Below, in pieces: positions 1-64,000 of a stretch of DNA of 64,000 bases (the first letter of the stretch is position 1; every line of letters starts with the position of its first letter). The notes beneath the pieces were generated by a model. That model searched no databases and was not told the origin of the DNA. It worked only from the letters and a program-made list of their open reading frames with translations. Source of the DNA: an uncultured Bacteroidota bacterium (lineage in GTDB: Bacteria; Bacteroidota; Bacteroidia; Chitinophagales; Chitinophagaceae); NCBI GenBank assembly GCA_903831575.1, contig CAIKYB010000036.1, forward strand, positions 1 to 64,000, written 5' to 3'. A program made the translations under genes and the position numbers.

Positions 1-175
1 AGCTACCCCGACAACTATTTTGCCTAATCCTATGAACTGCCGTCCGCCACGGCGGATATGAATCCGATGCTCTAACCAGCTGAGCTACCCCGACAACTAT
101 TTTGCCTAATCCTATGAACTGCCGTCCGCCACGGCGGATATGAATCCGATGCTCTAACCAGCTGAGCTACCCCGA
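1..175 (-). repeat. 82-bp tandem repeat with tRNA 5' halves
   Basis: The same 82-bp unit occupies 94-175 and 12-93, and 1-11 begins a third copy that runs off the window edge. Read on the minus strand each unit starts with a good 5' acceptor strand (TCGGGGT), a normal D-arm (GCTC...GAGC) and an anticodon-stem start leading to CAT at the anticodon position. The 3' half of the tRNA (T-arm with GTTCGA-type loop, 3' acceptor strand) is absent. It is replaced by a perfect GC-rich inverted repeat (TCCGCC-GT-GGCGGA) and an AT-rich spacer. A full tRNA may lie further left, outside the window; an assembly artefact is also possible. Confidence 0.85.
140..175 (-). pseudogene. truncated tRNA (5' half, CAT anticodon position)
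   Basis: Promoter-proximal tRNA-like half. Acceptor 5' strand, D-arm and the 5' side of the anticodon stem are intact, then the sequence diverges just after the CAT at the anticodon position. It cannot fold as a complete cloverleaf because no T-arm or matching 3' acceptor strand follows before the next copy starts at 93. A second identical half lies at 58-93. Whether the parent was tRNA-Met or the lysidine-type tRNA-Ile cannot be told from this half. Confidence 0.6.
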
Positions 176-197
176 CAACTTCCTTAATTAAGGGCTG

Positions 198-219
198 CAA
201 AAGTATTAAATAAAGTCAA
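198..219 (-). promoter_or_regulatory. promoter-like element ahead of the tRNA-half array
   Basis: On the minus strand TACTTTTG (205-198) matches the Bacteroidota -7 consensus TANNTTTG exactly and is followed by the first tRNA half at 175. A TTGAC lies at 219-215, but only 11 nt separate it from the -7, too close for the usual -33 element, so the upstream element is uncertain. A short palindrome (CTTAATTAAG) lies between the -7 and the tRNA half. Confidence 0.5.
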
Positions 220-263
220 CTTGAAAAAAGAAATTACAAAATATAATAACGCCCATGCTATCA

Positions 264-827
264 TTAGCTTATTCTCGCCTTCCAGGGAATTTCAGCCACT
301 TGTAGTATTTGTGCAATATATCTTGACAAAACAAACAAATAATCGCTCAACCGATTGAGGTATTTTATCACCAATGGATCAACAAATATATTTTCCTGCT
401 GTAAAAAAACACAAATACGCTCTGCACGTCTACATACGCATCTGCAAATATGAAGCGAAGACACTGCCTGATGGCCTCCGGGAAGGATAAAAGATTTCAT
501 CGGTGGTAATGCATCATTCATTTTATCAATCTCTGACTCCAAGAGCAAAATATCCGATTCCTTAAGATCTGGAATTTTCATCAAAGGCTCTTTTTCTGGA
601 TCACAGGCCAAGGAAGATCCAATAGTAAATAGCCTGTCCTGGATTTCTTTGAGCATCAAATTCGAAGGCTCGTGATGAATTAAATCGTTTGAAAAACCAA
701 TATGCGAATTCAACTCATCAACCGTTCCATAACTCTCAATTCGCAAATGACTTTTAGGAACTTTCGTTCCTCCAATCAAACTCGTTGTTCCAGTATCACC
801 TGTCTTGGTGTATATTTTTATGGCCAT
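264..827 (-). CDS. PduO-type cob(I)alamin adenosyltransferase
   Basis: Transfers the adenosyl group of ATP to cob(I)alamin (or cob(I)yrinic acid diamide) to make the adenosylcobalamin cofactor in the cytoplasm. The 187-aa protein has the family's N-terminal ATP-binding signature (IYTKTGDTG, residues 5-13), the YGTVDELNS motif (33-41) and the C-terminal R-rich helix CRRAERICV (132-140), the core of the PduO trimer active site. Length and order fit the single-domain family. It is the last gene of a minus-strand run downstream of an ABC ATPase and gatC; neither neighbour points to cobalamin metabolism. The start at 827 gives the canonical MAIKIYTKTG N-terminus. Confidence 0.93.
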   Translation of the reverse strand: MAIKIYTKTGDTGTTSLIGGTKVPKSHLRIESYGTVDELNSHIGFSNDLIHHEPSNLMLKEIQDRLFTIGSSLACDPEKEPLMKIPDLKESDILLLESEIDKMNDALPPMKSFILPGGHQAVSSLHICRCVCRRAERICVFLQQENIFVDPLVIKYLNRLSDYLFVLSRYIAQILQVAEIPWKARIS

Positions 828-878
828 TTTTTATTTTTTGATATTGAAAGAACAATGCAAACTGAAAAAAGTTTAGCG

Positions 879-1586
879 CTATTGTAAAATAACAGCAGGA
901 TTAGAATTAATTTTATCTGTTTCAATTAAACCATCTCTCAATCTGATTACCCGATGTGCAAACAAAGAAATGTCTTCCTCATGCGTTACCAATATCACCG
1001 TATTGCCATCATCATGAATCTTGCCCAATATTTCCATAATCTCATGAGACGTTTTAGAGTCTAAATTTCCGGTTGGTTCATCTGCAAGAATAATTGACGG
1101 ATTGTTTATTAATGCTCTCGCAATGGCTACACGTTGGCATTGCCCTCCACTCAATTCATTGGGTTTGTGGTGCATCCTATCTTCCAATCTCACTTTTTCA
1201 AGAACAGCAGCAGCACGTTCAGTTCTTTCTTTTTTTGAAACGCCACTGTAAACCAGAGGCAATGCTACATTTTCCGCAGCTGTTAATCTGGGTAATAAAT
1301 TAAATTGCTGAAAGACAAAGCCAATTTCTTTATTCCTTACTTCGGCTAATTCATCATCATGCATGACACTCACATCCTTCCCATTTAAAATGTACTTCCC
1401 ACCAGTTGGCGAATCCAAACAACCTAAAATATTCATCAAGGTCGACTTGCCCGATCCGCTTGGACCCATTAATGCCACGTACTCATTCTTGTTGATGTCC
1501 ATTGAAATCCCTCTCAACACTTGCAGCTCTTGTTTACCAAGGTAATAGCTTTTTAAAATATTTTCCAGATGTAGTATTGCTTGCAT
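879..1586 (-). CDS. ABC transporter ATP-binding protein (MacB/LolD type)
   Basis: Cytoplasmic ATPase subunit of an ABC exporter of the MacB/LolD class, which powers MacB/FtsX-like permeases rather than solute import. Of 235 residues, Walker [10 protein letters not shown] is at 41-49, the Q-loop near 93, the LSGGQ signature at 145-149 and Walker [13 protein letters not shown] from 165; the switch His is in VTHEED. The text after Walker B (DEPTGNLDS) is typical of this subfamily. No permease gene is adjacent: the gene lies 2 bp after gatC and before the adenosyltransferase, so its membrane partner must be encoded elsewhere. Confidence 0.92.
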
Positions 1587-1588
1587 TT

Positions 1589-1879
1589 TTATTTTCTAAT
1601 CACTTTGGGTACTTTGAAAAATTGTTCATCCTTTAAAGGTGCATTACGTAAAGCTTCTGCGCTTGAAAATTCATTATTTACAACATCTTCTCTTAGCATA
1701 TTTACATTTCTGGTGATGTGCAATAATGGTTCCACTCCGGCAGTATCCAATTCATTCAACTTATTTACAAACTGAAGCATATGCTGCAAATCTGTTTTTA
1801 ATGCCTCCTGCTCTTCCCCTGTAAATTCCAGTCTAGACAATACCGCCAATTTATCAATAGTATCTTGATTAATTTCCAT
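1589..1879 (-). CDS. gatC: Asp-tRNA(Asn)/Glu-tRNA(Gln) amidotransferase subunit C
   Basis: Small subunit of the GatCAB amidotransferase, which converts Glu-tRNA(Gln) and Asp-tRNA(Asn) to the amidated forms; GatC stabilises GatA and GatB. The 96-aa protein starting [12 protein letters not shown] has the family pattern: N-terminal helix with [13 protein letters not shown], then VEPLLH and LREDVV, and a C-terminal FFKVPKVI tail. An ATG at 1897 would add six residues (MCYFYK) with no family support, so the ATG at 1879 is preferred. Its stop is 2 bp from the start of the downstream ABC ATPase gene, implying co-transcription. Confidence 0.93.
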
Positions 1880-2083
1880 TTTGTAAAAATAGCACATTTT
1901 AAAAGAGTGAAATTACATAAATATGAATACTGACAATAATCAACTTTATGCTTCGTGTTTGCGAATTGGATGATTAAGCCATGATTAGAGCTAAAATATC
2001 AAATGCAACAAGTAAAAGTTGCCGGGCTTAATCCTATTGAATCAGCCGACTTTTATTATCTTCGTCACTATTATTTTTATAAA

Positions 2084-3118
2084 ATGACTGAAAAAAATTT
2101 AAATAAACCAAATTCTGATATCCCTTCTCAAATTGTAATGAGTGGAATAAGACCTACTGGAATGGTGCATTTGGGCAACTATTTTGGGGCAATAAGAAAT
2201 TATGTAAAAATGCAGGACGCTTTCGAATGTTATTTCATGGTAGCTGATCTGCATTCACTTACTACACACCCCGATACAAAAGAGCTCAAATCCAATGTGA
2301 GAAGAGTTTTAGCAGAAAATATTGCATGCGGACTGGATCCTGAAAAAGCTACTTTTTATTGCCAAAGCCATATACGTGAAACGGGAGAATTATACCTCTA
2401 CCTAAACATGCTCGCTTATAAAGGGGAATTGGAAAAGACGGTAACTTTCAAAGATAAAGCCAGACAACATCCTGAAAATGTGAATGCGGGTTTACTCACC
2501 TACCCTGTTTTACAAACTGCGGATATCATCATGCACCGCGCCAGCTATGTACCGGTTGGGAAAGACCAGGAACAACATCTGGAAATGGCCAGAAATTTTG
2601 TAGTAAGATTCAATCATCGCTATGGTGAAATTTTCCCTGAACCTCATGCCTTTAATTATAATCAGGAACTCATCAAAGTTCCAGGACTTGATGGAACGGG
2701 AAAAATGAGCAAGAGCGAAAACAATATGGCTACTTTGTATTTTGCAGATGAGGATGACATGATTCGGAAAAAAGTAATGAAAGCCCTTACAGATCAGGGA
2801 CCAACAGAAAAAAACGCTCAAAAACCAGACTACATCGAAAATATCTTCATGCTCATGAAATTAGTATGCGAGGAAGATGTGATTAGCAAATACGAAGATG
2901 ATTTCAATAATTGCAGCATCAGATACGGAGATCTCAAAAAGCAATTGGCGGAGGATATGGTAAAATTTATGGCTCCAATACGTCAAAAAACAAATGATAT
3001 CCTCGCCAATGATGCCTATTTAGTAGAGGTTATGGAAAAAGGAGCGCAGAAAGCCGGAGAAAGCGCAAAAAAAACCATGGATTTGGTTAGGAACGCAATC
3101 GGACTAAATTATTTTTAA
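2084..3118 (+). CDS. trpS: tryptophan--tRNA ligase
   Basis: Charges tRNA(Trp) with tryptophan. Class I synthetase signatures are present: a HIGH-type HLGN at about residues 29-32 and KMSKS at 207-211, in a protein of 344 aa, the normal TrpS length. The open frame extends to 2003, but those 27 residues have no TrpS counterpart and a -7-like TATCTTCG (2057-2064) falls inside them. The ATG at 2084, or less likely the one at 2138 (MSGIRPTG), is therefore the better start. No leader peptide or attenuator was seen upstream. Confidence 0.95.
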   Translation: MTEKNLNKPNSDIPSQIVMSGIRPTGMVHLGNYFGAIRNYVKMQDAFECYFMVADLHSLTTHPDTKELKSNVRRVLAENIACGLDPEKATFYCQSHIRETGELYLYLNMLAYKGELEKTVTFKDKARQHPENVNAGLLTYPVLQTADIIMHRASYVPVGKDQEQHLEMARNFVVRFNHRYGEIFPEPHAFNYNQELIKVPGLDGTGKMSKSENNMATLYFADEDDMIRKKVMKALTDQGPTEKNAQKPDYIENIFMLMKLVCEEDVISKYEDDFNNCSIRYGDLKKQLAEDMVKFMAPIRQKTNDILANDAYLVEVMEKGAQKAGESAKKTMDLVRNAIGLNYF

Positions 3119-3157
3119 GAATATCAAAAAAACATTTTGAACTGTTTATTTATTCAA

Positions 3158-3165
3158 TACTTTCG
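3158..3165 (+). promoter_or_regulatory. -7 promoter element for the deoxynucleoside kinase
   Basis: TACTTTCG matches TANNTTTG at seven of eight positions. TTTG at 3136-3139 lies 18 nt upstream, close to the usual 19 nt, and the ATG follows 28 nt downstream. Confidence 0.55.
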
Positions 3166-3192
3166 TGCTCAAGTTAAACCTCGAAAAGAGCT

Positions 3193-3828
3193 ATGGCCAA
3201 AATAAAAAAACCAAAACACATCGCAATTGCAGGCAACATCGGTGCAGGAAAAACCACCCTTACTGAATTATTAAGTAAGCATTACAAATGGATCCCTCAA
3301 TTTGAAGATGTAGACCATAACCCTTACCTGAATGATTTTTATGAAGACATGCCGCGTTGGAGTTTCAACTTGCAGATTTTCTTTTTAAACAGCAGATTAA
3401 ACCAACTCTTAGAAATACAGCGTGGTACCGAAACCGTTATACAAGACAGAACCATATTCGAAGATGCCAATATCTTCGCTCCCAACCTTCATGACATGGG
3501 GCTTATGGGTAAACGTGATTTTGAAAACTACTACAAATTTTTCGAGACGTTAAAATCAATGGTGCAACCTCCAGACTTATTGATTTACCTAAAAGCTTCC
3601 GTACCTACACTCGTTGGGCAAATTCAAAAACGTGGCAGAGAATATGAAGAAAATATCAGACTGGATTATTTGAAAAAACTCAATGACCTTTATAATAATT
3701 GGATTGATACTTACAAAGAAGGTGCCTTATTAGTTATAGATGCCGATGTTAATAAATTTGCAGAAAACGAAGAAGATCTCGGAGAAATTATCAGAAAAGT
3801 AGACTCTACTTTATTTGGACTTTTTTAA
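3193..3828 (+). CDS. deoxynucleoside kinase
   Basis: Phosphorylates deoxynucleosides in the salvage pathway (deoxyadenosine/deoxyguanosine kinase family). The 211-aa protein has the P-loop GNIGAGKTT at 14-22, the family's DR(S/T) motif as DRT at 85-87 within QDRTIFED, and the lid arginines in the RGREYEENIRL segment. Base preference cannot be decided by eye; Bacteroidota members are usually annotated simply as deoxynucleoside kinase. It is monocistronic: its own promoter lies upstream and a repeat-rich gap with a convergent gene follows. Confidence 0.9.
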   Translation: MAKIKKPKHIAIAGNIGAGKTTLTELLSKHYKWIPQFEDVDHNPYLNDFYEDMPRWSFNLQIFFLNSRLNQLLEIQRGTETVIQDRTIFEDANIFAPNLHDMGLMGKRDFENYYKFFETLKSMVQPPDLLIYLKASVPTLVGQIQKRGREYEENIRLDYLKKLNDLYNNWIDTYKEGALLVIDADVNKFAENEEDLGEIIRKVDSTLFGLF

Positions 3829-3876
3829 AATGTTGAAATGGTTCCAGGTTTCGTAGATTTCAAAACACTTCCAAAT

Positions 3877-3926
3877 CAACCTTTCAACCATTCAACCATT
3901 CAACCATTCAACCAAACAACCAACCC
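3877..3926. repeat. TTCAACC-type heptamer repeat
   Basis: A run of near-identical 7-nt steps (CAACCATT / CAACCTTT / CAACCAAA) fills the gap between the convergent kinase and response-regulator genes. Related sequence recurs at 24781-24925 and about 27541-27555, always between genes. No coding or terminator structure is evident. Confidence 0.75.
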
Positions 3927-3927
3927 C

Positions 3928-4587
3928 CTAATCAATCAGCTGGTTTTTCATAGCGTAAAATACCAACCCTACTGAATTCTTCACACCAAAACGCTCCATC
4001 AGCCTATCTTTTATGGCTTCTACCGTTCTTGGACTAATATCCATTTTCCCTGAAATCTCTGCAGCCGTAAATTCCATACAAACCAAGGTCAACACTTCTT
4101 TTTCCCTATCGCTTAACACCACTTCTGAAGTTAAATTCGGATTGAACTTTTGCTTGGCATAATTTTTCTTGATCAGCACTTTATTTACAAACGGATTAAG
4201 GTAAAACCCAGTACGAACAACATCTGTAATAGCTTTTTTAATTTCAGTGGGATCTGTACTTTTTAACAGATAACCCGCAGCTCCGCAATCCATCAAATGC
4301 CCTACAAATCTTTCATCTTCATACATCGTAAGAATAATCACTCTAATACCAGGAAAGTTTTTTGTGATCAATTTAGTCGTATCAATACCATCCTTAACAG
4401 GCATTTTTAAATCACACAATACTACATCAGGTGTGAATTCCGGTATTTTAGCAAGTAGCTCTTCGCCATTATCAGCTTCCATCACAAACTTGATATTGGT
4501 GTATTGACGCATAGAAAGAATCACTCCTTTTCTAAAGATCTTGTGATCATCGGCAATAGCAACTTTTATTTGATTGGTTTCGCTCAT
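3928..4587 (-). CDS. LuxR/NarL-family response regulator (cassette 1)
   Basis: Cytoplasmic two-component transcription regulator of 219 aa. The receiver domain (about 7-125) carries the acidic pair D13/D14, phospho-acceptor D59 (CDLKMP) and the switch residues of LTM and K109. A C-terminal LuxR helix-turn-helix follows (about 152-215; LSDREKEVLTL...ISPRTVEAI). It is the last gene of a minus-strand set with the membrane protein at 5486-6160 and the histidine kinase at 4661-5482, its likely cognate kinase, 73 bp upstream. Three more regulators of the same family lie within the next 6.5 kb. The target genes are not evident. Confidence 0.93.
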   Translation of the reverse strand: MSETNQIKVAIADDHKIFRKGVILSMRQYTNIKFVMEADNGEELLAKIPEFTPDVVLCDLKMPVKDGIDTTKLITKNFPGIRVIILTMYEDERFVGHLMDCGAAGYLLKSTDPTEIKKAITDVVRTGFYLNPFVNKVLIKKNYAKQKFNPNLTSEVVLSDREKEVLTLVCMEFTAAEISGKMDISPRTVEAIKDRLMERFGVKNSVGLVFYAMKNQLID

Positions 4588-4660
4588 ACAATTGCTGTAA
4601 AAATAACAACATCTTTAGAAAGCACCAGTTTTAAAGTGAAATGAAAATTGAAGCTTGTAA

Positions 4661-5482
4661 CTAATATTTATTCCCTCTTGGAACCTCAAGTGTGATTTTA
4701 TAGTAGGTTTGACTTGGGTCAATTTCAAAAAATATTTTACCATTAAGCACATTAATTCTGCTCGCAATATTTTTCAAGCCTAATCCTTGTGCACTTTCGT
4801 TTAATTTATCAAATTCGTTTTGGGTAATCCCTTTGCCATCATGATGGATTCTCAAATACAAATTATTGCCGCTGCTGTTTTGAGTAAGATGTATAAAACC
4901 AGCGCTACTGTGTTTGAGCACATTATTGACCAATTCCTGAATAATTCTGAAAACAAGCAGCTCTTGTTCTACTTTTAATCTTTCTCTATAATCATGAAAT
5001 CTTGCGCTCGCATTAATCACACCACTTCCGCTGATTTTCTGAAACAAATCTGTTGTGGCACTTTCCAGGCCGAAATTTTTCAACGTAGGTGGCATCAAAC
5101 TATGACTGATATTTCGAATCAGTAAAATAGCATCATCAATAATTTGTTTAGCACTGCTTATACTCTGTAATTGTTGCGCCTTCTCTAAATTGACCAAATT
5201 ATCATTTAAATATAAACGTGCTGTTGCCAACAACGGACCTGCATCATCATGCAAATCAGCTGCAATGCGCTGGCGCTCCTCTTCCTGAAAACGAATAGAT
5301 GCATTCAGCAACGTTTGCTGCTTCTCAGATTCCAGCCTTTTCATCTGCATCTGGTAACGTATTACCTTTCTTTGATGAAAGATTACAAAGGCAATAATTC
5401 CAATCGCCAACGTAAGCATCCCTAACGTTCCAATGAACATCAGCCTGGAAATACCTGAAGAATCTGCCTGTAGTAAGTACAT
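4661..5482 (-). CDS. HisKA_3-type sensor histidine kinase (cassette 1)
   Basis: Inner-membrane histidine kinase of 273 aa. One transmembrane helix (about 13-36) is followed by a short coiled linker (39-70), a HisKA_3 dimerisation box with phospho-acceptor H78 in DLHDDAG, and a HATPase domain with N-box (QELVNNVLKH) and G-box (GLGLKNIASR). There is no extracellular sensor domain, only about 12 residues before the helix, so signal input probably comes from a partner. The obvious candidate is the multi-helix protein encoded 3 bp upstream. The H-box ends in AGPLL instead of the more common GQ(K/R)L. Confidence 0.92.
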   Translation of the reverse strand: MYLLQADSSGISRLMFIGTLGMLTLAIGIIAFVIFHQRKVIRYQMQMKRLESEKQQTLLNASIRFQEEERQRIAADLHDDAGPLLATARLYLNDNLVNLEKAQQLQSISSAKQIIDDAILLIRNISHSLMPPTLKNFGLESATTDLFQKISGSGVINASARFHDYRERLKVEQELLVFRIIQELVNNVLKHSSAGFIHLTQNSSGNNLYLRIHHDGKGITQNEFDKLNESAQGLGLKNIASRINVLNGKIFFEIDPSQTYYKITLEVPRGNKY

Positions 5483-5485
5483 AGC

Positions 5486-6160
5486 TTAATTGATATTATT
5501 GTTTGGTGATAAACTATCAAAGTTTAAATCTTTGGGAATTTGGAAGGTATATTTATTTATCGAGTGCTCTATTTCATTTTTCATTAATGCAAAAGACAAT
5601 ATTAAATTTTTAGAAATAGTAATTACACAATAAATTAATTTTAGTTGATTTTTAATACTAACATCCGCATTTGCAGAATTTTGGACTAATAAAATGTAAA
5701 AGAAGTTCCCGGTGAAATATACAAAAAGACCAACGCAAACCCAAAAGCTTATTGAAGAATAAATAGGACTCTCCTGATTAATTTGCATTTTTTCGAAAAG
5801 AAATAAAATAATAAAAATAATAAAAATCAAAAACTCTAATAAGGTAGGATTATTACTAAAAATCAAATTGCTATAACTCAAATAATCATAAATATTATAA
5901 CTCAAAAAAATAGGCAATAGCAATATCAAAATTAACTTAGTTGATTTTGACTCAAATAATCTAAGAAAGAAAATTGAAACAATGAAGTACTCAATAACTA
6001 AATGTATTCTTAAGGTGAGTATGTAATTAAAATAAGAAGTATTCACATAGATGAAAAAATAACATAACAAAGAGAAAACCATTTGAAAAATAGTATACAC
6101 GAAAAAAACCTTTAATGATTTTGTATTTATTTTATTTCTAAAATAAATACAAAATATCAA
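5486..6160 (-). CDS. putative multi-helix membrane partner of the kinase (cassette 1)
   Basis: Unrecognised integral membrane protein, at least 224 aa, very rich in I, L, F and Y, with about six or seven hydrophobic helices and a charged C-terminal tail (about 197-224). It is a paralogue of the protein at 8751-9437: both have a positively charged turn after helix 1 followed by K-(V/A)-FF-(V/I)-YT, and both sit directly before a HisKA_3 kinase gene. The first standard start in the frame is TTG at 6160, but the open frame continues to 6217 and its upstream residues align with helix 1 of the paralogue. The real start may therefore be a non-ATG codon upstream. A sensory or signal-relay role is inferred from context only. 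Confidence 0.7.
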   Translation of the reverse strand: MIFCIYFRNKINTKSLKVFFVYTIFQMVFSLLCYFFIYVNTSYFNYILTLRIHLVIEYFIVSIFFLRLFESKSTKLILILLLPIFLSYNIYDYLSYSNLIFSNNPTLLEFLIFIIFIILFLFEKMQINQESPIYSSISFWVCVGLFVYFTGNFFYILLVQNSANADVSIKNQLKLIYCVITISKNLILSFALMKNEIEHSINKYTFQIPKDLNFDSLSPNNNIN

Positions 6161-6664
6161 AGGTAGAATCTCAGATATTAACGTAATATTTAATAGATTT
6201 TTCAGATTGATAGTAATTTATTCAAAATTACTTATCTCTAACTCAAAATCAAAATTTAGTTATTATTACAAAAACATCAACCTGATTAAATGAAGAATAA
6301 ATCCATGCATACTAGGAATTTTTTTTGTGGTTTAAGATTAATTGCATGATAAACTTCAAACTTTCCCCATCTGGAAACAATAGGTTAGGTCTGCATCGTA
6401 AGAGTACGAAATTTAAAAAAACCTTTACTGCATTGACTTCTATTGATTTTTGGCGCATTTTTCGGAAAAATATTTAGGGTAAATGTACGAAATGAAAATA
6501 GTAATTTTACTATTTAAATCCTGTATCTTTACTTCGTATTTTTACGATACCTGAGCGAATGTGGATAATTATGTGGGGAACTTGGCTTGTATATAATAGG
6601 CTTATTCAACAAAATCTCGGTTCAAAAGATAGAATTTTGCATAACAATCACAACCTAAGAAAAG
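6161..6664. promoter_or_regulatory. divergent control region with repeated TCGTA-N4-TACGA sites
   Basis: A gap of about 500 bp between the divergent membrane-protein gene and the lone regulator gene. It contains two perfect 5-4-5 inverted repeats with the same arms, TCGTA-AGAG-TACGA (6396-6409) and TCGTA-TTTT-TACGA (6534-6547). A lone TACGA half-site lies at 6486-6490, and a 20-bp palindrome with AAATAGTAA arms at 6496-6515. A -7-like TATCTTTA (6524-6531) lies just before the second repeat. The layout suggests operators for one of the encoded LuxR-type regulators (inference). No ORF of note lies here. Confidence 0.55.
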
Positions 6665-7330
6665 ATGTCAACAGAAAACCAGATTAAAATTGCTATTGCA
6701 GATGATCACAAAATCTTTAGAGATGGCATCAAAATGGCTTTATCCAGTAAGACCAATCTGAAAATGCTTTGGGAAGCGGAGGATGGAAAGGATATGATGC
6801 ACAAGATTTCCATAAAAAAGCCTGAAGTCCTGCTCATGGATATCAGAATGCCTGAAATTGATGGCATCAATGCGATTCAAATTATTCGTAAAGAATATGA
6901 GGACATCAAAATCATTGTGCTTACCATGTATGATGACCAACAAATGATCAGCAAAATGATGGAAATGGGCGCCAATGCTTATCTCACCAAAACAACTGAC
7001 CCAGAAGAAATCTACGAAGCCATACTTACCTGCATGAACGACGATTTTTACTTTAATGAATTAGTGAACAGCGCGGTAATGGGCCGACTCATGCAGAAAA
7101 AAAATGTGAGACAACACTATGGCACCAATACTCCGGTTAGTTTTAATGAAAAAGAATTAAAAATATTGCAATTACTGGCTGAAGACAAAACGACTGAAGA
7201 GATTTCTAAAATCATTTTTTTAAGTCCCCGTACGATAGAAACAATCCGGCAGAATATGAAATCAAAAGTAAACGCGAAAACTATTGGAGGATTGATTATG
7301 TATGGCATGCGTAATAAATTGATTGAATAA
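6665..7330 (+). CDS. lone LuxR/NarL-family response regulator (divergent, first copy)
   Basis: Two-component regulator of 221 aa with a receiver domain (acidic pair D13/D14, acceptor D59 in MDIRMP, switch K109) and a C-terminal LuxR HTH (about 155-218). It is transcribed away from cassette 1 and has no kinase gene on its own strand. Its closest relative in the window is the lone regulator at 9909-10586: both share GAN-(A/S)-YLTKT and IYEAI--C in the same places, a relationship not shared with the two kinase-linked regulators. Its start (MSTENQIKIAIADDH) is fixed by similarity to the 4587 gene product. Its stop is 14 bp from the stop of the convergent regulator gene at 7344. Confidence 0.92.
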   Translation: MSTENQIKIAIADDHKIFRDGIKMALSSKTNLKMLWEAEDGKDMMHKISIKKPEVLLMDIRMPEIDGINAIQIIRKEYEDIKIIVLTMYDDQQMISKMMEMGANAYLTKTTDPEEIYEAILTCMNDDFYFNELVNSAVMGRLMQKKNVRQHYGTNTPVSFNEKELKILQLLAEDKTTEEISKIIFLSPRTIETIRQNMKSKVNAKTIGGLIMYGMRNKLIE

Positions 7331-7343
7331 CCAGAATAATCCA

Positions 7344-8003
7344 TCAAAATGTTACAATCCCGTTTTTTACTGCATAAATAGCCAAGCCCACTCTGCTTTT
7401 TACATCCAGCTTGTCAAATAAGGCATCCCGGTAACCATCAATTGTCCTTGGTGTAATTTTAAGTGCCGCGGCGATTTCTTTATAGGTTAAATCTGTACTT
7501 GCCAACCTTAAAAACTCCAACTCTTTTTCACTAAGCATGGATCTTTGTATGAGACTATTATCATTAGGATCTTTTTGAAAGAGATTAGCCAATTTACCTG
7601 TGGTGTCATGGGAGTAATAGAAACCCTTTTCAGCAACAGCATTTAATGCAGCCCTTAATTCTATTGGGTGGGTGTCCTTTTTCAGAAACCCTTTTACCCC
7701 AACTTGCAATAGTCTGATTAATGCAATTTCTGAGTCGTACATAGTCAAAATTAAAATATTGATTTCCGGATAACTGTTAAACAAAAATCTGGCCGTTTCA
7801 AACCCATCAAGAACAGGCATATTTAAATCGAGCAGTATCAAGTCTGGCTTCATCCCATCGGTGAGCATTTTTATAAGCTCATGACCATTAGGTAAAGAGG
7901 CAATTACACTGAACTCCTCAAATGTATTGATTAATGTGGCCAATGCATCTCTCAAAAGACCATGATCGTCAACCAATGCTACTTTAAATTTTTTCTGATT
8001 CAT
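7344..8003 (-). CDS. LuxR/NarL-family response regulator (cassette 2)
   Basis: Two-component regulator of 219 aa: receiver domain with acidic pair D12/D13, acceptor D59 in LDLNMP and switch K109, then a LuxR HTH (about 153-215; LSEKELEFLRL...ITPRTIDGY). Its start overlaps the end of the kinase gene at 7984 by 20 bp, which implies translational coupling and a one-to-one kinase/regulator pair. It is the most divergent of the four local regulators (VKGFLKKDTHP in place of the GANAYLTKT-type segment), so it may recognise different DNA. Confidence 0.93.
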   Translation of the reverse strand: MNQKKFKVALVDDHGLLRDALATLINTFEEFSVIASLPNGHELIKMLTDGMKPDLILLDLNMPVLDGFETARFLFNSYPEINILILTMYDSEIALIRLLQVGVKGFLKKDTHPIELRAALNAVAEKGFYYSHDTTGKLANLFQKDPNDNSLIQRSMLSEKELEFLRLASTDLTYKEIAAALKITPRTIDGYRDALFDKLDVKSRVGLAIYAVKNGIVTF

Positions 8004-8781
8004 TTAGTGGGATTTTAATTGTGATTTGTGTGCCTTTTCCTATGGCAGAAGTAATTGTGGCTTCTCCATTTAATAAAATTGCTCTGTTTTTTATATTACT
8101 TAAGCCCTGGCCTTCTTTTGAGATGGAGACATCAAAGCCGATGCCGTTGTCAACAATATCAATCTGAAGTAGCATACTAGTGTAATGAAGCAGGATGTGG
8201 ATTTCAGTTGAATGAGCATGCTTAATCGTGTTATTAATTGACTCCTGAACAATACGAAAAAGCATTAACTCTTTTTCAGCATCCATATAAATAGGTTCGC
8301 CGGTTAAGGTAAATTTGAATTTGTACTGCCCTGTTTTACCAACTTGCCCAATTTCATTTTCCAAGGCCTTAATAAGCCCCAGATTAGCAATAAAATCAGA
8401 GCTCATACTTCTGCTCAAATCTCTGAGGTCGCTTATTGATTCGGATATATTCTGAATGGCATCATTAATCAAGTCTTTGTAGAATTTGTTATTATCATAA
8501 CCGGAAGTATTAAGCTGAAGTTTAGCCAGTGATAATTTTTGTCCGATATTATCATGAATCTCCTTCGAAATATTTTGAAAGGTTGCTTCTTGAATTTTTA
8601 TCTGTGTTTTTAAAATTTCATTTTCATGTTTTGATTGCAATTCATTAACCCCTAAAAAATGTAACATTTGTTTTTTTTGATACTTATAAATCATTGAAAT
8701 GACAAGTAGAGATAATACTAAGAATAATAAAACTAAAATCACTATAAAAATTAAGACGTTTTCTTCTCTTGAATCGAGCAT
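7984..8781 (-). CDS. HisKA_3-type sensor histidine kinase (cassette 2)
   Basis: Inner-membrane histidine kinase of 265 aa. One N-terminal helix (about 9-31) is followed by a linker, the HisKA_3 H-box with H76 in EIHDNIGQKL, and a HATPase domain with N-box QESINNTIKH and G-box region GQGLSNIKNR. As in cassette 1, no periplasmic sensor domain is present. Its gene overlaps the upstream membrane-protein gene by 31 bp and the downstream regulator gene by 20 bp, so all three are probably translated as a coupled unit and the three proteins likely work together. Confidence 0.92.
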   Translation of the reverse strand: MLDSREENVLIFIVILVLLFLVLSLLVISMIYKYQKKQMLHFLGVNELQSKHENEILKTQIKIQEATFQNISKEIHDNIGQKLSLAKLQLNTSGYDNNKFYKDLINDAIQNISESISDLRDLSRSMSSDFIANLGLIKALENEIGQVGKTGQYKFKFTLTGEPIYMDAEKELMLFRIVQESINNTIKHAHSTEIHILLHYTSMLLQIDIVDNGIGFDVSISKEGQGLSNIKNRAILLNGEATITSAIGKGTQITIKIPLNESEKI

Positions 8782-9437
8782 ATAAAAGATTTAATAAAAA
8801 AAGAAAACATTATTATGTAACCAAACGGAGGAAGATTACATAAAATAAAATCATTAACAATATCATTTCGGATATTAAAATTCCTAGGGCTTACTAAATA
8901 AGACCAAAGCGAGAATATAGGAAAGCATATAATAGAACAAAGAAGCACTCCGGCAACTATCCAAAAAGTTGGATAATTTATAAGATTTTTTGTAGGGGGA
9001 TTGTTAAATAATTTATATAAATAAATAATTGATAAAATAATTAATCCGAAATGATTTGTTGCAAATGCATACTTATCTATAAATATATCAGAATTAAAAA
9101 CTTGATAGATTAATGCTATTAAGATAAATAATATAAATATCTCTAATATTATTATTCCCTTTTTATCTGGCATCATAAGTAATAAATATCCCCCTAAAAA
9201 GCCGAAATTAAAAACAAGTGAATAACGATTCATTAGATTAGCATGGGGAAATATGACTATATGGTTTAATGTTAAAAAAAGTGGAATCATTATTATTAAA
9301 CTTACTGAAGTATAGATAAAAAATGCTTTCATGTGCTTTGGATAACACCTGATTAGCAATGGAATAGAAAAAATGAAAGCCAATAAAATTGTTAAGCATT
9401 GAGCATTAAAAAAAAAGTATCTACTAAATTCACTCAT
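8751..9437 (-). CDS. putative multi-helix membrane partner of the kinase (cassette 2)
   Basis: Unrecognised integral membrane protein of 228 aa with about seven predicted helices. A short N-terminus and helix 1 (about 13-30) are followed by a charged turn (RCYPKHMK), helix 2 starting AFFIYT, and a C-terminal tail ending in QEKKTS. It is paralogous to the protein at 5486-6160. With the next two genes it forms an overlapping operon, which makes a role as membrane input module for the short kinase the simplest reading (inference). An ATG start at 9437 is preceded by a -7-like TAATATTG (9452-9445). Confidence 0.75.
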   Translation of the reverse strand: MSEFSRYFFFNAQCLTILLAFIFSIPLLIRCYPKHMKAFFIYTSVSLIIMIPLFLTLNHIVIFPHANLMNRYSLVFNFGFLGGYLLLMMPDKKGIIILEIFILFILIALIYQVFNSDIFIDKYAFATNHFGLIILSIIYLYKLFNNPPTKNLINYPTFWIVAGVLLCSIICFPIFSLWSYLVSPRNFNIRNDIVNDFILCNLPPFGYIIMFSFFIKSFICSIQEKKTS

Positions 9438-9559
9438 AATCCCACAATATTACACCACAACAATTAAACCTCCTTGAGAAAAACACAGTAAATTCCTGTT
9501 GTTTTACTCCTTACTCTAAAAATAAATTCTACGACTTTTGAATTTGTTGAGTTTCTACC

Positions 9560-9738
9560 GTACTCTGTGGGGCTATAACACCAGGGCGGATTAAATGCTG
9601 CTCTGGTGTTTTTAAAAAGACGGAAGATTAGCAGGCTAAGAATTTTGATGTTTGGATTAATTGCAAAACTCAGGGAGTATTCGAACTGGGTTAATCCAAA
9701 AATGAGGCGAATAAAATTTTATCGCCTCATTTTTTTTA
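9560..9738 (+). ncRNA. candidate structured small RNA
   Basis: Three consecutive hairpins on the plus strand. First, AACACCAG (9577-9584) pairs with CTGGTGTT (9603-9610), extended by G-U and G-C pairs to about 13 bp and followed by five T. Second, a perfect 10-bp stem TTTGGATTAA (9651-9660) / TTAATCCAAA (9691-9700) encloses an inner CTCAG/CTGGG stem. Third is a strong intrinsic terminator (9701-9737). The middle hairpin carries compatible G-U pairs, as in a maintained RNA fold. The 5' end is not clear. It matches no RNA family I recognise, and the limits are approximate. Confidence 0.45.
9701..9737 (+). terminator. intrinsic terminator of the sRNA candidate
   Basis: The arms AATGAGGCGA (9701-9710) and TCGCCTCATT (9722-9731) are perfectly complementary, the loop is AT-rich and partly self-complementary, and a run of eight T (9730-9737) follows. 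No protein gene ends upstream on this strand. Confidence 0.85.
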
Positions 9739-9908
9739 AAGCTGTTCTTACATATAAAATACCAATTAGGGAATATTGCTTACGAATTTACACAACATCA
9801 TAGTAAAATCCCTATTGAAGGGATAGGGTAAATACACGCGATCTTTTGTCATAAAACAATTAGACCTTGCATCCTACGTTATTAGAACCTAAAATAACAA
9901 CAATACTT

Positions 9909-10586
9909 ATGAGCCAAGAATCAAAAGAACCCATCAGAGTTATTATTGCAGACGATCATGTACTCTACAGAGCCGGCGTAAAAGCGGCACTTAGTTCTAA
10001 GACCGATATCAAAGTAATAGCAGAAGCAGATAATGGATCGCACTTACTCAACTTATTAAAGAATATTGAAGTTGACGTCATCCTACTAGATATTCAAATG
10101 CCCATCATGGATGGCATTGCCACATTACCTGAAATAAAAAAAATCAACCCACTCATCAAAGTAATCATGCTCACTATGGTTGACGACAATAGTATGATTA
10201 CAAAATTGATGGAGCTTGGCGCGAATAGTTACCTCACCAAAACAAGCGATAGTGAAATCATTTACGAAGCGATAAAGACTTGTTTTGAACAGGAATATTA
10301 TTTCAATTCTATGACCAATAAAGCGTTGTTGAGCAACCTCAAACAACGTACCCCTGCGATTCCTCAACAGTTATCTCCACAGGATGCTCAATTAAATGAC
10401 AAGGAAACAACTATTTTACGCTTGATGTGTGAGGAAAAAAGTACCAAAGAAATTGCTGATATGGTAGAATTAAGCCCACGAACAGTGGAAGCCATCCGTG
10501 ATCGTTTAAAAGTAAAAACAGGATCAAAAACTACCGCAGGACTAATCATGTACGCTGTAAAACATAAAATCATCGAAGAACTTTAA
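9909..10586 (+). CDS. lone LuxR/NarL-family response regulator (divergent, second copy)
   Basis: Two-component regulator of 225 aa: receiver domain with D15/D16 and acceptor D61 (LDIQMP), then a LuxR HTH with DKETTILRL and LSPRTVEAIRDRL. The frame is open from a TTG at 9867, but the ATG at 9909 (MSQESKEPIR) aligns with the N-termini of the other three regulators. It is the closest local relative of the regulator at 6665-7330 and holds the same position relative to its kinase cassette, which supports a segmental duplication. No kinase gene lies on the same strand; cross-talk with the neighbouring kinases is possible. Confidence 0.92.
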   Translation: MSQESKEPIRVIIADDHVLYRAGVKAALSSKTDIKVIAEADNGSHLLNLLKNIEVDVILLDIQMPIMDGIATLPEIKKINPLIKVIMLTMVDDNSMITKLMELGANSYLTKTSDSEIIYEAIKTCFEQEYYFNSMTNKALLSNLKQRTPAIPQQLSPQDAQLNDKETTILRLMCEEKSTKEIADMVELSPRTVEAIRDRLKVKTGSKTTAGLIMYAVKHKIIEEL

Positions 10587-10662
10587 AGCTAACTTTAACC
10601 CAGATTTTAATTATAATTATTAAAATAATCCTCGGAAAGCCGGGGATTATTTATTTTACATC

Positions 10663-11511
10663 ATGGCATTTATTAATTACAACGGAAAACTACTCGACGA
10701 ACACACCCCTATTATTGAAGCAGATAACAGAGGCTTGAAATTTGGCGACGGATTATTTGAAACCCTTAAGTTCAAAAAAGGAAAATTAATTCTGATAGAC
10801 GAACACCTCGCCAGACTTTGGAATGGGATGAAACTTCTGCAATTTGAATTCCCCAAACATTTTACGCCTGATTCATTAGAACAACAAATCCTGCAGCTTG
10901 TTAAAAAAAACAACCTTACTGCAGCAAGAATCAGACTTACCATCACCAGAGGAAACGGAGGATTATATGATGCTCAACAGCACACCCCTAATGTTATTAT
11001 TCAAACCTGGCCACTACCCGAAACCAATGGACAACTCAATGAAAACGGCTTACAATGCTGCATTTTTAGAGATAGTTTTAAGTCAATAGATATTTTCAGT
11101 AACAGTAAACACAACAATTTCTTAGTATACAGCATGGGTGCACTTTATGCAAAAAAACAGAAGTGCAATGATGCCATTATTCTCAACCAGCATGACCATA
11201 TTTGCGACAGCACTATTGCTAATATTTTTCTTATAAAAAACGAGGTGATCTATACACCTGCATTAACAGAAGGTTGTATCGCAGGAGTAATGAGAAACTT
11301 TATTATTAAAGCACTCCAAAAAGCAGGATATGAAGTTGTCGAGAACAACATATCTCAAGACGCATTACTCGATGCAGATGAAGTATTTCTTTCCAACTCG
11401 ATTTACAATATCCGCTGGGTTGCCGCAATAGAAAATAAAAATTACTCCAATAAAAAAACGCTCGAAATTTTTCGCTATTTAGAGCAAACAAATCCAGCTG
11501 ATTTTTGTTAG
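10663..11511 (+). CDS. class IV (PLP-dependent) aminotransferase / aminodeoxychorismate lyase-like
   Basis: Fold-type IV PLP enzyme of 282 aa, a family that includes branched-chain aminotransferases and 4-amino-4-deoxychorismate lyase (PabC, p-aminobenzoate synthesis). Visible motifs are RGLKFGDGLFET (23-34), the likely PLP lysine K149 in NSKHNNFL, and the cofactor-binding segment CDSTIANIFLI followed by TPALTEGCIAGVMR. The conserved acid before (S/T)T is Asp here rather than Glu. Substrate cannot be assigned from sequence; a PabC-like role is favoured by size but no pab gene is adjacent. Photolyase follows 19 bp downstream. Confidence 0.85.
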   Translation: MAFINYNGKLLDEHTPIIEADNRGLKFGDGLFETLKFKKGKLILIDEHLARLWNGMKLLQFEFPKHFTPDSLEQQILQLVKKNNLTAARIRLTITRGNGGLYDAQQHTPNVIIQTWPLPETNGQLNENGLQCCIFRDSFKSIDIFSNSKHNNFLVYSMGALYAKKQKCNDAIILNQHDHICDSTIANIFLIKNEVIYTPALTEGCIAGVMRNFIIKALQKAGYEVVENNISQDALLDADEVFLSNSIYNIRWVAAIENKNYSNKKTLEIFRYLEQTNPADFC

Positions 11512-11530
11512 AGAAAGAAAAAATAGAACA

Positions 11531-12841
11531 ATGACGGTAAATATTTTTTGGTTTAGAAGAGATTTACGCCTGGAAGACAATGCAGGGCTCTATAGCGCAT
11601 TGAAGGGCAATTTTCCTGTGGTACCCATTTTTATTTTCGATAAAAATATCCTTGATCAGTTGGTGGATAAATCAGATAGAAGAGTCGAATTTATTCATGC
11701 TGCACTTACCCAAATGCAAAGCGAATTAAAAGCCATAGGAAGTAGTTTGGAAGTCATCTACGATACCCCGGAAAAAGCTTTTGAAAAATTAATCAAACAT
11801 CACAAGATAGCAAACGTATATACCAACCACGACTATGAAGCATATGGTATAAAAAGAGATGCTGAAATAAAAGAACTATTGCATACTCACAAAATTGAAT
11901 TTCATACATTCAAAGATCAAGTCATTTTTGAAAAGAATGAAGTCACTAAAGATGATGGAAAACCTTATACCATTTTCACGCCATACAGCAGAAAATGGAA
12001 ACAGGCGATGTCTCAAAATAACCTGCCAAGCTACCCTACAAAAAAGCACTTCGGCAATTTTTATAAAACCGCTACTACTGAAATCATATCGCTACAAAAA
12101 ATTGGATTTAAAACAACAAATGAACCATTTCCCTCCAACAATCTAAACAAAGATCTGGTTCAGCATTACAAAGAACAACGGGATATTCCGAGTATCAATG
12201 GCACATCAAAACTAGGTGTTCATTTGAGATTTGGTACCGTTAGTATTCGGAAGTTGGTGCAGCAATGCAGCAGCTTATCTGAAACATTTTTGAATGAATT
12301 AATCTGGCGAGATTTTTACCACATGATTCTCTGGCATTTCCCTCACGTAAACCATTACAAATCCTTTAAGCCAGCATATGACCAGATTGAATGGAGGCAT
12401 GATGAAAACGATTTTGAAAAATGGTGTAATGGACAAACTGGCTACCCCATAGTAGACGCAGGAATGAGGGAATTAAATGCAACCGGATTCATGCACAATC
12501 GTGTACGAATGATTACGGCATCTTTTCTTTGTAAACATTTGCTTTTAGATTGGAGATGGGGCGAAGGTTATTTTGCACAAAAATTATTGGACTATGATTT
12601 TGCGGCAAACAATGGAGGTTGGCAATGGGCCGCGGGAAGTGGATGTGATGCAGCTCCATATTTCAGAATATTCAATCCTTATCTCCAGACAAAAAAATTC
12701 GATCCCGATTTTAAATATATAAAAAAATGGGTGCCTGAATTTCAGGAATTTAATTATCCTGCGCCAATTGTGAATCATGAATTTGCAAGAAAACGTTGTC
12801 TGGAAGTTTATGGAAAGGCATTAAAAAAAGAAGCCTTCTAA
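11531..12841 (+). CDS. phrB: deoxyribodipyrimidine photolyase
   Basis: Light-driven repair of cyclobutane pyrimidine dimers using reduced FAD. The 436-aa protein starts with the photolyase domain (NIFWFRRDLRLEDN) and ends with the FAD-binding domain: GFMHNRVRM, then ANNGGWQW (about residue 357 on) and PYFRIFNP. The Asn that in photolyases contacts FAD N5, and the first Trp of the electron-transfer chain, fall in NNGGW as in the E. coli enzyme. This favours a repair photolyase over a cryptochrome. Its stop overlaps the stop of the convergent mqnD gene by a few bases. Confidence 0.93.
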   Translation: MTVNIFWFRRDLRLEDNAGLYSALKGNFPVVPIFIFDKNILDQLVDKSDRRVEFIHAALTQMQSELKAIGSSLEVIYDTPEKAFEKLIKHHKIANVYTNHDYEAYGIKRDAEIKELLHTHKIEFHTFKDQVIFEKNEVTKDDGKPYTIFTPYSRKWKQAMSQNNLPSYPTKKHFGNFYKTATTEIISLQKIGFKTTNEPFPSNNLNKDLVQHYKEQRDIPSINGTSKLGVHLRFGTVSIRKLVQQCSSLSETFLNELIWRDFYHMILWHFPHVNHYKSFKPAYDQIEWRHDENDFEKWCNGQTGYPIVDAGMRELNATGFMHNRVRMITASFLCKHLLLDWRWGEGYFAQKLLDYDFAANNGGWQWAAGSGCDAAPYFRIFNPYLQTKKFDPDFKYIKKWVPEFQEFNYPAPIVNHEFARKRCLEVYGKALKKEAF

Positions 12842-13668
12842 TCTACAAAAAGAGAGAAGCCCGAAGTGATTTCTTGTTCTTTATCAAACACACTCATCAT
12901 GCTTACAATGGCCTGTTTGCCTGCTTCTCCTAAGGAAAGCGAATAGTCATTCACATACAAATCGATATGTTTCCTCATCACGGATTCACTCATTTCCTGC
13001 GCATGTATTTTTACATAATCGCTTAACTGCGGATAATTTTCAAATGAGTAGGTTATACTTTTTCTAATTAGTTCGTCTATTTTTTGCTGTATTGATTTTT
13101 CTATTTTTCTGTTAATAACGATACCGCCTAGTGGAATTGGACCTTCCGTTTTTTTCTCCCAGAAATCTCCCAAATCAATAATTTTAACCAGCCCCTTTTG
13201 ATGATACGTAAACCTGTTTTCATGAATAATCACACCCAGGCCTTTCCCGGCTGCTACAAAAGATTCTATCTCGTCGTAACGTAAAAATATTTTTTGTTTA
13301 GCATGAGGATATGCCATTGAAAATAAAAAATGAGCCGTGGTGTTTTCTCCTGGGATGGCAATTGGGAAATGATCAATACTGGAAAAGTCTTGTTCTTGAT
13401 TTGAAATCAATAATGGGCCAACTCCTTTACCCAAAGCACTTCCGCTATTTAGTATAACATAAGCGTTTGCAATAGAAGGATACACGCCGTAGCTAACTTT
13501 TGTAATATCGTAAGTTGAATGAAGGGCATGTTGATTCAAGGTCTCCACATCTTCAAGAACAGGAATGAAGTCAAATCCTTCGGTATCAATTTTTTTATTA
13601 ACTAAAGCATCAAAAATAAAAGTATCATTGGGGCAAGGAGAAAATCCAATAGTGAATGGCATGAGCAT
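12838..13668 (-). CDS. mqnD: 1,4-dihydroxy-6-naphthoate synthase
   Basis: Futalosine-pathway enzyme that converts cyclic dehypoxanthine futalosine to 1,4-dihydroxy-6-naphthoate on the way to menaquinone. The 276-aa protein begins with the family hallmark SPCPNDTFIFDALV and contains the His-bearing GVIIHENR segment. Its ATG follows the mqnB stop with no gap; a second ATG two codons in (13662) is equally possible. Operon with mqnB. Other pathway genes (mqnA, mqnC, mqnE) are not in the window. Confidence 0.94.
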   Translation of the reverse strand: MLMPFTIGFSPCPNDTFIFDALVNKKIDTEGFDFIPVLEDVETLNQHALHSTYDITKVSYGVYPSIANAYVILNSGSALGKGVGPLLISNQEQDFSSIDHFPIAIPGENTTAHFLFSMAYPHAKQKIFLRYDEIESFVAAGKGLGVIIHENRFTYHQKGLVKIIDLGDFWEKKTEGPIPLGGIVINRKIEKSIQQKIDELIRKSITYSFENYPQLSDYVKIHAQEMSESVMRKHIDLYVNDYSLSLGEAGKQAIVSMMSVFDKEQEITSGFSLFVD

Positions 13669-14295
13669 TTATTTTGATTGCAATAATTCGTAAATATCCA
13701 TTAAAGTATCATTTGATGCCGCTATGGCTTCTTTGATTTTCCATTTTGATTTATTACGCTCTCCTACCTCATTGCTGATGCCTCTTATTTGCAGAAAAGG
13801 AATATGCTGTTGCAAACAAACATAATGAAACGCCGCGCCCTCCATGGATTCCAGAGCTGCATCATATTTCATGTTGATCTGGTTGATGTAACTCTTATCA
13901 TCTGTTAATAAATTCACCGTCAACCCTTTTGCTTTCTTTAATGAGGAATCACTAATGATAGGGCCTTCATTTATTAACCATCCATCCTGAAAAGGAAATT
14001 GATTGTGATTATTGAACCCAAGATCAAAAGCAGATTTGAATACCTTATTTTCCATCACTCCAATATCTGCAAAACAATCCTGCTGGACCAAAACAACTTC
14101 TCCTATATTCAAACTTGTTGAAAAAGTACCGGCAATCCCTACTTGTAAAATAAAGCTGTATTCAATTTGACCAACCTGGTGCAATAGCGAATACATCGCC
14201 ATTGGAGCGCCAACACCTGTAATTAAATAATCTGCGGATGGATATCTTTTTAAAAAAGGTTCCAATTCCATCTCAGTAGCAGCTGTAATTAACAT
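13669..14295 (-). CDS. mqnB: futalosine hydrolase
   Basis: Removes hypoxanthine from futalosine in menaquinone synthesis; a nucleoside-phosphorylase-fold hydrolase. About 208 aa, with the fold's GVGAPMA loop, QVGIAGTF, the ALESMEGAAFHYV motif that binds the ribose, and IRGISNEVG near the C-terminus. The frame is open to 14319, but a -7-like GAAATTTG (14313-14306) and the family N-terminus (LITAATEMEL) favour the ATG at 14295, or the one at 14301. It is divergent from the first PTPS gene and stop-to-start joined to mqnD. Confidence 0.92.
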   Translation of the reverse strand: MLITAATEMELEPFLKRYPSADYLITGVGAPMAMYSLLHQVGQIEYSFILQVGIAGTFSTSLNIGEVVLVQQDCFADIGVMENKVFKSAFDLGFNNHNQFPFQDGWLINEGPIISDSSLKKAKGLTVNLLTDDKSYINQINMKYDAALESMEGAAFHYVCLQQHIPFLQIRGISNEVGERNKSKWKIKEAIAASNDTLMDIYELLQSK

Positions 14296-14346
14296 AGACA
14301 TTGGGCAAATTTCGTACATACAGTTTACATTTTAGCGAATAGTATT

Positions 14347-14354
14347 TACCTTTG
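14347..14354 (+). promoter_or_regulatory. -7 promoter element for the PTPS-folE operon
   Basis: TACCTTTG is a perfect TANNTTTG match; TTTA lies exactly 19 nt upstream (14324-14327). The first ATG follows 19 nt downstream. Confidence 0.7.
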
Positions 14355-14373
14355 CGAAAATTTATTCAAATTA

Positions 14374-14784
14374 ATGGTATACATCACCAGGATAGAACAT
14401 TTCAATTCGGCTCACAAACTTTTTAACCCTTTATGGACAAAAGAAGAAAACGAAGCGATTTTTGGCAAATGTGCCAATGAAAACTGGCATGGCCATAATT
14501 TTGAATTACATGTCACAATTGCAGGGGAACCTAACCCGGATAATGGTTTTGTTTATGATGTAAAAAAACTAAGCATTATTATTAAGGAATTTGTTATCGA
14601 CGTCCTGGATCATAAAAATCTTAATCTAGACGTTGCTTTTATGCAAGGGAAACTTTGTTCCATAGAAAACCTTATTATCGGCATCTGGAACCAGCTTTCA
14701 CCAGAACTTCCTTCAGACATCAAATTGCATTCCTTGAAATTGTATGAAACACCAAGGATATATGTGGAATACTTTGGCAGTTAA
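14374..14784 (+). CDS. 6-pyruvoyl-tetrahydropterin synthase family protein (first copy)
   Basis: 136-aa T-fold enzyme acting on 7,8-dihydroneopterin triphosphate, the product of GTP cyclohydrolase I, encoded two genes downstream. Zinc ligands are visible as H14 (NSAH) and H39/H41 (HGH), and the catalytic Cys is C33 (FGKC). The catalytic Asp/His region is VLDHKNLN. The spacing C-x5-HGH resembles the biopterin-type PTPS rather than the C-x3-HGH I associate with QueD, so a pterin product is likelier than queuosine; the generic annotation would be 6-carboxytetrahydropterin synthase (QueD family). The tandem paralogue at 14868 shares all these residues. Confidence 0.88.
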   Translation: MVYITRIEHFNSAHKLFNPLWTKEENEAIFGKCANENWHGHNFELHVTIAGEPNPDNGFVYDVKKLSIIIKEFVIDVLDHKNLNLDVAFMQGKLCSIENLIIGIWNQLSPELPSDIKLHSLKLYETPRIYVEYFGS

Positions 14785-14867
14785 TTGTATTTAAGCCATT
14801 AACAATTGTTATATTTATTCTTGCAAAATGGAGAACAATTTCTTTCAACTATTGTTATTATCAACAC

Positions 14868-15293
14868 ATGAATCACAAAGTCGCAGTATATAGAAAAGAA
14901 CATTTCAATGCAGCACACCGGCTGAACAATCCATTGTGGGACGAAGCGACCAACCAATCTGTATTCGGGAAATGCAATAACCCTAATTATCATGGGCACA
15001 ATTATGAATTAATTGTAAAAGTAATTGGTGACATCAATCCCGATACTGGATATGTAATTGACATGAAAGTATTGAGCGATATCATTCAAGAAAATATTAC
15101 GGAAAAATTCGATCACAGAAATTTCAATGAAGACTGCATCGAATTTAAAACACTAAATCCTACTGTGGAAAACATTGCCGTTGTAATCTATAGTATTCTG
15201 AGAAAAGAAATTAAACCCGATCTTGATCTGCAGGTACGTCTATTCGAAACCGAGAGGAATTTTGTAGATTATCCTGCAAGCTGTACTTTTTAA
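14868..15293 (+). CDS. 6-pyruvoyl-tetrahydropterin synthase family protein (second copy)
   Basis: 141-aa paralogue of the preceding gene with the same motifs: H17 (NAAH), catalytic C36 (FGKC), H42/H44 (HGH) with C-x5-HGH spacing, and FDHRNFN in place of LDHKNLN. It lies 83 bp after the first copy and 9 bp before folE, giving an operon PTPS-PTPS-folE that begins with GTP and ends with a 6-substituted tetrahydropterin. The two copies differ enough to suggest separate substrates or a mixed oligomer (inference). No sepiapterin reductase, queC or queE lies nearby. Confidence 0.88.
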   Translation: MNHKVAVYRKEHFNAAHRLNNPLWDEATNQSVFGKCNNPNYHGHNYELIVKVIGDINPDTGYVIDMKVLSDIIQENITEKFDHRNFNEDCIEFKTLNPTVENIAVVIYSILRKEIKPDLDLQVRLFETERNFVDYPASCTF

Positions 15294-15302
15294 ATATATA
15301 CC

Positions 15303-15899
15303 ATGTCATACCAAAGAATTGAACAATACGATACTGAGAAAACGCTTGAATTAGCAAATGCTTACAAACAAATCATTGGACTACTCGGTGAGAATCCAGA
15401 AAGAGAAGGGCTTCAAAAAACTCCTGAAAGAATTGCAAAAGCCATGCAATACCTGACACAAGGATACGATTTGGATGCTAAAGCAATTTTAGAATCTGCT
15501 AAATTCCATGAAGATGTGAGTGAAATGATTATTGTAAAAGACATTGAATTATATAGTATGTGTGAACATCACATCTTGCCCTTTTACGGAAAAGCACACA
15601 TCGCTTACATTCCAAATGGATACATTACAGGATTGAGTAAAATCGCAAGAGTAGTAGATGTATTCAGCAGAAGATTACAAGTACAAGAACGATTGACTGA
15701 ACAAATATTAAATGCCATCAAAGACACGTTAAACCCTCTTGGAGTAGCTGTTGTAATTGAGGCTTCTCATTTGTGCATGATGATGCGAGGTGTATCCAAA
15801 CAGAATTCTGTAACCACAACTTCCGCTTTTTCAGGAGCATTTGAAAAGAATGAGACCAGAAGCGAGTTCTTAAAACTCATCACCAATAAATTGCATTAA
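15303..15899 (+). CDS. folE: GTP cyclohydrolase I
   Basis: Converts GTP to 7,8-dihydroneopterin triphosphate, first step of folate and pterin synthesis. The 198-aa protein carries the zinc-site residues in MCEHHILPF and the later SHLCMMMRG, the substrate-binding KIARVVDVF(S/A)RR segment and the ERLTEQI motif, all in the right order. It is the last gene of the PTPS operon and is followed by an intrinsic terminator at 15918. Confidence 0.96.
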
Positions 15900-15917
15900 T
15901 TTATGGAACACTATTAT

Positions 15918-15948
15918 AAAAAATCCCTTTTTTAAGGGATTTTTTATT
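15918..15948 (+). terminator. terminator after folE
   Basis: A 12-bp perfect stem (AAAAAATCCCTT / AAGGGATTTTTT) with a TTTT loop, running into a T-rich tail, 18 bp after the folE stop. Confidence 0.85.
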
Positions 15949-15954
15949 TCTTTG
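15947..15954 (+). promoter_or_regulatory. -7 promoter element for fabD
   Basis: TTTCTTTG (one mismatch to TANNTTTG) followed by GCA, the usual flank of these elements, 36 nt before the fabD start and directly after the folE terminator. Confidence 0.45.
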
Positions 15955-15990
15955 CACAAACCAACCAGTATTCCATAAAATATTATCAAG

Positions 15991-16881
15991 ATGAAACACG
16001 CTTTTGTATTCCCAGGACAAGGATCTCAATTCAGTGGAATGGGAAAAAATCTTTACGACTCAAATGAGATTGCAAAAATAATTTTTGAAAATGCCAATGA
16101 TATTCTTGGCTTTCGAATTTCTGATGTAATGTTTTCTGGTTCAGATGAAGATCTAAAACAAACCAATATCACTCAACCTGCAGTATTCATCCATTCTATT
16201 GCAGCATTCAAAACAATTGAAAAAGCAACACCACATATGGTTGCCGGACATTCATTGGGTGAGTTTTCTGCTTTGGTAGCAAATCAAACTTTACATTTTG
16301 AAGACGCCTTAAAACTAGTTTCAATAAGAGCCAAAACCATGCAAAAAGCTTGTGAGCTTCAACCATCAACAATGGCTGCGGTATTATCATTAGAAGACCA
16401 CCTCGTAGAAGAAATTTGCCATCAAATATCAACTGAAACTGGCGAAGTGGTTGTAGCTGCCAATTACAATTGTCCGGGACAACTTGTCATCAGTGGGTCA
16501 ACAAGAGGCATTGAAATCGCCTGTGAAAAATTAAAAGCAGCTGGAGCCAAACGCGCATTAGTATTGCCAGTTGGCGGCGCCTTTCATTCTCCTTTAATGA
16601 TGACTGCAAAAGAAGAATTAGCACAAGCTATTCATGCAACTTCTTTCAATAATCCAACATGTCCGGTCTACCAAAACGTAACAGCATTAGCAGTTACAGA
16701 ACCTTCTGTGATTAAAGAGAATTTAATTGCTCAACTAACAGGTGCGGTTAGATGGACACAATGTATTCAATCTATGATTAGCGATGGCGCAACACAATTC
16801 ACGGAATGTGGACCAGGAAAAGTTTTGCAAGGGTTGGTTCAGAAAGTCAACAAAGAAATGCTTGTTGAAGGGGTAAATTAA
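15991..16881 (+). CDS. fabD: malonyl-CoA--ACP transacylase
   Basis: Loads malonate from CoA onto acyl carrier protein for fatty acid synthesis. 296 aa, the standard single-domain length, with FPGQGSQ at 7-13, the nucleophile S88 in GHSLGEFSAL and the catalytic His in the GGAFHSPLM segment. Its gene stands alone on the plus strand between the folE terminator and a long hairpin shared with the convergent mdh gene. fabI is 8 kb away. Confidence 0.95.
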   Translation: MKHAFVFPGQGSQFSGMGKNLYDSNEIAKIIFENANDILGFRISDVMFSGSDEDLKQTNITQPAVFIHSIAAFKTIEKATPHMVAGHSLGEFSALVANQTLHFEDALKLVSIRAKTMQKACELQPSTMAAVLSLEDHLVEEICHQISTETGEVVVAANYNCPGQLVISGSTRGIEIACEKLKAAGAKRALVLPVGGAFHSPLMMTAKEELAQAIHATSFNNPTCPVYQNVTALAVTEPSVIKENLIAQLTGAVRWTQCIQSMISDGATQFTECGPGKVLQGLVQKVNKEMLVEGVN

Positions 16882-16884
16882 AAA

Positions 16885-16924
16885 ATTGGGAATTTGATTT
16901 TTGAATAAAAACCAAATTCCCAAT
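16885..16924. terminator. bidirectional terminator between fabD and mdh
   Basis: A 12-bp perfect inverted repeat (ATTGGGAATTTG / CAAATTCCCAAT) with an inner A/T-rich pairing. It lies 4 bp after the fabD stop and 14 bp from the mdh stop, so it can serve both convergent genes. Confidence 0.8.
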
Positions 16925-16937
16925 AACAGCAAACTAC

Positions 16938-17873
16938 TTATAAAGAAAGTGTCGCTAAAACACTATTCATGTTTCTAACTGCTTCTGCGCTTTTATGCAT
17001 AGCAGCAGTTTCTTCTTCGTTCAATTTGTAATCAATAATTTTTTCCCAGCCATTTTTGCCAATGATAACGGGAACGCCTAAACAGATATCATTCATTCCA
17101 TATTCGCCTTCCAAAGAAACACAGCAAGTCATCATTTTCTTTTCATCTCTTACAATAGCTTCAACCACTGCTGCACCTGCTGCCCCCGGAGCATACCAAG
17201 CTGATGTGCCTAATAACCCTGTTAATGTTGCACCGCCAACCATTGTATCCGCAGCTACTTTTTTCAAGGTTTCAGCATCTAAATATTGAGCAACGGGAGT
17301 TCCACAATACGTAGCCAATCTGGTTAAAGGAATCATTGTGGTATCGCCATGCCCACCAACAACCATCGCTTGTAAATCATTAGGAGAACAATGCATCGCC
17401 TGGCTCAAGAAATAACGAAAACGAGCACTATCCAGCATTCCGCCCATACCAATGATTCTATTTTTAGGCAAGCCGCTTGATTTTAATGCCAAGTAAGTCA
17501 TAGTATCCATTGGATTACTGATAACAATAACAATAACATCTGGAGAATACTTTATTAAATTCTCCGTAACAGTTTTTACGATTCCCGCATTAATGCCGAT
17601 CAGCTCCTCGCGTGTCATACCTGGCTTACGTGGAATGCCTGATGTAATTACCGCAACAGTGCTTCCGGCTGTTTTTGAATAATCATTAGTACTACCAATG
17701 ATTTTGGTATCGAACCCTTCGATTTGTGCCGTTTGCATCAAATCCATTGCTTTCCCTTCTGCAACACCTTCTTTAATATCAAGGATTACCAATTCATCGC
17801 AAAGTTGTTTGCGGGCGATATTGTCGGCACATGTGGCGCCTACCGCACCAGCTCCTACTACAGTTACTTTCAT
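16938..17873 (-). CDS. mdh: malate dehydrogenase
   Basis: NAD-dependent oxidation of malate to oxaloacetate in the TCA cycle. 311 aa of the LDH-like MDH type, with the Rossmann motif GAGAVGA (7-13), the substrate-binding arginines in GIPRKPGMTREEL and the catalytic His in GGHGDTTMIPL. Arg in place of Gln in the first specificity loop indicates malate rather than lactate. Monocistronic, with a good promoter at 17913-17920. Confidence 0.95.
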   Translation of the reverse strand: MKVTVVGAGAVGATCADNIARKQLCDELVILDIKEGVAEGKAMDLMQTAQIEGFDTKIIGSTNDYSKTAGSTVAVITSGIPRKPGMTREELIGINAGIVKTVTENLIKYSPDVIVIVISNPMDTMTYLALKSSGLPKNRIIGMGGMLDSARFRYFLSQAMHCSPNDLQAMVVGGHGDTTMIPLTRLATYCGTPVAQYLDAETLKKVAADTMVGGATLTGLLGTSAWYAPGAAGAAVVEAIVRDEKKMMTCCVSLEGEYGMNDICLGVPVIIGKNGWEKIIDYKLNEEETAAMHKSAEAVRNMNSVLATLSL

Positions 17874-17912
17874 AATATTGATTTATAAATAAAGAGATAA
17901 TTATTTTGCACG

Positions 17913-17920
17913 CAAAGTTA
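17913..17920 (-). promoter_or_regulatory. -7 promoter element for mdh
   Basis: TAACTTTG on the minus strand is a perfect TANNTTTG match; TTTA lies 19 nt upstream (17943-17940). The mdh ATG is about 40 nt downstream. Confidence 0.7.
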
Positions 17921-17973
17921 AATGTAAACAGCTACGATGTAAAGTAATCAGCTAAAATGTTTAAAGAAAATCA

Positions 17974-18480
17974 CTACTTTTTGTCATTTGCAAGATCTGC
18001 AATACTGATTTCACTTTCAAATCTTTTCAGAAGTTTTCCTTTTTTGTCATAAACAATAGCAGTTGGAAATTGCCTTATTTCAAAATGCGTCATAAAAAAA
18101 TAATCGCCATCTCTTCCAACAGTGATAAAAGGGCATGAACTCAATTTGGCATCGTCAGAGAATTTTTTGATATGAGAAAATTCAGATGATGACACCATGA
18201 TGATTTGAGTGTTTTCAAACAAACTCAAACTATCCATCATTTTTTTTGCGAAATAGGTACAATGGCCACAATCTGCACCGAAGTAGATGAATATTGTCTT
18301 TTTCTTTTTTACTAAATTCTCCTCTGTGAACTTTACGCTATCTACAATATTCATGATCTTAAACTTAGGCAGAATAAGCGTAGATTTTTCAGATGAAACA
18401 TCCGCGGTTTTGTCCTGAGCAAACGTGTTTAAGCAGAAAATACTTACGGCAATAAGAGTAATTAACTTTTTCACTGTCAT
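17974..18480 (-). CDS. secreted thioredoxin-like protein
   Basis: 168-aa thioredoxin-fold protein with an N-terminal signal peptide (hydrophobic stretch about 5-20, ending NTFAQ). The active-site dithiol is C71-G-H-C74 (FGADCGHC) and a cis-Pro loop follows at RQFPTAIV. CGHC with a signal peptide suggests a periplasmic thiol oxidoreductase; the substrate is unknown and no disulfide-pathway gene is adjacent. A perfect -7 element lies 17 nt before the ATG, so the mRNA leader is very short. Confidence 0.88.
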   Translation of the reverse strand: MTVKKLITLIAVSIFCLNTFAQDKTADVSSEKSTLILPKFKIMNIVDSVKFTEENLVKKKKTIFIYFGADCGHCTYFAKKMMDSLSLFENTQIIMVSSSEFSHIKKFSDDAKLSSCPFITVGRDGDYFFMTHFEIRQFPTAIVYDKKGKLLKRFESEISIADLANDKK

Positions 18481-18496
18481 TTTTTTCGTAAATCTA

Positions 18497-18504
18497 CAAA
18501 TTTA
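18497..18504 (-). promoter_or_regulatory. -7 promoter element for the thioredoxin-like gene
   Basis: TAAATTTG on the minus strand, a perfect TANNTTTG match, leaves a leader of about ten nucleotides before the ATG at 18480. Confidence 0.65.
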
Positions 18505-18577
18505 TCAAGAAATCTAGTGCTAATTAATAAAAAAGCCACTAACCCATACAATTTTTTAGACTTTACACATAGTTCAT

Positions 18578-18585
18578 TACTTTTG
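18578..18585 (+). promoter_or_regulatory. -7 promoter element for efp
   Basis: TACTTTTG, a perfect TANNTTTG match followed by CG. It lies inside the longer open frame that begins at 18517, which shows that the efp start must be the ATG at 18619. Confidence 0.7.
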
Positions 18586-18618
18586 CGTCATTCTAATAAA
18601 AGTATAATTAATATTATT

Positions 18619-19182
18619 ATGGCAACAACAGCAGATATGCGCTCAGGTTTGATTCTAAAAATAGACAACAACCTTTACACAGTAATCGAATTCGGACAAA
18701 ACAAGACTGCACGTGCAGCAGCAAAAGTATGGGCGAAATTAAAAGGCGTTGATAATTCCCGTACGATTGAAGTGACCTGGAATAGTGGAGAAACCGTTTT
18801 CCCAGTTAGAGTGGAGAAAAAAGCTTACCAATATTTATATAAAGATGATACCGGATATAGCTTCATGGACACCGAAACTTTCGAACAAATAACAGTTGCT
18901 GAATCCATGATTGATGCTCCGGCATTTCTTAAAGATGGACAGGAAGTTTCTGTTTTGATTAATGGAGAGACCGATATGCCAATGGGTGTTGAATTACCAG
19001 ACAAAATCGTTCTTTTGGTTACCTATAGCGAACCAGGCATGAAAGGTGACACTGCTACAAGAACACTTAAACCTGCAACTGTAGAAACAGGCGCTACTGT
19101 AAACGTCCCACTTTTTGTAAATGAAGGTGAAATGATCAGAGTGAATACCAAAACAGGTGAATACGTGGAGCGTGTGAAATAA
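18619..19182 (+). CDS. efp: elongation factor P with an unusual domain I loop
   Basis: Binds ribosomes stalled on polyproline and promotes peptide bonds. 187 aa from MATTADMRSG, the normal EF-P length, with the three OB-like domains and the C-terminal signature of domain III (KTGEYVERV). The longer frame from 18517 is rejected because the promoter lies inside it. In most EF-Ps the tip of the domain I loop reads PGKG with a modified Lys; here that region is GQNKTARAAAKV (residues 26-37) and appears about two residues longer. The tip residue, and whether it is modified, is therefore unclear. Confidence 0.93.
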   Translation: MATTADMRSGLILKIDNNLYTVIEFGQNKTARAAAKVWAKLKGVDNSRTIEVTWNSGETVFPVRVEKKAYQYLYKDDTGYSFMDTETFEQITVAESMIDAPAFLKDGQEVSVLINGETDMPMGVELPDKIVLLVTYSEPGMKGDTATRTLKPATVETGATVNVPLFVNEGEMIRVNTKTGEYVERVK

Positions 19183-19207
19183 TGCTTTTTACTAAAATTT
19201 TTTATAC

Positions 19208-19240
19208 AAAGGATCGATTTATTCGGTCCTTTTGCTTTTT
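19208..19240 (+). terminator. terminator after efp
   Basis: The stem AAAGGATCGA / TCGGTCCTTT (one G-U pair) with a five-base loop is followed by a T-rich tail, 26 bp after the efp stop. Confidence 0.75.
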
Positions 19241-19415
19241 AGAAAACCAAGGATTTTAAACAATTTTGAGTAAAATCTAGTCATTTATCGCCATTTTTGA
19301 TTGATTTTGTGCCATTTTTAAAGAAATTGTTTGAATTACTTAAACGTTGTAGTGGAGATTTCCTAACTTAGCGGCTCGATTTGAGTTACTTAATTATTTC
19401 ATTCAAATTTTCATC

Positions 19416-19895
19416 ATGGACATCAAACAAATTCAAGAGCTTGTAAAGCTAATTAACAAAACCTCAATTGGAGAAATCACTATTGAAGAAGATGGAAAAA
19501 AAATTACCATAAAACAAAAAAACGATCCTGTTCAAAATATTATCGCAAGTAGTGGCCCCTCTTATCCTCAAATGGCTGCACCTGCACCTTCTGCTTCGCC
19601 TGTAACGGCAGCTACAACTCAGGAACCAACTAAAAACGATTCCAAAACAGACCATTATGTAACGATAAAAAGTCCAATGATTGGTACGTTCTATCGTCAG
19701 GCAGGGCCAGGTAAACCTATTTTTGCCAATGTGGATGAAGTTATTACTCCAGGAAAAGTAGTTTGTATTATTGAAGCTATGAAACTATTTAATGAAATAG
19801 AAAGTGAAGTAAAAGGTAGAATTGTGAAAGTTCTGGTTGAAGACGCCAGCCCTGTTGAGTATGACCAGCCTTTATTCTTAGTAGATCCAGCTTAG
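19416..19895 (+). CDS. accB: acetyl-CoA carboxylase biotin carboxyl carrier protein
   Basis: Carries the carboxybiotin of acetyl-CoA carboxylase. 159 aa: an N-terminal helical segment (1-35), an Ala/Pro-rich linker (about 49-70) and a C-terminal biotinyl domain with biotinylated K123 in EAMKL. It is followed 60 bp later by accC, the usual BCCP-biotin carboxylase pair. It lies downstream of efp, a common Bacteroidota gene order, though a terminator separates them. Confidence 0.95.
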   Translation: MDIKQIQELVKLINKTSIGEITIEEDGKKITIKQKNDPVQNIIASSGPSYPQMAAPAPSASPVTAATTQEPTKNDSKTDHYVTIKSPMIGTFYRQAGPGKPIFANVDEVITPGKVVCIIEAMKLFNEIESEVKGRIVKVLVEDASPVEYDQPLFLVDPA

Positions 19896-19955
19896 GCTGA
19901 TACTTAAAGTTCAATAGTAATATAGTTTTCTTTTACATTTTACATTCTAATAGAT

Positions 19956-21293
19956 ATGTTTAAAAAAATATTAATTGCAAACAGAGGTGAAATTGCACTT
20001 CGTGTAATTAGAACTTGTAGAGAAATGGGTATCAAAACTGTTGCCGTTTATTCTACAGCAGATAAAGATAGTCTTCATGTAAAATTTGCTGATGAAGCAG
20101 TTTGCATCGGTAAACCATCGAGCTTAGAAAGCTATCTGAATATTCCACACATCATGGCAGCTGCTGAAATCACCAATGCAGATGCTATACATCCAGGTTA
20201 TGGTTTCTTGGCTGAGAACAGCAAGTTTGCAAAGATTTGTGGCGATCATGGAATTAAATTTATTGGACCAACTCCTGAGATGATCAACTCCATGGGAGAT
20301 AAAGTTACTGCAAAGGAAACCATGATAAAAGCAGGCGTTCCTGTAGTACCTGGAGTTGAAGGATTATTGGAAGGTGTTGCCCATGCAAAAAAATCTGCAA
20401 AAGAAATTGGCTATCCCGTAATATTAAAAGCCACTGCTGGTGGTGGTGGTAAAGGAATGCGTGTGGTTTTTCAGGAAAGTGAAATTGAAAAAGCATTTGA
20501 AGCAGCCAAAACGGAAGCTGCAGCATCTTTCAAGAATGATGGCATCTACATGGAAAAATTTGTAGAAGAACCACGACATATTGAAATTCAAGTAGCAGGT
20601 GATCAGTTTGGAACGGTTTGTCATCTCAGCGAACGCGATTGTTCCATCCAACGTAGACATCAAAAATTAGTGGAAGAATCTCCTTCCCCATTTATGACAG
20701 ATGATCTCCGTCAAAGAATGGGAGACGCTGCCATTAAAGCTGCTAAAGCAATTAATTACGAAAGTGTAGGTACCATAGAATTCCTTGTAGATAAACACCG
20801 CAACTTCTATTTTATGGAAATGAATACGCGTATTCAAGTAGAACATTGCGTAACGGAAGAAGTAATCAATTACGATCTTATAAAAGAACAAATCAAAATT
20901 GCTGCAGGAGAAAAAATTTCTGGAGATTCCTATTTCCCTAAGATGCATGCTATTGAATGCAGAATCAATGCCGAAGATCCCTACAATGATTTCAGACCAA
21001 GCCCGGGTAAAATAACGGTGCTGCATACCCCAGGTGGACATGGTGTTCGTGTTGATAGTCACGTTTATGCTGGCTATGTAATTCCTCCTTACTATGATAG
21101 CATGATTGCAAAACTTATAGCTGTAGCTCAAACCAGGGAAGAGGCTATTAACACCATGCACAGAGCATTAAGCGAATATGTAATTGAGGGCATTAAAACA
21201 ACCATCCCCTTTCATTTACAATTGATGCAAAATGAAGACTTTAGAAAAGGGAATTTTACTACTAAGTTTATGGAATCATTCAAAATGAAATAA
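19956..21293 (+). CDS. accC: acetyl-CoA carboxylase biotin carboxylase subunit
   Basis: ATP-dependent carboxylation of biotin on AccB. 445 aa with the biotin carboxylase N-domain ([14 protein letters not shown]), the ATP-grasp glycine-rich loop [10 protein letters not shown], the catalytic [10 protein letters not shown] segment and the C-terminal [12 protein letters not shown]. Typical length. A long hairpin directly follows the stop, before the E1 gene. Confidence 0.96.
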
Positions 21294-21296
21294 CCC

Positions 21297-21331
21297 GCTT
21301 TAATAAAAGTTTACTTCCCTTTTATTAAAGC
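21297..21331 (+). terminator. 13-bp hairpin between accC and the E1 gene
   Basis: Perfect arms GCTTTAATAAAAG (21297-21309) and CTTTTATTAAAGC (21319-21331) with a nine-base loop. It starts 4 bp after the accC stop and ends 10 bp before the next ATG, and it lacks a clean T-run. It could be a leaky terminator, an RNA-processing site or a structure near the start codon of the E1 gene. Confidence 0.65.
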
Positions 21332-21341
21332 AATTTTATAC

Positions 21342-23405
21342 ATGTCATCACCTTCTCTAAATATTCTGATCAATGCGTATCGCCTCATGTATACGGCGAA
21401 AGCTATGGCAGATACTTATGAAGCTAATAGAAGCATTTGTAAATATGTTCATAGTACTTCTCGCGGACATGAAGCAATTCAATTAGCAACTGCATTTAAT
21501 CTTTTACCCTGCGATTTTGTAAGCCCTTATTATCGTGATGAAAGCATTATGCTTGGATTAGGTTTTACTCCTTATCAATTAATGTTGCAATTGTTGGCAA
21601 AAGCTGATGATATTTTCACAGGAGGTAAAGAATATTACAATCATCCCAATTATCGCGGTGCTGATAAGCCTACCATTATACATCAAAGCAGCGCTACTGG
21701 GATGCAGGCTATTCCTACCACAGGCATTGCTCAGGGAATTCAATACTTAGAAAAAATAAAACAAGCTTCTGCAACTGCATCTTTTTCACCAGTAGTCATT
21801 TGTTCTTTAGGAGATGCTTCTGTTACTGAAGGAGAAGTAAGCGAAGCCTTTCAATTTGCTGCATTACATCAACTTCCCATTATTTATCTCGTTCAAGACA
21901 ATGACTGGGGAATCAGTGTGACTTCAGCAGAAGCAAGAACATCAAATGCCTATGCTTTTGTAGAAGGCTTTAAAGGCATCAATCGTGTAAGCATAGACGG
22001 TAGTGACTTTTCGGAATCCTACCAAACCATGAAAAAAGTTATAGATGAAGTAAGAGAAAAAAGACAACCATGGCTTGTACATGCTAAAGTGCCATTACTT
22101 GGCCATCATACCAGTGGAGTGAGAAAAGATTTTTACAGACAAGAGGAAGAATTATCTTCCGCTTTCAAAAATGATCCTACCCCACTATTAAGGAAAAAAC
22201 TATCGGCATCAGGCATTAGTGAAAACGAACTTCTTGCTATAGAAAAAGAAGCCATCGATAAAGTAACAAAAGATTTTACCGATGCTACTAATGCAGCAGA
22301 ACCAGATCCACATCATGTTGAAGATAATGTGTTTGTGCAAACACCTGTTATCAATGAAAAAGGGAACAGAAGTCCTGATAACAAAGAAAAAATATTAATG
22401 GTAGATGCGGCATTATTTGCTATTCGGGAAATAATGGAAGACTTTCCTGAAGCTATTTTATACGGCCAAGATGTAGGAAGAAGATTAGGCGGAGTTTTTA
22501 GAGAAGCCGCTACATTAGCAGAACAGTTTGGCGATCATAGGGTTTTTAATACTGCCATACAAGAAGCCTATATCATTGGCTCAACTGTTGGAATGAGCGC
22601 AGTTGGCGTAAAACCAATTGTTGAAGTTCAATTTGCAGATTACATCTACCCGGGGTTCAATCAATTGGTAACTGAAATTTCCAAGAGTTGTTATTTAAGT
22701 TGTGGAAAATTCCCTATCCAAACTTTAATCAGAGTTCCCATTGGAGCTTATGGTGGTGGTGGACCATATCATAGTGGAAGTATAGAGAGTACTTTATTGA
22801 CGATTAAAGGAATAAAGATTGTCTACCCCTCAAATGCCGCAGATATGAAGGGGTTAATGAAAGCAGCTTTTTTAGACCCTAATCCTGTTGTAATGCTGGA
22901 ACACAAAGGTCTTTACTGGAGCAAAGTTCCAGGCACTGAAGAAGCAAAAAACATCGAACCAGATAGAGATTATATTATCCCATTAGGCAAGGCTGCAATT
23001 GCATTAACTGCAAATGAGGAAGCCATTGAAAATGGAGAAAGCTGTTGCATCATTACATATGGCATGGGTGTGTATTGGTCCAAAGCAGCTGCGAAAAAAT
23101 TCAACAACCAAGTTGAGATTATTGATCTCAGAACTTTATACCCTTTGGATGAGGCCTTAATTTTTGAAAGAGTCAAATTACACAGCAAGTGTTTGATCGT
23201 TACAGAAGAACAACAAAATAATTCATTTGCAGAGGCTTTATCAGGAAGAATTGCAAATGCATGCTTCAAATACCTGGATGCTCCAGTGGAAGTATTAGGG
23301 GCATTGAATTTGCCTGCAGTTCCCATGAACATGATACTTGAAAATGCAATGCTTCCCAACGCAGAAAAAGTTGCAGCAAGAATAAAATTATTATTAAGCG
23401 AATAA
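21342..23405 (+). CDS. fused alpha/beta E1 of a 2-oxoacid dehydrogenase complex
   Basis: Thiamine-diphosphate E1 with both subunits in one 687-aa chain. Residues about 1-325 are the alpha part, with the ThDP motif starting GDASVTEG near 157 and ending QDNDWGISV. A linker follows, and from about 349 the beta part (YGQDVG, GVFREA, IPIGAYGGGGPYHS-type segments, GAL--PAVP). Similarity is highest to branched-chain 2-oxoacid (or 2-oxoisovalerate) dehydrogenase E1, so it should yield branched acyl-CoA, possibly for branched fatty acids. Substrate is inferred from family only. No E2 or E3 gene is adjacent; accC lies upstream. Confidence 0.9.
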   Translation: MSSPSLNILINAYRLMYTAKAMADTYEANRSICKYVHSTSRGHEAIQLATAFNLLPCDFVSPYYRDESIMLGLGFTPYQLMLQLLAKADDIFTGGKEYYNHPNYRGADKPTIIHQSSATGMQAIPTTGIAQGIQYLEKIKQASATASFSPVVICSLGDASVTEGEVSEAFQFAALHQLPIIYLVQDNDWGISVTSAEARTSNAYAFVEGFKGINRVSIDGSDFSESYQTMKKVIDEVREKRQPWLVHAKVPLLGHHTSGVRKDFYRQEEELSSAFKNDPTPLLRKKLSASGISENELLAIEKEAIDKVTKDFTDATNAAEPDPHHVEDNVFVQTPVINEKGNRSPDNKEKILMVDAALFAIREIMEDFPEAILYGQDVGRRLGGVFREAATLAEQFGDHRVFNTAIQEAYIIGSTVGMSAVGVKPIVEVQFADYIYPGFNQLVTEISKSCYLSCGKFPIQTLIRVPIGAYGGGGPYHSGSIESTLLTIKGIKIVYPSNAADMKGLMKAAFLDPNPVVMLEHKGLYWSKVPGTEEAKNIEPDRDYIIPLGKAAIALTANEEAIENGESCCIITYGMGVYWSKAAAKKFNNQVEIIDLRTLYPLDEALIFERVKLHSKCLIVTEEQQNNSFAEALSGRIANACFKYLDAPVEVLGALNLPAVPMNMILENAMLPNAEKVAARIKLLLSE

Positions 23406-23443
23406 TCTTATCGTCCCCAACCCCAAATCAACCAGCCAACTCG

Positions 23444-24097
23444 TTACCCTATCATCATCCCATCTTTCATTTGAAGTATACGATCACTTTTCTTTGCTAA
23501 ATCTTCATTGTGTGTTACAATTAGAAAGGTTTGATGAAACTCATCTCTAAGATTAATAAAAAGCTGATGTAAATCATGAGCATTTGCAGAATCCAAATTA
23601 CCTGTCGGCTCATCAGCCATTATGATGGAAGGATTATTAATTAAAGCTCTCGCAACTGCCACTCTTTGTTGTTCTCCACCGGATAGTTGCCCTGGTTTAT
23701 TTTCTAATCTTTGATTTAAACCCAAATAATCCAGTAGCTCTTTTGCTCTTTTCTCTGTAGCTATTTTATTTTTTCCGCCTATCCAGCCTGGGATACAAAC
23801 ATTTTCAAGCGCTGTAAACTCCGGAAGTAAATGGTGAAATTGAAAAACGAAGCCGATATGAATATTTCTGAAGGCGGCTAGCTTTTTTCCTTTGAGGATC
23901 CCGATATTTTCACCATTCATAATAATAGACCCATGATCAGGCAGGTCCAAAGTACCTAAAATGTGGAGCAAGGTACTTTTGCCAGCCCCTGAAGCACCTA
24001 TTATACTGACAATTTCTCCCTTTTGGATTTCCAAATCTACACCTCTCAGCACTTCAATATTCCCATATTTCTTTTGAATGCCTCTTGCTTTTAACAT
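23444..24097 (-). CDS. lolD: lipoprotein-releasing ABC transporter ATP-binding protein
   Basis: ATPase of the LolCDE-type lipoprotein export complex at the inner membrane. 217 aa with Walker [10 protein letters not shown] (34-42), the [18 protein letters not shown] segment characteristic of LolD, signature [15 protein letters not shown] and Walker [14 protein letters not shown]. No permease gene is adjacent. A general MacB-like exporter ATPase cannot be excluded, but the Q-loop region is closest to LolD. Confidence 0.9.
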
Positions 24098-24170
24098 AAG
24101 ATAAAAATAACAATTTATCGTCTTAAAGTGTTAATAAATTAAAGAAAATGAACAGGGTTTAAAAAACACT

Positions 24171-24201
24171 TTTGGTAATTTCGCAGTAACCTCTACATTT
24201 G
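24171..24201 (+). promoter_or_regulatory. consensus Bacteroidota promoter for the DUF2795 gene
   Basis: TTTG (24171-24174), exactly 19 nt, then TACATTTG (24194-24201): a full match to the -33/-7 pattern. The ATG lies 22 nt downstream. It is the best vegetative promoter in the window. Confidence 0.85.
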
Positions 24202-24223
24202 CAAAAATAAACCCCATAAGAAA

Positions 24224-24445
24224 ATGTTCTGGACACTTGAATTAGCCTCGCACTTGGAAGACGCTCCATGGCCTGCAAGCAAAGATGAATTGATAGATTA
24301 TAGTATTCGTAGTGGCGCTCCTATTGAAGTTATTGAAAACCTTCAGGAATTGGATGACGAAGGCGAAATCTATGAAAGCCTTGAAGATATTTGGCCAGAT
24401 TACCCTAGTCAGGAAGATTTTTTCTTTAATGAAGATGAATATTAA
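24224..24445 (+). CDS. small acidic DUF2795 family protein
   Basis: 73-aa acidic protein (many D/E in the C-terminal half) matching the DUF2795 pattern: an N-terminal helix ending PWPASKDELIDYSIRSGAP, then VIENLQEL and a C-terminal IYESLEDIWPDY segment. These small proteins are widespread in Bacteroidota and usually single-copy; no function is established to my knowledge. It has its own consensus promoter and its own terminator, so it is expressed as a single short mRNA. Confidence 0.88.
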   Translation: MFWTLELASHLEDAPWPASKDELIDYSIRSGAPIEVIENLQELDDEGEIYESLEDIWPDYPSQEDFFFNEDEY

Positions 24446-24469
24446 AATTCCTATGGTTTACCATATTTC

Positions 24470-24499
24470 AAAACCGTTCTATTAAAGGACGGTTTTTTT
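24470..24499 (+). terminator. terminator after the DUF2795 gene
   Basis: The stem AAAACCGT / ACGGTTTT, extended by three further pairs, is followed by a T-run, 25 bp after the stop codon. Confidence 0.85.
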
Positions 24500-24504
24500 A
24501 ATGC

Positions 24505-24771
24505 CTATGATTGCCGATTTGAAAATCTGAATTTAAAATAAATCAATACCATGGAGAGAACACAAATAATGGAGTTGCAAATAATCACAGGTAATATTCC
24601 TTTCAGCACACCATAAACTACCCATATAATAGTACTTACAAAAACAATCAGTATCATAAAGAGATTCAAATCTTTAACACTCTTTGTCTTCCAGGTATGC
24701 ACAACCTGAGGAATAAATGTAAGACTACTCAAAGCTGATCCAATATGCCCTATGACTTCTGTTGTATCCAT
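24505..24771 (-). CDS. SemiSWEET-type PQ-loop transporter
   Basis: 88-aa membrane protein with three predicted helices (about 8-27, 35-56, 60-80), the size and topology of the SemiSWEET sugar transporters, which act as dimers. The PQ motif is in FIPQVVHTWKTKSVKDLN. The substrate cannot be told; sugars are typical. The frame is open to 24816, but those extra residues (N, Q, S, T, P) are read from the GGTTG repeat, so the ATG at 24771 (MDTTEVIGH) is the real start. Confidence 0.88.
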   Translation of the reverse strand: MDTTEVIGHIGSALSSLTFIPQVVHTWKTKSVKDLNLFMILIVFVSTIIWVVYGVLKGILPVIICNSIICVLSMVLIYFKFRFSNRQS

Positions 24772-24780
24772 TAGGTTCGT

Positions 24781-24925
24781 TGGTTGGTTGATTCGTTGGT
24801 TGGTTGATTCGTTCATTGGTTGGTTCGTTGATTAGGCGATTCGATCATTATTGGTTTCAACAATCCTTCAACCTTTCAACAACCTTTCAACCCTTCAACA
24901 ACCTTTCAACCCTTCAAAAACCTTT
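24781..24925. repeat. mirror-oriented GGTTG / CAACC repeat array
   Basis: The left half (24781-24835) repeats GGTTGGTTGATTCGTT-like steps, and the right half (24855-24925) repeats CAACCTTTCAAC-like steps with a period near 19 nt. The two halves are roughly complementary, so the RNA between fabI and the SemiSWEET gene could fold back. The same CAACC motif occurs at 3877-3926 and about 27541-27555. Two ORFs drawn across this array are not genes. Confidence 0.7.
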
Positions 24926-24931
24926 CTACAA

Positions 24932-25744
24932 TTATTTCTCCATTTGCTCTATTACAGCATTAGTCACACCGGTAAACGAAAACCCACCATCGTGAAAAAG
25001 ATTCTGCATAGTAACCATTCTTGTATGATCACTAAACATCACAACGCAATAATTAGCACAATCTTCTGCACTAGCGTTACCCAAAGGGCTCATCTTTTCT
25101 GCATAATTGATAAAGCCATCAAAGCCCTTTACACCACTCCCTGCAGTTGTACGGGTCGGCGACTGTGATATGGTATTTACTCTGACATGTTTTTTTACAC
25201 CGTAATGATATCCAAAACTGCGAGCTACACTTTCCAATAAAGATTTGGCATCAGCCATTTCATTGTAATCAGGAAAAACCCTTTGAGCAGCGATATAACT
25301 TAATGCGATAACACTACCCCAATCATTAATCGCCTCTTTTTTCATACAAGTTGCCAACACTCTATGTAAACTCATTGATGAGATTTCAAATGTTTTTAAA
25401 TTATGAGTATAATCAATCTCGGTATAATGTTTTCCTTTACGCACATTCAAACTCATCCCAATAGAATGAAGAATAAAATCAAAACCTCCCCCGAAATGCT
25501 CCATCGACTTTGTTATTAAATTATCTACATCTTCTCCATTACTAACATCACAAGCAATTACAGGCGCATTTATTTTCTCGGCCAACTTATTTATTTCTCC
25601 CATACGCATGGCCACAGGAGCATTTGTTAAAACAATCTGAGCACCTTCTTCATGACATTTTAAAGCCGTTATCCATGCAATAGATTTTTCATCAAGTGCT
25701 CCAAAAATGATTCCTTTTTTTCCTTTCAACAGATTATTGCCCAT
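24932..25744 (-). CDS. fabI: enoyl-[acyl-carrier-protein] reductase
   Basis: NAD(P)H-dependent reduction of enoyl-ACP, last step of each fatty-acid elongation cycle and the target of triclosan-type inhibitors. 270 aa with the SDR-type N-terminus GIIFGALDEKSIAW, and a catalytic Tyr and Lys in YNEMADAK, the spacing (Y-x6-K) specific to FabI. SQSPTRTTAGSG (the substrate-loop region) follows. It probably shares a transcript with the SemiSWEET gene downstream, through the repeat array. Confidence 0.95.
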   Translation of the reverse strand: MGNNLLKGKKGIIFGALDEKSIAWITALKCHEEGAQIVLTNAPVAMRMGEINKLAEKINAPVIACDVSNGEDVDNLITKSMEHFGGGFDFILHSIGMSLNVRKGKHYTEIDYTHNLKTFEISSMSLHRVLATCMKKEAINDWGSVIALSYIAAQRVFPDYNEMADAKSLLESVARSFGYHYGVKKHVRVNTISQSPTRTTAGSGVKGFDGFINYAEKMSPLGNASAEDCANYCVVMFSDHTRMVTMQNLFHDGGFSFTGVTNAVIEQMEK

Positions 25745-25798
25745 AATTGATAAATATTTCTTTGATTATTAAAGATTTGTAAAATTAATTGTTCTAGT

Positions 25799-27454
25799 TC
25801 AATTTCCTATCATCTCTTTTGCATTCTCTAAAGCCGCCGCAGTTGGCTTTTCTCCACCAAGCATTTTTGCAATAGCTACAATCCGTTGTTCTTGATTTAG
25901 AACACTCACTCTTGTTGCTATTTTATCCCCATCAGCCTCTTTGTATACAAAATAATGATTTGTAGCACGAGCTGCAATTTGAGGCTGATGCGTTATAGCA
26001 ATCAATTGATGTGCCGCAGACAAATCTTTCATAATGATCCCTACCTGTTTGGCTGCTTCTCCACTAATCCCTGTATCTATTTCATCGAAAATCAAAGTTG
26101 GCAAAGATAATTTTTGTGCCACCAAAGATTTTATACTTAACATCAATCTGCTCAATTCCCCACCACTGGCCACTTTCCCCAATGGCTCAAATTTATTGCT
26201 CTTATTGGCATCAAATAAAAAATCAATGCTATCCATGCCTGTAGCAGTAATATCTACGGGATTGATTTTAACTTTCAATTTGGCGTTAGGCATTCCAACT
26301 TTTAGCAATAATTGATTCACTTTTTCAACAAAGCTATCAACTTGAGCTACCCTATTTTTAGAAATCATCTTTGCTATAACAAAGCAATCTTCAAGTATTT
26401 TTTTTTCTGCTAATTCCAATCTCTCAATCGAAGTAAAAGCATCAGCATAACTGTCTAATTTTATTTGTAAGCCGGCTTTTATTTGTAATAGTTCTGCAGT
26501 TGAATGAACTCCATGTTTTTTTAGAAGCTTATACCCATCTGAAATCCTGTCATTTATTAAAGCTATCCTATCAGCATCATATTTTATTCCATTATCAATT
26601 TGCAAAAGTTCGGATGAAATATCCTGTACCTCAATAGAAACACTCGTTAATCTTTTAGAAAGATCTTCAAGGGCAAGATGAAAAGACTCAAGCGTTTTTA
26701 ATTTATTTGATAATGATTTTAACTGATGACCAAGTGGCTGTTCATTTTCACTTAATGATGAATAGATTGCTCCAAGTTGAAGTTTAATATTTTCTGCATT
26801 GTTCAGTAACTGAAGCTCTGCATCCAATTGCTCTAACTCATTTTCCTGCAAGGACAATCCTTCCAATTCTTCAAAAATAAATTTATTATAATCCAATTCC
26901 TTATTGGCCAAATCTTGTTGATGTCGCAATTGAAACAATTCCTTTTTTACACTACTATAAGAATCAAATTTCTCTTTTATACTCAACAACAGAAGGCTAT
27001 TACCCGCAAGTGCATCTAACACCTCACGCTGGAAGTTTTCTGAACTAATTTCAAGGGTATCAAATTGCTGGTGAAGATCTACAAGAAAAATGCTTAATAG
27101 TTTTACCTGAGAAAGATTTACAGGAGTATCGTTTATAAAACTTCTTGATTTCCCATTTGAAGTAATTTCTCTTCTGATTATTATTTCCGGCTCAAGATCT
27201 AATTCATGCTGCATGAAAAAATCGCCAACCAGATCATTGTTATTTAATTTAAAACGCCCCTCAATAATGCATTTTTTAGTGGTGTCATGCAATACACTGC
27301 TATCAGCCCTTTGACCCAAAATTAAATTTAAAGCCCCCATTAAAATACTTTTACCTGCACCTGTTTCGCCGGTAATAATATTTAACCCTGATGAGAAATT
27401 TACTTCCAAATCATCAATGATAGCATAATTCTGTATGTGAAGTTTGGATAACAT
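25799..27454 (-). CDS. recN: DNA repair protein RecN
   Basis: SMC-like ATPase of double-strand-break repair. 551 aa with N-terminal Walker A GETGAGKS (29-36), long coiled-coil arms (about 150-370) and the C-terminal ABC half with ASGGELSRLMLSIK, Walker B LIFDEIDTGISG and AITHQPQIAARA. Size and order are canonical. It is upstream of fabI on the same strand with a 54-bp gap. Confidence 0.95.
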   Translation of the reverse strand: MLSKLHIQNYAIIDDLEVNFSSGLNIITGETGAGKSILMGALNLILGQRADSSVLHDTTKKCIIEGRFKLNNNDLVGDFFMQHELDLEPEIIIRREITSNGKSRSFINDTPVNLSQVKLLSIFLVDLHQQFDTLEISSENFQREVLDALAGNSLLLLSIKEKFDSYSSVKKELFQLRHQQDLANKELDYNKFIFEELEGLSLQENELEQLDAELQLLNNAENIKLQLGAIYSSLSENEQPLGHQLKSLSNKLKTLESFHLALEDLSKRLTSVSIEVQDISSELLQIDNGIKYDADRIALINDRISDGYKLLKKHGVHSTAELLQIKAGLQIKLDSYADAFTSIERLELAEKKILEDCFVIAKMISKNRVAQVDSFVEKVNQLLLKVGMPNAKLKVKINPVDITATGMDSIDFLFDANKSNKFEPLGKVASGGELSRLMLSIKSLVAQKLSLPTLIFDEIDTGISGEAAKQVGIIMKDLSAAHQLIAITHQPQIAARATNHYFVYKEADGDKIATRVSVLNQEQRIVAIAKMLGGEKPTAAALENAKEMIGN

Positions 27455-27555
27455 TTTAGTACGGCAAATTACTGAAAACTATTTTGTAATAAACAAGAAA
27501 ATTATCAAAAAGAATAGTTGTATTAACACCTTATCTATTTTCAACCTTTCAACCC

Positions 27556-27587
27556 AAAAAAAAAGCCCACCTTAATTGATGAGCTTT
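27556..27587 (-). terminator. terminator after the zinc-ribbon gene
   Basis: On the minus strand a 10-bp stem (AAAGCTCATC / GGTGGGCTTT, with G-U pairs) is followed by nine T, 23 bp past the stop at 27611. A short CAACC repeat lies just beyond it. Confidence 0.8.
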
Positions 27588-27610
27588 CAAATGATATAAA
27601 AAGAATATTT

Positions 27611-28366
27611 TTATTTTACTTCAACAGCATCACTTAAATCAGAATCTGCCAGAATACGTCCACAGTTTTCACAAACCATAATCTTCTTACGCAATTTGAT
27701 TTCACTTTGCTTTTGAGGAGGAATTGCATGGAAACAACCACCGCAACTATCTCTGTTAACAGGAACAACGGCTAATCCATTACGATAGCTTTTGCGAATA
27801 CGATCGTAACTTGCTAATAAACGTTCATCTACATGGCTTCTAGCTTCTGCTGCTCCTTTATTATAATGAGTCTCTTCTTTTTCTGTTTCTTTGATAATCT
27901 TTTCTAACTCGCCTTTTTTCCCTGATAAATTAGCTTCCTTAGTTGCTACCGCTTTCTTTGCTAATTCTAACTGACGAGCTTTATCAGCAATTTCTTCTGT
28001 AGCATCTTTAATGTGCTTTTCGCAAAGTTTTTCTTCCAGTTGCTGCATTTCAATTTCCTTATTAATGGCCTCAAACTCACGATTATTTTTTACGTTTTCA
28101 CTTTGCTTTTCGTACTTCTTAATCAATCCTTGAGCAACTTTAATACCTTCTTGTTTTTGGGAAATGAACTCCTGGATACCATTGATTTCTTCTTCAACAC
28201 GAGTTTGACGTGCATGAAGACCTTCGATTTCATCTTCAAGATCTTTCACTTCAATAGGCAATTCACCTTTTAATACTTGAATGCCATCAAGCTTACTGTC
28301 AATTTTTTGTAAACGAACAAGTGAAGACAATTTTTCTTCAACCGAAAATTCTTTTACTGCAGCCAT
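27611..28366 (-). CDS. coiled-coil protein with C4 zinc ribbon
   Basis: 251-aa cytoplasmic protein: an N-terminal helical hairpin, a long coiled coil (about 30-185) and a C-terminal zinc ribbon with two Cys pairs, CGGC and CENC, flanking AIPPQKQSEIKLRK. This is the conserved C4-type zinc-ribbon family (formerly DUF164). Homologues have been linked to nucleic-acid or ribosome-associated roles, but nothing here fixes the function. It lies 76 bp downstream of the Nif3-like gene on the same strand, a pairing seen in many bacteria. Confidence 0.88.
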   Translation of the reverse strand: MAAVKEFSVEEKLSSLVRLQKIDSKLDGIQVLKGELPIEVKDLEDEIEGLHARQTRVEEEINGIQEFISQKQEGIKVAQGLIKKYEKQSENVKNNREFEAINKEIEMQQLEEKLCEKHIKDATEEIADKARQLELAKKAVATKEANLSGKKGELEKIIKETEKEETHYNKGAAEARSHVDERLLASYDRIRKSYRNGLAVVPVNRDSCGGCFHAIPPQKQSEIKLRKKIMVCENCGRILADSDLSDAVEVK

Positions 28367-28442
28367 ATTATTTGATTTATTTTTTGTTTTTCCAATGAAA
28401 CTTCCTTCTACACTTTTTTAAATATTCTTTTGCATTGAGCAA

Positions 28443-29543
28443 TTAACTTATAAAATAGTGAACAGGATTGGTATTAACCCCTGTTTTAAGGATGGCAAAG
28501 TTAGGGAAATTTTGCCTTAAAACATCAGCAAAAAGATCAATTGTGTACTGTTCGCTCTCAAAATGTCCGATATCGGCCAAAACTAGCCGATTATCTGCGT
28601 CGAAAAACTCATGGTATTTTAAATCCGCAGTAATATAAAAATCAGCACCAGCTTTGATTGCATGAGGAATTAAGAAACTACCAGCCCCTCCGCATATGGC
28701 AACTCTTTTTACCTTTTTCCCTAAAAAAGAAGTATGCTTTACAATTTTTGCCTGAAAAACATTTTTAATCTTACTCAAGAAATCACTTTCCACTATTTCT
28801 TCGGGAAGCTCTCCAATAATTCCTGCACCAATCTCCTGGTGTACATTAACTAAATTGATTACTTCATATGCAACTTCCTCATATAAATGAGCCAATTTCA
28901 TTGCACTAATCACTTGACTTTGAAGCCATGCGGGAAATATCACTTCTAATTTTTGCTCCTTATCTGTATTTCGAACTCCGATTTGTCCAACAACTGGATT
29001 GGAATTTATTTCTGGCTTAAAACTTCCCATCCCTTCTGAAACAAAACTACACTCACTATAATTTCCAATGCGACCTGCCCCTGCAGCAAATAAAGATTGT
29101 TCAACGACATTTAAATGTGTAGCCGGAACAAAAACAGTCAACTTTTGCAAGAGCTGATTTTTCGGAAGCAATATAGATCTGTTCACCAACCCTAATTTAT
29201 CTGCGATGTAGCCATTTACACCATTGATGACATTATCCAAATTGGTATGACAAGCATAAATCGCAAGGTCATTTTTAATAGCCAGCAACAAAACTCTTTC
29301 AACATAATTATTGCCACTTATTTTTTTTAATCCTTTGAAAACAATTGGATGATGCGCAATGATCAGATTGCATTTTTGAGAAATCGCTTCATGTATTACA
29401 TCTTCAGTAACATCCAATGAAAGCAAAACCCCAGAACAGTCAGTTTTACTATTTCCTAGTATTAATCCGGAATTATCATACTCTTCCTGTAAATGCAACG
29501 GGGCTATTTTTTCCAATACGGAAATGAGGCTTGAAATTGTCAT
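28443..29543 (-). CDS. Nif3-like dinuclear metal centre hexameric protein
   Basis: 366-aa member of the Nif3/YqfO family. The N-terminal half has the metal-site motifs IIAHHPIVFKG and ACHTNLD, the C-terminal half has DFYITADLKYHEF and DIGHFESEQY. An inserted domain of about 100 residues (about 125-235) of the YqfO/CutA-like type lies in between. The proteins form toroidal hexamers with two metals per site; annotation as GTP cyclohydrolase I type 2 homologue is common but not supported by experiments I know of. It is divergent from the M32 carboxypeptidase gene. Confidence 0.92.
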   Translation of the reverse strand: MTISSLISVLEKIAPLHLQEEYDNSGLILGNSKTDCSGVLLSLDVTEDVIHEAISQKCNLIIAHHPIVFKGLKKISGNNYVERVLLLAIKNDLAIYACHTNLDNVINGVNGYIADKLGLVNRSILLPKNQLLQKLTVFVPATHLNVVEQSLFAAGAGRIGNYSECSFVSEGMGSFKPEINSNPVVGQIGVRNTDKEQKLEVIFPAWLQSQVISAMKLAHLYEEVAYEVINLVNVHQEIGAGIIGELPEEIVESDFLSKIKNVFQAKIVKHTSFLGKKVKRVAICGGAGSFLIPHAIKAGADFYITADLKYHEFFDADNRLVLADIGHFESEQYTIDLFADVLRQNFPNFAILKTGVNTNPVHYFIS

Positions 29544-29611
29544 AGTTAAAAATAGATATTTTTTTTGTGATCAATGGTCATTTATATTGCACATAAAAGT
29601 AAAAATGAAAT

Positions 29612-31117
29612 ATGTCAAATACAACTCAATTATATCTGGAATATAAAAACAGACTACAAAAAATTGCCGACATCAAATATGCTGGGGCAGTTTTACAATG
29701 GGACCAGGAAACCTATTTGCCGATCAAAGGAAATGATGCAAGAGGCAGGCAAATAGCGACTTTGAGCGAACTTGCACATGAACAATTTACTGCGGAAAAA
29801 ACCGAAAGTTTACTGCTTGAATTATTGAATAAAAATGATTTAGACGAACGACAAAAAAGAAATATTGAACTCAGTTGGTACGATTACCAAAAAAATAAAA
29901 AATTACCGTCCAGTTTTGTTAGAAAATCTTCAGAAGCCATCAATAAAAGTTTTCATTCCTGGATTTCCGCTAGAGCCGAAAACAGTTTTGCCAAATTTGA
30001 AAAACCACTTCAGGAGGTTATCGATTTAAAGAAAGAAGAAGCTGCATTATTGGGCTACTCAGATCATCCTTACAATGCCATGATGAATGAATATGACACT
30101 GGATTAACTGTTGCATTTACGGATAATTTATTTTCAACTTTAATCCCTCAGCTGTCAATATTATTAAATCAAATCAAGCGCCAGCCTCAAGTAAACAATG
30201 ATTTTTTATTGAAACATTTTGATAAAAATATCCAATGGGATTTTGGAATAGAATTATTGAAAAATATGCACTTTGATTTTGAAGCAGGCAGACAAGATAT
30301 AAGCGAACATCCGTTCACCACAAATTTCAGTAGTGAAGATGTAAGAGTTACAACAAGAATTGATGAAAATGATTTTGGCAACATGACCTGGAGTTGCATT
30401 CATGAAGGTGGACATGCTCTTTATGAACAAGGATTACCTAAATCCGAATATGGCTTACCCCTTGGAGAATACTGCAGTTTAAGCATTCATGAAAGTCAAA
30501 GCAGGCTTTGGGAAAATTGCATCGGAAGAAGCAAATCTTATTGGGAATATCATTTTCCGAAATTAAAATCACATTTTCCAGACCCATTAAAAAACGTAAA
30601 TCTTGATTTGTTTTATAAAGGAATAAATAAAGTAACCCCTTCACTAATTCGAACAGAAGCTGATGAATTAACCTACCATTTCCATGTTTTGATACGATAT
30701 GAAATAGAAAAAAAATTGATTGAAGGAAGCATCCAGTCAAAAGATATTCCTAGTATTTGGAATGAATATTACGAGAAGTATTTGGGCGTTATTGTTCCCG
30801 ATGACAAACGGGGCTGTCTGCAGGATGTACACTGGAGTCATGGAAGTTTTGGATATTTTGCAACCTATAGCATCGGAAGTTTGTATGCTGCACAATTGTG
30901 GAATTCCATAAACAATCAACAGGTTAAAACCATTGAAAATCTAAAAACTGGAGATACCAATTTAATTTTATATTGGCTTCGACACAATATCTTCCCTTTT
31001 GGAAGGTTCTTTAGCTCGGATAAATTATGCCAAAAAGCGACAGGAGAATCCCTGAACGCAGAACACTTTATTAATTATGTGAATAAAAAATTTCAATCGA
31101 TTTATAATTTTCCGTAA
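29612..31117 (+). CDS. M32 family carboxypeptidase
   Basis: Metal-dependent carboxypeptidase (carboxypeptidase Taq family), 501 aa, no signal peptide, so cytoplasmic peptide turnover is likely. The zinc motif is H264-E-G-G-H268, followed by the ESQSRLWEN segment that supplies the third ligand, and the family motifs GCLQDVHWSHGSFGYF and SYFCTY-like AT(Y)SIGSLYAAQ near the C-terminus. The start at 29612 (MSNTTQLYLEYKNR) gives the normal length. It is isolated between a divergent gene and a 222-bp gap. Confidence 0.94.
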   Translation: MSNTTQLYLEYKNRLQKIADIKYAGAVLQWDQETYLPIKGNDARGRQIATLSELAHEQFTAEKTESLLLELLNKNDLDERQKRNIELSWYDYQKNKKLPSSFVRKSSEAINKSFHSWISARAENSFAKFEKPLQEVIDLKKEEAALLGYSDHPYNAMMNEYDTGLTVAFTDNLFSTLIPQLSILLNQIKRQPQVNNDFLLKHFDKNIQWDFGIELLKNMHFDFEAGRQDISEHPFTTNFSSEDVRVTTRIDENDFGNMTWSCIHEGGHALYEQGLPKSEYGLPLGEYCSLSIHESQSRLWENCIGRSKSYWEYHFPKLKSHFPDPLKNVNLDLFYKGINKVTPSLIRTEADELTYHFHVLIRYEIEKKLIEGSIQSKDIPSIWNEYYEKYLGVIVPDDKRGCLQDVHWSHGSFGYFATYSIGSLYAAQLWNSINNQQVKTIENLKTGDTNLILYWLRHNIFPFGRFFSSDKLCQKATGESLNAEHFINYVNKKFQSIYNFP

Positions 31118-31339
31118 TATAATTAAGCTAATTGCGATATCATTAGTATCATTGGGAAATAAAAAAAATTTGCGAAATTAGAATTGATTATCAATAGATT
31201 AGACTAGAAACTACTTCTGACTTTCAAATTTTTCAAAAAATACTGATCCCTTCACAATATATTCGCTTTTTATCCGTTTAAATACATAGTTAAGAGGGCG
31301 TAAGCCGTCATAATTCATAAAAACAAAAAGCCAATATCC

Positions 31340-34300
31340 ATGAAATTAACTAACTTGATTATATCAAGTTGCGTACTAGTACTCAGTACTATCCTAAACT
31401 TAAATAGTCAGGCGCAACTTTCAGCAGGCTTCACAGCCAATAATTTTACAGGATGCTCTCCACTACTAGTTAATTTTACAGATCAAACAACCAGCAATCC
31501 AACAAATTGGAAATGGAATCTTGGAAACGGGACAACTTCAACATTACAAAATCCATCTGTAGTATACATCAATCCTGGTCAATATTCAGTCAAACTTATT
31601 ACAAGAAACAGTAGAGGGATTGATTCCATTATTAAAAATCAATACATTACAGTTTATGCTAAGCCAACGGTGAGAATGTCTGCATCTGTTTACAATGGAT
31701 GTTCACCCACAACAATTACATTTCTAGATCTAAGTAATGCTAATAATGGAAGCATCATCAGTTGGAAATGGGATTTAGGCGATGGCTCATTTAGTAATCA
31801 GGTAAACCCTACTCATACATATACCTCTTCAGGAAATTTTAATGTGTCTTTGCAAGTAACAAATAGCTTCGGATGTATAGAATCATTAACACAAACCAAT
31901 TTCATTTACATCAATGAAAAACCTACAGCTTCATTTACAAATGGCCCTGTTAGCAGCTGTAATGTTCCATTTAGGGTTAATTTTCAAAACTCATCATCTA
32001 GCAATAGCACAAACTCATTTTTGTGGAATTTTGGTGATGGTAGCACATCAACGGAGGAAAACCCTTTTCATATTTATACAATACCTGGCACCTATACCGT
32101 TCAATTAATTATTACAAGTGCTCAAGGTTGTGTGGATACAATTATCAAACCTGACCTGGTATCAATAGCAAACACAAGAACAATGTTTACTGCACCAGAT
32201 AGTATTTGCGTAAACACACCTGCGCAGATTATCAATACATCTACAACAACACAAGCTACCTGGGACTTTGGAGACAATACAACATCGGATGCTTTAAATC
32301 TTGTTAAAACATACACTGCCGCAGGTACTTTCCAAATAAAATTGGTTAATAATTTCGGAAGTTGCATTGATTCCTTAATAAAGCCTATTGTAGTTCTCGC
32401 TAATCCTGTGGTGGATTTTATAGCAAATAATTTAAACTCATGTCAATCGCCTTTAGCAGTTAATTTCAGCAATACAAGTACAAATGCAAATACATACCAA
32501 TGGTCATTTGGCGATACCGATACATCTACAGAAATGAATCCAATGCATACTTACAGCATGCAAGGAAGTTATGCTGTTAGTTTAATCAGTACCAATACGT
32601 TTGGCTGTTCGAATAGCGTTACAAAAAGTCAGTACATCAATATAAAATATCCAGTTGTTACGGTGAGTCAAATGCCAAAACGGGGTTGCGCGCCATTAAT
32701 ATGTGATTTTATAGCAACTGTTGTTGGAGGAGATTCTGTTGTAAGTTATTTGTGGGATCTCGGTGATGGCAACACTTCTAACATTAAAAACCCAACTCAT
32801 ACTTATGACCAAGGCGTTTATGATATTAGTTTGATTATTGTTACAGCAAGTGGATGCACTGATACAGTCACTTACAGAAAAGGAGTTAAATCAGGAAGCA
32901 AACCACATCCAAACTTCAGTGCAACACCAACAGATGCTTGTGCAAACACTCCTATTGTATTTACAAACTTAACACCTGCATCTGATTCTGCTGACCAATG
33001 GCTTTGGTCATTTGGAGATGGCACTTCATCAACTTCTCAAAACCCTCAGCACATATATATTGATAGCGGATATTTAAATGTTCAATTGGTTGCCTATAAC
33101 AATGGCTGTCCAGACACTTTAATAATTGAAAACTACATACACATTTTAGCACCTATTGCAAATTTTACCACCATAAAAAATTGTGCCGACAGAAGGGTTA
33201 AAACATTTGTGAATAAATCAATTGGCGCAGATACATGGGAATGGAACTTCGGTGACGGAAGTACATCCACTGACCTTAACCCAGTGCATACGTATGCAAA
33301 CAATGGCGCCTATACCGTAAAGCTTGAAGTTCGAAATGCTTTTGGGTGCTATTATATAAAAACTAGCGTAATTTATGTTATTGATGAGCATGCAGATTTT
33401 ATTGCGAGCGACACTAGTATTTGTAAAGGGAGCTCAACAAAATTTGAAGTTACAGGAGGAATCACACCAACATATTTTAGTAATTTTTCCTGGAATTTTG
33501 GAGATATTATTACTGGAACGGGTACGCCAATTACAAAAACATACTTCATTTCAGGAATCTATACTATCAAATTAATTGCAACAGATCGCAATGGCTGCAA
33601 AGACACTATTATTAAAAATAACTACATCAAGGTTAATGGTCCTAAAGCAAATTTCAATGCCACATTGACAAATCTATGCACTTTGACTTACTGCAACTTT
33701 ATAGATACTTCTATAAGCGATGGAAGAAATGCAATTGTTCAATGGATATGGAATTATGGGGATGGCCACCTTGATACCATGAGTAACGGCAATACAAGTA
33801 ACTTATACTACAATTCAGGTAGTTATACTGTGACACTTACTGTGACTGATTCAAAAGGATGTTCAAATCAACTCTCGAAATCTAATTTTATAACAGTTTC
33901 ACAGCCTGCCGCAAAATTCATTACACCTGATACCATAGGATGTCCTAATAGTAGTATCAGATTTTTAAACCAATCAACAGGAACTAATCTTAGTTATGCT
34001 TGGTATTTTGGAGATGGCACTACTTCAACACTTCAAAACCCTGTACATAAATTTTTGTCCAATGGCAATTATACTATTAAGCTTATTGTGACAAGCTCAT
34101 TAGGATGCAGAGATTCCATAGCAAAAACAAGTTACATAAATATTGTAACCCCAATTGCCCATTTCGAGGTAAGTGATTCAGTAGGCACATGCCCTCCATT
34201 AATTGTAAGCTTTACAAACACATCTGTAAATTACATATCGCAAGTTTGGAATTTTGGAGATGGCACATCTACAAATACAGACAACCCATCACATTTCTAC

Positions 34301-36136
34301 TCAATTAGCGGAACACATTTTGCTAAACTAACGGTAACAAGTAATGGTGGATGCACTTCTGTATTTCAAAAGAAAATAGTTGTGAAAGGTCCTACAGGAA
34401 CTATAAGTTATGGAGGGTTAATAGGTTGTGCTCCAATGGCTGTAAATTTCAATGCAATAACACATGGAACAAATTCAATTGTTTGGGATTATAGTGATGG
34501 CAACACAAATATTACACCAGATACTTTTGCTACTCATACCTACTTAAATGTAGGCCTATACGTTCCAAAAGTACTATTGAGAGATACAGCTGGTTGTACG
34601 TTATCAATGGTAGGTAAAGACACCATAAAAGTCCATGATATTAGCGCATCATTTTCTCTTAGTGCAAATAAACTTTGCGATAGAGGAATAATTAATTTTA
34701 CAAACACTTCTACTTCAACTGAAACAATAGCAAGTTACAATTGGGATTTAGGAGATAACAGCCATTCGGCTCTTTTAAACCCTTCTCATAACTATACTAT
34801 TAATGGAAATTTCGAACCAAAACTGGTCGTACATTCTCTGCATGGTTGCGCAGACAGCATTTCAAGCCCTTTACCAATAGTAATCAGCACTACCCCACAA
34901 GCAAGAGTTACACAGACTGCGAATGGATGTGCAGGTGTAACAATTAATTTCAATGGATTATTAATAGTTGCGGATACGTCGACATTAACATGGAATTGGA
35001 ATTTCGGGAATGGAAATATATCAAACTTAAAAACGCCTACAGCTCAAGTATATAATATTGCAGGTATTCAACCGGTAACCTTAATTGTATCAAATCGTGA
35101 TGGCTGCAAAGACACCGTAAAAACGAGTGTTGAAGCTTATGCTATTCCAGCTGTAAATGCTGGTATCGATACTTTCGTTTGCAAAGGAAGAGGAGTTTCA
35201 CTCAATGTTACAGGTGCAAGCATCTATAATTGGACACCTTCAAATGGGTTAAATTGTACAACATGCGCATCACCAAGAGCTAATCCTGATTCTGCATTGA
35301 GATATTATGTAACCGGAACAACAGTTCACGGATGTTCGATGACTGATTCAGTAAGTATAGTTGTAAAGTATCCATTCATAATGACCTCCAGTAAAAGAGA
35401 TACCATTTGTGTTGGAAGCAGTCAAAGACTATTTGCAACAGGCGCTGAAAAATACACGTGGACGCCAAGCCTGGGACTAGACAATCCAATAGCTGCATCT
35501 CCTTTAGCTACACCGAGAGCAACTACAAATTATATGGTAATTGGTTCAGATGACAAACATTGTTTTTCGGATACAGCTATCGTTCCAATTATTGTATTTA
35601 ACATTCCTACAGTGGAAGTTGGAGATGACAAGACTATCAATGTTGGGCAATCAATTGAATTAATACCTCAGATTTCTTCTGATGTAACTGAAGCTAAATG
35701 GTCTCCAACTTCATCTCTAATGAGAAGCTCTTTCCCTGGAATTACAGTTAAGCCTAAAGAAACAACCACATTCAAAGTTGAAGTTAAAAATAATGGAGGT
35801 TGTAGTGCTACCGATCAACTAACCGTAAACGTTTTATGTGATGGCGCAAATTTATTTATTCCAAATACTTTCTCACCAAATCAAGATGGATCAAATGACA
35901 TCTTCTATCCAAGAGGAACTGGAATATTCAGCATCAAAAGAATAAAAGTATTCTCTAGATGGGGAGAAGTGATATATGAAAAGAACAATATAAAGGCAAA
36001 CGATCCTTCAACTGGATGGGATGGCACATTCAAAGGAAAAAAATTGAACCCAGATGTGTATGTTTATATCGTAGAAGTTTCATGTGATAACAACACCGTG
36101 CTCACATTCAAGGGAAATGTTGCACTTATAAAATGA
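31340..36136 (+). CDS. giant PKD-repeat protein with type B T9SS sorting domain
   Basis: 1598-aa secreted protein with a signal peptide (about 1-26, ending NSQAQ). About 15 PKD-type beta-sandwich repeats follow, each with a W-x-(F/L)-GDG core and a Cys near its start. Two further repeats built on WTPS-GL come next (about 1255-1420). A C-terminal type B (gliding-motility-associated, CHU) sorting domain opens with NTFSPNQDGSND and ends GWDGTFKGK...ALIK. Type B cargo is exported by the type IX system and relies on a partner of the PorP/SprF family, encoded directly downstream. Probably a cell-surface filament or adhesin; the ligand is unknown. Confidence 0.93.
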   Translation: MKLTNLIISSCVLVLSTILNLNSQAQLSAGFTANNFTGCSPLLVNFTDQTTSNPTNWKWNLGNGTTSTLQNPSVVYINPGQYSVKLITRNSRGIDSIIKNQYITVYAKPTVRMSASVYNGCSPTTITFLDLSNANNGSIISWKWDLGDGSFSNQVNPTHTYTSSGNFNVSLQVTNSFGCIESLTQTNFIYINEKPTASFTNGPVSSCNVPFRVNFQNSSSSNSTNSFLWNFGDGSTSTEENPFHIYTIPGTYTVQLIITSAQGCVDTIIKPDLVSIANTRTMFTAPDSICVNTPAQIINTSTTTQATWDFGDNTTSDALNLVKTYTAAGTFQIKLVNNFGSCIDSLIKPIVVLANPVVDFIANNLNSCQSPLAVNFSNTSTNANTYQWSFGDTDTSTEMNPMHTYSMQGSYAVSLISTNTFGCSNSVTKSQYINIKYPVVTVSQMPKRGCAPLICDFIATVVGGDSVVSYLWDLGDGNTSNIKNPTHTYDQGVYDISLIIVTASGCTDTVTYRKGVKSGSKPHPNFSATPTDACANTPIVFTNLTPASDSADQWLWSFGDGTSSTSQNPQHIYIDSGYLNVQLVAYNNGCPDTLIIENYIHILAPIANFTTIKNCADRRVKTFVNKSIGADTWEWNFGDGSTSTDLNPVHTYANNGAYTVKLEVRNAFGCYYIKTSVIYVIDEHADFIASDTSICKGSSTKFEVTGGITPTYFSNFSWNFGDIITGTGTPITKTYFISGIYTIKLIATDRNGCKDTIIKNNYIKVNGPKANFNATLTNLCTLTYCNFIDTSISDGRNAIVQWIWNYGDGHLDTMSNGNTSNLYYNSGSYTVTLTVTDSKGCSNQLSKSNFITVSQPAAKFITPDTIGCPNSSIRFLNQSTGTNLSYAWYFGDGTTSTLQNPVHKFLSNGNYTIKLIVTSSLGCRDSIAKTSYINIVTPIAHFEVSDSVGTCPPLIVSFTNTSVNYISQVWNFGDGTSTNTDNPSHFYSISGTHFAKLTVTSNGGCTSVFQKKIVVKGPTGTISYGGLIGCAPMAVNFNAITHGTNSIVWDYSDGNTNITPDTFATHTYLNVGLYVPKVLLRDTAGCTLSMVGKDTIKVHDISASFSLSANKLCDRGIINFTNTSTSTETIASYNWDLGDNSHSALLNPSHNYTINGNFEPKLVVHSLHGCADSISSPLPIVISTTPQARVTQTANGCAGVTINFNGLLIVADTSTLTWNWNFGNGNISNLKTPTAQVYNIAGIQPVTLIVSNRDGCKDTVKTSVEAYAIPAVNAGIDTFVCKGRGVSLNVTGASIYNWTPSNGLNCTTCASPRANPDSALRYYVTGTTVHGCSMTDSVSIVVKYPFIMTSSKRDTICVGSSQRLFATGAEKYTWTPSLGLDNPIAASPLATPRATTNYMVIGSDDKHCFSDTAIVPIIVFNIPTVEVGDDKTINVGQSIELIPQISSDVTEAKWSPTSSLMRSSFPGITVKPKETTTFKVEVKNNGGCSATDQLTVNVLCDGANLFIPNTFSPNQDGSNDIFYPRGTGIFSIKRIKVFSRWGEVIYEKNNIKANDPSTGWDGTFKGKKLNPDVYVYIVEVSCDNNTVLTFKGNVALIK

Positions 36137-36167
36137 TAATAATCTAGCTTTTGTTTTTATGAATTTT

Positions 36168-36197
36168 AAAAGGCCTTTACTCTTATTGGCCTTTCTT
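36168..36197 (+). terminator. terminator after the PKD protein gene
   Basis: AAAGGCC (36169-36175) pairs with GGCCTTT (36188-36194) around a short loop, followed by a T-rich tail. It separates the large gene from its PorP/SprF partner, so the two may not be strictly co-transcribed. Confidence 0.65.
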
Positions 36198-36304
36198 TTT
36201 TTGCTTTCTTTAGTTGCCACATCCTAAAATAATACTTAATCTGGCACAATAATTAGTTAAAGAACACGTTTTATAAAGTAGTATCCAATAAAATACCCAA
36301 TCCT

Positions 36305-37333
36305 ATGAAAACGATCAACAAACGACTATTAATGTCGATCCTATTATTGCAATCATTTCTTGCAAATTCTCAGGATATTCACTTTTCACAAATTTTCGAG
36401 ACTCCACTTCTAAGGAACCCTTCATTAGCAGGTCTATTCAAAGGCGATATCAGAATACAATCAGTATACAGAACACAATGGAATAGTATTACTACGCCTT
36501 ACCAAACTACCTCAATAAGTGGCGAGTTTAAACAAAAAATAGGTAATGCTGATGATTACCTTACTATCGGTGGACAGATTATTTATGACAAAGCCGGAAG
36601 TATAGCATTAACAACAACTCAAGTATTACCAGCGGTCAATTATCAAAAATCACTTAGTGACTATAAAAACATGTACTTATCATTGGGCTTTATGGGAGGG
36701 ATTATTCAAAGAAGATTTGACAGAAGCAAAATGACAACCAATAGTCAATTTGATGGCAATTCCTACAATGGAACATTAGCAGATGGAGAAACATTTTCAA
36801 GTCCCTCTTATACTTATATTGATGGCAGCGTTGGGATGAGTTTTAATACACAAATCGGAGAAAGTGAAGATGATAATGTATATTTTGGTGCTGCTTATCA
36901 TCATTTCAATAAAGCGAAAAAGATATCATTTTATCGCGTAGCTGAAGAAGAAATGACTCCTAAATTTGTAACATCCGCGGGAATAAGAATGGGCATGACA
37001 AGTAGCTCTTATTTCACTATACAAGCAGATTATACAACACAAGGTACTTACAAAGAAATAGTTGGCGGAGCATTATATTCTTGGAAACTTGATAATGATG
37101 AAGATCCGAAATACATCTTTCACGCAGGTGCTTATTTAAGATGGAAAGACGCATTAATCCCAGTGGCTAAACTAGAGTTCCGCCCACTATCAATAGCCGT
37201 TAGTTATGATGGAAATATCTCTCAACTCAAACAGGCAAGTAAAGGCCATGGTGGATTTGAGGTTTCTCTAACCTTTCAAAAAGCAAAAGAAAACAACAGC
37301 AGTCAAGATGCAGTTAGATGTCCAAGATTTTAA
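36305..37333 (+). CDS. PorP/SprF family type IX secretion membrane protein (first)
   Basis: 342-aa outer-membrane beta-barrel with a signal peptide (cleavage near FLANSQ) and the family opening DIHFSQIFETPLLRNPSLAG, ending CPRF. SprF of Flavobacterium johnsoniae is needed for export of the type B cargo SprB encoded beside it. Here the gene sits 169 bp after the giant type B cargo gene, so it is very likely that protein's dedicated partner. Confidence 0.92.
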   Translation: MKTINKRLLMSILLLQSFLANSQDIHFSQIFETPLLRNPSLAGLFKGDIRIQSVYRTQWNSITTPYQTTSISGEFKQKIGNADDYLTIGGQIIYDKAGSIALTTTQVLPAVNYQKSLSDYKNMYLSLGFMGGIIQRRFDRSKMTTNSQFDGNSYNGTLADGETFSSPSYTYIDGSVGMSFNTQIGESEDDNVYFGAAYHHFNKAKKISFYRVAEEEMTPKFVTSAGIRMGMTSSSYFTIQADYTTQGTYKEIVGGALYSWKLDNDEDPKYIFHAGAYLRWKDALIPVAKLEFRPLSIAVSYDGNISQLKQASKGHGGFEVSLTFQKAKENNSSQDAVRCPRF

Positions 37334-37400
37334 TTATTTTTAAAAGTATAAATACTAGAACAGAAACTAAAGTCATTGTTTTTATGGATTGTTTGGATAA

Positions 37401-37430
37401 AGAAAGACCCCTATATTTTGGGGTCTTTCT
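37401..37430 (+). terminator. terminator after the first PorP/SprF gene
   Basis: The perfect stem AGAAAGACCCC / GGGGTCTTTCT with an eight-base loop and a T-rich tail. It rules out a 70-codon frame drawn across it (37318-37530). Confidence 0.9.
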
Positions 37431-37510
37431 TATTTTAAATAATATTTTCAAATTATACACACCATTTTTGAGAAAAAGGCACTTAATTTGCAATTCAAAA
37501 TTATATTCAT

Positions 37511-37987
37511 ATGCAACTTATAAAAGATAGCCTTGCTCCAAATTTCCATCTTTACGATTCCATGAAAAATAAAATCAGTACTGATGATTTTGCTGGAAAA
37601 AAAAATCTGCTTTTACTTTTTTTCCCTCTGGCATTCACAGGGGTTTGTACCAAAGAGCTATGTGCAGTTAGAGACGATATGACTAAATACCATAATTTGA
37701 ACGCGGAAGTCATAGGAATTTCTGTTGATTCAGTTTTTACTTTAGCTAAATTTAAAGAGGAACAACAATTGAATTTTACATTATTGAGTGATTTCAACAA
37801 AGAAGTCTCCTCATTATACCATACCATTTATGATTCTTTCACTGATATGGGCATGAAAGGTGTAAGTAAAAGATCTGCTTTTATTATAGATAAACAAGGT
37901 ATTATAAGATATGCTGAAGTATTAGAAAGTGCAGGAGATGTTCCAAATTTCGAGGCTATTAATATTGTTCTTTCTTCCTTAAATTAA
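37511..37987 (+). CDS. peroxiredoxin (AhpC/TSA family)
   Basis: Thiol peroxidase of 158 aa reducing hydroperoxides in the cytoplasm (no signal peptide). The peroxidatic Cys is C46 in FTGVCTKEL, with a second Cys five residues on (C51), the spacing of the atypical two-Cys BCP type. The fold's LLLFFPLAFTG and late KRSAFIIDKQGIIRYAEV segments are clear. No reductase gene is adjacent. Monocistronic, between the T9SS pair and the small sorting-domain protein. Confidence 0.92.
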   Translation: MQLIKDSLAPNFHLYDSMKNKISTDDFAGKKNLLLLFFPLAFTGVCTKELCAVRDDMTKYHNLNAEVIGISVDSVFTLAKFKEEQQLNFTLLSDFNKEVSSLYHTIYDSFTDMGMKGVSKRSAFIIDKQGIIRYAEVLESAGDVPNFEAINIVLSSLN

Positions 37988-38126
37988 TGATTATCTTGTA
38001 TTTATTTATAATATATAAAAGTGCCTGACTTTAATACTGATAATTTTCATTAATAAAGAGCGGACTTTTATCATCGATTTTTCATTTTATTTATTTAACT
38101 TAGCCAACTATTGATTTAGTTAAGCA

Positions 38127-38471
38127 TTGAAAAAATATATCTACATATCTATTTTATTTTTTAGCATCGGATTAAAATCTTATGCCCAAAACAAGTCTGT
38201 ATGGGATTTTACAAACACAACTACTAAATTCATTAAATTATATCCTAACCCAGCATCAACAAATATCAATTTTGATTTCCAAAAGAATTTTGATGCCAAT
38301 TCCACTTTTTTAATTTATAATTTTATGGGTAAGCGGGTTTTTGAATACAAAAATTCCTCATTACACAACAATCTCAATCTTTCTAGCTTTTATCGCGGAG
38401 TTTATATTTATCAATTAAGAGATAAATACAATGCTATTATTGAGTCAGGTAAATTTCAGGTGATAAAATAG
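38127..38471 (+). CDS. minimal type A T9SS sorting-domain protein
   Basis: 114-aa protein made of a signal peptide (about 2-21, ending KSYAQ), some 15 residues of spacer and then a complete type A sorting domain from LYPNPAS (about 39) to the final GKFQVIK. There is no separate cargo domain. The only start codon in the frame is TTG at 38127, since a stop lies two codons upstream. It may be a small surface protein, an export decoy or a remnant of a longer cargo gene; the intact domain argues against simple decay. Confidence 0.75.
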   Translation: MKKYIYISILFFSIGLKSYAQNKSVWDFTNTTTKFIKLYPNPASTNINFDFQKNFDANSTFLIYNFMGKRVFEYKNSSLHNNLNLSSFYRGVYIYQLRDKYNAIIESGKFQVIK

Positions 38472-38595
38472 GCACCTCTCTCCGCTTCCAAACTTCTTAG
38501 GATACTGCTTGTGTTAATTTATTTCCATCTACTTCATTCGATATTTTCGACTTGCATGAACTTCAACTTATGACTGGTTACTGATTTTATTTTGT

Positions 38596-38649
38596 GTCAA
38601 AATGACCGCATTTTAATGATTGGCAGAATGTTTGTCTACCTTACTTTTG
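38596..38649 (+). promoter_or_regulatory. heat-shock control region of grpE-dnaJ
   Basis: Three elements are stacked here: the inverted repeat GTCA-AAA-TGAC (38596-38606); a sigma54-like -24/-12 pair, TGGCA (38621-38625), six bases, TTGT (38632-38635); and a housekeeping-type TTG-N19-TACTTTTG (38620-38649). The sigma54 fit has one mismatch, TTGT for TTGC. Dual vegetative and stress promoters are inferred. Confidence 0.6.
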
Positions 38650-38671
38650 TGAATTAAAAAACAATCAAGTT

Positions 38672-39214
38672 ATGGAAGAGCAGAAAATGCCAATAGAAGA
38701 AAATGAATCAACTTTAACGAATGAGGATTCAGAAACATCAAATCAAGAGACTTTAGTGGATAGTTCTATTGAGATAGAAAAATTAAAGGCCGAAACAGCA
38801 GAGCAAAAAGATAAATTCCTTCGATTGTCTGCAGAATTTGATAATTACAAACGGAGAACTGCTAGAGAAAGAATTGACCTGATTCAAACAGCAGGGAAGG
38901 AAATCATCGTTTCACTATTGGATGTTCTTGATGATAGTGAAAGAGCAGAGAAGCAACTCAGACTTACCAATGAAAGCAATGAAAATATAGAAGGCACTTT
39001 ATTAGTTTTCAATAAACTCAAATCAATCCTTCAGCAAAAAGGATTAACAGCTATGGAAAGTATCAACACTGATTTTGATGTGGAAAAACATGAAGCTATT
39101 TCTGAAATTGATGGTTCTCCTGAACAAAAAGGGAAAGTAATTGATGAATTAATGAAAGGATATTACCTGAATGACAAAATCATCAGATTCGCAAAAGTGG
39201 TTGTAGGGAAATAA
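38672..39214 (+). CDS. grpE: nucleotide exchange factor GrpE
   Basis: Releases ADP from DnaK. 180 aa: an acidic, low-complexity N-terminus (1-45), a coiled coil with FLRLSAEFDNYKRRTARE, then the C-terminal beta domain with GSPEQKGKVIDELMKGYYLNDKIIRFAKVVV. Standard length. It is followed 62 bp later by dnaJ; dnaK is not in the window. Confidence 0.95.
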   Translation: MEEQKMPIEENESTLTNEDSETSNQETLVDSSIEIEKLKAETAEQKDKFLRLSAEFDNYKRRTARERIDLIQTAGKEIIVSLLDVLDDSERAEKQLRLTNESNENIEGTLLVFNKLKSILQQKGLTAMESINTDFDVEKHEAISEIDGSPEQKGKVIDELMKGYYLNDKIIRFAKVVVGK

Positions 39215-39276
39215 ATTACTCATACAAATAAAGTTGAGCTTGATTAATAATATACAAGTCTCAAGAATTAGAAACT

Positions 39277-40443
39277 ATGTCCAACAAAAGAGATTTCTAC
39301 GAAGTATTAGGCATTTCAAAAAATGCCTCACAAGACGAGATAAAAAAAGCCTACAGAAAAGTAGCTATGCAGTATCATCCTGATAGAAATCCGGGTGATA
39401 AAAGTGCTGAAGATAAATTTAAAGAAGCAGCTGCAGCTTATGAGATCCTTAATGATGCGGATAAAAAAGCACAATACGATAGATTTGGACACAATGCTTT
39501 CAATCAGGGAGGACGTGGTGGTGGCGGAGGTTTTAGTGGTGGCGGAATGAATATGGATGATATTTTCAGTCAGTTCGGAGACGTATTTGGCGATGAAGGT
39601 TTTGGGAGTTTTTTTGGCAACAGAGGCGGAGGAAACAGACAGTCTGGAGGATCGAGAGGCAGCAACCTTAGGGTGAAGTTGAAACTGAATTTTGAAGAGA
39701 TGGCTAAGGGTGCCAATAAAACCATTAAAATCAAAAAATATGTAAAATGTACAACCTGTAGTGGCAGCGGTGCCAAGGATAAAAATAGCGTACAAACTTG
39801 TGGCACATGCAGAGGATCAGGTCAAGTCAAAAGAGTACAAAATACTTTTTTAGGTCAAATGCAAACAGTAACGACCTGCCCTACATGTAACGGAGACGGC
39901 ACAACGATAACGGCTAAATGTAATAGTTGTAAAGGAGAAGGCAGGGTTTATGGCGAAGAAACCGTAAGTATAGATATTCCTGCAGGAGTTCAGGATGGCA
40001 TGCAATTAAGTATAAGCGGGAAAGGAAATGTTGGGGAAAGAGGCGGAAGCAATGGAGACTTAATTGTACAAATTGAAGAGGAGCCACACGCTCAATTACA
40101 AAGAGATGGATTAAATGTGGCATTTGACCTGCACCTTTCATTCCCAGAAGCCGTATTTGGTACTCAAGTAGAAGTCCCAACTATTGATGGCAGAGCGAAA
40201 ATAAAAATTCCCCCAGGGACACATAGTGGTAAAATATTCAGACTGAAAGGCAAAGGATTCCCACATGTAAACAGCTATGAAAAAGGAGACCAATTGATTC
40301 ATGTAAATATCTGGACTCCTCAAAGTGTTAGTCCTGAAGAAAAAGAGATGTTGGAAAAACTAGCGACATCTCCAAATTTTGAGCCCAAACCAGAAAAAAA
40401 TGATAAATCTTTTTTTGATAAAGTGAGAGAAATGTTTAGTTAA
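39277..40443 (+). CDS. dnaJ: molecular chaperone DnaJ
   Basis: Type I J-protein, 388 aa. The N-terminal J domain has HPD at 34-36, a Gly-rich linker covers about 73-130, and the zinc domain has the four CxxCxGxG repeats (CTTCSGSG, CGTCRGSG, CPTCNGDG, CNSCKGEG). C-terminal substrate-binding domains and a short charged tail follow. It hands substrates to DnaK and stimulates its ATPase. It shares the heat-shock-like control region before grpE. Confidence 0.96.
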   Translation: MSNKRDFYEVLGISKNASQDEIKKAYRKVAMQYHPDRNPGDKSAEDKFKEAAAAYEILNDADKKAQYDRFGHNAFNQGGRGGGGGFSGGGMNMDDIFSQFGDVFGDEGFGSFFGNRGGGNRQSGGSRGSNLRVKLKLNFEEMAKGANKTIKIKKYVKCTTCSGSGAKDKNSVQTCGTCRGSGQVKRVQNTFLGQMQTVTTCPTCNGDGTTITAKCNSCKGEGRVYGEETVSIDIPAGVQDGMQLSISGKGNVGERGGSNGDLIVQIEEEPHAQLQRDGLNVAFDLHLSFPEAVFGTQVEVPTIDGRAKIKIPPGTHSGKIFRLKGKGFPHVNSYEKGDQLIHVNIWTPQSVSPEEKEMLEKLATSPNFEPKPEKNDKSFFDKVREMFS

Positions 40444-40473
40444 TGTCTAGAGTATAACCTTCGACGGTAATAG

Positions 40474-42201
40474 TTATTTTTTATTCCCGTATAATTTTTG
40501 AGCTTTTGAAAGCAGCATGATAAACTGTTTTTGTAAATAATTTTTTTGATCTATTGCAGCAGTTGAAAATTCCTTGATAAAGGACCAAGATGGGCTACTA
40601 AAGAAAATCGATTGTTTTAATTTCAATGCAAACATAGCAACTCCTGCGGCAAATTTAAATTCACGGTCTATGCTGTCTATCGGTTTGTAATTAGGCATTG
40701 AAAAATATTGATGGTGTTTTATGGTACTATCAGTCCGATAACGCAAGTCAATTTGAGCAATAAAATCATTACTCCCATGGTTAATATTTAAATTAGGTAC
40801 AATTTCAAAAAGTGCTAATACACTACTCCCACTCCCAATTTCTCCACCTTCCAAACTATTGGCCGTGTCCTTTAAAGCTTCTTTTTTATTATCAAATCCA
40901 ATTAACCTGTATTCTTTTACCAAATCAGGATTAAATTTCACATTCATTGAAACATCGTCTGCAACTGCATAAAACGTTTGGGTTAGTTCTTTAACTAAAA
41001 CTCTTTCAGCCTCTTGAATGTCATCAAGATATGCATAATTACCATTTCCTTTTTTAGCCAAAACTTGCAACTTAGAATCTTTTAAATTACCCATCCCTAC
41101 CCCAAGACAAGTTAAATAAACACCGCTTGATTTTTGCTTTGAAATCAAGTCGTCCAAAGCTTTTTCACTTGTTTCTCCAACATTAAAATCTCCATCAGTA
41201 GCCAATATTATTCTATTATTACCCCCTTTGATGAAAGTTTTTCTTGCCAATTGATACGCCACTCTTATGGCTGATTCACCTGGCGTATCTCCATCTGCTT
41301 CAAGAGATTCAATAGCTGTAAGGATTTTATCCTTCTCCGATCCTGAGGTTGGCCTTAACCAAATCTGAACGTACCCACCATAAGTCACAATAGAAATCGT
41401 ATCTACCGGGCGAATATTTTTTACAAACATTTGAAAAGCTGCTTTCAATAAAGGCAAGCGATTCGGCATGTCCATACTTCCAGACACATCAATAAGAAAG
41501 ACAAAATTTCCAGGAGGAATTTTTTCTAAATTTATTTTTTTCGCATTTACATTTAAGTACAATAATTCTTTTTTGGGATCCCAGGGACAAGATGTTAATT
41601 GCGAATTGAAATTAAACAGACTATCATGTTGAGGTTCCCTATAATGTAAATTAAAATAATTGATTAATTCTTCTGTTCTCACCGCATCAGGAGGAACCAA
41701 ACTATTCATATTCAGAAAGCGCCTCACATTGCTGTAAGAAGCTTTGTTGACATTTAAAGAAAATCCTGTGCAGGGAAATTGACTGGCTTGTATAACCTCA
41801 TTTTCAACCAACTGGAAATAAGTTTCATCCCCAGTAAACCATTTATCTTTTGAAGCTTGTTGAAAATCCTTAGTAAAGGAAATTAATTTAGGTTGATTTT
41901 TAGTGATGGCTTCTTTTGTGATTTTCAAAATGATATGCTGCCAGTCATTTGTTTTAACTCTAACTGTGAGCGATTCGTAACCCTCTAAATTAATTGTTAA
42001 TGAGTCATAAAGGACTTTTTCTACAATACCAAAACTACCAGAAGGAGAACCTGAATAATAATAGGCTCTTAAAGAATGAACAAAAATCCTGGCGTTAGCT
42101 AGAGGTTTATTTTTTTCATCTTTTATTTCACCCCTCAGATAATACTGAGAGAAAGCAGGAGCTGCTATGAATAAGAAACAATATGTAAGAAACTTTTTCA
42201 A
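40474..42201 (-). CDS. von Willebrand factor A domain protein (YfbK-like)
   Basis: 575 aa with a signal peptide (about 1-18), an N-terminal carboxypeptidase-regulatory-like beta domain (about 19-95), and a YfbK/Yeats-type segment (LNVNKASYSNVRRFLN, TEELINYFN). A vWA domain with MIDAS motif DVSGSMD (about residue 238) and downstream metal-coordinating T and D segments follows, then the C-terminal extension found in this family. Probably a periplasmic or surface protein-interaction module; the ligand is unknown. It lies at the 3' end of a long minus-strand run starting with the FAD-linked oxidase. Confidence 0.88.
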   Translation of the reverse strand: MKKFLTYCFLFIAAPAFSQYYLRGEIKDEKNKPLANARIFVHSLRAYYYSGSPSGSFGIVEKVLYDSLTINLEGYESLTVRVKTNDWQHIILKITKEAITKNQPKLISFTKDFQQASKDKWFTGDETYFQLVENEVIQASQFPCTGFSLNVNKASYSNVRRFLNMNSLVPPDAVRTEELINYFNLHYREPQHDSLFNFNSQLTSCPWDPKKELLYLNVNAKKINLEKIPPGNFVFLIDVSGSMDMPNRLPLLKAAFQMFVKNIRPVDTISIVTYGGYVQIWLRPTSGSEKDKILTAIESLEADGDTPGESAIRVAYQLARKTFIKGGNNRIILATDGDFNVGETSEKALDDLISKQKSSGVYLTCLGVGMGNLKDSKLQVLAKKGNGNYAYLDDIQEAERVLVKELTQTFYAVADDVSMNVKFNPDLVKEYRLIGFDNKKEALKDTANSLEGGEIGSGSSVLALFEIVPNLNINHGSNDFIAQIDLRYRTDSTIKHHQYFSMPNYKPIDSIDREFKFAAGVAMFALKLKQSIFFSSPSWSFIKEFSTAAIDQKNYLQKQFIMLLSKAQKLYGNKK

Positions 42202-42261
42202 GAATTTACTATATTTTAAATTAAGCTAATTAATCACAAAAAACTAATGCCCAATAAAATA

Positions 42262-42798
42262 TTAATCTATCAGCTGATAAATTTGATTCAAATTTCTAGC
42301 TATCCCATCATAATCAAGACCATACCCCAACAAAAATTTATTTGGCACTTCAAACCCTACGTAATGCAAATCTATCGGATGAACAAGCGCTTCAGGCTTA
42401 TAAAGGAGTGTGGCAATTTTAAGAGATGCTGGATTCTGATCTACAAGTTGAGGTAGAAATTCATACAATGTTTTTCCAGTGTCTACAATATCTTCAATGA
42501 TTATAACGTCCCTTCCTTTTATTGACACATCCATTCCAATAGAAGTCACTACTTTTCCCGTACTTTTTATTCCTTGGTAAGAGGCTAGTTTTACAAAACA
42601 AACTTCTGTCTCAATGGTTAGTTCTTTAAACAAATCTGACGCAAACATAAAACACCCATTAAGAATAGCAATAAACAATGGAGTTTTACCTTGGTAATCT
42701 CTGTTAATTTCTTCCGCAACACGTTTAACTTGTTCTGCTATCTGGCTTGCCGAAAGATAGGTTTTGAATTTTTTGTCATGCACTTGAATATCTGCCAT
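42262..42798 (-). CDS. hpt: hypoxanthine phosphoribosyltransferase
   Basis: Purine salvage: hypoxanthine or guanine plus PRPP to IMP/GMP. 178 aa with the PRPP-binding motif VIIIEDIVDTGKT, the flexible-loop SIGMDVSIKG region and YVGFEVPNKFLLGYGLDYDG for base recognition. Standard HPRT length. Its start is 3 bp from the stop of the glucosaminidase gene upstream, so these are co-transcribed. Confidence 0.94.
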   Translation of the reverse strand: MADIQVHDKKFKTYLSASQIAEQVKRVAEEINRDYQGKTPLFIAILNGCFMFASDLFKELTIETEVCFVKLASYQGIKSTGKVVTSIGMDVSIKGRDVIIIEDIVDTGKTLYEFLPQLVDQNPASLKIATLLYKPEALVHPIDLHYVGFEVPNKFLLGYGLDYDGIARNLNQIYQLID

Positions 42799-42801
42799 AA
42801 A

Positions 42802-43515
42802 TTATTTTTTTGATATTATTAATTGTTGACCAACATAAAGATTATTTGAATCCAGGCTATTCCATTTTTTCAAATCCTCAACCGTAACATTGTATTTTAT
42901 TGAAAGTGCGTATAAATTATCTTTTGCTTTTACTTCGTAAAATGCTATTCCATCATTGTCGGCTGCTTTTTTCTCCTGAACAGCCATAGCCGTTCCAGGC
43001 ATTTCATCCAATGCCATCAAAGTATAATCGTTTAATTGATAATCTTCAATTGTTTTAATTAAGATGTAAGGATATCTTGGATTAGTAGCGTACCCTGCCT
43101 TTTTTAATCCAAATGCCCATGACTTGTAATCTCTGGGGTCAAGCTCAAACAATGTTGCATAATGAGGTCTTGATTTCAAAAAATTACTGTGATCAATATA
43201 ACTTTCTACAGCACTATCATACTTCCTAAAACACTCCCCAGATTCATCATCATCGTGATACACTTTTTCACCATTCCAGTCATTCTTACATTTTATACCA
43301 AAATGGTTGTTCGATTTTTTCACCAACTCCCCATTACCACTCTCAGATTCCAATATTCCTTGAGCTAAGGTAATAGCAGCTGGGACACCAAACCTTTTCA
43401 TTTCTTGTATAGAAATATCCTTGTAGGTAGCAATATATTGCCTTATTGATATCCTTTGAGAATACAATAAAGAAAATGAACATAAACATAAAATAGTCGC
43501 AACTATCTTTTTCAT
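42802..43515 (-). CDS. glucosaminidase with LysM domain
   Basis: 237-aa exported peptidoglycan hydrolase: a signal peptide (about 1-19), a GH73-type N-acetylglucosaminidase domain (about 24-160) with catalytic Glu in AQGILESESGNGE and the family segments NNHFGIKC and YDSAVESYIDHSNFL, then a C-terminal LysM peptidoglycan-binding domain (about 190-236). It should cleave the glycan strand during growth or separation. The operon places it between the O-methyltransferase and hpt genes with gaps of 3 bp. Confidence 0.92.
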   Translation of the reverse strand: MKKIVATILCLCSFSLLYSQRISIRQYIATYKDISIQEMKRFGVPAAITLAQGILESESGNGELVKKSNNHFGIKCKNDWNGEKVYHDDDESGECFRKYDSAVESYIDHSNFLKSRPHYATLFELDPRDYKSWAFGLKKAGYATNPRYPYILIKTIEDYQLNDYTLMALDEMPGTAMAVQEKKAADNDGIAFYEVKAKDNLYALSIKYNVTVEDLKKWNSLDSNNLYVGQQLIISKK

Positions 43516-43518
43516 AAC

Positions 43519-44157
43519 CTACCGTTTTCTAATAAGCATTAATCCATCTCTTATAGTGAGTAACAATTGCTCTACTCTTTGATCTGCAGCTACGTGTTTA
43601 TTGAATGCATCTATCGCCAACGCATTTTTACCACTGACTTTATCTTCCAAAACCTGACCATGAAATAAAACATTATCCACCAACATCCAACCTCCGCTTT
43701 TTAACCTTGGCAAAGTTAATTCGTAATACTCAATATAACTGACTTTATCTGCATCAATAAAAATAAGATCCCAGGATTCTTGAAGTTGAGGTATTATATC
43801 AATAGCATTTCCAAGATGAAGCCGAATTCTATTGTCAACATTGGCTTTTTTGAAAAAATCCATGGCCTTCTGTGCATCTTGCTCTCTGATTTCAATTGTG
43901 TGTAATATTCCATCAAATGGCATCCCTTTTAAAAGCGACAACGCACTATATCCTGTAAAAGTGCCGATTTCTAAAACTTTTTCAGGCTGAATCATTAAGC
44001 AAATCATTTCAAGAAACTTCCCTTGCAAGCTTCCACTCAACATGTGAGCATGTGCGTGAGTTTCGTTTGTTACCCTTTCTACTTCATGAAGCATCTCATC
44101 TGGTGCTGTAGAATAAAGCTCACTATACTTTTCTGCTAATGGGTTGACTATTTCCAT
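43519..44157 (-). CDS. SAM-dependent O-methyltransferase
   Basis: 212-aa class I methyltransferase of the catechol/caffeoyl-CoA O-methyltransferase type. SAM motif I is VLEIGTFTGYSALSL (about 62-76), followed by HTIEIREQDAQKA and the metal-binding IFIDADKVSYIEYYE and LVDNVLFHG segments. The substrate is not evident; family members methylate small phenolics or act on unknown metabolites. It overlaps or abuts both neighbours (start next to the symporter stop at 44158). Confidence 0.9.
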   Translation of the reverse strand: MEIVNPLAEKYSELYSTAPDEMLHEVERVTNETHAHAHMLSGSLQGKFLEMICLMIQPEKVLEIGTFTGYSALSLLKGMPFDGILHTIEIREQDAQKAMDFFKKANVDNRIRLHLGNAIDIIPQLQESWDLIFIDADKVSYIEYYELTLPRLKSGGWMLVDNVLFHGQVLEDKVSGKNALAIDAFNKHVAADQRVEQLLLTIRDGLMLIRKR

Positions 44158-45672
44158 TTAAATAACTTGCTTGATATTTTTTTTTGAAATAATAAAAAGA
44201 CCTATAAAAGTGATCATCCCATTTATTAAAATCAATTCGTTGCCAATTTTATATCCCTTAAAAATACTTTGAGAAACCGCATTTAAACCAAGTGTGAGAT
44301 GCAATTTTTTCTCATACCATTCAGGACTACTTAACAGATCTATCCCCAGAGCGGCAATTGGAGCCACAATGCAAACCATCCAGATTAATTGATTATTTAA
44401 TTTTCTGGAATTAAAAATCCCAAAAGCAAATAACCCCAGCAAAGGGCCATATGTAATCCCAGCAAATTTTAAAATAAAATCAATAATTAATTTATCATTG
44501 ATTGCTTTAAATACAAGTACTAATAGGAAAAACAAAACAGCAAAACCAAAATGAACCTTTAGCCTTTTTTTCTTTACTACGGCTTCGTCATCCTGACTTT
44601 TATTTAATCCCAGGATATCAATACAGAAGCAGGATGTAAGAGAAGTTATTGCCCCATCTACACTTGGAAAAAGAGCTGAAATTAAAGCAATGATAAATAA
44701 TATACCGATGGTACCACTAAACACATCGCTCAATGCAATCGTTGGAAACAAATCATCTGGAGCAGTTACAATATTCATTTTCTGTGCATACAAATAAAGC
44801 AACCCTCCTAAAAATAGAAATAGGAAATTCACTACCATCAACACTGCCGTAAAACTCATCATGTTTTTCTGTGAATCTTTTAAATTCTTAACACTAATAT
44901 TTTTTTGCATCATTTCCTGATCCAAACCAGTCATCGCAATAGCAATAAACATACCCCCAATAATATGTTTCAGAAAGAAAGAACCCGCTTTGATATCAGT
45001 GTTAAATATTTTAGTGTAACCCTTGTCGTTCAATAATGAAAGTGCTCCGGAAAAATCAGTTCCAAGTGCTTTAATAATTACAAAAATACAAACCCCCAAT
45101 CCCAATAACATTCCAGTAGTTTGCAAGGTATCTGTATAAATAATTGTTTTTACACCGCCTTCAAATGTGTAAAGCAGAATCATTAATAAGATAACAAAAG
45201 TTGTGGCAACAAAAGGAACGCCTAGTTTATTTAAAATAAAAATTTGCAGGATATTGATTACAAGATATAATCTGGCAGTAGCGCCTACCACTCTAGAGAG
45301 AATAAAAAAGGATGCCCCTACTTTGTGTGCTTCAACACCAAATCTTTGTTCCAGATAAGAATAAATACTCGTGACATTTAATCTGTAATACAGAGGAAGC
45401 AATACAAAGGCGATAACCATGTAGCCCAGTAAATAACCTAATACGATTTGAAAATAAAAAAAATTCCCACTACCCACTCCACCGGGAACGCTAACAAATG
45501 TTACGCCACTAAGTGAAGTACCAATCATACCAAAAGCTACCAACATCCAGTTGCTTTTTTTATTCCCTATGAAAAAAGATTGATTATTAGAACCTTTGGA
45601 AGTAAACCAGGCTACAGTAAGCAATAATAAAAAATAGGCGATTACAAAAGAAAACAAAATTATTGGTGACAT
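44158..45672 (-). CDS. sodium:solute symporter family protein
   Basis: 504-aa inner-membrane transporter with about 13 hydrophobic helices and the SSS-family opening (WFTSKGSNNQSFFIGNKKSNWMLVAFGMIGTSLSGVTFVS). Sodium-site segments such as SALFPSVDGAITSLTS are also present. Sodium-driven uptake of a small organic solute is expected; the substrate (sugar, amino acid, sialate and others occur in the family) cannot be read from sequence. It is the second gene of the operon-like run that ends with hpt. Confidence 0.92.
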   Translation of the reverse strand: MSPIILFSFVIAYFLLLLTVAWFTSKGSNNQSFFIGNKKSNWMLVAFGMIGTSLSGVTFVSVPGGVGSGNFFYFQIVLGYLLGYMVIAFVLLPLYYRLNVTSIYSYLEQRFGVEAHKVGASFFILSRVVGATARLYLVINILQIFILNKLGVPFVATTFVILLMILLYTFEGGVKTIIYTDTLQTTGMLLGLGVCIFVIIKALGTDFSGALSLLNDKGYTKIFNTDIKAGSFFLKHIIGGMFIAIAMTGLDQEMMQKNISVKNLKDSQKNMMSFTAVLMVVNFLFLFLGGLLYLYAQKMNIVTAPDDLFPTIALSDVFSGTIGILFIIALISALFPSVDGAITSLTSCFCIDILGLNKSQDDEAVVKKKRLKVHFGFAVLFFLLVLVFKAINDKLIIDFILKFAGITYGPLLGLFAFGIFNSRKLNNQLIWMVCIVAPIAALGIDLLSSPEWYEKKLHLTLGLNAVSQSIFKGYKIGNELILINGMITFIGLFIISKKNIKQVI

Positions 45673-45721
45673 GTAATTTGATTTTATGTAGAATGCATTA
45701 CTAAATTAATTATTTTAACCA

Positions 45722-46375
45722 TTAATCTCTGTATCGCCCTCTTCTTCTTTCTCCTGATTCTCTTTGTCTTTGTTTACCTTGAAATAAAGCGATATTATAT
45801 CCGGCTCTGATAATGGGAACGGCTCTATCAAGACCATCTTTATATGGAGAGTTTACAGACTCTCCAATATCCCATAAAATCGAAAAATAATAATAAGATT
45901 TTTGATAAGAAAAGTCTCTACCGCTAGCAAAGCCACCTCCAACTAATAAACTATGTGCATCTAATTTTAACCTTTCATCCGCAGGATTCTGATTCCCAGA
46001 TGGAATGTAATGGTACCTAATAAAATTATACTCATATTGTGCTTGAGCAAATAAAAAATTTACTGGAAATAATCTTACAAAACAGCCAGGACCATAAACG
46101 GTTTGACGAAGTTTAGAACCTAGATCATTGTTATAATCCCTTATTGAAATATAACTTATCCCCGGGCAAATGGCCAAATCTATATACCGATTAAAGCTAT
46201 ATCCGAAAAACGGAGCAATCCCCAAAGATGTTGTTTGGTTTCCAAATCCCAAATTCAATGTGCCTCCTGCAAAGAGATTTTCTTTTTTGAAGAAGGGCTC
46301 AGATTTTTCTTCGTCCTGCGCATTTACATGTAAAGCAAACAAGAGGATACAAGCGCTCCATATTATTTTTTTCAT
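45722..46375 (-). CDS. outer-membrane beta-barrel protein
   Basis: 217 aa with a signal peptide (about 1-19, ending HVNAQ) followed by alternating hydrophobic/aromatic strands: GGTLNLGFGNQTTSLGIAPF, then repeated Y/F-rich strands. The tail is very basic (RQRESGERRRGRYRD), unusual for a barrel that should end in an aromatic residue. No specific family was recognised; the function is unknown. It lies 1 bp after the FAD-linked oxidase stop. Confidence 0.78.
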   Translation of the reverse strand: MKKIIWSACILLFALHVNAQDEEKSEPFFKKENLFAGGTLNLGFGNQTTSLGIAPFFGYSFNRYIDLAICPGISYISIRDYNNDLGSKLRQTVYGPGCFVRLFPVNFLFAQAQYEYNFIRYHYIPSGNQNPADERLKLDAHSLLVGGGFASGRDFSYQKSYYYFSILWDIGESVNSPYKDGLDRAVPIIRAGYNIALFQGKQRQRESGERRRGRYRD

Positions 46376-46376
46376 T

Positions 46377-47777
46377 TCAATTAGCTTTAAATATTTTTCC
46401 TGCGTTTAAAATATTATTGGGATCAAAGACTTTTTTTATACCTCTCATTAAATCCAATTCTACCGGTGAGTAAACAATATCTATGAATTCTTTCTGAATT
46501 AATCCTATACCATGTTCTCCGCTTATTGTTCCTCCTAAGGATTTCACTAATGTAAATAATGCTCTCAAAGCAGGAATAACCTCTGGATTATTTAAACTAT
46601 AAATACTGCCTGGCTTTTTTATTCTAATGTGTAAATTACCATCTCCTGCATGTCCATAACACACCACATCAAAATGATATGCTTTTCCTAATTCTTTTAC
46701 GCCTTTTATCAGTTTAGGCAATTCGGCTCTTGGCACTACGGTATCTTCTTCAATGGTATAGCCATCAATTTTAACGGCTTCGGCTACACGACGCCTTAAT
46801 TTCCAAAGGGCTTCTTTTTGCTGGGCATCATCGGCAAAGAAAACTTCGCCGCAATCGTATTCGGTTAAAAGTGCAGCAATAGCCTCCATCTCCGTCATTA
46901 AAGCATCCATATGATTCCCATCAAGTTCGATGATTAAATGAGCTTCCATTTCATCCGTTACTGGAACGATTGAACTGTCAACGAATTTGCTGACTATCTT
47001 CAACGCATTAATTTCTACCAATTCCAAAGCGCTTGGTGTAAAGCCCGCTCTGAAAATAGCGCTTACTGCTTCTCCTGCTTTTTCCAAATTATTAAATGGG
47101 ACCAACATGAGTAAATCATGTTTGGGGAAAGGAATTAATTTTAAAACAATTTTAGTCACCAAACCTAAGGTCCCTTCACTCCCTACCATTAATTGCGTAA
47201 GATTATAACCTGTAGCATTTTTTAAAACATTTGCACCTGTCCATATAATTTCTCCAGTTGGCAATACGACTTCTAAATTCAGCACGTAATCTTTTACAAC
47301 GCCATATTTCACGGCTTTAGGGCCTCCGCTATTTTCAGCGATATTTCCGCCAATGAAACAACTTCCTTTACTGCTGGGATCAGGAGGATAGAACAACCCT
47401 TTTTCTTTTACGGCGTTCTGTAAAGTTTCTGTTATTACACCTGGTTCTGTAATGACTTGAAGATTTCTCTCGTCAATTTCGATGATGTTGTTCATTCTTT
47501 CAAATGAAACCAGTACGCCACCAAACTGAGGCAATGCTCCACCACTCAAGCCTGTTCCTGCTCCTCTTGGCGTTACAGGAATCTTGTGATGATTACAAAG
47601 TTTCATCACTTCGCTAATCTCTTCAGCAGTCCTTGGCTTAATAATGATATCCGGTAAAAAATGAAGATTTTCAGTTTCGTCGTGCGCATATTTATTTCGA
47701 TTCTCGTCATCAACAAAAACATAACTGTCGCCGATAATTTGCTTAAATACTGGAAGTAAAGAATGGAGATTTCCCAT
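46377..47777 (-). CDS. FAD-linked oxidase (GlcD/D-lactate dehydrogenase type)
   Basis: 466-aa flavoprotein oxidising a 2-hydroxy acid (glycolate, D-lactate or similar). The PCMH-type FAD-binding domain contains PVTPRGAGTGLSGGA and GGNIAENSGGPKAVKYG. The C-terminal FAD_oxidase_C domain carries the metal/substrate residues in CYGHAGDGNLHIRI and GTISGEHGIGLIQK. Single-chain, without the Fe-S GlcF partner in the window. It is the first gene of the minus-strand run. Confidence 0.92.
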   Translation of the reverse strand: MGNLHSLLPVFKQIIGDSYVFVDDENRNKYAHDETENLHFLPDIIIKPRTAEEISEVMKLCNHHKIPVTPRGAGTGLSGGALPQFGGVLVSFERMNNIIEIDERNLQVITEPGVITETLQNAVKEKGLFYPPDPSSKGSCFIGGNIAENSGGPKAVKYGVVKDYVLNLEVVLPTGEIIWTGANVLKNATGYNLTQLMVGSEGTLGLVTKIVLKLIPFPKHDLLMLVPFNNLEKAGEAVSAIFRAGFTPSALELVEINALKIVSKFVDSSIVPVTDEMEAHLIIELDGNHMDALMTEMEAIAALLTEYDCGEVFFADDAQQKEALWKLRRRVAEAVKIDGYTIEEDTVVPRAELPKLIKGVKELGKAYHFDVVCYGHAGDGNLHIRIKKPGSIYSLNNPEVIPALRALFTLVKSLGGTISGEHGIGLIQKEFIDIVYSPVELDLMRGIKKVFDPNNILNAGKIFKAN

Positions 47778-47890
47778 AGTCGATGCTATTACTGATTTTT
47801 CGTTTGAGCAAAATTCGTTAAAAAAAATTGATCTAGAGAAGAATCTTCCATTAATTCAATTTAACCCATATGTTGCAGTTGAAATCCGAG

Positions 47891-48976
47891 TTAAAATCTG
47901 GGGCAAATTGACTGGCGATCGGGTGAACTTGTATAAAATCCCTTTTTTATGATATTATATTCGCTTGCTCCCATTCCATTATTATAATCACGAAGCGTGG
48001 AGCTAGTGACATCATAACTAAACGTAAATCGAAGCTGTTTTAGTTGGAATCCCAGTGTAGGAATAAAGGCGTCTTTACTACGATAATACAACCCGGCGAT
48101 CAATTCTTTTTCGCCAAATTCAGACAAATTATAATTGATTAAAAAACCGCCATTTAATGCAGAAGCATTGGATTGATTGGTATAAAAAATATTCGGCTGA
48201 ATAATAATCCTGTCACCAGCTTTCAAAATAGCATTAAGGAAAGCGATATGTCTCATGGCTAACAATCCATCATCTGTTTGATCTTGAAAAAAACTCTCTT
48301 TTGCCTTATTAATATGATGAATAGAATACCCTCCATTTATATAAATATTTTCTGTAGGGAAATAAGCATAATTCAATCCTGCCTGAAGATCAAAATAGTT
48401 GACTTCGGTATTAGCTAACACAACACTTGTAGGCAAAGCATGATCAAAAAACTTTCCATCAAACTGATCGGGATATTTCAAGCCCGAAGGATCAATTCTT
48501 TTACTCACCCATCCTAAATTAAATCCTGCACTCAACAAGCTGCTATTCCCCAGCATCTGATGGTAGGCGATAGAGCCATACAACTTGGTAGATTTCAGTG
48601 AACCGGCACCAGCAACATCGCTTAATAATAAACCTCCGATACCAAGCCATCCATTTTCAAGATAATTCCGCATCACTTGAGCATCACCAAAAATACTGAT
48701 AGTCTTGTACGGTGCTGACATCACATTACTGAATTGATTGCGAAAATGTGCTCCTAATCTATAATCGGCATCTGGTATAAACCCTGTATTGGCGGGATTT
48801 GTACTCAATGGCGAATTGAAAAACTGAGAAAAATGCAAATCTTGAGCACACAGATTTTTTGTAGAAAATTGAAAAAAGAGAAAAAGAAAAAAAGAAAAAA
48901 TCCTATGCAAAAATCTATTGCAGATGAATCGCTCAAAAGAAATTGTTTGTTTTATTATGGTATAATTTTGTTTCAA
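47891..48976 (-). CDS. PorP/SprF family type IX secretion membrane protein (second)
   Basis: 361-aa outer-membrane protein: an N-terminus with a hydrophobic signal region (about 22-42), then DLHFSQFFNSPLSTNPANTGF, the family opening, and ends CPRF. It is paired 6 bp downstream with the type B cargo gene at 48983-52555, the same gene order as the pair at 31340-37333 but on the opposite strand. Very likely the export or anchoring partner of that cargo. The ATG at 48976 may be upstream of the true start; an internal start before the signal peptide is possible. Confidence 0.9.
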   Translation of the reverse strand: MKQNYTIIKQTISFERFICNRFLHRIFSFFLFLFFQFSTKNLCAQDLHFSQFFNSPLSTNPANTGFIPDADYRLGAHFRNQFSNVMSAPYKTISIFGDAQVMRNYLENGWLGIGGLLLSDVAGAGSLKSTKLYGSIAYHQMLGNSSLLSAGFNLGWVSKRIDPSGLKYPDQFDGKFFDHALPTSVVLANTEVNYFDLQAGLNYAYFPTENIYINGGYSIHHINKAKESFFQDQTDDGLLAMRHIAFLNAILKAGDRIIIQPNIFYTNQSNASALNGGFLINYNLSEFGEKELIAGLYYRSKDAFIPTLGFQLKQLRFTFSYDVTSSTLRDYNNGMGASEYNIIKKGFYTSSPDRQSICPRF

Positions 48977-48982
48977 TAGAAA

Positions 48983-51900
48983 TTATCTTATTAAAGTAAT
49001 GTCTCCAGTTTTTCTTGCTTTTTTACCATCTGTAAATTCTACATCCAGCGTGTAGGCGTATACGTCCATTGGCTGTAATTTACCTTTAAATGTTCCATCC
49101 CAGCCTTCTTTAAAATTTGAGGTTTGGAAAACAACTTGGCCCCACCTATTGTATATTTTCCAATCTAATTTTCCAATACCAAACCCCTTTACAGAAACGA
49201 TTCCATTAACACCAAAACGACCAGGAGTAAATGCATTAGGCACATCTAAAAGTGCGTCGACAATAGTATTAACAACAAGAGAAAAAGTATCCGTGCAATT
49301 ATATTGATTGTAAGCAATTAATACCACCTTAAAATTTCCCGTTGCATTATATAGATGTGTTGGATTTATATCTGTTGAATTTTCACCATCTCCAAAATCC
49401 CATAAATATCTAATAGCGCCAATAGACAAATTATTGAATTGTGTTGTTGTATTTCTCTGAGGAGGGTTTGGACTCCAAGTAAATACTGCATGCGGCCTTT
49501 CAGAAACAATAAAAGTAAAATATGCAGAAGTATCAATTTTATTACAAGTATTGGGATCTCTTGCAATCAATCTGACTGTGTAAGTTCCAGGATTTGAGAA
49601 TAATTTTATGGGGTTGTCAACATTACTGGTTGTCCCATCACTAAATTCCCAGGTAACATCTGTTGTTCCGGATTGATTTATAAAGGAAGCTTGATATGGA
49701 GCACAGCCCACAGCAGGAGTTAATAGCTTTGCTTTCACAAGAGGATTGGCATTTAAGAGTATTGTTTTTGTTTGTGGTGCATTACAAAAAACAGGATCAA
49801 CTAATTTTAAAGTCACTGTATATTGACCAATACTTGGAAAAACATGAGAAGCATTAATTGAAATTTGTTCCGGTGAACCATCACCGAAATTCCAGATAAA
49901 ACTTTGAGGAGTATAGTTTCCGAATGTAGTTGTAGACTGGTTTGTAAAAGTGAAACTCAAATTTGTACAAGGCAAATCTTTCTTTGCAATAAATGCTAGA
50001 TTGGCAAAATTATCTCCCGCTTTTATTTTAAGATATGCAGTATCTCTTATGTTACAGGTTAAGGAATCTTCGGCAATCACTCTCACTATATAGATACCAG
50101 TTGCATTATAGTTTGTATAAGTGCTGAATTGAGGTGCAACAGTAGTGTCTTTTAATCCATTACCAAAATCCCAGTACAATTTTTTCCCTTTATGTAAAGT
50201 ATCAGTAAAATCGACTCTAAAAGGGACGCAAGCCATCGTGTCATTTTTAACTGCATCAATTGAAGATTGAATACTTGCTGCAACACCAGAGAAATTCATT
50301 TCGATTTTTACCGCAGCTTCATTACAATCTGAACTGCCATTATTTCCGCTCCATACTCCAGGAGTAGTAGGAAAAGTAGCACCTCCATTACAATTGGCGC
50401 AAATGGCTTGATAGATGACGCCATTCTCATCGAACCGGCTTGTACCTCCATCAACATGATCACCAACCTGACCTTTATATTGACCGAAATTTGAACCAAA
50501 TAATTGTGCAGAAGCATTTTTCTTTAACACGAAAAAATAAAAATCTTCCCCATCAGGTGAATATATCCCTGAAAGTGGATTCATCAAAGGGAGTCCATTT
50601 GTAGTACCATTGGTATACCTTTTATAAACATTTATTCCACCACCCCAACCAGAAAAATATACATTTTCGCATCTGTCTACCATGAACCCTATTGGAGATA
50701 AATTTGGAACTGATGAACCCGTTCCAAATACTGTAGAATAACTAAATGCAGAAAAATCAGGTTGGAGTTTGCTGATAAATTGAGAACTGCCGGAAACACT
50801 ATACGCTGCATTTAAAATTGGCCAATTCCCGGTTGTGGTACCCATGACATAGGGGTAGCCATTTTTGTCGAATTTTAGACCATACACCATATCGGTTCCA
50901 GAAGTGCCTAGGTAGGACGTTTTAATAAGGCCAGACCCATCTAATCTCAGTTGAGTTATAAAGCCATCTGTGATACCTCCCATGTAACTTCCATACAAAA
51001 CGTTTGTTTTATTCCCAGGCAAATCATTACTTGTCGTTCCTCCGGCAACATATAAATTACTCGTTACCGGATTAATACTTGCAACAAAACAAGCATCATC
51101 TCCCGAACCTCCAAAATAACTTCCAAATAAGTATGTGGAAAGAGTAGCATTAAATTTTAAAATCAACCCATCCTGGAATCCCCCACCAAAACCTCCCAAA
51201 GTATTTAAAGAAGGTCCTGTAGTTGGGAAATTACTTGATTGTGTACATGATGCAAGAATAATGTTATTGGCCGCATCAAGAATAACTTCACTTCTTGCAT
51301 CATCACCATAATTTCTGCGAAGGCGATCTGCACCATCAGGCAGCTCATATTTAGAACGAATATTTACACCATCATTTCCAGACCCGCCAATTTTTACAGA
51401 CCCAATAATAGCCGTGCCTGAAGCATTGAATTTAGTAACGATAATATCATGGCCGCCGCCTGAACCTATCCTTGGAATTGTAATAGGAAAATCAGTTGAA
51501 GAAGACCTTCCTGCTACAACTAGATTTCCTTGTGCATCTGTAATCATACTATGCGGCTGCTCATTACCGTTACCTCCAAGATAGGTAGCGTAAAGTCGAG
51601 TAGAGCCATCCGGACTAAATTTAAAAATAGCAATATCATGGCCTCTCAGATAACCTTCGGTAACTCCTCCCGCATAGGTACTTTGAAAAGCTCCTGTAGA
51701 ATTCAGATACCCATCTCCAAATACAATCCCACCAGCAAAAAGACTTCCATCAGGACCTGGTGTGGCGGTGTAACCCCAATTATCTGAAGAACTTCCTGTA
51801 AAAGAAGAAAAGATAATAGACGGATCTATAATTACAGTTTTATCGGCCGCATAATTTCCCAGCTGAAATCTCACCACTTTATTGGAAACGACATATTTAC

Positions 51901-52555
51901 ACTTAATCTGCGTTCTTTCTCCATTTGGATTTTGCTGGTAACTAAAGGGCTGAAGCTCTTTGACCTCACCAATAGAGGTTTTTATAATTAAATCATTGTT
52001 TCTCACAAAAACATCTGCCGCCCCTTGAAATCTCAATGCAATCTGTGTAGAATTGGCTCCTGGATTAATGATAAAATCATATTTCAATTTACTCCCATCA
52101 CTATAATAACGCACATCAATATTGGGATAAATATTTTTATACGTCACGGCCTTATAAATCTTACACCCTCCTGCCCATTTACTTTTATCGTTACCGATGA
52201 AATAATTATTGTAACTCTTGATTGGCTTTTCTGGTATAATAGTATGCACTTCATTACTACCCAAAAAATCAACTTTATACACATGAGAATGCAAAACAAT
52301 TTTATCATCAAGATGAGTAGTCGTATCATTTTCTCCATGCTCTAAAGATGCAATTTTATTAAGATCCGCAGGACTATGCATTACTATTGAAAATCCTTGA
52401 TTTTCTAAGAAAAAAGAACCTGCAGAAAATACCCCTTTAAATCTTACCTTATCATCCCACTGGCCTTTATTTTCAACGAATTCCATTTGAGAAAAACCTG
52501 CTTTACAAAGTAGTATGAGTAGTAAAGTGAACGCTATTTTATTTAGGCTAATCAA
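48983..52555 (-). CDS. SBBP-propeller/PKD protein with type B T9SS sorting domain
   Basis: 1190-aa surface protein: a signal peptide (about 1-22), an N-terminal FVENKGQW domain (about 24-245), an SBBP beta-propeller-like region (about 250-740; repeated YLGG-G-D---------D--GN--V-G-T steps), about four PKD domains (about 765-1090; WxFGDG cores) and a type B sorting domain (VPNAFTPGRFGVNG...GWDGTFKG...ITLIR). Cargo of the type IX system; probably an adhesin or surface fibre. Cognate PorP/SprF gene 6 bp downstream. Confidence 0.92.
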   Translation of the reverse strand: MISLNKIAFTLLLILLCKAGFSQMEFVENKGQWDDKVRFKGVFSAGSFFLENQGFSIVMHSPADLNKIASLEHGENDTTTHLDDKIVLHSHVYKVDFLGSNEVHTIIPEKPIKSYNNYFIGNDKSKWAGGCKIYKAVTYKNIYPNIDVRYYSDGSKLKYDFIINPGANSTQIALRFQGAADVFVRNNDLIIKTSIGEVKELQPFSYQQNPNGERTQIKCKYVVSNKVVRFQLGNYAADKTVIIDPSIIFSSFTGSSSDNWGYTATPGPDGSLFAGGIVFGDGYLNSTGAFQSTYAGGVTEGYLRGHDIAIFKFSPDGSTRLYATYLGGNGNEQPHSMITDAQGNLVVAGRSSSTDFPITIPRIGSGGGHDIIVTKFNASGTAIIGSVKIGGSGNDGVNIRSKYELPDGADRLRRNYGDDARSEVILDAANNIILASCTQSSNFPTTGPSLNTLGGFGGGFQDGLILKFNATLSTYLFGSYFGGSGDDACFVASINPVTSNLYVAGGTTSNDLPGNKTNVLYGSYMGGITDGFITQLRLDGSGLIKTSYLGTSGTDMVYGLKFDKNGYPYVMGTTTGNWPILNAAYSVSGSSQFISKLQPDFSAFSYSTVFGTGSSVPNLSPIGFMVDRCENVYFSGWGGGINVYKRYTNGTTNGLPLMNPLSGIYSPDGEDFYFFVLKKNASAQLFGSNFGQYKGQVGDHVDGGTSRFDENGVIYQAICANCNGGATFPTTPGVWSGNNGSSDCNEAAVKIEMNFSGVAASIQSSIDAVKNDTMACVPFRVDFTDTLHKGKKLYWDFGNGLKDTTVAPQFSTYTNYNATGIYIVRVIAEDSLTCNIRDTAYLKIKAGDNFANLAFIAKKDLPCTNLSFTFTNQSTTTFGNYTPQSFIWNFGDGSPEQISINASHVFPSIGQYTVTLKLVDPVFCNAPQTKTILLNANPLVKAKLLTPAVGCAPYQASFINQSGTTDVTWEFSDGTTSNVDNPIKLFSNPGTYTVRLIARDPNTCNKIDTSAYFTFIVSERPHAVFTWSPNPPQRNTTTQFNNLSIGAIRYLWDFGDGENSTDINPTHLYNATGNFKVVLIAYNQYNCTDTFSLVVNTIVDALLDVPNAFTPGRFGVNGIVSVKGFGIGKLDWKIYNRWGQVVFQTSNFKEGWDGTFKGKLQPMDVYAYTLDVEFTDGKKARKTGDITLIR

Positions 52556-52626
52556 TTTAATTTATTTAATTACAACTGTTGTAAATTTAGAAAAAACTCA
52601 ACTATATGAAAGTGAAATGAATATAA

Positions 52627-54738
52627 TTATGCTATTTTACTCCACCTAGTATTCCCTTTTTGACTTTGCAAATATGCTTTTAATGGTTGATTTTCATTCG
52701 AAAGTAGTTCATAATCTTCTTCTAAAATTTTCGCTACAGCAGTTCTTGCTACTTCCAACATTGACTTATCATCTACAATACTTGCAAGCTTAAATGCTAA
52801 TACGCCACTTTGCTTTGTCCCTTCAATCTCACCGGGACCTCTAAGTTCTAAATCTTTTTCTGCTATTTTAAAACCATCATTAGTAGCTACCATGATTTTA
52901 ATTCTCTCTCTGGCGTCTGCAGACAACTTTTGACCAGTCAATAAAATACAATAACTTTTCTCTGCACCTCTCCCTACCCTACCTCTTAATTGATGCAATT
53001 GAGACAATCCGAATTTTTCAGAACTTTCGATAACCATTACACTCGCGTTAGGAACATTAACTCCAACTTCAATAACAGTTGTTCCTACCAAAATATTAGT
53101 ATCTCCATCTACAAATCTTTTCATGTTTGTTTCTTTCTGCTCTGCGGTTTGTTTTCCATGAACCATACTGATCCAATATTTTGGTTCCGGAAAAAAAGAT
53201 TTCACTTCTTCATACCCTTTCATCAGATTTTCATAATCTAGTTTACTGCTCTCTTCAATAAGTGGATAAATGATATATGCTTGTCTTCCCAGCAATAACT
53301 CTTCTTTAATGAAATCCATAACCTGAGGTCTGGAAGTTTCAGCTCGGTGAAAGGTAGAGATTGGTTTTCTTCCTGGGGGCAATTCATCAATAGCACTATA
53401 ATCTAAATCTCCATAAACAGTTAAAGCCAAAGTTCTGGGTATAGGCGTTGCCGTCATTACAAGTATATGAGGCGGTATGGTATTTTTTTTCCACAATTTT
53501 GCACGTTGTGCTACGCCGAATTTGTGTTGTTCATCCACTACTGCGAACCCAAGATTTTTGAAAGTAACATTGTCTTCAATAATAGCATGGGTGCCAATCA
53601 GAATATGAATGGACCCATCTTCACAGCCTTCTAAAATAGGTTTTCTTAATTTTGTTTTTGTAGAACCTGTGAGTAACTTAATATTAATAGGCAAGTTTTG
53701 AAGTTGCGCAGTAATTGTATTTAAATGCTGTTGCGCTAAAATTTCAGTTGGGGCCATTAATACACTTTGAAACCCATTATCTGCAGCAATGAGCATTGAT
53801 AACAATGCCACCATTGTTTTTCCGCTTCCTACATCTCCTTGCAACAATCGATTCATCTGGTGTCCACTTCCTGTATCTTTTCTAATATCTCTTAATACAT
53901 TTTTCTGTGCATTTGTTAACTTGAAAGGCAATTCCTTTTCGTAAAACTGATTAAATAAATCTCCCACTTTTTCAAAAAGCAACCCTTTGCTATATTTATT
54001 CCTTTTGATTTTGATTAACTGTATGCCGAACTGAGCAAAAAAGAATTCCTCGAATTTTAATCTTCTTAGCGCTTGTTGATAATTCTTTTCGTTTGATGGC
54101 AAATGAATTTGCTGAAAGGCATAAAAGCGTTTCATTAATTTATATTGCTTTAGTAGTGTTTCGGGAAGATTCTCTGGCAAGTCTTTTTCAGAAATTTTTT
54201 GAATGAGCTCTTTAGTAATTTTTCCAATAGCTTTTCCATTTAATCCTCTGGCTTTAAGTTTTTCTGTTGAAGGATAAATGGGTTCTAAATAGGATTTTCC
54301 TGCTGCATTTTCCGGCGTATAATTTTCTAATTCAGGATGTGCTATTTGAGGCTTATTCATGAAAAAGCCTATTTTACCAAAAACCAGGTACTGTTGACCG
54401 ATAGTCAGTATTTTTTCTGCCCAATTTATTCCCTGAAACCAAACCAATTCAATGATGCCTGTATTGTCTTGCAGGTGTGCCACCAGCCTTTTACTTCTTC
54501 GCTCTCCTAGCATTTGCATACTAATTAACTTTCCAGCGACTTGCGCATAATCTGTTGTATGATTTAAAGAAGCAATCGTATCTACTTTTGTTTTATCTAC
54601 ATGCCGGAGTGGATAATGTTCTAATAAATCTTTGAAGCTGAAAATATTAAGCTCTTTGCGCAACAAGTCTCCCCTTATTGCACTTACTCCTGTTAGATAT
54701 TCAACAGGACTAGATAATATGTTTGAAACACTTGAAAT
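52627..54738 (-). CDS. recG: ATP-dependent DNA helicase RecG
   Basis: Branch-migration helicase for stalled forks and Holliday junctions. It has an N-terminal wedge (OB) domain, Walker A GDVGSGKTMV, DEXH-type VVDEQHKFGV, motif III ATPIPR, and motifs V/VI VIEVGVNVPNA and QLRGRVGRG. The first ATG/GTG/TTG in the frame is TTG at 54666, but 23 in-frame codons upstream read SPVEYLTGVS-like residues, which match the normal RecG N-terminus. Only ATT (54738) or ATA codons are available there, just downstream of a perfect -7 element (54761-54754). An ATT start is proposed; 54666 is the conservative start. Confidence 0.88.
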   Translation of the reverse strand: MSSVSNILSSPVEYLTGVSAIRGDLLRKELNIFSFKDLLEHYPLRHVDKTKVDTIASLNHTTDYAQVAGKLISMQMLGERRSKRLVAHLQDNTGIIELVWFQGINWAEKILTIGQQYLVFGKIGFFMNKPQIAHPELENYTPENAAGKSYLEPIYPSTEKLKARGLNGKAIGKITKELIQKISEKDLPENLPETLLKQYKLMKRFYAFQQIHLPSNEKNYQQALRRLKFEEFFFAQFGIQLIKIKRNKYSKGLLFEKVGDLFNQFYEKELPFKLTNAQKNVLRDIRKDTGSGHQMNRLLQGDVGSGKTMVALLSMLIAADNGFQSVLMAPTEILAQQHLNTITAQLQNLPINIKLLTGSTKTKLRKPILEGCEDGSIHILIGTHAIIEDNVTFKNLGFAVVDEQHKFGVAQRAKLWKKNTIPPHILVMTATPIPRTLALTVYGDLDYSAIDELPPGRKPISTFHRAETSRPQVMDFIKEELLLGRQAYIIYPLIEESSKLDYENLMKGYEEVKSFFPEPKYWISMVHGKQTAEQKETNMKRFVDGDTNILVGTTVIEVGVNVPNASVMVIESSEKFGLSQLHQLRGRVGRGAEKSYCILLTGQKLSADARERIKIMVATNDGFKIAEKDLELRGPGEIEGTKQSGVLAFKLASIVDDKSMLEVARTAVAKILEEDYELLSNENQPLKAYLQSQKGNTRWSKIA

Positions 54739-54753
54739 ACTTTTAGCTTTTTA

Positions 54754-54761
54754 CAAATATA
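54754..54761 (-). promoter_or_regulatory. -7 promoter element for recG
   Basis: TATATTTG on the minus strand is a perfect TANNTTTG match. Transcription would begin about 54747, ten bases before the proposed ATT start, so the leader is too short to hold a distant start codon. Confidence 0.65.
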
Positions 54762-54783
54762 TTTAAGGAAAAGGAGTAATCTG

Positions 54784-55998
54784 CTAACGAGGATTACGAT
54801 TTTTATTGTAAAAGCTTTTTTTACCAGATTTAGATTTAACCTGGCTAGGATTATATACCGGAGTTGCGCCCAATTCTTCAGGAACAATGCCTAGTGGTAC
54901 TGCATATTCCAACAGGCGTTCTATAGCGTTAAATTTATATTGCTCTTCTGTATTAATAAGGGTGTAAGCCGACCCTTCTGCTTTTGCACGAGCAGTTCTG
55001 CCTATTCTATGCACATAATCTTCGCCATCATGGGGAACATCATAATTAATAACCAACTCTATATTGTCAATATCAATACCCCTGCTAAGAATGTCAGTAG
55101 CAATCAATATCGATAACCTGCCACTTCTGAAATCACTCAATACTTCCTCTCTTTTACCTTGTTCAAGATCACTATGTATTTCATCAGCATTAAAACCTGC
55201 TCTTTTAAGATCTCTCGTTAATTGTTTTACACTCAATTTACTGCTGCAAAAAATCAAGGTATTGTTGAATTTGTTTTGTTTCAATAAATAAGTAATCAAG
55301 GGTATTTTCTGTGGATCATATACAAAAAAAGCGAATTGCTTTATCTTTTCGGGAGGTTTACTAATAGCGATGTTTACTTCTATTGGATGGGTTAATATGC
55401 TTCTTGCTAATGATCTTATTTTTTGTGGCATTGTTGCAGAAAACAATAAGTTTTGTCTTTTCGCAGGCAAATGTTTAATTACAAACATAATATCATCGTA
55501 AAACCCCATATCCAGCATCCTGTCTGCCTCATCCAAAACCAAATATTTTAAGCCATCAAGTTTGACATACCCCATTTTAATATGAGACATCATTTTACCG
55601 GGGGTGCAAACCACAATGTCAGCACCCATACTTAAGGCTTTTTTTTCTTGAACAAAAGCATTCCCGTCTCCACCACCATATACAGGTATGGAGCTAATTC
55701 CTGCGAAATAAGAAAACCCTTCAAGATGTTGTGCGATTTGAATAGCAAGTTCTCTTGTAGGCACAATAATTAATGCAGATATGCTTTCCCTTGCATCAGC
55801 ATCAGTGATGATCTTATGAATCAATGGAAGTAGAAAGGCTGCAGTCTTCCCTGTACCTGTTTGAGCAGATGCAATAATATCTTTACCGGCAAGAATATGA
55901 GGAATAACTTGTACTTGTACAGGTGTAGCTTCTTTATAACCAGCAGCATCAACGCCTTCCATCAAGCGTTCATCAAAACCAAAATCAGTAAACTTCAA
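54784..55998 (-). CDS. DEAD-box RNA helicase
   Basis: ATP-dependent RNA helicase of about 404 aa from the TTG at 55998 (MKFTDFGFDERLMEG), which fits the RhlE/CshA-type N-terminus. Motifs in order: Q motif ATPVQVQ, I ASAQTGTGKT, Ia PTRELA, II DEAD, III SAT, V TDILSRGIDI, VI HRIGRTAR; a Lys/Ser-rich tail follows. The frame is open to an upstream ATG at 56100, but those 34 residues lack homology and would overlap the divergent S1-protein gene. Probably rRNA maturation or mRNA decay; the exact subfamily was not resolved. Confidence 0.92.
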   Translation of the reverse strand: MKFTDFGFDERLMEGVDAAGYKEATPVQVQVIPHILAGKDIIASAQTGTGKTAAFLLPLIHKIITDADARESISALIIVPTRELAIQIAQHLEGFSYFAGISSIPVYGGGDGNAFVQEKKALSMGADIVVCTPGKMMSHIKMGYVKLDGLKYLVLDEADRMLDMGFYDDIMFVIKHLPAKRQNLLFSATMPQKIRSLARSILTHPIEVNIAISKPPEKIKQFAFFVYDPQKIPLITYLLKQNKFNNTLIFCSSKLSVKQLTRDLKRAGFNADEIHSDLEQGKREEVLSDFRSGRLSILIATDILSRGIDIDNIELVINYDVPHDGEDYVHRIGRTARAKAEGSAYTLINTEEQYKFNAIERLLEYAVPLGIVPEELGATPVYNPSQVKSKSGKKSFYNKNRNPR

Positions 55999-56073
55999 TA
56001 GATAATTTTTGGTGAAGATAGTGTATTTATGTGTTGAGGGCTTAATGGTGTATCTTGCGAATAAATCATTAAA

Positions 56074-56907
56074 ATGATAAAAGTTGGCGAATACAATCAC
56101 CTAAAAGTATCAAGAGCAGTTGAATTTGGCCTATATCTTGACGACGGGCAAGAAGGCATTCTTTTGCCAAAACGATTTGTTCCAGAAGGGGCAAAAATAG
56201 ATGACGTGCTAAAAGTCTTTATTTATCATGATGGTGAAGAAAGGTTAATTGCAACAACCCAACATCCTAAAGGGACCATGGGGGATATTGTAAAATTAAA
56301 TGTTGTAAGTGTTACCCCACAAGGCGCCTTCATGGATTGGGGATTAATGAAGGATATTTTTGTTCCGAAATCTCAACAATTACAGAAGATGATTCCTAAT
56401 GGATCCTATCTGGTTAAAATTGTGCTAGACGAGCAAACAGGTAGAATTGCTGCAACAGAAAGAATAGATACTTTTTTAAGTAATGATATACTTACAGTGA
56501 AAGAATTAGATGAAGTTGCACTAACTGTATACAGGAGAACAGATATTGGGTATGTTGTGATTATTAACAATATACACACTGGCGTATTGCATCATAATGA
56601 AATTTACAGAAACATCACTTCGGGAGATACCTTCAGTGGCTTTATTAAAAAGATTTATCCTAAAGAAAATAAAATAGATGTTGCCGCAGGAAAACCCGGA
56701 TATAAAAGAGTTGAAGATGAGACTGAAAAAATCATCCGGTTACTGAATGAGAACAATGGCTACCTCCCCTATAATGATAAAAGCAACCCTGATGAAATTT
56801 ATGAGCAATTCGAAATGAGCAAAAAAACATTTAAAATGACAATCGGAAATCTATATAAACAACGTATCATTTCCATTGAAAAAACAGGCATTAAAAAATT
56901 AACGTAA
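56074..56907 (+). CDS. S1 RNA-binding protein of the CvfB/YitL type
   Basis: 277-aa cytoplasmic protein with tandem S1-like OB domains (about 1-62, 63-135, 140-210) and a C-terminal winged-helix (about 215-277; GYLPYNDKSNPDEIYEQFEMSKKTFK). This is the arrangement of CvfB, which in Staphylococcus and Streptococcus binds RNA and affects virulence-gene expression. Its precise role in Bacteroidota is unknown. It is divergent from the DEAD-box helicase gene, and two RNA-related genes sharing a control region may respond together. Confidence 0.9.
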   Translation: MIKVGEYNHLKVSRAVEFGLYLDDGQEGILLPKRFVPEGAKIDDVLKVFIYHDGEERLIATTQHPKGTMGDIVKLNVVSVTPQGAFMDWGLMKDIFVPKSQQLQKMIPNGSYLVKIVLDEQTGRIAATERIDTFLSNDILTVKELDEVALTVYRRTDIGYVVIINNIHTGVLHHNEIYRNITSGDTFSGFIKKIYPKENKIDVAAGKPGYKRVEDETEKIIRLLNENNGYLPYNDKSNPDEIYEQFEMSKKTFKMTIGNLYKQRIISIEKTGIKKLT

Positions 56908-56917
56908 ATTAAAAATT

Positions 56918-57172
56918 ATGGGAAGGATCAAAGTTGATCTTCATGACATTTACAACAACAGCAAAGCAATTGACAACGCACTTAAAGAAGCATTCGAAAA
57001 TGCAATAGATAAAAGAATAAAAGAAGTGGAAATTATACCTGGAAAAGGAAGTGGTCAATTGAGAAAAAAAGTAGAGCGATTTTTACAACAACCTCACATT
57101 AAACCTTTGTACCATAGAATAGAAAATGACAGCAAGAATTTCGGAAGATTGTTTGTTTATTTTAAATTTTGA
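56918..57172 (+). CDS. stand-alone Smr domain protein
   Basis: 84-aa protein that is just a small MutS-related (Smr) domain: LDLH-like KVDLHD at the N-terminus and the nuclease-site motif EIIPGKGSGQLRKKV (about 40-54). Smr domains nick branched DNA or cleave RNA at stalled ribosomes. It is 10 bp after the CvfB-like gene (same operon), and its last 16 bases overlap the end of the convergent baeRF gene. The proximity of a ribosome-linked nuclease domain and a release-factor homologue is notable. Confidence 0.88.
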   Translation: MGRIKVDLHDIYNNSKAIDNALKEAFENAIDKRIKEVEIIPGKGSGQLRKKVERFLQQPHIKPLYHRIENDSKNFGRLFVYFKF

Positions 57173-58272
57173 TCCCCATAATATTCTATAAGTGCAATTT
57201 TATTATACTCTTTTAATATGCCTTCATCTACAAACTCTACATCACCTCCACTAGACAAAACTTTCTCTATAATGTCATCTACTGCATCTTTAATGTAAAA
57301 TGCGTTCTTATTAAACTCATCTCTCTTATAAATTACATTTGGATCAGAACTGTGTTGCGCTGGATAAATATAATTTTTCTCAACAACCAACAACCTTCCC
57401 CTCTTTAATGACGCAGCCTTCCATACATTCGAAATACCAGAAACTAATTTTTTATAACTCATTGATTCATCAATCTGACTTAATAATCTTTTTTGTTGAA
57501 TAACTTTCCAATCTTTAATATACGGCTCCATTATTTTATGAAATTCACTTTCTGTTTTATCTTCAAAGCTTCCAGGTATATAATCAATCACCTGTCTGGC
57601 ATTATGTGATATTGATTTGAAGTGACCAATTGTCTTTGACGTTCCCATCACAAACAAAGGCAATTTATATGCTTGCAACAATAAAGACAACCCGTTATCT
57701 GTATGCTTTAAAAACTTGTCAAGTAAAATTTCTTTCCTTTTGTTCTCGTCACTAAAATTGGCAATTTTTTCACCAATATCATTCTTATACGCCTCAATAT
57801 TATCGGGCACATTGGAAGTAACACGAATAAATTGTGTTGTGTTACCAAGGAATATTTTAGTCCATTTGCTACTAAGTACTGCTAGTAAATATTTATGGAC
57901 TTCTTTTTTAGAATAGATTAAATCTCTGATTTCAAAAGACTCATCAATAATAACCTTTTCTTCAATAGGCATATCAAGATAATATACTTTATCAATTATT
58001 GGCGATATGAAAATCGCTATGCTTTTTTTGTGAGTGTAATAATTCAATTCACTTAATACACGGTGTAGTTTTTTAATAATTGGTGAAGCTTTCTCAGACG
58101 GATAATTAGCTTGTATTTCTTTTTCAATCTTATCAGTTACAGCCTTTAATCTATGTCCTAACTCCTTCTTCAATCCCATTTTTGGATCAAATGGCATGAG
58201 TATAGATATACATGGGAGATATTTCGGTGCAGTTAAAACATCAGCGAATTGATCAGATAATTTGATTGGCAT
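57157..58272 (-). CDS. baeRF family protein (bacterial archaeo-eukaryotic release factor homologue)
   Basis: 371-aa protein resembling the bacterial eRF1/Pelota-like family: an N-terminal domain (about 1-125), a central RNase-H-fold domain (about 130-280) and a C-terminal L7Ae-like domain (about 285-365, with SSGGDVEFVDEG near the end). The catalytic GGQ of true release factors is absent, so stop-codon hydrolysis is unlikely; ribosome rescue or hibernation under stress has been proposed for the family on comparative grounds. It begins the minus-strand half of the stress cluster. Assignment is by overall pattern, so the exact subfamily is open. Confidence 0.75.
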   Translation of the reverse strand: MPIKLSDQFADVLTAPKYLPCISILMPFDPKMGLKKELGHRLKAVTDKIEKEIQANYPSEKASPIIKKLHRVLSELNYYTHKKSIAIFISPIIDKVYYLDMPIEEKVIIDESFEIRDLIYSKKEVHKYLLAVLSSKWTKIFLGNTTQFIRVTSNVPDNIEAYKNDIGEKIANFSDENKRKEILLDKFLKHTDNGLSLLLQAYKLPLFVMGTSKTIGHFKSISHNARQVIDYIPGSFEDKTESEFHKIMEPYIKDWKVIQQKRLLSQIDESMSYKKLVSGISNVWKAASLKRGRLLVVEKNYIYPAQHSSDPNVIYKRDEFNKNAFYIKDAVDDIIEKVLSSGGDVEFVDEGILKEYNKIALIEYYGDQNLK

Positions 58273-58344
58273 AATGGAATGATTTAGATACCAAACCTAT
58301 AAAACAAGCAATAGATTATCAATGATAATGATCAGAAGTAAATT

Positions 58345-58359
58345 TGATGAAACTCATCA
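58345..58359. promoter_or_regulatory. 15-bp palindrome upstream of the baeRF gene
   Basis: TGATGA-AAC-TCATCA, a perfect 6-3-6 inverted repeat in the 105-bp gap between the thioredoxin-like stop and the baeRF start. There is no T-run, so an operator is likelier than a terminator. Confidence 0.45.
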
Positions 58360-58377
58360 TTAATTTGTTTCTTGGAA

Positions 58378-58680
58378 TTAATTAATATGGATGGCTAAAC
58401 AATGTATAATCTCATGAGTAGAAACAACGCCTGATTTACGCCATAAAATATTACCATTTTTAAAAATCATCACCGTAGGAAAGGATTTTATGTTATATTT
58501 TTTTGCGTAAAACTGATGCTTACTAATGTTCATTTTTAAAACAGTTACCATACTACCGGTAATACTTTTCACGTCATGAAGTATTGATTGCATTAATAAA
58601 CTAGGCTCGCAACATTCTGCAAAGAAATCTACCACTACGGGCACTTCTCCTTGAATAATATATTCGAATGACAATGACAT
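58378..58680 (-). CDS. thioredoxin-fold protein with altered active site (CCEPS)
   Basis: 100-aa thioredoxin domain from MSLSFEYIIQG. The usual WCGPC reads C23-C24-E-P-S27: the Trp is replaced by Cys, Gly by Glu, and the resolving Cys by Ser. The rest is standard (VVVDFFAE, the cis-Pro loop KSFPTVMIFKNGN). With one active-site Cys plus an extra preceding Cys, ordinary disulfide reduction is doubtful; monothiol exchange, C23-C24 chemistry or a chaperone role are possible. An earlier ATG (58704) would overlap the upstream gene and is not preferred. Confidence 0.85.
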   Translation of the reverse strand: MSLSFEYIIQGEVPVVVDFFAECCEPSLLMQSILHDVKSITGSMVTVLKMNISKHQFYAKKYNIKSFPTVMIFKNGNILWRKSGVVSTHEIIHCLAIHIN

Positions 58681-58681
58681 C

Positions 58682-59095
58682 TTAAATAGATTTTTCGTGT
58701 TCAAATTTCATTGTATTAGAGTGCATAAGCTCGTAGGACGCATTCCTGCCAATTTCATTTTGCTGCTCTAAAGTCAACTCATCAGTACCGACAGTTTGAA
58801 CCCACTTATCACCATGTTGTCTGAAAATCTGCACATTAAGACCAAATCTATTTTTGAAATAACTTTCTAGAAACCCTGTTTTTTGCCAGAAATGAAATTC
58901 CATAAAGCCGGTATGGTTCTTTTTTCGACTAACATTTCCAACTGATAAATTCCCATCAAGTAAATCTTTTAGAGAAGAAGCAGCTTGCCAATCATGCGGC
59001 TTATTATAAAATTCAATTTTTAAAAATGAGTATATGTTGGTAAACAAATGACTAATCTCAATTAGTTTTTGATCTTCATAAATTTCTATAATCAT
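58682..59095 (-). CDS. conserved hypothetical protein of the stress cluster
   Basis: 137-aa soluble protein with no catalytic motif I recognise. Features: an N-terminal acidic amphipathic segment (MIIEIYEDQKL...F), a middle basic part, and a distinctive C-terminal half FKNRFGLNVQIFRQHGDKW, then TDELTLEQQNEIG. That pattern recurs, as far as I recall, in unannotated Bacteroidota proteins next to stress genes. It overlaps or abuts the thioredoxin-like gene (stop at 58682, next start at 58680), so the two are translationally coupled and likely functionally linked. Confidence 0.7.
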   Translation of the reverse strand: MIIEIYEDQKLIEISHLFTNIYSFLKIEFYNKPHDWQAASSLKDLLDGNLSVGNVSRKKNHTGFMEFHFWQKTGFLESYFKNRFGLNVQIFRQHGDKWVQTVGTDELTLEQQNEIGRNASYELMHSNTMKFEHEKSI

Positions 59096-59211
59096 ACTGT
59101 GTCTATTATGGTTAATACATGATTTCAGTAGATTTAAAATACAGGATAAGAAAATGATTTATTAGATTTAAATGCCGCTTATTATAATATTATTAATTTG
59201 CCTTTACGTAA

Positions 59212-59230
59212 TTGATAGCTTAGATATCAA
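59212..59230. promoter_or_regulatory. inverted repeat upstream of the conserved hypothetical gene
   Basis: TTGATA-N7-TATCAA, a 6-7-6 perfect inverted repeat just past the membrane-protein stop at 59238. It could be a weak terminator or an operator; the arms resemble half-sites of Crp/Fnr-family regulators but the spacing is longer than usual. Confidence 0.35.
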
Positions 59231-59237
59231 TAAAATT

Positions 59238-59624
59238 TTAGATTAGTGACTTCCCTTTTAATTGTAACGATATTAATATTATTGAAACACCAATCGATAC
59301 ATAAAAAATATCTACCCACATACTTTGATTAATTAATAAGAATTGTAACAATACCCATAACAAGGCGACAAATCCACCTGCTAAGGCCCAATTGTATTTT
59401 AGTGGGTGGTTTGAAATATTAAAAAAAACAGCTAAAAGATTAACAGACCCTACAAAAAGAAACAATAAAAATCCAGGCAATACAAAATCTTTAAAAATGG
59501 TTCCTTTTAATAAAGAAATCGATAAATTAAGGATACTACCATCAGGAATACTCATCATTAATAAAGCAGACAAAACTGATGTAAGAGCAAGAAAAGAAAC
59601 TAGAATAAATAAGATAGTCTTCAT
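59238..59624 (-). CDS. small four-helix membrane protein
   Basis: 128-aa integral membrane protein with four predicted helices (about 5-24, 44-69, 80-98, 104-122) and short charged loops. No family was recognised. It lies inside the stress cluster between the PEBP-type and conserved hypothetical genes on the same strand. The ATG at 59624 gives a normal Lys-led N-terminus; the gaps on both sides exceed 70 bp, so it may have its own promoter. Confidence 0.65.
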   Translation of the reverse strand: MKTILFILVSFLALTSVLSALLMMSIPDGSILNLSISLLKGTIFKDFVLPGFLLFLFVGSVNLLAVFFNISNHPLKYNWALAGGFVALLWVLLQFLLINQSMWVDIFYVSIGVSIILISLQLKGKSLI

Positions 59625-59698
59625 TTAAAATTTATATTTTTTTATTAAATAAACCCAATGAAAAATTAATATTGGATTTTAATACGTTTAATAGTCAA

Positions 59699-60175
59699 TC
59701 AGATAGTTTTATTTCTTCTGTATAAACCAACAATATCACCATAAGCAACAACATGGCTACTCATTGCTTTTTCAAGTTCATGCTTTTTTGTATTTTTTTT
59801 TAAATTTAATAACGCGTCTAGAGCATAAACTTTAAAAACATAATGATGAGTTCCTGCCATTGGACAGGGGCCGCAATAATAGTTTTTGCAAAAATCATTT
59901 AATCCTTCTATACCTAATTTTGAATTTTCACCAATATGTTGTGTTACAGGAATATTCCAAGTCAACCAATGAACCCATGTATTAATAGGAGCATCAGGAT
60001 CTTCCATAATAATAACTAAACTAATAGCATTTGAAGGAATAAACTTTACTGTTAAACTTGGACTTACATTTAATCCATCACATGTGTACCTCATTGGAAT
60101 AAGGCCGTTTTCTAAAAATGAATCACTATGGATGTGTAATGTTTTAATAGATAAGACATGAGCTAGTTGTATCAT
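59699..60175 (-). CDS. YbhB/YbcL family PEBP protein
   Basis: 158-aa phosphatidylethanolamine-binding-protein fold of the YbhB/YbcL (Raf-kinase-inhibitor-like) group. The ligand-pocket motifs are present: MEDPDAP (about 58-64) with WVHWLTWNIP, and GPCPMAGTHHYVFKVYALD (about 98-116). No signal peptide is clear. Bacterial members have no settled function; some are implicated in stress or in binding small anions. It lies just downstream of the tiny charged protein gene. Confidence 0.88.
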   Translation of the reverse strand: MIQLAHVLSIKTLHIHSDSFLENGLIPMRYTCDGLNVSPSLTVKFIPSNAISLVIIMEDPDAPINTWVHWLTWNIPVTQHIGENSKLGIEGLNDFCKNYYCGPCPMAGTHHYVFKVYALDALLNLKKNTKKHELEKAMSSHVVAYGDIVGLYRRNKTI

Positions 60176-60203
60176 TGAAATTTTTTATCTTTTTAATATT
60201 ATA

Positions 60204-60413
60204 TTATGGGCGTTCTCCAAAAGGGGGAATATTTTCAGAGACATATTCCCCATCAATAATTTCATCATCATAAATATCATCCTCATTATTGATTTCCAAA
60301 GCTTCAACTTCATGATCGATATCTGTATTAAATTCTGGATTAGTATCAGAATTAGAGTACTTATTATCGATAACAACATCCTTAATCTTCTTTTCTTTTT
60401 TCTTTTTGTTCAT
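60204..60413 (-). CDS. tiny charged protein (basic head, acidic tail)
   Basis: 69-aa hydrophilic protein: the first 13 residues are almost all Lys/Glu (MNKKKKEKKIKD), the rest is strongly acidic and probably disordered (EALEINNEDDIYDDEIIDGEY), with a Pro-containing tail. No known domain. A real gene is suggested by its position at the head of the minus-strand series, a good ATG at 60413, its spacing to the PEBP gene (28 bp) and the absence of any better frame. Confidence is limited by low complexity. Confidence 0.5.
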   Translation of the reverse strand: MNKKKKEKKIKDVVIDNKYSNSDTNPEFNTDIDHEVEALEINNEDDIYDDEIIDGEYVSENIPPFGERP

Positions 60414-60504
60414 TTTAAAAAAATTACAAGTGTTTAATAAAAATTAAAGATTCAAAGTAATTAGATTAGATGGCGAATTTAAATGAGTGGGGTTCTTTTT
60501 AAGA

Positions 60505-60515
60505 ATGATTATCAT
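60505..60515. promoter_or_regulatory. Fur-box-like palindrome in the divergent gap
   Basis: ATGAT-T-ATCAT, a perfect 5-1-5 palindrome within AATGATTATCATCATT, which resembles part of a Fur box (7-1-7 TGATAAT-N-ATTATCA). It is located just upstream of the promoter for the ferritin-like gene. Suggestive only. Confidence 0.3.
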
Positions 60516-60517
60516 CA

Positions 60518-60548
60518 TTGAAAACGCATGCTTAAAAAAATAAATTTG
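60518..60548 (+). promoter_or_regulatory. promoter for the ferritin-like gene
   Basis: TTG (60518-60520), 20 nt, then TAAATTTG (60541-60548), a perfect TANNTTTG -7 element. The ATG is 16 nt downstream. Confidence 0.6.
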
Positions 60549-60564
60549 CTTAAAATATTATTTT

Positions 60565-61095
60565 ATGTCAGAAATACACAACGTAAACACATTGAAATTA
60601 TTACTGGATAGTGATTCACGAAAATTCATGGCGGCAGAAATTGAATTGCAGAAGGCATTGCCTTCATGGATACAAAAAGCTAATTCAGTGAAATTGAAAA
60701 CAATTTTGCAGAAATATTTCGATTTGATTAAAAGACATATCAATCGGTTAGAATCATTTTTTGAAGAAGAAAGCTATAGTTATTTAAATGCAAAGAATCG
60801 CATAATGAATGCTTTTATTGAAGAGGCTGAAGAAAAGTTAAGCAATTGCACTGATTCAAAAATTAAAGATGCTTGTCTATTGGCCGTTGTACAAAATATA
60901 AACCATTTCAAAATTAGCACTTACGGAACTGCTGCAGCATTTGCAAACACATTAGGAATGTCAAAAACAGCAGTACTATTTCATGAATGTGAAATAAATG
61001 AAAAACAGATTGATGACAGATTAACACAATTAGCAGAATTCGAAATAAATAATGAAGCTAGGAATTCAATTGCAATTCCAGAATTCACTATATAA
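60565..61095 (+). CDS. DUF892 (YciE/YciF-type) ferritin-like protein with altered metal ligands
   Basis: 176-aa four-helix protein of the DUF892 group. In typical members helix 1 gives Glu (here E25), helix 2 Glu/His (H58 in KRHINRLE), helix 3 the motif Q-x-x-EHYEI before YGT, and helix 4 Glu residues (E141 and E146 region). Here helix 3 reads QNINHFKISTYGT: the two Glu positions are Asn113 and Lys116, leaving only His114. A complete diiron site is therefore unlikely unless other residues substitute. Stress-linked in other bacteria (osmotic, stationary phase); it starts the plus-strand half of the cluster. Confidence 0.82.
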   Translation: MSEIHNVNTLKLLLDSDSRKFMAAEIELQKALPSWIQKANSVKLKTILQKYFDLIKRHINRLESFFEEESYSYLNAKNRIMNAFIEEAEEKLSNCTDSKIKDACLLAVVQNINHFKISTYGTAAAFANTLGMSKTAVLFHECEINEKQIDDRLTQLAEFEINNEARNSIAIPEFTI

Positions 61096-61113
61096 TATTG
61101 ACACGAGTCAATA
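61096..61113. promoter_or_regulatory. TATTGAC-N4-GTCAATA inverted repeat (Fnr/HcpR-like geometry)
   Basis: A perfect 7-4-7 inverted repeat in the gap between the ferritin-like stop and the triple-BON start. The TTGAC-N4-GTCAA core has the arm spacing of Crp/Fnr-family sites (TTGAT-N4-ATCAA in Fnr). The lack of a T-run argues against a terminator. Regulation of the BON gene by a redox or nitric-oxide-responsive Crp/Fnr-type protein is an inference. Confidence 0.5.
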
Positions 61114-61205
61114 ATCAAATTGATAGCAGTCATTTCTCTATTCTATTAAAAGATTTTACTTTGAAATCATACTCAGATTATTCATAACAATTAAATTTAA
61201 AAAAA

Positions 61206-61880
61206 ATGAAAAATGACCTCGAAATTCAGAAGGATGTCATTGAGCAATTGAAATGGGAACCCTTTCTAAATGCTGCTCAAATTGGCGTCTCAGTAAAAAA
61301 TGGTATCGTAACATTATCAGGACAAGTAGATACTTATTCAAAAAAAATTCTTGCAGAAAAAACAGTTAAAAAAGTATCAGGCGTAAAAGCTATAGCAGAG
61401 GACATTCAAGTAGGTCTATCTCCAACTTACAAAAAAACAGATACAGAAATTGCTGAGGCAGTTGTGAATGCAATAAAATGGCACACCATGATTCCTGAAG
61501 ACAAAATCAAAGTAAGTGTTGAAGAAGGAAATGTAAAATTAGAAGGAGAAGTTGAATGGGAATACCAACGCAATCAGGCAAAAACTACAGTAGAAAATTT
61601 AATGGGTGTAAGATTTATCACAAATCTAATTGCCGTTAAACCTAAAATAACCCCCTATGAATTGCAACAAAAAATAACAACAAGCTTCCAGCGTAGTGCA
61701 AATATTGATGCTGCGAAAATAACAGCTGAAGTAACAGGCTCACATGTAACGCTTAAGGGCAAGGTAAGATCGTTTTCAGAAAAAGAAGATGCTGAAAATG
61801 CAGTTTGGTCAGCGCCTGGAATTATATCAGTTGAAAATAAATTGAAGATTGAGGAGCCAGAATATGCATTCGAAGATTAA
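61206..61880 (+). CDS. triple-BON-domain protein
   Basis: 224 aa without signal peptide, consisting of three BON domains (about 3-70, 77-147, 150-217); each has the G-x-V-x-L-x-G-x-V core (GIVTLSGQV, GNVKLEGEV, SHVTLKGKV) and a closing V/I-x-N-x-(I/L). BON proteins bind membranes or phospholipids and are induced by osmotic and envelope stress; without a signal peptide this one would act at the inner face. It is followed by a strong terminator at 61919, so it is a single-gene or two-gene unit with the ferritin-like gene. Confidence 0.93.
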   Translation: MKNDLEIQKDVIEQLKWEPFLNAAQIGVSVKNGIVTLSGQVDTYSKKILAEKTVKKVSGVKAIAEDIQVGLSPTYKKTDTEIAEAVVNAIKWHTMIPEDKIKVSVEEGNVKLEGEVEWEYQRNQAKTTVENLMGVRFITNLIAVKPKITPYELQQKITTSFQRSANIDAAKITAEVTGSHVTLKGKVRSFSEKEDAENAVWSAPGIISVENKLKIEEPEYAFED

Positions 61881-61918
61881 TTAGATTTCACTTTATTCAA
61901 AATGTTGATTGTTGTTTT

Positions 61919-61953
61919 ACTATCCCGACTTTAATTGTTGGGGTAGTTTTTTT
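61919..61953 (+). terminator. terminator after the BON gene
   Basis: The 11-bp stem ACTATCCCGAC / GTTGGGGTAGT (three G-U pairs) is followed by eight T. It lies 7 bp before the stop of the convergent hypothetical gene. Confidence 0.85.
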
Positions 61954-61959
61954 TACACC

Positions 61960-62349
61960 CTACTTTTTGAGCATCTCTGTTAAAAAAGAATTACAAAAGT
62001 ATTTAACATCGATATACTCTTTCTCTAATTGCGCAAAGTTATAAGTCAATAATTTCATTTTAAGTTGTATAGGCTCATTAATTAAATCGTCGGAGATAAT
62101 AATGCCATCAGGATTTAAATCATTTTGAAGCTTTACAACATCCGACTTTAATTCTGCAAGTTTTCCGGAAATTTTATCAAGCATTAATTGATGAACCTCT
62201 ACTTTAGCAGCAATATCAACAATATTATTTCTTCTTATTATTTCCTCAAGACGATGTTCCAGATTTAAGATTTCATCCAGATAAAAAACAATGGAATGAA
62301 CCCAACTTGAAAGATCGTCATTATAAAATTCAGCGATTTTTTTTGACAT
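61960..62349 (-). CDS. conserved hypothetical coiled-coil protein
   Basis: 129-aa, almost wholly helical, cytoplasmic protein: N-terminal SSWVHSIVFYLDEILNLEHRLEEII, then long amphipathic helices (about 50-85 and 100-125). The W-x-H-S-x-x-F-x-x-D-E pattern at the N-terminus recalls other small unannotated Bacteroidota proteins found beside Hsp20 and BON genes. No catalytic motif. The gene is opposite to its neighbours and convergent with BON. Function unknown; a stress role is inferred only from neighbours. Confidence 0.7.
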   Translation of the reverse strand: MSKKIAEFYNDDLSSWVHSIVFYLDEILNLEHRLEEIIRRNNIVDIAAKVEVHQLMLDKISGKLAELKSDVVKLQNDLNPDGIIISDDLINEPIQLKMKLLTYNFAQLEKEYIDVKYFCNSFLTEMLKK

Positions 62350-62410
62350 TTTTGAAAGTTTAAAAAATTAGGCAGCTCGTTAATGTAACAATGAGATATT
62401 TAATAACAAG

Positions 62411-62428
62411 TCAAATGCAACAATTTGA
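62411..62428. promoter_or_regulatory. inverted repeat upstream of hsp20
   Basis: TCAAAT-N6-ATTTGA, perfect 6-6-6 arms, in the 201-bp divergent gap between the coiled-coil gene and hsp20. Possible operator shared by both genes. No CIRCE or sigma54-type element was found here. Confidence 0.35.
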
Positions 62429-62550
62429 AAGGTAATCCTATTCTGTATCTTCAAAATGTGAAAGATATCATGTGAAGATGCTTTTCAAATCAGTTTAAAA
62501 TCAGGAATAGAACTTTATCTTACTTTTTTTCAAATTGTAAAATCATTCTT

Positions 62551-62997
62551 ATGTCAAATCATTCCGTATTGAACACAGATTGCAAAGTTTACCCTGGACA
62601 ATTTATACCCTCAATTAATCTTTATAAAATTAAAAATAAAATAGCTCATCACACCTCTTCGATTATTAAGAAGCCTAAAGTAAATATGGCAGAATCGAAT
62701 GAACTGATTAAAGTTGAAATGTCAATACCAGGAGTACGTCGCGAGGATTTTTATATAGTAGTAGAAGACAATAAATTGTCTGTTTTTGTAGACCATAATG
62801 AATCTCAGGATAAATCTTCAGAAACCTACAAACTCAAAGAGTTCGAATACAAAAGATACATAAGGCATTTAGCCTTACCGGAACATGCAGACATACCATT
62901 CATTAGCGCCGAATATCACGATGGAATATTAAAACTAGTTATCCCAAAAACAAAAGCAAATCAATTAAAACATAATCATAAAATCATTGTATACTAA
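62551..62997 (+). CDS. Hsp20/alpha-crystallin small heat-shock protein
   Basis: 148-aa holdase: a variable N-terminus (1-45), an alpha-crystallin domain (about 46-138) with MSIPGVRREDFYI and the signature AEYHDGILKLVIPK, and a C-terminal I-x-(I/V) anchor in KIIVY. It binds unfolding proteins without ATP and passes them to DnaK/DnaJ; grpE-dnaJ elsewhere in the window have a different control region. It lies 11 bp before the glucan phosphorylase gene, so it is probably co-transcribed with it. Confidence 0.93.
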   Translation: MSNHSVLNTDCKVYPGQFIPSINLYKIKNKIAHHTSSIIKKPKVNMAESNELIKVEMSIPGVRREDFYIVVEDNKLSVFVDHNESQDKSSETYKLKEFEYKRYIRHLALPEHADIPFISAEYHDGILKLVIPKTKANQLKHNHKIIVY

Positions 62998-63008
62998 AAA
63001 TAGAAGCA

Positions 63009-64000
63009 ATGAGTTTTGAATTCAAACACACTTACAATATTAGCGAAGAATACAAAAAACGTGTCGCTTATTTTTGCATGGAATTCGGAATTGATCAGGC
63101 TTTAAAAACATATGCCGGAGGATTGGGGTTTCTTGCCGGCTCATTTATGAGAAGCGCATTTGAACTACAACAAAATATAGTCGGTATCGGAATTATGTGG
63201 AAATATGGATACTACAATCAAGGGCGAAAACAAGACCAAACTATGGATGTCTTATTTGAAGAAAAGAAATACGGATTTCTGAAAGAGACTAAAATAAAGT
63301 TTAGTATAAAAGTCGCAAAACATGAAGTTTGGGTGACCGCGCTTTATTTAGATCCGCAAATTTTCAAGACCGTTCCTATTTTTTTTTTGACTACCGATTT
63401 GCCAGAAAATGATTATTTGGCCAAAACAATTTCTCACCGATTATATGATGCAAACCCAGAAACGGCAATTGCGTCAGCAATATTATTAGGAGAAGGAGGG
63501 GCAAAACTATTAGAAGAGATAAATTGGGATCCTGAAATTTATCACCTTAACGAATCTCATGCACTTCCTCTAGCCTTTTACCTATATAAAAAAAATAAAA
63601 GCATAAGTGAGTTGAAGCGAAAAATAGTTTATACAAACCATACACCGGAAGAATCAGGAAATCAAAAAACGAATTTAGCATTGCTAGATAAAATGAGTTA
63701 CTTCTGCGATATCCCAATATCCGAAATTGTAGCTATTGCTAAAACGGATGAAGATAAATTGGATCATACAGAGACTGCATTAACATTCTCAAATAAAAAA
63801 AACGCGGTTTCAGCATTACATAAAAAAACATTGATGAGTCAATGTAAAAATAAAGAAAGTATTTGTGATATCATTTCAATAACAAATGCCCAACATTTTA
63901 ATTATTGGCATGATCAAGAACTTTACCATCATTTAAAAAATGAGGACTATGAAAATTTAAAAATAAGAAAAGAATCATTGAAATTAAAATTATTTGAAAT
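63009..64000 (+). CDS. alpha-glucan phosphorylase (N-terminal part, cut by window edge)
   Basis: Partial gene: 330 codons are open to the end of the window. Glycogen/starch phosphorylase of the short GT35 type, releasing glucose 1-phosphate from alpha-glucans. The N-terminus matches this family: VAYFCMEFGI, TYAGGLGFLAG, VGIGIMWKYGYYNQG, later YHLNESHALP and TNHTPEESGN. The catalytic Lys and PLP region lie beyond the edge. It starts 11 bp after hsp20, an arrangement that ties energy release from glycogen to the stress cluster. Confidence 0.85.
   Translation, partial: MSFEFKHTYNISEEYKKRVAYFCMEFGIDQALKTYAGGLGFLAGSFMRSAFELQQNIVGIGIMWKYGYYNQGRKQDQTMDVLFEEKKYGFLKETKIKFSIKVAKHEVWVTALYLDPQIFKTVPIFFLTTDLPENDYLAKTISHRLYDANPETAIASAILLGEGGAKLLEEINWDPEIYHLNESHALPLAFYLYKKNKSISELKRKIVYTNHTPEESGNQKTNLALLDKMSYFCDIPISEIVAIAKTDEDKLDHTETALTFSNKKNAVSALHKKTLMSQCKNKESICDIISITNAQHFNYWHDQELYHHLKNEDYENLKIRKESLKLKLFE

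Follow-up and report, generated by a model that had tools for sequence, protein, structure and literature searches.

The window (the whole 64,000-nucleotide stretch analysed, from an uncultured Chitinophagaceae bacterium) carries two adjacent cassettes, in each of which a response regulator, a kinase and a membrane protein on the minus strand lie opposite a lone response regulator on the plus strand. This module had been proposed by the first-pass annotation, and all eight genes of its two copies are present. The genes and associated features are:

3928..4587, minus strand: RR1, response regulator with REC and GerE domains (Pfam), found behind HK1 in related loci
4661..5482, minus strand: HK1, sensorless NarL-type kinase with one TM helix, HisKA_3 and HATPase_c
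5486..6205, minus strand: MP1, 7TM membrane protein and probable sensor, with a start proposed upstream of TTG 6160
6203..6205, minus strand: CTG proposed as the start codon of MP1, at codon -11 counted from a conserved Glu
6212..6232, minus strand: palindrome AGTAATTT-N5-AAATTACT spanning the end of the -7 box (p 0.05 in the window alone)
6223..6230, minus strand: -7 promoter box TAATTTTG, lying 17 nt upstream of the CTG
6250..6253, minus strand: -33 element TTTG, at a spacing of 19 to the -7 box
6398..6545, no strand: five GTA-N4-TAC palindromes between RRa and MP1, first bases at 6398, 6479, 6501, 6523 and 6536
6665..7330, plus strand: RRa, divergent lone response regulator
7344..8003, minus strand: RR2, response regulator of cassette 2
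7984..8781, minus strand: HK2, sensorless kinase of cassette 2
8751..9437, minus strand: MP2, membrane protein of cassette 2, with an ordinary ATG start
9909..10586, plus strand: RRb, divergent lone response regulator of cassette 2, from ATG 9909 (TTG 9867 in the ORF list)

The missing start of MP1, the promoter and the operator-like array go beyond what the earlier annotation had reported.

Pfam searches recovered Response_reg and GerE above cut-off in RR1, RR2, RRa and RRb, and HisKA_3 and HATPase_c, likewise above cut-off, in both kinases (29.9 and 41.1 bits in HK1; 32.1 and 49.4 bits in HK2). By their domains the two kinases and four regulators fit a NarL/FixJ-type two-component system; they share its defining domains but differ in that the kinases are sensorless with one TM helix, and that a separate 7TM protein and a divergent second regulator are regularly encoded next to them. 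The kinases had been described as having one helix and no sensor domain, and indeed a simple hydropathy scan shows one hydrophobic helix in each, with no Pfam domain other than HisKA_3 and HATPase_c above cut-off. The gene overlaps noted for cassette 2 are exact (31 bp between MP2 and HK2, 20 bp between HK2 and RR2). RR1 is the candidate cognate regulator of HK1. Among related loci, 101 were scanned and 100 yielded frames (L098 yielded none; L280 was left out). RRa, which is more conserved than any other protein of the module, is encoded on the opposite strand in 78 of the 84 loci that have MP1 before HK1, the six without it being L189, L194, L201, L203, L204 and L211; the arrangement of cassette 1 is thus not due to chance. 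An Rfam search over 5400-10000 gave a single match, far under its gathering score.

The membrane protein, which the first reading of the sequence had not recognised, has no match in Pfam at E<=1 or in NCBIfam at E<=0.1, for either MP1 (queried from 6160) or MP2, and the family has none in PHROGs at E<=1. Sequence comparison with solved structures gave only weak matches to unrelated proteins (best E 0.008). AlphaFold models MP1 as a 7TM bundle, and the Foldseek and VIA match lists contain many GPCR-like folds, which are not decisive. MP1 and MP2 show a weak relationship to each other (hhalign E 9.5e-6, probability 83), in keeping with the motifs earlier seen in both. The family was found in 168 of 294 genomes of the Chitinophagaceae and 32 of 295 genomes of the class. 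It does not prove to be widespread without adjacent kinases, a possibility raised at the outset: a kinase adjoins the membrane protein in 18/18 loci read out of the 38 places listed by the class search (one of these loci belongs to the own family), and across the scanned loci a kinase lies directly downstream of 111 of 122 family frames, the other 11 being four cut or broken pieces and seven extra MP-like genes behind RR1. The membrane protein is also more variable than its partners. The missing family match, the 7TM model, the kinase linkage and this variability give good support to the earlier proposal of a three-component system with the multi-helix protein as probable sensor. LiaFSR, VraTSR and UhpABC likewise have kinases fed by accessory membrane proteins, and the likeness lies in this general description; the present family differs in that no relation to any Pfam, NCBIfam or PHROGs family was found. 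A stretch in alpha-1, KIFR-x-G-[VI], is common to RR1 and RRa and absent from RRb and RR2, and a second output of HK1 through both RR1 and RRa is therefore plausible.

The start of MP1 in the ORF list, TTG 6160, falls inside the first transmembrane helix, and the frame upstream of it is open and conserved. In the window there is no ATG, GTG or TTG between the in-frame stop and this helix, and in 52 of 84 MP1 loci the start zone lacks all three codons. Only two of the 84 kinase-linked orthologues have ATG at the start position, both at codon -12, and 66 have CTG, ATT, ATC or ATA there. The partner genes start with ATG in 328 of 331 cases (HK1 83/84, RR1 76/78, RRa 85/85, RR2 42/42, HK2 42/42). 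A NUG at codon -11 or an ATN at codon -12 is present in 57 of the 59 loci from the same genus and in 18 of the 25 from other genera, and nine of the 84 match neither column. CTG occupies codon -11 in 20/58 genus loci versus 127/1872 leucine codons of the gene body; the isoleucine column is not diagnostic alone, as column -5 is also ATH in 60/84. The third-position excess is 3.2 over codons -8..-1, 3.6 in the gene body and 1.0 over codons -24..-13; because codons -11..-9 also give a ratio of 1.0 (15 pairs, 45 codons), this test does not fix the exact first codon. On a 72-locus tree at least 23 changes of the start codon are counted, ATG being reached twice; the count is a parsimony count on a FastTree tree of loci that share descent. 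TTG lies somewhere in the start zone in 16/59 genus and 11/25 other loci, and GTG in 3/84; an ordinary weak start is therefore possible in some of the loci. AUG is under-represented around starts in Bacteroidetes generally (PMC6847099), which accounts for part of the scarcity of ATG.

The start codon keeps a near-constant distance from an upstream TAnnTTT[GA] box (median 16 nt, 10-90% range 15-20), and TTTG occurs at a spacing of 19 in 33 of 69 loci (0.8 expected). The MP1 leader transcribed from this consensus promoter would be about 11 nt long. The palindrome at the end of the -7 box could be an RNA element, in that transcripts begun further upstream would fold so as to mask the start, and the proximal one would hold the right arm only; this is a tentative reading, to which we give somewhat worse than even odds, and a DNA operator is the alternative. 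IS10-type protection against read-through is a precedent for a start hidden in longer transcripts, on which a literature search returned nothing useful. In favour of the RNA element, the arms covary across 78 loci (real pairs score 7.15 against 5.65, sd 0.15, for locus-swapped pairs, none of 200 swaps being as high), but the swap leaves between-locus differences in base composition in place. Likewise, the mean palindrome z of 1.7 at MP1 exceeds the -0.01 to 0.63 at control promoters, one class of which comprises further regulators whose RRa score is middling, yet a mixed set of other genes also shows a small excess (0.63). Moreover, p<=0.025 is reached in just 34.5% of the 84 loci, in 38/78 the best centre lies between -1.5 and +1 of the box end, and the upstream neighbour, RRa, is directed away from MP1.

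Across 52 loci GTA-N4-TAC occurs 248 times against 14.2 expected, and we regard these palindromes as probable response-regulator operators; RRa and/or RR1 may bind the array and autoregulate. The motif CGTANNNNTACG is not enriched elsewhere in the own genome, with nine places against 29 for the reversed pattern. Two of the nine lie between RRa and MP1; among the other seven (two in long ORFs, one in an 87-aa ORF, four outside called ORFs) no common theme was seen. In 25 genus genomes the sum of motif-site pairs is likewise below the reversed control, and we claim no motif-based regulon.

The earlier proposal of a tandem duplication stands only in part. RRa and RRb, earlier noted as the closest local pair and confirmed as such, are 45% identical (27-40% for the five other regulator pairs) and are sisters on the tree with support 100/95. 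The copies are old, however, and RR1 joins RRa and RRb (99/95) instead of RR2, although an RR1+RR2 clade is not rejected by the AU test (p 0.22; 0.65 on a quick tree). HK1 and HK2 fall into distinct clades between which the tree resolves no sister relation, and triads like that of cassette 2 stand alone at other loci (L087-L091, L097). Cassette 2 is a paralogous triad next to RRb that evolves faster and has neither the weak start nor the GTA-N4-TAC array. It is conceivable, though unlikely, that both are plain duplicated four-gene two-component cassettes devoid of special regulation, the weak start being drift in a low-expression gene; the sisterhood of RRa and RRb, the unrejected RR1+RR2 clade and the mirrored gene order would agree with this. 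The placement of RR1 argues against it, and drift predicts frequent ATG, given that a single base separates ATT, ATC and ATA from it, whereas the changes reached it only twice. In addition, ATG is among the first three canonical codons in 40 of 41 listed cassette 2 frames, a control for the MP2 start that is only rough because frames were chosen by position without alignment and 8/41 lack an MP score.

That translation of MP1 begins only later, at an ordinary codon such as TTG 6160, with the conserved 5' stretch as a leader, is improbable. A TTG is present there, and predicted proteins in the collection (P0002 and others) start there or later, but most of TM1 would be lost, the SEilPLIFC motif and the third-position excess reach up to codon -8, and AlphaFold assigns residues 2-21 with high confidence to helix 1 of the 7TM bundle. 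Column +4, which corresponds to TTG 6160, is TTG in just 6 of 59 genus loci and TTA in 32. A gene for a small protein of about 125 aa lies upstream of MP1 in 23 of 25 other-genus loci (not L095 and L096). Two members searched had no Pfam match; it has 649 relatives, with no telling name among the 120 listed, and its low-confidence model (pLDDT 66) has no structural match at E<=0.001. Its same-direction gene in other genera is what would favour a frameshift or read-through into MP1 from a frame lying upstream, needing no start near 6205, but we consider this very improbable: only one of 59 genus loci has the gene (L193), the two other frames of the window stop just upstream of the motif with no ATG between, and an upstream frame would be off the transcript because in the window 17 nt separate the end of the promoter box from the codon.

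We propose, with a probability of about 0.7 and on the strength of comparative sequence evidence, that cassette 1 represents a three-component system, widely retained in the Chitinophagaceae and provided with a second output, whose MP1 is made from a weak near-cognate start. MP1 would sense the signal, the sensorless HK1 would transmit it, and RR1 and the divergent RRa would respond. Translation of MP1 would begin at CTG here and at ATT, ATC or ATA in other members, and the leader of about 11 nt together with such a codon would yield little sensor relative to HK1, stronger starts being presumably selected against. Experimentally characterised non-canonical bacterial start codons are few, according to PMC5472188, which describes a GTC start repressed by IF3 in sigR of the Streptomyces sigR-rsrA operon and infC starts of ATT, and of ATC in Streptomyces. 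As in these cases, MP1 is a regulatory gene with no canonical start at a conserved position (ATG in 2/84), and sigR too precedes its partner gene in an operon (PMC5472188). MP1 differs in being a membrane sensor, in a codon that varies among CTG, ATT, ATC and ATA, in its leader of about 11 nt and in the palindrome on its promoter. In our reading, the weak start serves to keep the sensor scarce, comparable to sigR. A more speculative extension, which we hold to be rather doubtful, is that the pathway takes initiation fidelity itself (IF3, initiator tRNA, ribosome state) as one of its inputs: relaxed start choice would give more sensor, RR1 and RRa would fire, and the codon would drift with only its weakness selected.

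A literature search, with most subscription papers beyond reach, listed no paper recognisable as dealing with the membrane protein family, its start codon or its locus. Gene predictions in the window and several relatives begin inside the first transmembrane helix of MP1. A sensor gene whose start codon has changed at least 23 times, arriving at AUG on only two occasions, would provide a natural experiment in selection for weak initiation, and the family of membrane protein, kinase and regulator, with its promoter and probable operator, offers a route to the signal sensed.

Examination of the window, which lies in a 2.44 Mb genome assembled in 46 contigs, bears out the gene arrangement in the first-pass annotation. 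All eight genes and their overlaps are present, with a response regulator, kinase and membrane protein on the minus strand (RR1-HK1-MP1 in cassette 1, RR2-HK2-MP2 in cassette 2) facing a lone regulator on the plus strand (RRa and RRb, respectively). Both kinases are of the HisKA_3/HATPase_c type with a single hydrophobic helix, as that annotation had it, and all four regulators are REC-GerE proteins; MP1 and MP2 have no match in Pfam, NCBIfam or PHROGs. The positions that matter here are:

6160, minus strand: listed TTG start of MP1
6203-6205, minus strand: candidate CTG start of MP1
6560-6568, upstream of RRa: TGTGGATAA (TTATCCACA)
9909-10586, plus strand: RRb
10663-11511, after RRb: a gene that we take to be class IV aminotransferase-like

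An ORF of about 283 aa follows RRb in many related loci.

The MP1 frame remains open for 19 codons upstream of the TTG at 6160, with the family motif SEilPLIFC, and these codons contain no ATG, GTG or TTG in the window. We surveyed MP1 frames directly preceding an HK1 orthologue, using 84 of 101 loci (59 from the window's genus, 25 from other genera) and numbering codons from the conserved Glu of the motif. An ATG falls between the upstream stop and this Glu in only three, twice exactly at codon -12 (loci L076 and L080) and once at codon -1, within TM1 (L069). The zone around the start lacks ATG, GTG and TTG in 52/84 loci, and its best canonical codon is otherwise TTG (27), GTG (3) or ATG (2). 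By the identical rule, ATG is found for HK1 in 83/84, RR1 in 76/78, RRa in 85/85, and RR2 and HK2 each in 42/42; in cassette 2 frames, read without an alignment, it is among the first three canonical codons in 40 of the 41 listed (exception L075). In the window, translation of MP1 most likely begins at a near-cognate codon (probability about 0.85).

NUG at codon -11 or ATN at -12 occurs in 57/59 genus loci and 18/25 others, the same count ranging from 0 to 60 at the other column pairs tested. CTG occupies codon -11 in 20/58 genus loci, as against 127 of 1872 Leu codons in MP1 gene bodies. A single rule assigns CTG to 20 loci, ATT to 18, ATC to 15, ATA to 13, TTG to 6 and ATG to 2, while 10 fit no class. 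When 15 close pairs are compared, codon positions 1/2/3 show 0.18/0.10/0.36 differences per codon in the gene body, 0.16/0.10/0.32 in codons -8 to -1, 0.13/0.16/0.16 in codons -11 to -9 (45 codons only) and 0.28/0.28/0.29 in codons -24 to -13; coding thus starts between -12 and -8, the exact codon not being fixed by these differences. Independent support comes from the near-constant distance to a consensus promoter: the median gap between the end of TAnnTTT[GA] and the start codon is 16 nt (10-90%: 15-20; 69/84 loci usable), and TTTG is found at spacing 19 in 33/69 loci against 0.8 expected. Of the 84 MP1 stretches of 66 nt, 89% contain TAnnTTTG itself, versus 2-15% in four control classes.

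For probable promoters of F. johnsoniae, PMC6847099 places the transcript start 4-5 nt after the box and gives a mean leader of 33 nt, 87% exceeding 10 nt; assuming the same box-to-transcript distance, the MP1 leader would be about 11 nt. Adenine is found at -3 in 17/23 NUG and 22/46 ATN loci, and at -12 in 19/23 and 39/46, matching positive determinants described in that paper. On a 72-locus FastTree tree the start codon requires at least 23 changes, or 11 if it is scored merely as one or the other of the two classes (NUG and ATN); ATG arises twice, although a single substitution would convert ATA, ATT or ATC into it. The same paper describes AUG as scarce around Bacteroidetes starts generally, which accounts for part of this rarity. 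Separately, the Pro codon at +3 is CCT in 55/59 genus loci and CCC in 19/25 others, exceeding Pro codon use in HK1 genes (CCT 100/383 and CCC 75/184, respectively); this skew may reflect constraint on the nucleotides themselves immediately downstream of the start.

Around the MP1 -7 box there is an inverted repeat, with a mean z of 1.7 over 84 loci and 34.5% at p<=0.025 against dinucleotide shuffles (p 0.05 in the window itself); control promoters give -0.01 for RRa (85), 0.04 for other regulators (106), 0.14 for other membrane proteins (40) and 0.63 for other genes (130/401). Swapping right arms between loci with the box kept, which leaves between-locus composition differences in place, lowers the best score from 7.15 to 5.65 (sd 0.15), with 0/200 as high, and likewise 0/200 for 53 genus and 25 other loci apart. 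Relative to the box end, the excess is highest for centres at -1.5 nt and at 0 to +1 nt, and the best centre falls within -1.5 to +1 in 38/78 loci. Arm sequences differ among loci, making a single conserved operator less likely; the palindrome may act either at the RNA level, where it would hide the start on transcripts begun further upstream, or at the DNA level.

The RRa-MP1 intergenic stretch carries 248 GTA-N4-TAC sites in 52 genus loci (14.2 expected), with no other GTA-N-TAC spacing raised there, and 69 in 25 other-genus loci (4.6 expected; the stretch there includes a small gene), where spacings 2 (20 vs 7.2) and 8 (19 vs 4.6) are raised too. TAC-N3-GTA is also raised in the genus (55 vs 11.2), perhaps owing to neighbouring GTA-N4-TAC sites. 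The window has five sites between RRa and MP1 and none between MP2 and RRb, and there is no enrichment elsewhere in its own genome or, for site pairs, in genus genomes. The sequence TTATCCACA, presumably the DnaA-box consensus, occurs exactly in this stretch in 11 loci in one orientation and 7 in the other among 52 genus loci; the corresponding counts for 25 other-genus loci are 9 and 1 (below 1 each by shuffling throughout). Its distance from RRa varies; RRa may possibly be under replication-linked control. The small gene, in MP1 direction, is present in 23/25 other-genus loci (L067-L086, L094, L099 and others), and its product is conserved, soluble and about 125 aa long; the protein also turns up in 1/59 genus loci (L193). 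Two members checked have no Pfam match.

A profile of the MP1 family built from 39 rows matches 168/294 family, 76/93 genus and 32/295 class genomes. MP2 as single query finds itself alone in the protein collection; among 98 family genomes it matches 7, one being its own and the rest giving weak matches. The first-pass annotation had reasoned that a membrane protein family widespread without adjacent kinases would count against its proposal. This was looked for and is not the case, since a same-strand kinase of HK1/HK2 type adjoins the membrane protein in 18/18 class-search loci (L136-L153, of 38 places listed, with 1.5 kb flanks; L136 is from the window's own family), a response regulator doing so in 16/18, and a kinase lies directly 3' of 111/122 MP-family frames in scanned family loci. 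The other 11 comprise four contig-end or broken-frame pieces and seven extra MP-like genes of about 225 aa behind RR1 (L068, L077, L078, L079, L082, L084, L099; profile scores 21-33). Six loci (L067, L069, L070, L072, L075, L093) have a hydrophobic ORF of similar size after RR1 that the profile does not flag, and one genus member (G596:C1:2630419-2631101) has an MP1-like stretch with several stops, apparently decayed. Where MP1 precedes HK1, RRa is on the opposite strand in 78/84 loci.

Median identity to the window, taken as reference within the genus (loci aligned), is 91% (59) for RRa, 86% (52) for RR1, 80% (58) for HK1 and 37% (58) for MP1, and 78% (36) for RRb, 66% (32) for RR2, 48% (29) for HK2 and 31% (16) for MP2. 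The candidate sensor is the fast-changing part and RRa the slow one. The tandem duplication proposed earlier is partly supported: RRa and RRb are sister clades (100/95) in a tree of 64 regulators, but RR1 joins RRa+RRb (99/95) with RR2 apart. A topology forced to unite RR1 with RR2 is not rejected (p 0.22), and on a quick 80-row tree the forced topology is the better one (p 0.65). HK1 (100) and HK2 (98) form separate clades with no sister relation resolved, the latter including kinases from other contexts. RRb orthologues occur in 44/101 scanned loci; with no triad 2 between, RRb adjoins RRa in L063, L071 and L085, and is separated from it by one small or unknown ORF in L093 and L096. We conclude that the lone regulator, and possibly also the triad, duplicated long ago rather than by recent tandem copying.

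We consider it likely that these genes form a three-component system, as first suggested, with MP1 as sensor. MP1 would control HK1, which would feed RR1 and perhaps also RRa, because RR1 and RRa share the alpha-1 residues KIFR-x-G; the GTA-N4-TAC array would mediate autoregulation. That initiation fidelity itself serves as a signal is possible but less likely than not. The nearest precedent for the weak MP1 start is sigR, whose GTC start, according to PMC5472188, allows IF3 repression and holds sigR below its partner, a canonical codon unleashing the regulon. The weak start of MP1 would similarly keep it scarce relative to HK1, and was probably selected for this stoichiometry.
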